A stretch of DNA of 24,783 nucleotides from a virus. This document shows, in pieces, positions 1 through 24,783 of this stretch. The stretch lies in IMG/VR virus record IMGVR_UViG_3300044998_000333, positions 1-24,783 of that record. One strand, written 5' to 3'. Each line of letters begins with the position of its first letter. Position 1 is the first letter of the stretch. Below the pieces are notes generated by a model. That model was not told the origin of the DNA, did not search any database, and saw nothing but the letters and a program-made list of their open reading frames with translations. The position numbers and the translations under genes were made by a program.

Positions 1-814
1 AGGGGGGTTGTGAGGGTTCAACCAGAAGGCCCGCCTGAGCTTCTCCCTGCGGCCTAGAATCGCTTCCAGCAGGGGGGGTAGTGTGATTGTCTAGGGGTGG
101 GGGGGGTGACGGCTCAAAACGGCTTATATCGCGCCGGGCCGCCGGGGAAATCTCTAAAGGCCGTGAGCCAGTCTGCTGAGAAGGTGCAGTTTGTTCACTC
201 TCAGACAGCGATTTTACGGTTTTTGTTTTTGAGCTTTTTGTTTTTGAGGGGTGTGTACGCTCGCCAGATGCATCGTGCTCATCCGAGCTCGAAAAATCGT
301 TGCGCGCCTTAACAATCATTTTAACTTGATTGTCCTCCTCCTCTCTGTAAGTAGTCTCTGTAGTAGTCTCTGTTAATTTAATAGTTTGTGGCGAAACCAC
401 TTCCTTGCTTGTGGTAAAACCACTTCCTTGTTTGTGGGAATCCCCCATTGTTGTTGAGACTACATTGTGTGCTTGGTTTACCGATTTGCTGTGTTGCTCC
501 AGCAATGTTTGGAGCCGCTGCGTGTCAACTCGATAGTAAAGTTTTGCGGGTATTCCTCGTCTCTCCTCAATAATCACACCGATTTGCCGCAGCGCTTTGC
601 GAGCCGTTTCCTGTTCGTAGCGGCTCAAGCCGGTTTCCTCTTCCCACTCCTCACACGTTTTGTAGAACCAGCCATCTGCGCTTGTCGTGCGCCGCTGCCA
701 GTAAATCGCCTGACTGAGCATTACTGCCGCCGTGACGCTGCCTGCTATCGTGCGAAATATGCGGTGATACGCAATCGGGCGATCCAACAACGCCATCAAA
801 TCATCCAGGTTCAT
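1..814 (-). CDS. Phage replication initiator, lambda-O/DnaD-like, N-terminal part (3-prime end outside window)
   Basis: The frame is open from an ATG at 814 to the left edge: 271 codons with no stop, so the C-terminus is missing. A GGAGG site six bases upstream fixes the start, and the gene overlaps its upstream neighbour by 14 nt. Residues 1-100 form a winged-helix-type domain with motifs common in phage replication proteins: GSVTAAVMLSQAIYW near residue 25, DGWFYKT, EETGLSRYEQETARKALRQ and GIPAKLYYRVD. Residues from about 115 on are a low-complexity Ser/Thr/Lys/Pro linker (TETT repeats, SKTKSSKTK, a run of prolines). Proteins of this type bind origin iterons and recruit the host helicase or its loader. 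The linker-coding DNA holds direct repeats that may be the origin. The initiator role is inferred from these motifs and from the neighbouring annealing protein; the missing C-terminus would decide between an O-like and a DnaD-like protein. Confidence 0.8.
   Translation of the reverse strand, partial: MNLDDLMALLDRPIAYHRIFRTIAGSVTAAVMLSQAIYWQRRTTSADGWFYKTCEEWEEETGLSRYEQETARKALRQIGVIIEERRGIPAKLYYRVDTQRLQTLLEQHSKSVNQAHNVVSTTMGDSHKQGSGFTTSKEVVSPQTIKLTETTTETTYREEEDNQVKMIVKARNDFSSSDEHDASGERTHPSKTKSSKTKTVKSLSESEQTAPSQQTGSRPLEISPAARRDISRFEPSPPPPLDNHTTPPAGSDSRPQGEAQAGLLVEPSQPP
220..248. repeat. 14-bp T-rich direct repeat, possible unwinding element
   Basis: TTTTTGTTTTTGAG occurs at 220-233 and again at 235-248 (period 15). 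The block is strongly strand-asymmetric (T-rich on the plus strand) inside otherwise GC-rich DNA. It encodes the Lys/Ser/Thr linker of the initiator. It lies on the C-terminal-coding side of the iteron-like repeats, as the AT-rich element does in the lambda origin. The unwinding role is inference. Confidence 0.45.
351..373. repeat. 11-bp direct repeat, period 12
   Basis: GTAGTCTCTGT occurs at 351-361 and 363-373. In the minus frame the 12-bp period encodes TETT twice, so it could be coding repetition. It sits directly beside the 23-bp repeats and AT-rich DNA (371-390) and may belong to the same origin region. Confidence 0.5.
394..437. repeat. Iteron-like 21-bp direct repeats with internal dyad (candidate origin)
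   Basis: Two copies of a 21-bp unit lie at 394-414 and 417-437 with period 23 and one mismatch (C versus T at unit position 15). Each unit holds a dyad, CCAC, ten bases, GTGG. A partial third copy, TTTGTGG, ends at 391. The 23-bp period is out of phase with codons, so the repetition is not explained by repeated peptide. AT-rich DNA follows on the low-coordinate side. The position within the initiator gene, after the DNA-binding domain, matches where lambda keeps its iterons. Origin function is inferred. Confidence 0.5.
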
Positions 815-1082
815 GGCTTGCCTCCAGATGTTGAGCAACAATCACAATGCGAAACGGTGCCACATAAGAGATGTGAAACTGCAATATGCCAACATCGCGC
901 AACCACACCAGATGACGAACAACCACATGCTCTGGTAGTTGCGTTTTCGCCGCTATAACGCGAACGCTAGTGTACACAACTCCATCATGCTCATTGTCGG
1001 CCAATACCAGCAGCGTTAGCCGCGCTTCCGGTAGTTCACTCATATTCGCCTTCCACGCCATCGCTGTATATTCAACACTCAC
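801..1082 (-). CDS. Small helix-turn-helix protein, phage replication/regulator type
   Basis: From a GTG at 1082 the product has 93 residues. AGGAGGTG lies four bases upstream of that GTG, the best ribosome site in the stretch. The frame stays open upstream to a GTG at 1214, with an ATG at 1163, so a longer form is possible. The core (LPEARLTLLVLADNEHDG, then a TSVRVIAAKTQLPE helix and a VVVRHLVWLRDVGIL recognition-like helix) is the winged-helix pattern seen in N-terminal domains of phage O-type replication proteins and in HTH_36-like proteins. Its stop overlaps the start of the downstream initiator gene, so the two probably work together at the origin. Fold confidence is good; exact role is unknown. 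Confidence 0.65.
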   Translation of the reverse strand: MSVEYTAMAWKANMSELPEARLTLLVLADNEHDGVVYTSVRVIAAKTQLPEHVVVRHLVWLRDVGILQFHISYVAPFRIVIVAQHLEASHEPG

Positions 1083-1213
1083 AACACACCTCCTCTCCCT
1101 GGCAACACTGTCAGGCATTTGCGTTTGCGCTTTATTTGTTTGTGGGGTATTCTGTTCATGCATTGCCTCCATCCTGCCAGAGGGGCTGCTAATAAACTCG
1201 CTCTTGGGTTGCA

Positions 1214-1253
1214 CCTGGGCGGGTTTATTTTTGCTAGTCTACTACCGCCCAGG
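1214..1253. repeat. 9-bp perfect inverted repeat in the only long gap of the early operon
   Basis: CCTGGGCGG (1214-1222) pairs perfectly with CCGCCCAGG (1245-1253) around a 22-nt loop. No T-run follows on either strand, so it is not a standard terminator. It lies in the 185-nt gap (1083-1267) between two genes of an operon whose other junctions mostly overlap. It could be an RNA structure or a protein site. Apart from it and the possible upstream extension of the next gene, I see nothing else in the gap. Confidence 0.5.
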
Positions 1254-1267
1254 CCGCATGTAAACGC

Positions 1268-1630
1268 TCAAAATAGCGCCTCCTGCTCAGCGTTGTGCTG
1301 CAACCCCCAGCGAATAGCTCGAGCCGCTCTATAGGCTTCCAGTCGTTCCAACGCGGAACGAACGTAGCTCTCTGTAAAAGCGATAATGCGGTCGGCTTGA
1401 GTAACGTCCTGAGCCATCACATATCGCTGCGTCTGCGGGTCGAAGCCGACTACCTGCGGCTTTCCATTTGGCATCGTTGGCTGCGCTGCGAGTTTAGCGC
1501 ACAACTCTACCGCGTCGCGCATCTCGCGGTCGTTCACACCCAGGGCATCCGTCAGCGCACCCCGACTCATGCCCTCACACCTATCCGCCAGCAGCCGATA
1601 CACCAGACGAGCCAGCTCAAGCTTATCCAT
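1268..1630 (-). CDS. Winged-helix DNA-binding-like protein, 120 aa
   Basis: The start at 1630 is set by GGAGG six bases upstream and an 8-nt overlap with the preceding gene. Residues 18-55 (MSRGALTDALGVNDREMRDA) look like a helix-turn-helix in which the family motif 'sDReiRea' is visible. Residues 56-75 fit a beta wing (a GFDPQTQRYVMAQD segment), followed by a long C-terminal helix (residues 78-112). Small proteins of this shape are common in phage replication or regulatory modules. Its neighbours are replication and recombination genes, so a role in DNA replication or early control is likely. I do not recognise a named family. Confidence 0.6.
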   Translation of the reverse strand: MDKLELARLVYRLLADRCEGMSRGALTDALGVNDREMRDAVELCAKLAAQPTMPNGKPQVVGFDPQTQRYVMAQDVTQADRIIAFTESYVRSALERLEAYRAARAIRWGLQHNAEQEALF

Positions 1631-2264
1631 TATTAGCCTCCAGGTTGAGCATTTGCCGCATTTGCAAACCGAGCTTGTGGTATGCGTAGCGAAAAGCCGC
1701 AAGCGGATCGCGCTCCTGTTCCATCGCCTCATCAACCGCGTTGTAGAACATGCTGGCTACGTTCTCGTATGCCACCACCAGCGCAAACACGTAGGCATAA
1801 GCAGCGTAGTGTTTACGCTCGTAGTCATAGCACACCATCAGCGGTGTTGCAATGCCTTCGTGCTGGTCGGTCATGTAACGCTGAAGCACCCCACTAGCTT
1901 CCAGCTCAACACAACGAATATCTACTCCCCCGCGCACCGCCATTACCGGAACCTGCAGTGCAGCACGTAGTTCGTTGATTTTGTCGTGTGCTTCTTTATA
2001 CCATTCAGGAGTAAAATCCGGCTGCACACCTGCCTTTTTGAGCCGTTCAACCAGCGCAACCTCCGCGAATATATCAGCATAATCGCCATTTACCCGCGGC
2101 GTTTTTACGCGAATATCGCGCTCCTGCAACCTGTAAACCCACGACAGTTCATCAGTATGCTCCATACGGCACACATAATGCTCGTCGTAGCCGTGAAAAC
2201 GCAGAACGTCACCGCGTTTATATGGTTCGTGCAAATCGTGGTATAGTGTTTTTGTAGTTCGCAT
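1623..2264 (-). CDS. Unknown early phage protein, 213 aa
   Basis: It starts at an ATG preceded by AGGAGGAATC, a site shared exactly with two other genes of this operon. I do not recognise a family. The sequence is soluble and acidic, without membrane segments. The N-terminus (HEPYKRGDVLRFHGYDEHYV) looks beta-rich, like a small SH3-like barrel. The middle is helical (FAEVALVERLKKAG), and the C-terminal third has a hydrophobic/aromatic helical stretch (YAAYAYVFALVVAYENVA). It lies just downstream of the annealing-protein gene, separated by a perfect hairpin. Possible roles include a recombination or replication accessory factor, but the sequence gives no direct proof. Confidence 0.65.
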   Translation of the reverse strand: MRTTKTLYHDLHEPYKRGDVLRFHGYDEHYVCRMEHTDELSWVYRLQERDIRVKTPRVNGDYADIFAEVALVERLKKAGVQPDFTPEWYKEAHDKINELRAALQVPVMAVRGGVDIRCVELEASGVLQRYMTDQHEGIATPLMVCYDYERKHYAAYAYVFALVVAYENVASMFYNAVDEAMEQERDPLAAFRYAYHKLGLQMRQMLNLEANNG

Positions 2265-2276
2265 GATTCCTCCTGA

Positions 2277-2299
2277 GGGGCCGCCTCATCAGCGGCCCC
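2277..2299 (-). promoter_or_regulatory. Intercistronic hairpin between annealing-protein gene and next gene
   Basis: On the minus strand, GGGGCCGC and GCGGCCCC form a perfect 8-bp stem around a 7-nt loop. It begins just after the annealing-protein stop and ends three bases before the AGGAGG of the next gene. There is no T-run, so it is probably an mRNA-stability or translation-tuning element and not a rho-independent terminator. Confidence 0.55.
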
Positions 2300-2306
2300 G
2301 CCCTGT

Positions 2307-3236
2307 TTACTGCACCTGCTGCAGTGCGATGTAATCAGCCATCAGTTCCGCAGGCCCGTCGCCGTTCAGCACGCCCGCCGCATACGCCTCAAAGAACTCG
2401 AGCATGTTCACATTGCCCTTCGCCTGTGCCAGTGTGTGCAGCTCGTCAAAAAAGCGCTTGGCAAGCTTTGCTTCGTCATCGCTCAGCGTTTTGCGGCTCT
2501 CGATTTGGCGCTTAAAAAAAGTGCTCAGCACCGCCAGCGCCAGATCGCGCTGTTTCTCGTTGAGCCCGCAGTCATCCATACTGCGAGCCAGCGCCACAAC
2601 CGCGCCGCTGGGCTTGGTTTTGTCGGGTTTAGTGCTGGTTTGCGGAGGCTGTTCTGGCTGAGGTGTGGCTTCTACTATCTCTACCTGTGCGTTTTGTGCA
2701 GGCTCGCCCGTTTTCTGCGATAAAATCTCGCCAGTCTCCGGATCAACCACCACAGGCCGAGCGCCTGGGATAGAGTCCACCTCAGACTCATCTGTCCAGC
2801 CCAGGCCCACAATCGAAAGCGTCACACGGCGCTTGGCTTTGGTCTCCGCTTTCATGATGGCATTTGCCGCCGCCTCGCCCTGCAAGCCCTTAATGCTCAC
2901 CGCGCCTACCGCCTCATCCTGCCTGCCATCCACATTCGAGGCTCGAGCCGTTACCACATACAACCCGAGCGACTCAATCAGCTCACGAGCCACAATGTGC
3001 ACGCTAATCCCGTGAATGCGACGAAGCTGATCCGTAGCGTCTTTTTTGGTATACAGCGTCAACCGGCCATTAAGCGTGATGTAGTCGAACGGCTTCGTCA
3101 GCGGGTTCAGGCCCAGCGACTCGCATACCTGCCGGTAGTACAGCACCCGCTCCGCCGGTGCCAGCTTGGACAAATCGCCCTGGATGACGACTTTTTCGAC
3201 GATTTCCGCATGATTACGTACCTGGATTTCGCTCAT
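2307..3236 (-). CDS. Putative single-strand annealing recombinase (RecT/Bet-like)
   Basis: 309 residues, start fixed by AGGAGGAATC before the ATG. The N-terminal 150 residues hold RecT/Bet-type features: an ERVLYYRQVCESLGLNPLTK segment near 28-47 (Bet proteins have a comparable 'GLNPF' loop), a LNGRLTLYTKKDATDQLRRI segment, and KAETKAKRRVTLSIVGLG near 127-145, followed by acidic DESEV. Such proteins coat and anneal complementary single strands during phage recombination and replication. A Pro/Gln/Thr-rich linker (residues 165-205) joins a helical C-terminal domain (210-309), which may bind partners such as host SSB. No exonuclease partner is visible in the window. The family assignment rests on motif resemblance; a different annealing superfamily is possible. 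Confidence 0.6.
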   Translation of the reverse strand: MSEIQVRNHAEIVEKVVIQGDLSKLAPAERVLYYRQVCESLGLNPLTKPFDYITLNGRLTLYTKKDATDQLRRIHGISVHIVARELIESLGLYVVTARASNVDGRQDEAVGAVSIKGLQGEAAANAIMKAETKAKRRVTLSIVGLGWTDESEVDSIPGARPVVVDPETGEILSQKTGEPAQNAQVEIVEATPQPEQPPQTSTKPDKTKPSGAVVALARSMDDCGLNEKQRDLALAVLSTFFKRQIESRKTLSDDEAKLAKRFFDELHTLAQAKGNVNMLEFFEAYAAGVLNGDGPAELMADYIALQQVQ

Positions 3237-3247
3237 GATTCCTCCTT

Positions 3248-3514
3248 TTACGGCCTGTATGTGCCATCCCCAGAGTTGAGAGCCTCGCTCAGAAAATCTG
3301 GCGCTTCACGCTCCTGCAATGCCTGCTGCAACGTTTTGAGCACCGCACGCAGAGCGCGATAGCTGCGCTCTGCATCACTGCTACGCATTTTGCCAGAAGC
3401 CACCCAGCGCGGATACGCATTTTCACGCAACGCCAGTTCGCGCTTCACTTCTGCGATTTGCTCCTCGAGGCTAACCAGCTCATCTGGGAGCGCCTGCAGC
3501 TCTTGCTTAGTCAT
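3248..3514 (-). CDS. Small coiled-coil protein, 88 aa, unknown
   Basis: The start at 3514 has GGAGGTAGGCG upstream and overlaps the previous gene by 8 nt. The product is almost wholly helical and charged, with heptad-like spacing (ELVSLEEQIAEVKRELALRE, then ALRAVLKTLQQALQEREA). It ends 11 nt before the annealing-protein start, and its 3-prime end abuts that gene's ribosome site. No family recognised; its place directly ahead of the recombinase suggests an accessory role. Confidence 0.65.
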   Translation of the reverse strand: MTKQELQALPDELVSLEEQIAEVKRELALRENAYPRWVASGKMRSSDAERSYRALRAVLKTLQQALQEREAPDFLSEALNSGDGTYRP

Positions 3515-3710
3515 CGCCTACCTCCACCATCAACCGCAGCAAAATAGCACGATGCATCTCGTGCTTTTCTGCCAGATACTCGAGCTGCTTTTTGGCCCAG
3601 CGTGCTGCGCTTTTATCGCCAAGCGAGACTAACTGCTGCGCCTCATTCAGCACAGCAGCAGCCTCGAGCCGCACGGGGCCAGGCAGCCGCGCCAGCCAGC
3701 GATTAGCCAT
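3507..3710 (-). CDS. Small helical early protein, 67 aa, unknown
   Basis: The ATG at 3710 is preceded by AGGAGG at five-base spacing. Longer in-frame starts exist but lack such a site and run deeper into the upstream gene, so 3710 is preferred (8-nt overlap). The product is basic and helical (VRLEAAAVLNEAQQLVSLG, AARWAKKQLEYLAEKH) with no membrane segment or metal-binding residues. No family recognised. Confidence 0.6.
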   Translation of the reverse strand: MANRWLARLPGPVRLEAAAVLNEAQQLVSLGDKSAARWAKKQLEYLAEKHEMHRAILLRLMVEVGDD

Positions 3711-4143
3711 GCGACCTCCTGGGCCAGCGCACCACATCCTGCACAAGCCCCTGATAGCAGCAGCACGCACCGGCGTTGTGGCGCTCGTAGTATTGCTCGA
3801 TGTGCTCCGCTAGGCTGCGTGCCAGCGCCATCGAGCGCTCGTGCAACTGGATGAGCCTGTCTACCAGGCTGTTCTGCGCCCGCCAGGCGGCCAGGGCTTT
3901 CCGCTCGTGCTCGGGGTAGGCGTACACCTCAAGGTTGCCTGTCCCGTCGCACACGTGGCAGTACACGTGCTGTGGTGGCGGGTTGTCGTAGTCATAGCCG
4001 CGCTCCGCCCAGAACACCGCCACCGCTTCCTCGTCCCAAAGCCGCCCTGCCCGCCAGGCTTCGTCAAGCGCCTGGTACAGGGGGTGCTCCCATTGCCCCT
4101 TGCCGCCACACGCAGGGCAGTCAACGAGCGTCATGATTCGCAT
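3703..4143 (-). CDS. DnaJ-type zinc-finger-like phage protein
   Basis: 146 residues from an ATG at 4143 with GGGAGGTAAAAG directly upstream; it overlaps the preceding gene by 23 nt. Two CxxCxGxG motifs are visible: CPACGGKG at residues 9-16 and CHVCDGTG near 62-69. Paired, they form the zinc site of the DnaJ central domain, here separated by an insert of about 45 residues rich in aromatics (FWAERGYDYDNPPPQ). The C-terminal half is helical and ends with a CCCY cluster. There is no J domain, so it is not a DnaJ co-chaperone. Binding of nucleic acid or protein through the zinc site is the likely role, by inference. Confidence 0.65.
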   Translation of the reverse strand: MRIMTLVDCPACGGKGQWEHPLYQALDEAWRAGRLWDEEAVAVFWAERGYDYDNPPPQHVYCHVCDGTGNLEVYAYPEHERKALAAWRAQNSLVDRLIQLHERSMALARSLAEHIEQYYERHNAGACCCYQGLVQDVVRWPRRSHG

Positions 4144-4324
4144 CTTTTACCTCCCGCAACCGCCCGTCGCACTCCACATCGCACCAGGTGCCATGCTCAT
4201 ACACCCAGGCATATGTGTACCGCTGGCCGCACGCAATGCACTCAAACGTGCGGTGTGCGTTTGCCGCCAGTGCCGCCCGCCTGCGCCGTTCCAAGCGCTC
4301 CTCAAAATCTTTATCCTCAATCAT
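4121..4324 (-). CDS. Small zinc-ribbon-like protein, 67 aa
   Basis: Starts at 4324 with the repeated AGGAGGAATC site and overlaps its upstream neighbour by ATGA. After a charged helix (residues 1-25, EERLERRRRAALAANAHR) comes a four-cysteine pattern, CxxC at 29-32 and CDVEC near 48-52, separated by an aromatic beta stretch (YTYAWVYEHGTW). This is a plausible treble-clef or ribbon zinc site. It is the first of two adjacent Cys-rich genes. Function unknown; DNA or RNA binding is possible. Confidence 0.6.
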   Translation of the reverse strand: MIEDKDFEERLERRRRAALAANAHRTFECIACGQRYTYAWVYEHGTWCDVECDGRLREVKDANHDAR

Positions 4325-4620
4325 GATTCCTCCTGCGGCCAGGCCAAATGCGGCCAGTAGACGATTACGTCTAGCCCAAGGTTGTCAACACGAGCACTAA
4401 TCAACAAATCCGATATAGCATCGCACGCATCAAGTGCATCCGTCTCAATATCTGCGATGCACGCCGACAGCGCCTCGATTGCATCCGCACAAGCCTTCAG
4501 GATTGTATCGTCTACAATCCCCACGCAGAGTTTGCCGTTCATCCCGCGCCCCGAATATGCACGCGCATTATCGTGGCCTGCCAGCGCTTTTGCTATAACT
4601 ATCCGCCTATCCATGTTCAT
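4321..4620 (-). CDS. Unknown early protein, 99 aa
   Basis: Two in-frame ATGs (4620 and 4614) follow an AGGAGGAA site; 4620 has the shorter spacing and is chosen, though 4614 is possible. It overlaps the end of the HTH gene by 14 nt. The centre is a long Ala/Asp-rich helical repeat-like stretch (LKACADAIEALSACIADIE, then DACDAISDLLISARV), and the C-terminus is a hydrophobic strand ending in acidic residues. There are four cysteines but no metal-binding spacing. No family recognised. Confidence 0.55.
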   Translation of the reverse strand: MNMDRRIVIAKALAGHDNARAYSGRGMNGKLCVGIVDDTILKACADAIEALSACIADIETDALDACDAISDLLISARVDNLGLDVIVYWPHLAWPQEES

Positions 4621-4804
4621 GTTTCCTCCTTGCCCGTGGAGCCTGCCCTTCCCGCGCCAGCCGCTCCACAAACTCACGCGGTATGCGCCAGCGCCCGGCC
4701 AGAAAAATCGCAGGAATCTCGCCGCGCTTAATCATATTGAGCACGCTCTGCCGCGAGATTCCCAGCATTTTCGCTGCCTGATTTGTATTTATGCGCTGTT
4801 GCAT
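4607..4804 (-). CDS. Excisionase/MerR-type helix-turn-helix protein (HTH_17-like)
   Basis: From the ATG at 4804 the product has 65 residues. It holds the full HTH_17/excisionase pattern: INTNQAAKMLGISRQSVLNM (helix-turn-helix) followed by the wing KRGEIPAIFLAGRWRIPREF and a basic tail RARRKHEHG. Longer in-frame starts at 4825 and 4879 exist. None of the three has a clear ribosome site, so the start is uncertain, and a leaderless or weakly translated form is possible. As first gene of the leftward operon, next to the divergent promoter, it is a good candidate for an early regulator. It could also be an excisionase, but no integrase is in the window. Confidence 0.75.
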   Translation of the reverse strand: MQQRINTNQAAKMLGISRQSVLNMIKRGEIPAIFLAGRWRIPREFVERLAREGQAPRARRKHEHG

Positions 4805-4833
4805 AAGTACAGTCTGAGAGCGCATTAGTGCTT

Positions 4834-4856
4834 TGTCAATATGTACAGTGTTGACA
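4834..4856. promoter_or_regulatory. Inverted repeat TGTCAA/TTGACA in the divergent control region
   Basis: TGTCAA (4834-4839) and TTGACA (4851-4856) form a perfect 6-bp dyad with 11 bp between. The right arm is the -35 box of the rightward promoter. A GTACAGT direct repeat also occurs at 4807-4813 and 4843-4849. The site could be an operator for the adjacent HTH protein, or two opposed -35 boxes. The leftward direction lacks a convincing -10 at standard spacing. Confidence 0.4.
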
Positions 4857-4879
4857 GATGAGCTAATGTGTGCTAACAT
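4851..4879 (+). promoter_or_regulatory. Sigma70-type promoter of the rightward operon
   Basis: A perfect -35 TTGACA (4851-4856), a 17-bp spacer and -10 TAACAT (4874-4879, four of six consensus bases) are followed 40 bp later by the first ORF. The predicted transcript start is near 4886. It overlaps the dyad that may be an operator. Confidence 0.7.
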
Positions 4880-4884
4880 GAGTA

Positions 4885-4908
4885 TGTAGCCAGATAGGAC
4901 AGGCTACA
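4885..4908 (+). promoter_or_regulatory. 5-prime leader hairpin abutting the ribosome site
   Basis: TGTAGCC (4885-4891) pairs with GGCTACA (4902-4908), a 7-bp perfect stem with a 10-nt loop. It lies at the predicted transcript start and touches the AGGAGG ribosome site at 4908-4913. It could protect the mRNA 5-prime end, tune translation, or be a DNA operator. Confidence 0.45.
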
Positions 4909-4918
4909 GGAGGACACA

Positions 4919-5242
4919 ATGAGGACTGCATATAACAACACCACCGTAACCATCGAGAGCAACAATCACCGTGGCCGCGCCTGGATTGCAGAGATTACCG
5001 GGCTTGATGCCAAGTATGGCCTGGCACGCACGTTTGTGCCCAAACGTGACGTGACCAGCGCGCGCAGCAATGTGTATCGCGACAACGAGTGGGTGCTCGA
5101 TCTCACAGACGGTACCATCTACGAGTATCGTGATATAGATGCCAGTAGTGGTGGTGGTGACAGCGGGTACTGGCAAGTCCAGCAGGGTCAGCTTGTTGAG
5201 CTGAGCAAGGCCGAAGTTGTCGAGGAGTTGCGTAAGCGCTAA
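4919..5242 (+). CDS. Unknown protein, first gene of the rightward operon, 107 aa
   Basis: The ATG at 4919 follows AGGAGG at standard spacing and the leader hairpin. The sequence looks beta-rich for residues 1-75: TTVTIESNNHRGRAWIAEIT, then RTFVPKRDV and WVLDLTDGTIYEYRDID, a pattern that fits a small barrel. A Gly-rich loop follows, then a C-terminal charged helix (SKAEVVEELRKR). No signal peptide, membrane segment or catalytic motif is visible. It is transcribed opposite to everything else and divergent from the HTH gene, the usual place for a lysis/lysogeny or host-takeover protein, but function is not established. Confidence 0.7.
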   Translation: MRTAYNNTTVTIESNNHRGRAWIAEITGLDAKYGLARTFVPKRDVTSARSNVYRDNEWVLDLTDGTIYEYRDIDASSGGGDSGYWQVQQGQLVELSKAEVVEELRKR

Positions 5243-5256
5243 ACCCCCTCACCCCC

Positions 5257-5278
5257 GCCCGCCGGGGTAATGGCGGGC
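5257..5278 (+). promoter_or_regulatory. Intergenic GC-rich hairpin
   Basis: GCCCGCC (5257-5263) and GGCGGGC (5272-5278) form a 7-bp perfect stem with an 8-nt loop in the 44-nt gap before the next start. No T-run follows. The next gene lacks a clear ribosome site, so the hairpin may influence its translation or mark an mRNA-processing point. Confidence 0.4.
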
Positions 5279-5286
5279 CTCATCCT

Positions 5287-5526
5287 ATGCCCACACCCAA
5301 TGCCAACGCAGTCCGCAAGTACCGCCAGCGCCAGCAGGAGCGCGCCGAGGCCTACCGCAGGATGTTGGATGTCCTTGCCATAAGCCTCGAGCGTATCCGC
5401 GTGCGGGGCTACGCTGGCAAAGGCGAGCTCGAGCTGCTCGAGCAGTTGGCTCTAGCAGCAGGCGAGCCTCGGCTTATAGCTCAGGCCCAGCAGTTGTTGG
5501 GCCACAAATCCGTCTCCGGCGGGTAA
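5287..5526 (+). CDS. Small basic helical protein, 79 aa, unknown
   Basis: ATG at 5287; the ribosome site is weak and the start lies nine bases after a hairpin. The product is helical and rich in Arg/Gln/Glu (VRKYRQRQQERAEAYRRML), with a second helix pair (KGELELLEQLALAAGEPR, LIAQAQQLLG). It has no membrane segment. Codon-frame quality and location between two genes with good ribosome sites support it. The basic N-terminus might bind nucleic acid. No family recognised. Confidence 0.55.
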   Translation: MPTPNANAVRKYRQRQQERAEAYRRMLDVLAISLERIRVRGYAGKGELELLEQLALAAGEPRLIAQAQQLLGHKSVSGG

Positions 5527-5550
5527 TCCGGGGCAACCTCAGGAGGGTCT

Positions 5551-5808
5551 ATGCCATACGCACTACAGATGTCTGGGCAGTTCCAACACCCCGAGCACGG
5601 TCTGGTAACCCGTCGGTGGGCTGTTACCGATGACTACGGCACCCCGTTGTTGTTTGCTAGCCGCCGTAAGGCGGAGGAGTACGAGGCCTCGATGTCGTCG
5701 CCCTATAAAGGGATTGCCTACTACAACGTGCTTTCTTACGGCCAGTTTAGCGGCTCCCCCGCACGGGCAGTGTGGGTGAGCGCGAATAAAAAGCGCTCGC
5801 CCGCCTAG
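5551..5808 (+). CDS. Unknown small protein, 85 aa
   Basis: Preceded by a strong AGGAGGG site six bases before the ATG. The sequence looks beta-rich (YALQMSGQFQHPEHGLVTRR, WAVTDDYGTPLLFASRRKAEEYEAS), with an aromatic segment and a basic tail. The 'LLFASRRKAEEYE' segment resembles small phage or host proteins that replace features of a DUF-type mini-domain, but I cannot name a family. It is the last gene before the terminator of the rightward operon. Confidence 0.6.
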   Translation: MPYALQMSGQFQHPEHGLVTRRWAVTDDYGTPLLFASRRKAEEYEASMSSPYKGIAYYNVLSYGQFSGSPARAVWVSANKKRSPA

Positions 5809-5835
5809 CTGCGGTATTAGAGACTCCGCTTGAGC

Positions 5836-5866
5836 CCCTGGTGCAACACCAGGGACTCTATTTTTT
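5836..5866 (+). terminator. Rho-independent terminator of the rightward operon
   Basis: CCCTGGTG (5836-5843), loop CAA, CACCAGGG (5847-5854) form an 8-bp perfect stem, extended beyond one mismatch by GAG/CTC pairing. Six Ts follow at 5861-5866. On the minus strand no T-run follows the stem, so termination of the late operon here is less certain. The stop codon of the last late gene (5858-5860) lies inside the structure. Confidence 0.85.
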
Positions 5867-6334
5867 GCCGTTGTGCTGCGCCAGCGCTGCCAGCAGTCGC
5901 AGTTCCGGCGGTGTCAGTTCGCGGCCCACATGGGCGCGTTTGACGCGGATGTAATCGCGTGCCAGCTCGTACTCAGCGTCGTTCAGCCTGAGTCTGTACG
6001 AGCGCAGGCCCTCGCTCAGCAGCGCCTCTAACTCCTGTTTGCTTGGAGTAGGAATCTCCTCGAGCCGTACCCGCTCAACCCCGAGCACAAACAGCACGCC
6101 ACACGCCGCCAGAGCCACGCTAGCGAACGCCGGGGACAGGGGGGGTAGTTGAGTACCTACCGTGCCCAGCACTGCGCCAAAAGCCGTTACAACGGCTCCT
6201 AGCAGGGTATAAAACAGGGGACGCCTGCCGTTGCGCCTTGCTACCAACGCAGCCCGCAGTGCGAGCGCAGTTGCCAGCGCCACCAAAAGCGCCGTCACGT
6301 TAGGACTCAAATTAAACTCAAACCACCACGTCAT
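5858..6334 (-). CDS. Multi-pass membrane protein, last gene of the late operon
   Basis: The ATG at 6334 has AAGGAGGGG seven bases upstream and an ATGA overlap with the preceding gene; longer in-frame starts lie inside that gene and are rejected. 158 residues: membrane segments at about 12-31, 41-59 and 69-86 (ALLVALATALALRAALVA, LFYTLLGAVVTAFGAVLGTV, SVALAACGVLFVLGV), then a charged soluble C-terminal domain of about 70 residues (SKQELEALLSEGLRSYRLRL, TPPELRLLAALAQHN). It is paired with another membrane protein just upstream. Possible roles are holin-related, superinfection exclusion, or envelope modification; none is proven. Confidence 0.65.
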   Translation of the reverse strand: MTWWFEFNLSPNVTALLVALATALALRAALVARRNGRRPLFYTLLGAVVTAFGAVLGTVGTQLPPLSPAFASVALAACGVLFVLGVERVRLEEIPTPSKQELEALLSEGLRSYRLRLNDAEYELARDYIRVKRAHVGRELTPPELRLLAALAQHNGKK

Positions 6335-6705
6335 TTGCTGTCCCCTCCTTTCCACAACAGCAGGAATCGCTCGCGCAACCACTCCACTGCTCGAGGGCCT
6401 TCGCTGCCGATTACCGCAGCCGTGAGCCACTCCGCTACCAGACTGCTGCTCACCTGCCGCACAGCCAGCACCGCCACCAGCGCGAACAGCCCCGTGAGCA
6501 GAGCACGAGCCAGCGCCACATCCCAGGCCGGTCGCTTTGGTCGAGGCTGTTGCAGCACGCTCAGCACGTACACCGCAATCGCAATCAACGAGGCCACCCC
6601 CGCACGTGTAGCAGCGTCCAGCTCATGTTCTGCGTAAGGCCAACCCAATGCATTTTCTGCGCTAGCCGACATCAGCAGCGCAAGCAACAGTACCAGTAGC
6701 CGCAT
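6331..6705 (-). CDS. Membrane protein with signal peptide, 124 aa
   Basis: Either the ATG at 6705 or a GTG at 6711 (GAGGTGG six bases upstream) may be used; they differ by two residues. Residues 1-17 look like a cleavable signal peptide (MRLLVLLLALLMSASA). Two further hydrophobic segments lie at about 36-51 (GVASLIAIAVYVLSVL) and 66-82 (LARALLTGLFALVAVLAV), followed by a short amphipathic, charged tail. Length and topology fit a holin-like or accessory membrane protein. It overlaps the next membrane-protein gene by ATGA, so the two are probably translated together and may interact. Confidence 0.6.
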   Translation of the reverse strand: MRLLVLLLALLMSASAENALGWPYAEHELDAATRAGVASLIAIAVYVLSVLQQPRPKRPAWDVALARALLTGLFALVAVLAVRQVSSSLVAEWLTAAVIGSEGPRAVEWLRERFLLLWKGGDSK

Positions 6706-6712
6706 ATGCACG

Positions 6713-7045
6713 TCAGGCCACCTCGATGATGAGCAAGTCGTAGCCGATGCTTGGTGCTACCGTAGGCTCGCCGCCCTGCGTCATTACAAACACAGCGCGA
6801 TAGTACCCGACTGGCAGCGCATTGGGTCCGCTCCAGTCGCTGGCCTGAAAGTCATATACCAGGAATATGCGATCTGTTGGTGATGCGTCAATCTGCATCG
6901 TGCGTTCGTGCACCTGGCCGTTTGTTTTGTTCGTCAGTCGCATCGTTGCCGCTGTGGGCACGGGGTTTGGTTTTGCCCCCGCGAACTGCACCGGCACGGT
7001 TAGTGGCAGCCGTTGCTCGCCCTGTTTGATTCTGAAAACGCTCAT
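6713..7045 (-). CDS. Baseplate/tail-fibre accessory protein, BppU N-terminal-like
   Basis: 110 residues, start overlapping the upstream stop as TAATG. The pattern (FRIKQGEQRLPLTVPVQF, AATMRLTNKTNGQVHER, VYDFQASDWSG, LPVGYYRAVFVMTQGGEPTV, PSIGYDLLIIEV) is an all-beta, immunoglobulin-like domain. It resembles the N-terminal domain of baseplate upper proteins and small tail decoration proteins, in which an 'LPVGxYRAxF' strand is typical. Its position right after the repeat-containing fibre gene supports a role in attaching receptor-binding proteins to the tail tip. Family link is by pattern only. Confidence 0.55.
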   Translation of the reverse strand: MSVFRIKQGEQRLPLTVPVQFAGAKPNPVPTAATMRLTNKTNGQVHERTMQIDASPTDRIFLVYDFQASDWSGPNALPVGYYRAVFVMTQGGEPTVAPSIGYDLLIIEVA

Positions 7046-9033
7046 TATCCCTCCGGTTCCTCGTCTGTGTGCCAGGCCGCTGTGTCTTCCCCTGTGTTCC
7101 AGTCTGAAATGCGCTCTGCGGTGTGGTAGCCGCGCCCTGCCGCGCCCGTGCCCCAGTTACCGACGATTGTAGCGCTTGTGATTGCGCCATATGCCGTTAC
7201 GCCAATCACCGCACGTCCAGCGACAGGCACAACCGTAATCGAGCTACCGCGCCCCAGCGCCGATGCAACCGCTTGGCCGCTTGCCGGTACAACCCGTACA
7301 ACCGCCGCTCTGCCCGTCGCGTTGGCTACCGCCTGCCCCTGCACCAGAGCAATGCGAGTCGCCGTGCTGTGTGCTGTCAGCGACGCCACCGCACGCCCTG
7401 ACGCCAACTGCAATACCTGCGCGCCCGCTACTCGAGCGGTTGCGCCTACCACCGCGCTGCCGCCCACAGGCACAAGTCGTACCGTTGCTCCACGCCCCAG
7501 CGCCGTTGCATAGCTGCGTCCGCCCACCGTGACGACAGCCCCACTTTCGAGCAGCCCATACGCTGTCACGCTCGCAATCGAGCGCCCCTGCGTAATCACG
7601 ATGCGTATCCCTGTGCCGTGTGCTAGAGCCTGGCTCACGCTGTAGCCAGCAACCGGCACAATGCGTTGCGCCTGACTGCGTGCCAGCGTGCTGCTCACGC
7701 TAAGGCCCCGTGCTGGTACAACCCGTACCACATTCGCGCGAGCCAGCGCTTCCGCGCCAGAGCGCCCAGCAACCGGCACGATGCGCACACCGCTACCCCG
7801 AGCCAGTGTGCTGCTCACACTGCGCCCTGCGGTTGGTTGTATCGTCTGCGTCGTACTGCGCCCCAGAGCATTGCTCACGCTGCGCCCAGCACTCACTGTG
7901 ATCTGCTGTGTTGCTGCTCGTGCCAGCACCTGTGCGATAGCGCGAGCTGCCACAGGCACGATGCGGATACTGTTACCACGAGTGAGCACGTTGACAACTG
8001 ATCGGCCCTGCACCGGCGCAATACGCACAGGTACAGAGGTCGCAGTGGTCGAGACTACCGTGCGCCCTCCCGTCGGCGCAATCCGCACCGGCACCCCCCG
8101 CGCAAGCGCAGATACCACGCTACGCCCAGAGGTTGTCACCACGCCCGCACTGGCAACGTCAACGCTGAACCAGTCTATGCTGCCGTTTGTGCCCGTCCAG
8201 AGGTTGACACCAACAAACCTGTTGGTGTTGTACGTGGTGGAGGTATGGGTAAGGATAGACGTTCCGTTGATGAAAGCCTCAATGTTAGTCCCGTCATCCC
8301 TCAGTTCCACCAGGTAGTTGGCTCCGTTGGAGCGTGTAAACGAACCGTTAGCAACCTCGGTTGCAGAGCCGCCAGTAATGCGGTGCAGCGCTACATAGTT
8401 GTTGTTGTACCACTCCAGCGAAAACAGGTTGTTGTAGCTAGCGGCTTCGTTGCGAAAAAATATGGTGATTGCCTCGCTGACAGAAGGCCCTTCGCGGAAC
8501 CGCAGTCGTACCCTGGCGGGCTGACCGGCTGCGGTCAGGTCTACATATGTAGCGTTGTACGTGCCGTTGTTTTTGTAGAATCCCCGCACCGCACGGGTGT
8601 ACTCCGATGGGTTGCCCGCCCACGACCGGCCAAACTGCGTGTTGTCCTGGTTGAGCGTTCGCCCTGGGAAGCGCCAACCTGCATCGGCTTCCACCTGTTG
8701 ATAGCCGCTGCTGTTGGCTGGCGTGCGTTGCAGGCTCGCCGTTGGCGTCGCGCCGGTAGCCCGCACCCGCACAAAATACGCAGTGCCGTTTACCAGACCG
8801 CCTAGCTCATAGCTGGTGACGTTGCCAATGTTGAACCAGTTTGTTGGGTTGTCGCTTGTGCCAACAGCAACCTCGTAGCTGGTTGCACCGGCAACTGCGT
8901 CCCACGACAGGTTGATAAGCGCGTCGCCTGCCGTAGCCTGGAAGTTCGCAGGGGCCGCCTGTACCGGCCAGCCCGCCGCTCTGGGGAGCCTGGTAGCGAT
9001 GGGCTGGAACGCAATCGGCCCCCCGCCCAGCAT
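7045..9033 (-). CDS. Tail fibre/adhesin protein with FN3, LamG-like domain and 16 tandem repeats
   Basis: 662 residues; GGAG lies upstream of the ATG at 9033. Residues about 26-100 are a fibronectin type III domain (PANFQATAGDALINLSWDAV, SYEVAVGTS, YFVRVRATGA). Residues about 110-295 look like a concanavalin/laminin-G jelly roll (VRLRFREGPS, LVELRDDGTNIEAFINGTSI, GSIDWFSVDV). Residues 303-624 are sixteen 20-residue repeats, consensus GRSVxxxLARGxxVRIVPVA. The C-terminus (residues 625-662) repeats W-x-T motifs: NWGTG, YHT, DWNTG, WHT. This layout suits an elongated structural protein that carries a binding domain on the virion surface. It sits among other decoration genes. The receptor is unknown. 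Confidence 0.75.
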   Translation of the reverse strand: MLGGGPIAFQPIATRLPRAAGWPVQAAPANFQATAGDALINLSWDAVAGATSYEVAVGTSDNPTNWFNIGNVTSYELGGLVNGTAYFVRVRATGATPTASLQRTPANSSGYQQVEADAGWRFPGRTLNQDNTQFGRSWAGNPSEYTRAVRGFYKNNGTYNATYVDLTAAGQPARVRLRFREGPSVSEAITIFFRNEAASYNNLFSLEWYNNNYVALHRITGGSATEVANGSFTRSNGANYLVELRDDGTNIEAFINGTSILTHTSTTYNTNRFVGVNLWTGTNGSIDWFSVDVASAGVVTTSGRSVVSALARGVPVRIAPTGGRTVVSTTATSVPVRIAPVQGRSVVNVLTRGNSIRIVPVAARAIAQVLARAATQQITVSAGRSVSNALGRSTTQTIQPTAGRSVSSTLARGSGVRIVPVAGRSGAEALARANVVRVVPARGLSVSSTLARSQAQRIVPVAGYSVSQALAHGTGIRIVITQGRSIASVTAYGLLESGAVVTVGGRSYATALGRGATVRLVPVGGSAVVGATARVAGAQVLQLASGRAVASLTAHSTATRIALVQGQAVANATGRAAVVRVVPASGQAVASALGRGSSITVVPVAGRAVIGVTAYGAITSATIVGNWGTGAAGRGYHTAERISDWNTGEDTAAWHTDEEPEG
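7162..8127 (-). repeat. Sixteen tandem 60-bp coding repeats (20-aa unit)
   Basis: Units begin at residues 303, 323, 343, 363, 383, 403, 423, 443, 463, 483, 505, 525, 546, 566, 586 and 606 of the fibre protein. Periodicity is exactly 20 residues except for +2 after unit 10 and +1 after unit 12. Conserved positions are G1, S/A3, V4, L/T9, A10, R11, then a V-R-I-V-P strand. Each unit looks like two short beta strands, which suggests a beta-solenoid or stalk. Repeat similarity at DNA level could allow unit gain or loss by recombination. Confidence 0.85.
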
Positions 9034-9035
9034 AC

Positions 9036-9992
9036 CTAGCTCCTAGCCAATGGCCTGAGGTACTGGCTGTAATAGTCAATGTCGAGGTTGCGTGCGGTAG
9101 TTGTGGTGTTGATGATTTGAAATCCCGCCTGGCACACCGTGGTAGGCAGGTTGGCAGTCAACGTGCCCAGCAGCGCGCCGTTCGAGAAAAACGCCACACC
9201 CGAGCCGTAGTGCACAATCGCTAGTCTGTACCAGGTGTTAGCCGCAACCGCTTGTGTGCTGTTGCTAGGTGTGCCGACGCTCGCTTGCCGTGTCGCAAAG
9301 CGCCAGTTGGCTGATGCCGCAGCATCAAACTCGATCCACGCACCTGCCGTGCCGAGCGTAGTAGAGCCCCAGTCCTGCCCCAGCCCGAACCGGAACGCCA
9401 TAGATGTGTTTTCGAGCAGCCGGATTACAGCAGTCATCACGGCCAGATTCGCAGGCACAATCAACCCGCCTGCCGTTGCTGAAGAACCACGGTGCAGACG
9501 AGCAATGCTGTTGGCAGTGGTGCTGGTGGTAATGCGGAAAATCCCAGGGTGGCCGTCTGTTCCAGCCTGGAACGCATACGTACCCGCTGTGGAAGCAGTC
9601 ACGCCCCAGGCCAGCCGGGAGATGTTGCCAGTAGTAGCCAGCGCCGCCGAGATAAAGTCGTCGCCTTCCCAGTCCAGCCAGGAGCGAGTATCAATCAAAT
9701 GCAGATGCTTTGTGCCCGCCCCCCAGTTGACTGCGTTGTTGCTGTTGCTGGAGCGCAGCACAGCCAGCCGTACAAACGTCGAGGCCGCCGACAGGTATCC
9801 GATGCCAATCTCGAAATCGCCGCCGGTGTACAGGCCGTTGGCATCTACTGCACGTATGGCATAGCCCACCGGCCAGCCAACCCCTACCGCTGCGTTGAAG
9901 GTGCGCGTGGTAGGAAGCGCACTGCCCAGGGTTAAATCGCCCGTCCCTGTGGTGGTGGTGGTTTCAGCGACGCTTGGCTCGAGGATGAACAC
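9036..9992 (-). CDS. Tail fibre/receptor-binding protein with lectin-like C-terminal domain
   Basis: 318 residues from a GTG at 9992 (preceded by GGGG), one base after the upstream stop. Residues 1-105 match a widespread phage tail-protein domain: ETTTTTGTGDLTLG, a YAIRAVDANG strand, FEIGIGYLSAASTFVRLAVL, SSN.NAVNWGAGTKHLHL. Residues about 125-318 look like a concanavalin-type jelly roll (GAWIEFDAAASANWRFATRQ, NTWYRLAIVHYGSGVAFFSN, LLGTLTANLP, LDIDYYSQYL). The combination of a virion-attachment N-terminus and a lectin-like C-terminus fits a host-surface binding protein. Neighbours on both sides are similar beta-rich decoration proteins. Confidence 0.65.
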   Translation of the reverse strand: MFILEPSVAETTTTTGTGDLTLGSALPTTRTFNAAVGVGWPVGYAIRAVDANGLYTGGDFEIGIGYLSAASTFVRLAVLRSSNSNNAVNWGAGTKHLHLIDTRSWLDWEGDDFISAALATTGNISRLAWGVTASTAGTYAFQAGTDGHPGIFRITTSTTANSIARLHRGSSATAGGLIVPANLAVMTAVIRLLENTSMAFRFGLGQDWGSTTLGTAGAWIEFDAAASANWRFATRQASVGTPSNSTQAVAANTWYRLAIVHYGSGVAFFSNGALLGTLTANLPTTVCQAGFQIINTTTTARNLDIDYYSQYLRPLARS

Positions 9993-9993
9993 A

Positions 9994-10602
9994 TCAGAAC
10001 CCCGTGAATACCAGATCGCCCACCGGAATCCGCAAAATCTGCCCGCTGCTCATGTCCACGGCAGCAACACGGGTCACAAAGCCCGCGCCGGCAGCCGTCA
10101 CGTTCACCGCAGAGCCCCCCGGCGTAGCAGACACACGGAACTGGTTGGCAGTCAAGCCTGCGGAAATCACGTAATAGGGCGTGCCTTCAGTGATGCCGGT
10201 GGGCAACGCTTTGAGGTTGTACTCGCGCAGGAAGAACACCTCGTCGCCCGCCGCGAAACCGTGTCCAACACAGATAAAGTCGTCGTTCGTTGTATCAATC
10301 AACTGAAACGTCTGCGGCTGGGCGTTGCCCAGCACGCTGTAACCCAGAAAGTTACCTCCCGTCAGCGCATCGTACACCTTCCAGAACCGTGCTAGCCCAC
10401 TTGCATTCAGCGTGATCTCTACCTGCGCGCTGTTGCTCCTGCTCGAGCCCGACACCGCAGCCATCGCCACGCTTGTACGAGCAGCAGCCATGTTTGTGCC
10501 ACCCGCGCCATCCTCGCCCGGCCAACCATCCGCAGGCATCACGAACACGGGGTTCGGGAACAACCCCGCCATTTGTCCTTCCTGGTAATCACTCGCAAAC
10601 AT
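9994..10602 (-). CDS. Beta-rich tail/baseplate decoration protein, 202 aa
   Basis: The ATG at 10602 has GAGGTGATTG upstream; a second ATG at 10572 has AGGAAGG and would remove ten residues. Residues about 105-180 hold a domain seen in many phage tail and appendage proteins: DDFICVGHGFAAGDEVFF, LPTGITEGTPYYVI, NQFRVSATPGGSAVNVTAAG. The N-terminal 100 residues are Ala/Ser-rich and beta-like. It lies between a lipoprotein and a receptor-binding protein. Structural role likely, exact location on the virion unknown. Confidence 0.6.
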   Translation of the reverse strand: MFASDYQEGQMAGLFPNPVFVMPADGWPGEDGAGGTNMAAARTSVAMAAVSGSSRSNSAQVEITLNASGLARFWKVYDALTGGNFLGYSVLGNAQPQTFQLIDTTNDDFICVGHGFAAGDEVFFLREYNLKALPTGITEGTPYYVISAGLTANQFRVSATPGGSAVNVTAAGAGFVTRVAAVDMSSGQILRIPVGDLVFTGF

Positions 10603-10606
10603 TCAA

Positions 10607-10900
10607 TCACCTCACAACAACGCCCGCGTTTACCACGCCGGTTGTCTGTAACTGATAACGCCCAGGGGCCTCGCACACCAGCGCGCTATCAGGCCCACCT
10701 GCCAGCGTGCTCCGCAGAGCGCACCCAGGCCCCGTAAAAGCGACGATAGCACGGCTCGAGGCAGCCACGAATACCCCAGTAGCGGTAGTGCTATAAGCGT
10801 GCGTGTAGGGAGCCGTAGGAGCCTCTACAGCTACCCGATTATCTACCCATGCAGGCACGCAGCCCGCCAGCACCACCCCCAGCACCAGGAGCCGCCTCAT
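10607..10900 (-). CDS. Small predicted lipoprotein, 97 aa
   Basis: A lipoprotein signal is clear: MRRLLVLGVVLAGC, with a basic start, hydrophobic core and lipobox LAGC (Cys14). The mature part is about 84 residues, beta-rich and Ala/Val/Thr-rich, with two further cysteines that could form a disulfide (GPGCALRST, ALVCEAPG). ATGA overlap with the upstream gene. A phage lipoprotein in a late operon could act in lysis, in superinfection exclusion, or in blocking the receptor after infection; none can be chosen from sequence. Confidence 0.65.
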   Translation of the reverse strand: MRRLLVLGVVLAGCVPAWVDNRVAVEAPTAPYTHAYSTTATGVFVAASSRAIVAFTGPGCALRSTLAGGPDSALVCEAPGRYQLQTTGVVNAGVVVR

Positions 10901-11124
10901 ACCTGTTGCTCCTCGCCTTGCAGCAGCGCCTCAATATGTGCGTATACAGCCCGTACCTCAGCCTCACGCTGCACCGGGTCGTTTGCCCACTGCACCAACA
11001 CGGCTGCTAACTGCCGTGCGAACTGCTGTACCCAGGCAAGTGGCAGCGCAGGGTAGCGCTGTGCCAGCTCCTCAGCCAGCAGCATCAGCAGCGCCTCGAT
11101 GAGCAATTGTGCAGCGCTACCCAC
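10897..11124 (-). CDS. Small helical protein in the lysis cassette, 75 aa
   Basis: GTG start at 11124, overlapping the holin-like gene by 8 nt; GGGAGC lies about nine bases upstream. The N-terminal half is hydrophobic and amphipathic (AAQLLIEALLMLLAEELAQR), and the rest is a charged helix (EAEVRAVYAHIEALLQGEEQ). No certain transmembrane segment. The junctions on both sides suggest co-expression with the lysis genes. It might be a regulator of the holin, by position only. Confidence 0.5.
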   Translation of the reverse strand: MGSAAQLLIEALLMLLAEELAQRYPALPLAWVQQFARQLAAVLVQWANDPVQREAEVRAVYAHIEALLQGEEQQV

Positions 11125-11290
11125 GCCGCCACGCTCCCTCGATGCCGCTACGCAGGAACATCCCGATCAGCGCAGTCAGGATGAGTTGCAGCGTATCCGC
11201 CAGGCTAGCCTCGCCAGTAAAATACGCCGCCAGCGCCCCGACGATTGCGATAATCCCTGTCCAAACCGTTTTGCTCTTGAGCCACCACAT
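11117..11290 (-). CDS. Putative holin, 57 aa
   Basis: The ATG at 11290 has GGAGGTGGAGGT directly upstream; an upstream in-frame extension is Gly-rich and encoded by that ribosome-site region, so it is rejected. The product starts with MWWLKSKTVWTGIIAIVGAL, has two hydrophobic segments (about 10-24 and 33-47) around a short polar turn (YFTGEASLADTL), and ends with a basic tail (EGAWRRG). This pattern is common in small holin-like proteins encoded next to endolysins. It lies 12 nt downstream of the endolysin. It would permeabilise the inner membrane to release the enzyme. Confidence 0.7.
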   Translation of the reverse strand: MWWLKSKTVWTGIIAIVGALAAYFTGEASLADTLQLILTALIGMFLRSGIEGAWRRG

Positions 11291-11301
11291 ACCTCCACCT
11301 C

Positions 11302-11850
11302 CTAGGGTCTCCAGTTGCCCGGTATCCGAGCCACCGTCGTCACAGCATCCCACCGCTCCAGCGGCGTGATACGCAACGCATTTTTACGCCCAAACCACAC
11401 GCCGCGATCTGCTCGAGTATTTTCTGCCACGCTCTGCACGCCTCCATAGTCCCCAATAAAAATGCCGATGTGGCCCTCGATATCCTGAGCCACACGCGGC
11501 GTTGTTGGCGCCTCATCAAAGCGCTTGCTGCTAAAAAGCAAGTCGCCGGGCTTCAGCAACTCCAGCAGCTTCTTGCGCTCTGTAGCGTTGGCCGTGTTGA
11601 AGTCCTGCTTGCTGATAGCCCACAACGGACGCTGTACCGCAAGCTCTACATCCAGTGCCCAGCGGCTCCTATCCGGATCGGCGTTTTGCCTGTCAAGAAT
11701 GCGGTTGTATAGCACCCAGCGATTTGTATCGTAGGCTCGAGCAACGCACTCAAACGCGAACGCCACGCACCAGCCTGCGCTGGTTGGGAATCCCGGCAGC
11801 CTGCGCTCGACAGCAGCAATAGCGATTTCACGGATTTTCAGTGCGTTCAT
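11302..11850 (-). CDS. Endolysin: Cys/His peptidoglycan peptidase (NlpC/P60- or CHAP-like)
   Basis: 182 residues; AGGAGGCCGC precedes the ATG. The likely nucleophile is Cys28 in SAGWCVAFAFECV, in the usual position at the start of a helix. The likely base is His127 in DIEGHIGIFIGD, a strand with the 'GHIGI' pattern typical of these peptidases. SVAENT (residues 140-145) fits the third polar residue. PGDLLFS near 101-107 is the conserved segment before the His strand. There is no signal peptide or cell-wall-binding domain, so export would depend on a holin, and one is encoded directly downstream. Bond specificity cannot be read from sequence. Confidence 0.75.
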   Translation of the reverse strand: MNALKIREIAIAAVERRLPGFPTSAGWCVAFAFECVARAYDTNRWVLYNRILDRQNADPDRSRWALDVELAVQRPLWAISKQDFNTANATERKKLLELLKPGDLLFSSKRFDEAPTTPRVAQDIEGHIGIFIGDYGGVQSVAENTRADRGVWFGRKNALRITPLERWDAVTTVARIPGNWRP

Positions 11851-11864
11851 GCGGCCTCCTGCCG

Positions 11865-12011
11865 TTATTGTAGCACTTCACCAGGTCTACAAGACATGGT
11901 ACACACCTGGCCCTCAGGGCATGGCTGGCAGAGCGGCTCTGGCGTGGCACACAGCGGCCTCGAGCACGCTGCCAACAGCAGCAGCAACACCAGAATGTGG
12001 CTACGGGACAT
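11865..12011 (-). CDS. Cys- and Pro-rich mini-lipoprotein, 48 aa (o-spanin-like candidate)
   Basis: Start at the ATG at 12011 (another ATG sits just before it at 12014), overlapping the 3-prime end of the tail-tip gene; the stop is at 11865-11867. The N-terminus MSRSHILVLLLLLAAC is a lipoprotein signal with lipobox LAAC (Cys16). The mature 33 residues contain six cysteines including the lipidated one, and six prolines (PLCATPEPLCQPCPEG, VCTMSCRP). Size, lipidation, proline content and position next to the endolysin recall Rz1-type outer-membrane spanins. The high cysteine content is unusual, and no inner-membrane partner is evident. Confidence 0.65.
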   Translation of the reverse strand: MSRSHILVLLLLLAACSRPLCATPEPLCQPCPEGQVCTMSCRPGEVLQ

Positions 12012-15000
12012 CATAAAGGCTTATTACAACCCGATACGGGATATCTATTGTTCGCTGGCTACCAGCAACATTTTTTACAGCCACCGTAAAGTATGCTCGC
12101 AACCAGTTCCAACTAATCGGGCCGTCGTTTACATCCACCATCGTCCAGGTAGAGCCGTTCTGCGAGACTTCGACATAAACCCGCCAGCCAGCTAAAAATA
12201 CATCCGTGGGGTGACCTGTACCGGCGCCAAATACGTTCAGAAACATCGGCGTTGCAATGCCTAACAATCTGCGCCCAGACGCAACGCTACCGGTATGTGC
12301 AAATGCGTTGGTGGCAAAGATAATCACAGACGATTCATTGCCCGCTAAAACAACGCCAAACTCCCCACCGGACACCATACGAGCGTGTAGCAATCGGGGG
12401 TAGTCGGTTAGATAAACATTGCCGCTACCCCCAGCGTAAAACCCGTAGGTTCCTGCCGCAAGGGTTCCGCTGCCCCAAGACAGCCCGCCAATATCGCCAA
12501 CAGCCACACGTGTTTGAGCGCTCGAGTCATATACTCTCAACCCCCTATTGTCCAGCCCAGATTTGTTGTTGCCTCCGCCAAACGTGCCCTGGATAGCGTT
12601 CAGCTCAAGTGCGTTTAGTTTCACCGCCGTGATAGTGCCATCAACGGTCAGCGCACCATGATTAGCTCGACGCAGCGCCGCATCATCAAACAGCCATGCG
12701 CCTGTCGTGCGCCCCGTTACAACAAGGTCGCATCGCACATATGCCGTATTAGCAGGCGCTAACGCATACGCCACAGAGCGGTTATACCCGCCGTTTGTTG
12801 CATTGTTGCCGTCCACCGACGATATAACTCCAAAACTCGCGTTGAGAAATGTAATGCGTACTCTAGCGCTGCCATTAGGAGAGTTATCCCCTCCAATCCA
12901 CACTTCGGCAAACCAGGGGTCGCCGTCCTTGCAGGCAATATCGTTGCTTGTCGTTGTGCCGTCCTGCGTTGCACGCAAACATCCTGTTCCGCTGTGTACA
13001 GGGTGCGATGTCGAGTATGCCCAGCCCGTAGCCAGCGCCCACCGTCCTGACGCGCCAATCTCAAACCCGCCATCGAGCAAATAGTTTTCGCGTGCCGTGA
13101 CAGCCAGTTTTTCAACCGTTATCGCATTTGCTGCCAGTTCGCTCGTGCTTACTGCACCTGCTGCAATCTGCCCCGCCGTAATGCTGTCTGCGACAATATC
13201 TGTCGCACCATCTACCAAACGTGTCCACGTTGAGTTGTTCTTGTTCTGCCAGAGCCCCGTGTTTGTGGCGTGTACGTTGTAAATGATAGTGCCCTGGGGG
13301 TACTGCGAGTTAGGCAGCGTCGGCAGCGTGGCACTGTTGTAAAGCTGTGGCGCAGCAATGCCCGAGGCGAACTTGGCAACCGTGATGGCCTGATCTGCGA
13401 TGTGCGCTGCGCCTACCAGCACACCAGCACTGCTGGCGCTTGTCCACCCCGACGCCTGGTTGAACACATCCACAAATCGAGCCCGCACCCAGGTGGTGCC
13501 GGTGGTGCTTTCCAACCCTATACGCACCCCCTGCCAGTCCGGCCCTGAGGCGGCGTTGGTGGGACTGGTAAAGCCGCTGTTGTCGTCCGCCTGCCATTCT
13601 GTCCGCAGATAATCGCTAAACGTCGGCTCGGGCACGCTGGCCCTGAAGTTCAGCGGCTCACCTACCAGCGTCACGCTGGCCGGTGCACTGGGCGCACTGT
13701 TCACCAGCGCAACCGTTGCCGCACTTGAGCGCACCCTGCCCTCTGCGCTAGAGCGAATAGCGCGCACTTCAAACGTCAGCGACGGGTTTGGCGTGCCATC
13801 AATCGCGTTTTTCTGTAAATCGTAGGTATAGCCAGGGTTTGCGCTTGCCGCTACCGTTTCAGTGCGACGGATTGCACCCCCCGACGTATTGCGAACCACC
13901 ACCTCGTATTCCGCAGCATCCGCCACGGCATTCCAGACTAGAACAGCATCAGGGCTGGTAAAGTTTCCGCTCAGCCCTGTAGGTGCGTCCGGGGCCGTCA
14001 CAGTGCCAGGCCCAGGCTGTGTAGGAATGTTGCCCTCATCAATCCAGATAGAGCGTCCCCCTACCGGCTTGCCGCGCACCGTCAGCACAGTCCAGGAGTC
14101 CGTTTCGTCCTTGTTCGCGTCCCACTCCTCCTCGATGCCCACCACTGCAAGCACCTGATTGCTGTCGTACTCGAGGTTTGTCGCCGCAAACGTAAATACG
14201 TCGTTCAGTTCAGCAAAAGGAAAATACGGCACTCGATACCGCGCCGTAATAAACGGTGTCGCTAAATCGCTCAGCACCGCGTTCGCCACGGTAGTTGCCT
14301 GCGCTGACGTTTGTAGCCGCAAACCCTGGTCTTCACCCAACCGCATGTACAGCGTGCCGTGCGCGGTAATACTTGCCGAGTCCGACACGACCACGCTGCC
14401 TCTCGATGCGCCACTACCAAATGCAACCTCGATTTTATTCCGCAGCGCAGTGCGATCCACTCCCCAGTCCGACAGCGCCTCGAACATGTTGCGCGTGAAC
14501 GTGTAGGTGCTGGTGGTGTTGCTGCGAGCCGGATCAATCAGCGTGAGCCTGTACGTGCTCGTGCCACTGTCCCAGCGATAGCTGATGTCCCAGCCGATTC
14601 GCAGTGCCAGCCGCCGGATAATCTCGCCTACCGGGGCCTCTTTGATTTTCTCGTCTGCAACAGTGTTCCCGCTTCCAGGCAGCGTTGGCACAAACAGCGT
14701 CACCGCAGGCGTTATCCAGTCGTTCAGGATTTGCTGAATCACCAGATCCACCCGCTGCCCGCCGCCATACGTGCGCTCCTGCTCTGTGTACCTGTCCATC
14801 AATAGCCCAAAGCGGTCTCGAGCCACAATGTCCATCTCGAACTTACCGCGAGGCTCGAGGCTCTGAATGATGCCATCAAAGCGCAGGTGCCAGGTTATGG
14901 GGTTGCCAGCAGCGTCCAGGTAAGCGCTCTCAATCTGAATATCGCGGCTCAAATCAATCGGCTTCGCCGCGTTGGCAAACGGGCTGAGGTTCGTTCCAAC

Positions 15001-15201
15001 GCGGTACAGCAGTGTAATCTCAGCCGTTGCTACCGGCTCGTCTTTGTTGCGACGTATGCGCCCGCGTATCGCCTGTGCCTGGTACGTCTGCCAGTTGCCG
15101 CTGTTGTCGCGAATGCGTACCCGATGCCGCGTGCGTATCCGGCCCGTCAGGTTGCTGCGATTCGTAAGCAGCGTGCTCTCGCTCGCGCCAATCGTCCTCA
15201 C
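12001..15201 (-). CDS. Large tail-tip/hub and fibre protein, 1066 aa
   Basis: GTG start with GGGAGGG seven bases upstream and a GTGA overlap with the tape measure stop. Residues 1-380 resemble a tail hub domain (IRGRIRRNKDEPVATAEITL, WHLRFDGIIQSLEPRGK, IVARDRFGLLMDRY, GEIIRRLALRIGWDISYRW). Residues about 403-500 and 503-590 are two FN3-like modules. Residues 600-705 carry tail-fibre repeats (HIADQAITVAKF, ADSITAGQIAAGAVSTSELA, ANAITVEKLA). Residues 706-845 look like a carbohydrate-binding jelly roll (NYLLDGGFEIGASGRWALAT), and the rest is a beta-rich tip. Such proteins close the tail tube and contact the host. No separate distal-tail gene lies between it and the tape measure. Confidence 0.8.
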   Translation of the reverse strand: MRTIGASESTLLTNRSNLTGRIRTRHRVRIRDNSGNWQTYQAQAIRGRIRRNKDEPVATAEITLLYRVGTNLSPFANAAKPIDLSRDIQIESAYLDAAGNPITWHLRFDGIIQSLEPRGKFEMDIVARDRFGLLMDRYTEQERTYGGGQRVDLVIQQILNDWITPAVTLFVPTLPGSGNTVADEKIKEAPVGEIIRRLALRIGWDISYRWDSGTSTYRLTLIDPARSNTTSTYTFTRNMFEALSDWGVDRTALRNKIEVAFGSGASRGSVVVSDSASITAHGTLYMRLGEDQGLRLQTSAQATTVANAVLSDLATPFITARYRVPYFPFAELNDVFTFAATNLEYDSNQVLAVVGIEEEWDANKDETDSWTVLTVRGKPVGGRSIWIDEGNIPTQPGPGTVTAPDAPTGLSGNFTSPDAVLVWNAVADAAEYEVVVRNTSGGAIRRTETVAASANPGYTYDLQKNAIDGTPNPSLTFEVRAIRSSAEGRVRSSAATVALVNSAPSAPASVTLVGEPLNFRASVPEPTFSDYLRTEWQADDNSGFTSPTNAASGPDWQGVRIGLESTTGTTWVRARFVDVFNQASGWTSASSAGVLVGAAHIADQAITVAKFASGIAAPQLYNSATLPTLPNSQYPQGTIIYNVHATNTGLWQNKNNSTWTRLVDGATDIVADSITAGQIAAGAVSTSELAANAITVEKLAVTARENYLLDGGFEIGASGRWALATGWAYSTSHPVHSGTGCLRATQDGTTTSNDIACKDGDPWFAEVWIGGDNSPNGSARVRITFLNASFGVISSVDGNNATNGGYNRSVAYALAPANTAYVRCDLVVTGRTTGAWLFDDAALRRANHGALTVDGTITAVKLNALELNAIQGTFGGGNNKSGLDNRGLRVYDSSAQTRVAVGDIGGLSWGSGTLAAGTYGFYAGGSGNVYLTDYPRLLHARMVSGGEFGVVLAGNESSVIIFATNAFAHTGSVASGRRLLGIATPMFLNVFGAGTGHPTDVFLAGWRVYVEVSQNGSTWTMVDVNDGPISWNWLRAYFTVAVKNVAGSQRTIDIPYRVVISLYDVP

Positions 15202-17762
15202 CTATCAGCCCTCCCGTATTGCCGCATCCGATACGATTGCACCTCTACCTCAGTGCGGTATGGATCGAGCGCGCCCGACACGTTCACCACAATTACTGGT
15301 TGCTGTGCGCCCGCTGTGCTCAGCGCCACGCCTGTAAACCCGTACCCGCTCACCAGATTCACGCTGTTGGAAAGCCGCTCCAGGCCTTTAGCCGCGCCTT
15401 CGCTGCCGTCCTGAATGCGGCGCAAGCTATCCTCGATGGCTTTATCGTCCACGAAAAGTCGCACCGCACCAAACGTGATTTTCTCGATAATCCAGGCGAG
15501 CGCGTTCCAGGCTTTAGCCACAATCAGCACGAACCCGCCCAGCATCAAAGCAGCCAGTTTCAGAATCGGTGCAAGCGCCTGGAATACCGGCGTAATCAAC
15601 CGCGCCAGAATACTGCCGAGCTCCACCATCGGGGCCATGAACTCCTGCACCGCAGGGCCGAGTACTTCCATTGCACCTGCTACCAGTGAAGCCACGGGGT
15701 TAAGCTGTTCGAGCAACTGGCTAAACGCCTGCAATGGCCCAAGCAGCCCAGGGATGATGTTTGCCAGCCCCGCAAACGGCCCCAGCATCGCTGCAATATC
15801 ATCCAGCCAGGTGCGCGGTGCGTTCTCAGGCCCCAGCTCGCCCACGATAGGCCCTGCCGTTGTGCCCTCTACCGTCACGTTGCTGAACGTCGCGTTTTCA
15901 AACTCGAACACGCGGTTGACTCCCAGTTCGCGTCCAACCGGTTGTAACGGTACGTCAAAAACGGGGCCAAGCATCGGCAGCGACACCGGCTGCTGTCCTG
16001 TGCCCGGCACACCCGTGATGAACGGAATCCCGCCGCCTCGAGATGGCGGTGTCAAATCGAGCCGTGCGCCTGTATCCAGCGGCACAGGTGTTTGCCCGAT
16101 GGGTTGCAGCACAGGCCCGCCAAACGTCAGCGGTTGCATCTGTAGTTGAGGCCCCCTGCCCGCAGGGATATCCAGCGCAGGCGCTCCAGGCATCCCGCCC
16201 AATGCGCCTTTTACTGCCGCGCTCGATTCCTGCCAGGCTCGAGCCCAGGATTCCGCTTTTTGAATCTGCGAGTACACAAACCTGTCCCATTCAGCATTTA
16301 CCGCTTCAAAATCAAGCCGCATCAGCTCGGCCTGGGTGTTCTGAGTAATTCTCTTCATCTCTGCCTGAATGCCCTCAGAGGTTTTCCCAAACCGCGCTAT
16401 CAGTTTAGATTCCTGCGCCTCGATGCGATCTAAAATGCCCTGCGTAAACCCATCCACCACCATAAAGCCCAGAAACATGAACTCACGAGACGGCGAGCTG
16501 ATTCGGAGCACCTTTTTAGCAGCGTCAATCACCGACTGCCCGAGCCTCTTAGCAGCATCTACCGCATCATTGACGCGCTCGGTAATGCCGCGTATAAGGC
16601 CCGCTACAGCGTTTCTCCCCGCCTCCAGAAATATAGGAGCAATATTCCCCACAGTTTGCTTTATAGCCTCAAACGTGCGGCTAAAAATGCCTTTTACAAG
16701 CTCAGCAACTTTCCCAAAATCCCCCTGAAACAAAGCCGTCAACGCCCGCAAAATATCCGCCACGTTGCCGAGCACCGCCTTGAGCAGCGGCGCAATTGCA
16801 TTCAACGCAGGTTTGAGCACGTTGTTCCACGCCGCGCTAATCGCCCCCCAAGCCGCTGTGACCAACTCACTCAGCAGCTTGATATAGGGCTGTGCGTCCT
16901 GCGCGAGCTTTTTGAATTGCTCGCTCTGCACCCAGGCCGTGATGTTGCGTACCACCGCAGTCACAGCTTCCTGGTATTTGATGAGGTATGGCAGCGTAAA
17001 CTGCCCAATAGCTAAACTCAGATTTTTCTGTGCTGCTGCCAAATCATTCGCCGAGCGAGCAGCGGGGTCGCTGGTAGCCCTGTAGGCTTTTAGCTCAATC
17101 TGCGACTCCCGCAGCACCGCGTTGATGTTGGCAGTGATTTTCTGCTCTTCAGTCAGCGCCTCAACTTTGGTTTTGGTGGCCTTGGCGAACTTCTGCTGCT
17201 CAGGGCCAAAATTGCTCGAGATGCCCGCGTATTCCACCAGCTCACTGCGGCTCATCGCAATACCGCGCGCCGCCTGCACCATTGCATCCCCAACATTAGC
17301 CCCCGCCGCCGATGCAGAAGCCGCGATAGCAGGCAATACCTCAGCTACCTGCTTCAAGCTAGCGCCCTGCTTAACAAGCACCTGGATAGCTTCTTGCGCC
17401 TGAGCAGGTACGACGCCAAACTCCTTTTGCAGCCTATTTACAATCGCAGTAGCAGCATTGGCATCAACTTTGAGCTCCTTCATGTAAAAGTTGAACAGCG
17501 CAGCGCTCCGCTGTGCCTCAGCAGCAGCCTGTGCTGTGCTAAAAAAAGCATTTTTGAGCTCATTTACCCCAACCGCCGCCCCAGCCGCAACAGCCAACCC
17601 GCCCAGGCCCTTGACTAGAGAATTCACCCCCCCGCTAAGCCGGGCCATCCCCCCCTGTAGTGCGTTGGTTTTTTTCTCGAGTCCGTCTACGCTGCCAGCG
17701 ATTTGTCGCAATACGCCGCTGGCCTGGTCTATGGCCCGGACGATTACCTCAGCGCTCGCCAT
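15198..17762 (-). CDS. Tail tape measure protein, 854 aa
   Basis: The ATG lies two bases after the stop of the frameshifted chaperone product. Long helical, Ala/Gln-rich sequence starting ASAEVIVRAIDQASGVLRQI, a typical tape-measure opening. Hydrophobic segments lie near residues 50-65 (GLGGLAVAAGAAVGV), 300-330, and about 640-760 (FAGLANIIPGLLGPL, LAALMLGGFVLIVAKAW). Residues about 417-443 hold the recurrent tape-measure motif VLRISSPSREFMFLGFMVVDG followed by FTQGI. The region 520-610 is Pro/Gly-rich. It sets tail length and exits at DNA injection. With the usual 0.15 nm per residue the tail would be roughly 125 nm (inference). Confidence 0.9.
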   Translation of the reverse strand: MASAEVIVRAIDQASGVLRQIAGSVDGLEKKTNALQGGMARLSGGVNSLVKGLGGLAVAAGAAVGVNELKNAFFSTAQAAAEAQRSAALFNFYMKELKVDANAATAIVNRLQKEFGVVPAQAQEAIQVLVKQGASLKQVAEVLPAIAASASAAGANVGDAMVQAARGIAMSRSELVEYAGISSNFGPEQQKFAKATKTKVEALTEEQKITANINAVLRESQIELKAYRATSDPAARSANDLAAAQKNLSLAIGQFTLPYLIKYQEAVTAVVRNITAWVQSEQFKKLAQDAQPYIKLLSELVTAAWGAISAAWNNVLKPALNAIAPLLKAVLGNVADILRALTALFQGDFGKVAELVKGIFSRTFEAIKQTVGNIAPIFLEAGRNAVAGLIRGITERVNDAVDAAKRLGQSVIDAAKKVLRISSPSREFMFLGFMVVDGFTQGILDRIEAQESKLIARFGKTSEGIQAEMKRITQNTQAELMRLDFEAVNAEWDRFVYSQIQKAESWARAWQESSAAVKGALGGMPGAPALDIPAGRGPQLQMQPLTFGGPVLQPIGQTPVPLDTGARLDLTPPSRGGGIPFITGVPGTGQQPVSLPMLGPVFDVPLQPVGRELGVNRVFEFENATFSNVTVEGTTAGPIVGELGPENAPRTWLDDIAAMLGPFAGLANIIPGLLGPLQAFSQLLEQLNPVASLVAGAMEVLGPAVQEFMAPMVELGSILARLITPVFQALAPILKLAALMLGGFVLIVAKAWNALAWIIEKITFGAVRLFVDDKAIEDSLRRIQDGSEGAAKGLERLSNSVNLVSGYGFTGVALSTAGAQQPVIVVNVSGALDPYRTEVEVQSYRMRQYGRADR

Positions 17763-17764
17763 CG

Positions 17765-18377
17765 TTATCGCCCTCGGTGTGCTCGTTCATGCTGCCGTGC
17801 CTCATCTGCGCTACCCTCAGCCAGCGCCATCAGGTTGAACGCATAGACGCCAATCGGATCAGACGCTATCTCCCACGGCGTCTTGCCGTACGCCTTCGCC
17901 AGATAGTGGCACTGAACCAGATGCTTCTTGAAATCGCTCCGCGTCCACCTGCACAGCGCTCACCCCCGACAGCTCATTGATGCGCTCCAGGATTTTAGGC
18001 CAGTCCTCAGGGTACAGCGCCTTGAAATCGCTAATCCACATGCCCCCAACAGCGTCTACCTCGGCTTCCGAGGCATCATCTGCCAGAATCGCCGGACTTT
18101 GAATGCCCACGCGCAGTACGTAGTCATCGCGCTCGCTGAGTTTGAGCAGCGTCTCCGCGCCGCCCTTCTGGTCGAGGATTTCCTGAACACGCTGAAGCCG
18201 CTCCTCCTCGCTGAGTTGTTGCATTTCAAGCACCACCGGCAGTACCCCAGGATTAGCGCCCGCCGCAGCCAGAATGAACTCGTTTTGTCGCACAGGACGC
18301 AGCAAAAACACTGTGCCATCCTGTGCGACATAGCGCCGCCGCTCTTTTGCCAGTTGTCGTTTTTCCTGGAAACTCAT
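17765..18377 (-). CDS. Tail assembly chaperone, frameshifted long form (GT-type)
   Basis: The short form ends at 17859, but the +1 frame stays open across and beyond its end, to a TAA at 17765-17767, two bases before the tape measure ATG. That frame reads KKHLVQCHYLAKAYGKTPWE, then IASDPIGVYAFNLMALAEGS and a charged tail. This is the conserved T-type segment of tail chaperones ('GKTPWEI..DPIGVYAFN'). It has no start codon or ribosome site of its own. A +1 shift at TTT-C (17930-17933) gives 149 shared residues plus 54 new ones (203 aa). As in lambda G/GT, the long form would bind the tail tube while the shared domain coats the tape measure. Coordinates span both frames. Confidence 0.8.
17859..18377 (-). 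CDS. Tail assembly chaperone, short form (G-type)
   Basis: 172 residues; AGGAG lies before the ATG, ten bases after the tail tube stop. The protein is helical and acidic: FLLRPVRQNEFILAAAGANPG near the N-terminus, LSEEERLQRVQEILDQKGG in the middle, and a GGMWISDFKALYPEDWPKIL segment near 111-130. Position between tail tube and tape measure is diagnostic for this gene pair. Its last 23 residues (QEASGSVPLS and on) overlap the T-type frame and look non-conserved, as expected for the terminating form. It chaperones the tape measure during tail assembly and is not in the virion. Confidence 0.85.
   Translation of the reverse strand: MSFQEKRQLAKERRRYVAQDGTVFLLRPVRQNEFILAAAGANPGVLPVVLEMQQLSEEERLQRVQEILDQKGGAETLLKLSERDDYVLRVGIQSPAILADDASEAEVDAVGGMWISDFKALYPEDWPKILERINELSGVSAVQVDAERFQEASGSVPLSGEGVRQDAVGDSV
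17928..17942 (-). promoter_or_regulatory. Probable +1 programmed frameshift site
   Basis: Minus-strand codons are GCG GAG CGA TTT CAA. SD-like GGAG lies three bases (CGA) before TTT, and the tRNA-Phe on TTT can re-pair perfectly with TTC one base ahead. The bacterial prfB site has the same order: SD-like element, 3-nt spacer, slip codon. An in-frame TGA in the +1 frame about 20 nt upstream bounds the shift to this region. No heptameric -1 slippery sequence fits the frame relation. The exact shift codon is inference. Confidence 0.6.
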
Positions 18378-18387
18378 GCCGCTCCTG

Positions 18388-19326
18388 CTACGCGTAGCTT
18401 GCCACAGAGTTGATGAGCGTAATCACGCTCTCGCTGGCTGCGGTGGTGTCGTATTCTGCAACGCCCTCAACAGTTTTGGTAGGGATGTCAAACCCGCCCA
18501 AATCCTGCTTAGGACGGCTAAACTTCAATCGAGGCAGGTTTACCGCCAAACGGTTGCTTGCGCTAATCTGCCATTCAAACGTCCAGTCCACCGCGTTCGG
18601 GTTGCCGTTGTTCCAATCAGTAAGCAGTTGCGTGTCCGTGCCGCTCACCGTCATGCTCACCGTCACCTCGTGCCGGCCCAGCGAGGATACGCCCAAATTG
18701 CTCGTGCCGTCCTGAAGATTCAGCGTGCTGATGTTGTTTTTGAACGCAACGCTGAGCGACTGGATCAGGTTGTACGCAGCCGCAATGCGCTTGTGCTGCG
18801 CGTGCCTGAAGGTGTAGCAGGGAACGGTGCTAGGGGTTACAGCCGTCGCCGCCGGTGCATCCACAAAGCTGCGAGCCATAAACTCCATGCTCGAGATTTT
18901 CACCCGCCCTTCTGCATCTGCCTCAAGCGTGAACGAGTCCAGCAAACAGCCGGTGTAGGCGTAGCGAGTCGCGCCTACCTCGACATGCACCGTGAATCCT
19001 GTCAACGCTTGCCCGACAGCGGCATCATCCGCTTGCCGCTTGAACACGTGCGTATAAGGCCCGCTGCCCGTCGTCACAGGCGCACCCGCGTATGCTTGCA
19101 GAATCCAGCCGAGATAATCCGCTCGCACGTCGGTATTGCTGATGCTCACGCGGATATTGCTCCGCCCGACATCCGCCGTCGGCATAATGCGCCCACCATA
19201 AGGGGTTTCGTCGCGGATAAACTCCTGCGAGAACCCGTCATTCACCGTGCCGGGGATGATTACCGCCGGGGCCACATACGTCCCGTAGGTAGTCTCCCGC
19301 GCCAGGCCGATAATGCGTTTACTCAT
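18388..19326 (-). CDS. Major tail tube protein, 312 aa
   Basis: Starts 8 nt inside the preceding gene. Opens with KRIIGLARETTYGTYVAPAV, the usual 'G.E.TYGT...P' start of siphovirus tail tube proteins, followed by strands IRVSISNTDVRADYLGWILQ, YTHVFKRQADD, FTVHVEVGATRYAYTGCLLD, SFTLEADAEGRVKISSMEFM. It is all beta with an alternating hydrophobic pattern and no signal peptide, and it sits directly upstream of the chaperone pair. It would polymerise as stacked hexameric rings around the tape measure. Residues 150-312 repeat the same strand pattern (LSVAFKNNISTLN, HEVTVSMTVSGTDTQL), which suggests two related barrel halves. Confidence 0.85.
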   Translation of the reverse strand: MSKRIIGLARETTYGTYVAPAVIIPGTVNDGFSQEFIRDETPYGGRIMPTADVGRSNIRVSISNTDVRADYLGWILQAYAGAPVTTGSGPYTHVFKRQADDAAVGQALTGFTVHVEVGATRYAYTGCLLDSFTLEADAEGRVKISSMEFMARSFVDAPAATAVTPSTVPCYTFRHAQHKRIAAAYNLIQSLSVAFKNNISTLNLQDGTSNLGVSSLGRHEVTVSMTVSGTDTQLLTDWNNGNPNAVDWTFEWQISASNRLAVNLPRLKFSRPKQDLGGFDIPTKTVEGVAEYDTTAASESVITLINSVASYA

Positions 19327-19528
19327 TGCTGCTCACCTCCACTGCCCGCAGTATACCCGCTGCCAGCAACCGCTCAGCATCGGCAGGGGTTACCTCGTTG
19401 GCTGCCTGCGGTTCATCAATCACAAACACGTCCTCGCCCGCTGCGAGGTTCACGATATAGCCGTGCTCGCCTGGCGTGTGTTTGTAGCAAGCGCCTGTTA
19501 CCGGCGCTGTCGTTTGCTTTTTTGCCAT
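19319..19528 (-). CDS. Small neck/tail protein, 69 aa, unknown
   Basis: ATG at 19528 overlapping the tail terminator stop (TGATG). A longer in-frame opening upstream is only the other-frame reading of the terminator gene. The product has a basic start (MAKKQTTAPVTGACYKHTPG), two strands (HGYIVNLAAGEDVFVIDEPQ) and an Ala/Leu-rich helix (TPADAERLLAAGILRAV). Small proteins here often assist tail tube joining. No family recognised. Confidence 0.6.
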   Translation of the reverse strand: MAKKQTTAPVTGACYKHTPGEHGYIVNLAAGEDVFVIDEPQAANEVTPADAERLLAAGILRAVEVSSNE

Positions 19529-19959
19529 CAGCTCATCCTCCGTTCCAGCGGTACCTGTAACTCGAGCACCAAATACGGCGTGTTGTCGTTCGCGCTGGCA
19601 GTCGTTACCGTCACCTCGTCCCATTGCGGTTGCTGCGCGTTGGGGTACAGCAGCACGTCGCCCACCTCCAGCGCGTCGAGAACCACCGGCCCCACCGTAT
19701 CCCGCAAATCCAGCAACGCTCGATGTGCCTCCCCTAATGTCGCCCAGCCCGCCACTGCACGCGTGAAGCGAATCAGCAGCGTCTCCGTCATCCAGTCCGG
19801 CCCCTGAAATGCCGCGCCTAAGGGGGCTGCGCCCAGCGTCATGTCTACCTGTTTGTCTGCCGGTAGCTGTGCAGTGTGCGCGTAGATTTTCCAGCCCGCC
19901 ATCGCCGCGTGTGCCTGTAGCGCGGCTTTGAGCAGATCGAACAACGCCGAAGCCGTCAT
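19528..19959 (-). CDS. Tail terminator-like protein, 143 aa
   Basis: Start at 19959 from the ATGA overlap with the preceding gene. An in-frame start 54 nt upstream would lie inside that gene. The pattern is TASALFDLLKAALQAHAAMA (first helix), VDMTLGAAPLGAAFQGPDWM, ETLLIRFTRAVAGWATLGEAHRA, LLDLRDTVGPVVL, and YLVLELQVPLERR as last strand. This is the alpha-beta-beta layout of tail terminators and of the gpU/DUF3168 superfamily. Order after the gp10-like gene and before the tail tube supports it. It would cap the tail and form the joint with the head. Confidence 0.65.
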   Translation of the reverse strand: MTASALFDLLKAALQAHAAMAGWKIYAHTAQLPADKQVDMTLGAAPLGAAFQGPDWMTETLLIRFTRAVAGWATLGEAHRALLDLRDTVGPVVLDALEVGDVLLYPNAQQPQWDEVTVTTASANDNTPYLVLELQVPLERRMS

Positions 19960-20459
19960 GGTGCACCTCGAGCCTGAACAAACCTGAGCGACTCCTGCAC
20001 GTACTCCGGCCACAGCCGCACCGCCGCCTCCACCGCAGGAGCCAGGAAAGGCCGTGCTGGAATAATGACGCTCTTGCGACTCACCCAGGGGCCGCTTGGG
20101 GCTGTCACGTCGCTCGGCAACCAGACGCGAAAGCGCAGGTACGGCTTGCGTTTGGCTGTGATGATGGTTTGCCTGCGCCCATCCGGGGGCTCATGTACCG
20201 CAGAGTAGAACAAATCGCTGTACACGCGCTGCTCACCGTACCCGCCAACGCTGAACTGCCGGTACGGACCCAGCTTGATGCTGCGGTAGAGGTTGCCTTT
20301 GCGTGCAATCAAACCGGGCCGTCCGCGTGTGGTGTTTTCGCGCGCGCGCTTCTGAATGTCCGCCATCAGTCGTCGAAATGCGCCGTTCACCACCGTCGCG
20401 TAGTTTTGCGGCAGCCGCTCAAAAAAGCTGAACCCGCGCACCTCGACTTCGTAGCGCAT
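19956..20459 (-). CDS. HK97 gp10-like neck/tail-completion protein, 167 aa
   Basis: ATG at 20459 in a TGATG overlap; a GTG one codon earlier is also possible. Helical N-terminus (GAFRRLMADIQKRARENTTR), then GNLYRSIKLGPYRQFSVGGY and YSDLFYSAVHEPPDG. The gp10 family has a comparable 'TGxLxxSI ... vgs...YA..vE.G' region. PARPFLAPAVEAAVRLW near the C-terminus matches the family's 'aRPFlrPAl' segment. Located between head-closure and tail-terminator genes, as in HK97-like phages. It joins the completed head to the tail. Confidence 0.8.
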   Translation of the reverse strand: MRYEVEVRGFSFFERLPQNYATVVNGAFRRLMADIQKRARENTTRGRPGLIARKGNLYRSIKLGPYRQFSVGGYGEQRVYSDLFYSAVHEPPDGRRQTIITAKRKPYLRFRVWLPSDVTAPSGPWVSRKSVIIPARPFLAPAVEAAVRLWPEYVQESLRFVQARGAP

Positions 20460-20719
20460 CACGCCTCCCGCGACAACTCCAGCACCAGCCGCCTACCAAT
20501 CCGCTCCGTCGCCCCAACGCGATACCGCGCGCCGTCGCTTGTCATGATGATGTCCCCAGGTTGCGCGTAAGCCGTGGTTACGGCTCGCATCGTCATTTCG
20601 GGCTTCAGAAACGGATCGCCCGTCATGTACCCCGGCGCTTTTTCACTGTAGATAGCGCTCAAATCGTACAGATGCGTTCCATCGCGGAACAACGAGTACC
20701 TGACGCTGCGCTCTGCCAT
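20459..20719 (-). CDS. Head-closure/stopper-like protein, 86 aa
   Basis: TGATG overlaps at both ends. The sequence is a small beta barrel candidate: RSVRYSLFRDGTHLYDLSAI, then AVTTAYAQPGDIIMTSDGAR, YRVGATERIGRRLVLELSRE. The last two blocks match the 'GDiI...g.rYrV...' pattern of SPP1 gp16 and Gifsy-type head-completion proteins. Gene order (adaptor, stopper, gp10-like, terminator) is the standard one. It would plug the portal after DNA packaging. Confidence 0.6.
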   Translation of the reverse strand: MAERSVRYSLFRDGTHLYDLSAIYSEKAPGYMTGDPFLKPEMTMRAVTTAYAQPGDIIMTSDGARYRVGATERIGRRLVLELSREA

Positions 20720-21156
20720 CAGAACACCACCTCAAACGCCGTCAAACCGACGCTGCGCCCCGCCAACTGCTCGAGCCTACCTATCTCCTCGTCGAATGCC
20801 CTGCCTGACCGCTTGATGCCTTGAATAATCTCAAACAAAGGCCTGCGTTCATGCGTAGCCCCGAGCACCGATTCCCGCTGAAGCCAGTGCGGATTAGCAT
20901 CCAGCGCAATAGCCGCAGCCTCATGAGGCCGGTAATAGGTAGCAACTACTGCGCCCTGCTCATCCCACACCACATACGCCGTCGCATCGAGCATCGCCAA
21001 CCACACCGCGTCATCCCAGCTATCCAGCGGATACACATCCGGCTCAGTGTCCAGGCTCAGGGGGTAATCTCCCGCGAAATGCCGCGCCCACGCCAGCGCC
21101 CAGGCTGCGCTCAGCGGGTTCATAGGACGCATGTGAGCAGGGATGTAGGTTTTCAT
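20719..21156 (-). CDS. Putative head-tail connector/adaptor protein, 145 aa
   Basis: TAATG overlap with the previous gene. The sequence is mostly helical, with SAAWALAWARHFAGDYPLSL, DSWDDAVWLAMLDATAYVVW and ESVLGATHERRPLFEIIQGI. By position, between capsid and stopper genes, it is the best candidate for the adaptor that binds the portal. I do not see family-specific motifs, and some features (the DEQGAVVATYYRPHEAA strand pair) are unlike common adaptors. The call rests mainly on gene order. Confidence 0.45.
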   Translation of the reverse strand: MKTYIPAHMRPMNPLSAAWALAWARHFAGDYPLSLDTEPDVYPLDSWDDAVWLAMLDATAYVVWDEQGAVVATYYRPHEAAAIALDANPHWLQRESVLGATHERRPLFEIIQGIKRSGRAFDEEIGRLEQLAGRSVGLTAFEVVF

Positions 21157-21368
21157 TAGCGGCCCCGTTTGCGTCCTCTGGCGCTATCAATGGGTTCAGC
21201 GCCATCAACCGGCACAGTGTCGTCCACCTCCGGCGTCGCTACAACAATCTCGCTCACGTCTACATCCTCAAGCGTGACTACCTCCCAGTTCCTGTCGTCT
21301 AGCAGCGCAGGGTGGTTGCGTGGTACGCCGAGCAGCACGCCTGTGTGTTTGTTGCGAATCACCGCCAT
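21156..21368 (-). CDS. Small protein after the major capsid gene, 70 aa
   Basis: ATG at 21368 with GAGG five bases upstream; a GTG two codons earlier overlaps that site and is less likely. Residues 1-30 are strand-rich (AVIRNKHTGVLLGVPRNHPA), the middle is acidic (VTLEDVDVSEIVVATPEVDD) and the tail basic (RGRKRGR). The charge layout suits a disordered capsid-associated or connector-associated peptide. A strong hairpin separates it from the capsid gene. No family recognised. Confidence 0.6.
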   Translation of the reverse strand: MAVIRNKHTGVLLGVPRNHPALLDDRNWEVVTLEDVDVSEIVVATPEVDDTVPVDGAEPIDSARGRKRGR

Positions 21369-21380
21369 AATCACCTCGTA

Positions 21381-21405
21381 GTGGGGGTGCAGGTAGCACC
21401 CCCAC
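21381..21405 (-). promoter_or_regulatory. Strong hairpin after the major capsid gene
   Basis: GTGGGGGTGC and GCACCCCCAC form a perfect 10-bp stem with a 5-nt loop, starting three bases after the capsid stop and ending six bases before the GAGG of the next gene. No T-run follows. It is a probable 3-prime stabiliser of capsid mRNA or a partial terminator that lowers expression of downstream genes. Confidence 0.65.
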
Positions 21406-21408
21406 AGA

Positions 21409-22452
21409 TTAGGCTTCAGTTACAGTCAGCGTGCCCAGCGCGAGCGGCTCCACCACCAGAGCGCCGAAGTTCTGGTTAGCGCGCACAAAATCGCTAAACG
21501 CGTCTTTGTCGCGCAGCGCCTCCACTTGCGTCTCGAGATCGAACGCCAGCGTAATAGCATCCGACACACCAAACAGGCACTTGCGTACCCGCACATAAGT
21601 CGCCACATCACCCGACGTCAGCGGGGCCTGCAACGCGTTCACCGTGATGCTGGTAGCGCCCGCGTTCGCAGTAGCAGCCACCCGAGCGTACTTCCCAGCA
21701 CCAAACGTCAGGATAGCGCCCGCCGGAATCGCAGCCGACAGCGCAGAGCACGCAATGGTGGTAGCCCCAGCGTTGGCGTTGGCCGTCAGCGTCACCGTCA
21801 CGCCCGTACCAAGCAGGTTGTTGCTCTTGTACAGCGTGAACCCACCAAGCTGCCCCACAGCGTTCTGCCCCAAGCGGTTAATGTCATCGCCCATCTGCGT
21901 CGCCTGCAAAATGCGAGCGTCTTTTGGAATAGCCGCGTGCAGCGCAGGGGAAATCACGGCCCAGCGCCCCTGCGACGGCACATTGGCGTTATCCAGCAGC
22001 AGCGCCGCCTGCGTAAACGCGTTGATGATGTCGCCCGCGTTGATAGTGCCAGTGATGTTCAGCGTCACGTCGCCCGCCTGTGCGTCGGTAAACAAGCCGG
22101 CGATAAAGCGGTCTACGTGATCCGCCATGCTGTACCCGGCGCGTTGTGCATACGCCTCTACCAAATCGATGTTCGCCTGCACCTTATCCACATCATCCAC
22201 CGCAAAGCCGAAATACGCGCGCTGGTTGATGTTCAGGACAAGCTGGTCACTGGTAGGAGTCTGGTAGTTCACAGTGCCGCTATAGTTGCTCACCACAATC
22301 TGCCCAGGCCGGTTGATGCGTACCTGCCCACCTGCGCGCTGCGCGTCTTCCTCGTAAAAGCGGTTCGCCAGCGCCCCCAGCACCAGGGCTTTGTCCAGGT
22401 TGTCTCGCAGCCGTTGGCTCCAGATGGTTGGTTTGAAGTTTGCAATGCTCAT
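21409..22452 (-). CDS. Major capsid protein (HK97 fold, P22-coat-like with inserted domain)
   Basis: 347 residues; ATGA overlap with the scaffold gene. The start SIANFKPTIWSQRLRDNLDK is the usual 'f.p.iWs..l...l.k..v...l.nr.ye' opening of P22-coat-like capsid proteins. GGQVRINRPGQIVV (41-54), FGFAVDDVDKVQAN (81-94) and RWAVISPALHAAIPKD (163-178) fit the E-loop, P-domain and A-domain. Residues about 218-286 look like an insertion with two copies of an ANAGATxI-type strand pair (start 225 and 262), then capsid-fold sequence resumes at VRVRKCLFGVSDAI. Its place right after scaffold and portal genes fits. Forms the shell of the head. Confidence 0.85.
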   Translation of the reverse strand: MSIANFKPTIWSQRLRDNLDKALVLGALANRFYEEDAQRAGGQVRINRPGQIVVSNYSGTVNYQTPTSDQLVLNINQRAYFGFAVDDVDKVQANIDLVEAYAQRAGYSMADHVDRFIAGLFTDAQAGDVTLNITGTINAGDIINAFTQAALLLDNANVPSQGRWAVISPALHAAIPKDARILQATQMGDDINRLGQNAVGQLGGFTLYKSNNLLGTGVTVTLTANANAGATTIACSALSAAIPAGAILTFGAGKYARVAATANAGATSITVNALQAPLTSGDVATYVRVRKCLFGVSDAITLAFDLETQVEALRDKDAFSDFVRANQNFGALVVEPLALGTLTVTEA

Positions 22453-23045
22453 CTACGCTTCTCCTTCAGTCGCGCTTCCCATATCTCGTTGAAGCGCTTA
22501 GGGTCGGTTCTGGCAAGCTGCTCCAGGTCGCCATCGAAAGGCTGCCCCTGAGCCTTGCGGAACCCGCTTGCGTCCTGCGTTGCAGTGGGTGCAGGCTTGT
22601 ACTCAGGGAAGTCTTTATAGATAGCTTCAAGGTTTGGCTTGCCTTCCTCATGCCAGTATTTCTCGGTGTCGTTCCCAATCAGCAGCAGCACGCGCTCTGC
22701 GTTGGTGACGTGCCCGACCAGCGCTGCCTTGCGTTCGGCGTAGGCCGCTTTGGCCTCCGCTTCCTGCGCTTTTTTCAGCGCCTCTTCCCGCTCGAGCTTG
22801 AGGCGTTCTGTCTCGTCCATCCGGGCTCGTGCGGCAGCCTCTTCAGCGGCCTTTTTCATCTCCGCCTCGAGCTTTTTCCGCAAGCCCGCCATATGGCGGT
22901 TGAACTCCTCCTCAGTGTAGACGCGCGGTTGCTGACCCTGTTGCCCCTGGGCCTCGGGTTGTTGTACAGCATTCTGCTCCAGGCTTTTACCCTCAGCCTG
23001 TGTTGGTTGTTCGGTTTGCCCTGCCTGTTTCGCTTCGTCGCTCAT
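22449..23045 (-). CDS. Capsid scaffolding protein (gp20/DUF4355-like), 198 aa
   Basis: Gln/Glu-rich N-terminus (residues 1-40), then RVYTEEEFNRHMAGLRKKLE, the usual 'fTqeevn.iia.Rl' start of the scaffold coiled coil, running to about residue 115 (ARMDETERLKLEREEALKKA). The C-terminal part is helical and basic (DPKRFNEIWEARLKEKRR), as expected for the segment that contacts capsid subunits. It lies directly upstream of the capsid gene with an ATGA overlap. Guides shell assembly and is then lost. Confidence 0.8.
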   Translation of the reverse strand: MSDEAKQAGQTEQPTQAEGKSLEQNAVQQPEAQGQQGQQPRVYTEEEFNRHMAGLRKKLEAEMKKAAEEAAARARMDETERLKLEREEALKKAQEAEAKAAYAERKAALVGHVTNAERVLLLIGNDTEKYWHEEGKPNLEAIYKDFPEYKPAPTATQDASGFRKAQGQPFDGDLEQLARTDPKRFNEIWEARLKEKRR

Positions 23046-23107
23046 AGTTTACTCCCGCGGATACCGCCGCGTTCGGCCAGGATTCTACACGCCGCATTGT
23101 AGCGCAT
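23042..23107 (-). CDS. Possible 21-residue leader ORF before the scaffold gene
   Basis: ATG at 23107, stop in an ATGA overlap with the scaffold start. AGGAGGTGG lies 12-13 bases upstream, which is further than usual. The peptide is MRYNAACRILAERGGIRGSK plus one residue. It fills most of the only sizeable gap (23046-23129) in the head module. It could couple translation of the scaffold gene, or be chance. Confidence 0.3.
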   Translation of the reverse strand: MRYNAACRILAERGGIRGSKL

Positions 23108-23129
23108 TTTAGCGAGCTGCCACCTCCTA

Positions 23130-23801
23130 TTACGATTCTGCCACATATTTAGCTCCGCGCTGCAACTCCTCGCGGGTAGCCGCGTTCAGATAGATGATAG
23201 CGTGCCCGCAGTTGAGCCATTCCCCAGGGTCTCGCACGCTTTTCCAGTCGTGTGGCCCGTCCACTGCTTTACCAGCGTTGGGGCCGCCTGGCAGCACGAA
23301 CTTGCGGTTTACCGGTATCACTGCGCCTTCAAGTGCGTCGTGCCAGTCGCGCGGGTGTTTGGCTGGATACGTGCGAATCCACTCCTTGTACTGAGCACCT
23401 GCTTCTGTGCCTGCCGCCTCCGCGCCCGCACTAAAGCCGTTCCACAGTGAAACGCCTGCTATCAGCGTGATATAGCGTCCTGGATCAAACTTGCTACCTG
23501 CCTGGCGGAATATGGCCAGCGCTCGCGTTTCCACAGTTTCCGCAAAGCGCCCCGCCTGTCGCCGTAGCTCGAGCAGCGTCTCTTTTGCAGGTATCTCCCC
23601 GATGCCCGCCAGCCAGCGCGCATGCATCGCCCAGCTCGCCAAAGCGCCCCGCCCATAGCCCTCGATTACGAACTCATACAGGCTAATGAGCCTGCCTCGT
23701 GCCAGCTCGCGTTTCCAGCGATTCAGCACGGCGTCATAGCGCTTCTTGAGGAGCTGCTCGAGGATGCGATCCACCTCATCCCCGATTTTAGGTAGCGTCA
23801 T
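23130..23801 (-). CDS. Head morphogenesis protein (SPP1 gp7/Mu F-like), 223 aa
   Basis: ATGA overlap with the portal gene. The N-terminal 130 residues are helical. Residues 137-205 carry the Mu F-like signature: QYKEWIRTYPAKHPRDWHDA, LEGAVIPVNRKFVLPGGPNA, GPHDWKSVRDPGEWLNCGHA. The family has 'W.t....R..H..ldG..v.vd..F...g....P.dp.e..NCrC'; here NCGH replaces NCRC, with a single Cys198 instead of the usual pair. It is a minor head protein bound to the portal. Length is shorter than SPP1 gp7. Confidence 0.8.
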   Translation of the reverse strand: MTLPKIGDEVDRILEQLLKKRYDAVLNRWKRELARGRLISLYEFVIEGYGRGALASWAMHARWLAGIGEIPAKETLLELRRQAGRFAETVETRALAIFRQAGSKFDPGRYITLIAGVSLWNGFSAGAEAAGTEAGAQYKEWIRTYPAKHPRDWHDALEGAVIPVNRKFVLPGGPNAGKAVDGPHDWKSVRDPGEWLNCGHAIIYLNAATREELQRGAKYVAES

Positions 23802-24783
23802 GCCTCGCCCTCACCGCCAAACAAGCGCTGTACGTCCTGGCCTGTAGCGATACCGCGTGCCTCAAGGAAAGCACGCACCTGCTCCGCGTTGAAGTTGTAA
23901 AACTGCGTCACCACCGACACCGCCATATCCAGGCTAATCAAACCCTTCTCGTACAGCATCACTGCCTCAGTGATGCGCTCTGCGCGGTATGCCTCGCGGT
24001 TTACCTCCACCACTACCTGCTGCGCTGGCGCACCTACCAGCACCGCGTAATCCGCCACCAGTTGTGTCAGCAGGCTGCTGAGCACCTGGGCGTAGTGGCT
24101 GTATGCGCTCAGCGCTAGCTGATTGCTCTCCTGAATGCTCGTGCCAGATAGCTGCGCCTGCGTGTTGATGCGTGCCCGCAGCGCAAACCGCCGCCGTACC
24201 CGCTCGAGTAGCCTGTCGTGCTGGATTTGCATCTGCCCCAAGTCGCCCGGCAGCACACGCTCCACCCGGCCCCCAGCTTTTGTCTGAATGACGGTGTTGG
24301 GTCCGATCTGTTTTGGTTCGCTCACCGCTTCGCTGATGTGCAGCAAAGGCCAGGCGTGTGATTCCTCCAAGCGCTCGAGTTTGATTTGTTTCGTAGCGTC
24401 CGCGCGCAGCAAGGCCAGGCCCTCCACGAACTCGCCAATCGGCATGTTGTTCTCGTCTACCGCCGCCATCACGAAGCGCGGGGGGTACAACAGCGGCTCC
24501 ACGCTAGGGGTTGTGCCGTTGAGATTGGTGGGGTCACTGAGCCGGGGCCACTCATACTGCAACATCTGCTCATAGTCGTATAGCCGCACCCAGTACGTGC
24601 GGCCATCGGCGTTGCTCACGATTTGCAGCAGCCCGTAGATGTAGCTGGTGTTGTCCTCCCGCGTTACAGGCTCAAGATACCCGCTCAAAATATCCACACG
24701 GGGGTTGCCCTCGAACACATACGCCACCCCCGCCGCGATACCGCCACACAGCAGCGGGGTAAATGCGCTAATAGCAAGCTGCC
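23798..24783 (-). CDS. Portal protein, C-terminal part (5-prime end outside window)
   Basis: The frame is open from the right edge for 327 complete codons, so the N-terminus is missing. An internal GTG at 24727 is not the true start: upstream codons continue in frame as SAFTPLLCGGIAAG before VAYVFEGNPRVDIL. Order (portal, gp7-like, scaffold, capsid) and the sequence (TYWVRLYDYEQMLQYEWPRL, HAWPLLHISEAVSEPKQIGP, DLGQMQIQHDRLLERVRRRF, then QLSGTSIQESNQLALSAYSH and a helical C-terminus with EKGLISLDMAVSVVTQF) fit SPP1 gp6-like portals. The SGTSIQESNQLA helix matches the portal 'sG.A...e....l...i' stretch. It forms the dodecameric DNA gate. Confidence 0.7.
   Translation of the reverse strand, partial: QLAISAFTPLLCGGIAAGVAYVFEGNPRVDILSGYLEPVTREDNTSYIYGLLQIVSNADGRTYWVRLYDYEQMLQYEWPRLSDPTNLNGTTPSVEPLLYPPRFVMAAVDENNMPIGEFVEGLALLRADATKQIKLERLEESHAWPLLHISEAVSEPKQIGPNTVIQTKAGGRVERVLPGDLGQMQIQHDRLLERVRRRFALRARINTQAQLSGTSIQESNQLALSAYSHYAQVLSSLLTQLVADYAVLVGAPAQQVVVEVNREAYRAERITEAVMLYEKGLISLDMAVSVVTQFYNFNAEQVRAFLEARGIATGQDVQRLFGGEGEA

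Follow-up and report, generated by a model that had tools for sequence, protein, structure and literature searches.

The virus record analyzed here (a stretch of 24,783 bases, hereafter the window) contains, between its tail tube and tape measure genes, a pair of overlapping tail assembly chaperone frames, G and T, for which a programmed +1 frameshift signal of the UUU_C kind is well supported by the sequence. It is very probable that a +1 shift of the ribosome at this signal yields two tail assembly chaperones from one message. A UUU_C shift in tail chaperones has a precedent, having already been proposed for haloviruses of the HF1 group, and this phage adds a further case.

Gene order and reading frames of the G/T locus

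The late genes of the window are located on the minus strand and comprise a possible portal (without a family match), the capsid (phrog_267, E 9e-49), neck, tail tube, G, T and tape measure. The features relevant to the shift are the following:

18388-19326, minus strand: tail tube protein, 312 aa (PF18906, E 1.7e-22)
18377-17859, minus strand: G-type tail assembly chaperone ORF, 172 aa, zero frame, between the tail tube and the tape measure
17962-17960, minus strand: TGA bordering the T frame on its upstream side, which sets the limit of the shift interval
17959-17765, minus strand: open T-type chaperone frame, +1 relative to G, with the stop TAA at 17767-17765
17940-17937, minus strand: SD-like GGAG with a putative role, 3 nt upstream of TTT (spacer CGA, 17936-17934)
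17933-17930, minus strand: proposed shift site TTT_C, present in 13 of 16 +1 pairs and the sole +1-slippery codon of the window overlap
18377-17931 joined to 17929-17768, minus strand: predicted G-T fusion, 203 aa, with C17930 skipped and TTTC read as F
15198-17762, minus strand: tape measure protein, 854 aa (phrog_58, E 4.3e-23)

The two overlapping frames between the tail tube and the tape measure reproduce the G/GT layout. G starts with the ATG at 18377, preceded by AGGAG, and terminates at the TGA at 17861-17859. The second frame lacks a usable start, with no ATG, GTG or TTG ahead of its core motif YGKTPWEI, and a frame change is needed to reach it; the tape-measure ATG (17762-17760) begins two bases past the T-frame TAA. 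Both the missing start and this two-base distance had been described in an earlier note on this DNA and are confirmed on the minus strand. The same note placed the upstream stop of the T frame at 17951-17953 and limited the shift to 17930-17950, which is wrong for the stop and too narrow for the shift: given the actual position of the TGA, the interval runs from 17959 as far as the T core, at approximately 17900.

Pfam and PHROG searches returned no match for the T domain of the window. A profile of 11 other T segments, which adjoin tape-measure-like ORFs and were preselected by the core motif taken from the window, matches the window T frame with E 3.1e-7, the next frame scoring 0.98. Structure prediction for the fusion from the single sequence reached a mean pLDDT of 55.

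Elsewhere in the window, 7045-9033 encodes a protein of 662 aa, probably a tail fibre or adhesin, that contains an fn3 domain and numerous imperfect repeats, each about 22 residues long (GRSV..ALAR..). The region 2-841 encodes a replication initiation O-like protein (phrog_9773, E 1.4e-46), and 2307-3236 shows a weak RecT-like match (E 0.004). The small HTH_17 protein encoded at 4607-4879 (E 1.5e-13) is possibly an excisionase or Cox-like regulator which, if this identity is right, would suggest a temperate phage.

A single slippery codon in the overlap

In the 32-codon overlap of the window, TTT_C is the only homopolymeric (XXX_N) zero-frame codon prone to +1 slippage, and an in-frame UUU followed by C is found within an overlap of the +1 relation. 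The site reads CGA_TTT_CAA; neither the slow CGN codon in the A site nor the UCC codon in the E site that make up the PA-X cassette is present, their places being taken by CAA and CGA, respectively. CAA is of middling frequency in the window (10.3 per 1000), not rare. A -1 heptamer of the lambda type does not apply to this locus, where T lies in the +1 frame. Folding of the downstream RNA, in a stretch that began one base off, revealed nothing unusual (z from -1.1 to +1.3).

Recurrence of TTT_C in +1 pairs

No close homologue of G, tape measure, tail tube or portal was found in IMG/VR, nor of G, T or tail tube in the phage collection, and a DNA search with window positions 17000-19500 yielded no close relative. 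Comparison of the tape measure with 789 phage records gave only partial matches below 60% identity, none covering 80%, and the closest capsid relative (L002, 50% identity) has no relative of G or T. Because close homologues of the window G and T are lacking, conservation cannot be read column by column. The sole T match in genome contigs (L006) was rejected, as it coincides with ordinary chromosomal genes in a Burkholderiales genome; the exact pattern GKTPWEI had 8 matches, none of them a T gene; and a T profile search of 299 genomes of one phylum, run without a positive control and hence uninformative, had no match.

Viral contigs were scanned with a degenerate DNA pattern restricted to the T core, A..YG[KRNS]TP.E[hydrophobic], which identified 56 stretches. 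Among these, 11 distinct T-type frames are preceded by a G-type ORF, and in most cases a long tape-measure-like ORF lies directly downstream of the T frame; one locus, L104, is Haloarcula virus HHTV-1. Further pairs came from capsid relatives (chosen by eye for T-like sequence), from named phages and from tblastn with two newly found T sequences. Altogether, 16 G/T pairs in the +1 relation were collected, the window included. A zero-frame TTT_C is found within the overlap in 13 of these, including cultured Aeribacillus and Fusobacterium phages, D6E and two haloarchaeal viruses; the site thus recurs in the same overlap of unrelated phages:

Window: CGA_TTT_CAA
HHTV-1: CAG_TTT_CCA
L123: AGG_TTT_CAA
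L120: TCC_TTT_CTC
L141: TCC_TTT_CGT
L152: ACG_TTT_CCT
L157: ACC_TTT_CGC
L034: TCC_TTT_CTT
L043: ACG_TTT_CTT
Fusobacterium phage Funu2 (L018): ACA_TTT_CGT
Aeribacillus phage AP45: CGG_TTT_CTT
HSTV-2: TCC_TTT_CGC
Thermophilic phage D6E (G and T unannotated): ACC_TTT_CAA

Formal scoring covered 15 pairs, D6E having been looked at last and left out. One in-frame TTT_C was present in 12 of the 15, against 1.75 expected from the in-frame TTT_C frequency in the long ORFs of each locus (P 1.6e-14); the Paenibacillus phage Pd_22F locus, which has no usable background, was conservatively assigned a probability of 0.97. The pairs are not all independent, given that L034, L043 and AP45 represent one T lineage and the YGKTP core is common to seven pairs; six of the other sites came from the T-core pattern, of which the shift site is no part. 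Counted over 345 overlap codons, TTTC is found 12 times in the zero frame, twice in the T frame and never in the third frame, and other homopolymeric codons in the same overlaps display no such frame preference. The frames, the site and its recurrence support the proposal of the earlier note that two tail-chaperone frames are joined by a +1 shift at TTT-C, and the F149-K junction that it gave is correct in the predicted fusion.

The three exceptions are L050, with TTT_T instead of TTT_C; Pd_22F, with CCC_A only; and L125, with a 5-nt overlap and a GTG of its own. The T frame of Pd_22F (L160, 1162-1350), in the +1 relation and without TTT_C, is a relative of that of AP45; at the equivalent place it has TTT_TTG, where a +1 slip would meet TGA, so that CCC_A remains as the sole slippery codon of the overlap. 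T-type frames next to the tape measure, with TTT_C and the +1 relation, are unannotated or hypothetical in GenBank in AP45 (L016, 15149-15379), D6E (L021, approximately 9690-10130) and HHTV-1 (L158, 1496-2411).

Pairs in the -1 relation and pairs possibly without a shift

Among pairs in the -1 relation, in-frame TTT_C is present in 1 of about 26 (Fisher P 7e-7 versus the +1 pairs), a count that is approximate because the Yara and Wentworth rows are long ORFs in GC-rich DNA and weak -1 members; the automatic -1 rows for L120 and L152, being spurious alternative ORFs, were left out of the count. Several -1 pairs contain GGGAAAN or AAAAAAC. Phages whose T lies in the -1 frame do have -1 heptamers, a kind of site that the earlier note, if found in homologues, had taken as grounds for abandoning the +1 shift; three of these phages have the same T core as the window, but the frame arrangement is a different one.

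In L125 and L142, which have the same T core, T can begin at its own start overlapping the G stop (GTG and ATG, respectively), which suggests coupled initiation instead of a shift. On the minus strand of L115, a single frame of 205 codons (2542-3157 of the reverse complement) precedes a long ORF and matches the T core at position 142; it is possibly an in-frame G-T fusion made without frameshifting.

The GGAG motif and other explanations

The window site resembles that of prfB in the +1 slip on a U-rich codon and in the SD-like GGAG 3 nt upstream. The GGAG-CGA-TTT-C layout described in the earlier note is indeed present at 17940-17930 and has the prfB spacing, and a core SD 4-mer at exactly this spacing occurs at only 1.2% of the window codons. 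That pairing of the internal GGAG with 16S rRNA is, as in prfB, the main driver of the +1 slip at TTT_C is nevertheless unlikely. GGAG with the 3-nt spacer is confined to the window, being absent from the 11 other compared sites and from that of D6E, all of which have TTT_C. Furthermore, prfB employs CUU_UGA, with a stop codon in the A site, a conserved strong SD and autoregulation by RF2, whereas the A-site codon of the window is CAA. The best anti-SD pairing within 18 nt of the window site is unremarkable, with 21% of random sites as strong, and varies elsewhere. One of the 14 other in-frame TTT_C codons of the window genes (codon 84 of the gene at 9997-10602) has GGAGG close upstream, which shows that an ordinary gene can contain a comparable layout. 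GGAG at the 3-nt spacing alone could be due to chance; given the 1.2% background, a small local contribution is possible, and the motif may add a little stimulation without being a conserved part of the signal. The likeness to prfB probably reflects the chance occurrence of one short motif, or no more than a local embellishment of the signal.

Translation of T alone, through re-initiation or from a non-standard start, is very unlikely in the window, where the T frame before the core offers only a CTG (17956-17954), even though own starts occur in the same-core relatives L125 and L142 and the annotated start of HHTV-1 gp34 is an ATG downstream of the G stop. A sequencing or assembly indel that splits what in the real phage is one continuous gene is scarcely credible: the G/T sequence is known from a single virus record, but the interval of the frame break holds the very TTT_C that recurs in independent phages, including cultured ones that were sequenced separately, which speaks against the merging error considered in the earlier note. 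A -2 shift, as in phage Mu, would lead to the same frame as +1, and in the window, to which the reading of -2 candidates was confined, a few marginal single-tRNA re-pairings can be envisaged (GCT to GCG at the overlap edge, for example), but it is very unlikely because TTT_C, found in 13 of the 16 pairs, is suited to slippage by +1 and not by -2.

Proposed mechanism and known systems

From the sequence, we infer the occurrence of the +1 shift, its efficiency and the roles of its products as follows. Most ribosomes would translate G through to its own stop, producing the 172-aa protein. tRNA-Phe, with the anticodon GAA, reads UUC exactly and UUU by wobble, and accordingly a one-base forward slip improves pairing. 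In a minority of ribosomes, the peptidyl-tRNA-Phe on the P-site UUU would slip one base to UUC, turning the wobble pair into a G-C pair; AAG would be decoded next, and the T domain would be completed to give the 203-aa G-T protein. On the model of lambda, G would bind the tape measure, and G-T would recruit tail-tube subunits through its T domain.

Phage lambda G/GT involves the same genes in the same position, with the same presumed role of both products, but relies on a -1 shift (Xu et al. 2004, as cited in PMC5009743). The closest match to the window site is the UUU_C shift of influenza PA-X, of plant amalgaviruses and, as proposed, of HF1-group haloviruses. In bacteria, UUU_Ynn has been described as particularly liable to +1 shifting, also where no stop codon is involved, and some tailed phages, like influenza A virus, have been described as shifting with no obvious stimulatory signal (PMC5009743); the observations on stimulators made here fit this description. 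The influenza +1 site, UCC_UUU_CGU, has been demonstrated by mass spectrometry (PMC3498833), and UUU_CGN has been proposed as the +1 site of plant amalgaviruses (PMC5052127). In these viruses, too, the P-site tRNA-Phe slips from UUU to UUC without a strong stimulator, and the PA-X site TCC_TTT_CGT is identical at locus L141, but the ribosomes are eukaryotic, the genes are different and CGA_UUU_CAA of the window contains neither UCC nor CGN.

For the HF1-group halovirus tail chaperones, TTT-CGC has been proposed (PMC7230728, from which the site is taken here), and the shift in the HSTV-2 (KC117376) tail chaperone, the site of which was checked in this analysis, has been reported as very likely +1. 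These viruses share with the window the location of G/T between the tail tube and the tape measure, the +1 relation and TTT_C, there as TTT_CGC. They are archaeal viruses with CGC as the A-site codon, and the likeness established here concerns layout and site.

Implications for tail assembly chaperones

The occurrence of the same UUU_C site in bacterial phages of several lineages, and in the present phage, which lacks close relatives, is new with respect to the open-access papers searched. A predictor paper of 2024 states that a general motif for forward frameshifts has yet to be identified, and it uses loose 'three' and 'four' repeats (PMC10885494). It appears reasonably likely that UUU_C serves the tail assembly chaperones of bacterial and archaeal tailed viruses as the general +1 site, the equivalent for +1 shifts of what the heptamer is for -1 shifts, and that it operates without a fixed stimulator and has arisen repeatedly in unrelated T lineages. 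Should it be the usual +1 site, the T halves that are now missing or hypothetical in many genomes, as in AP45, D6E and HHTV-1, could be found and annotated.
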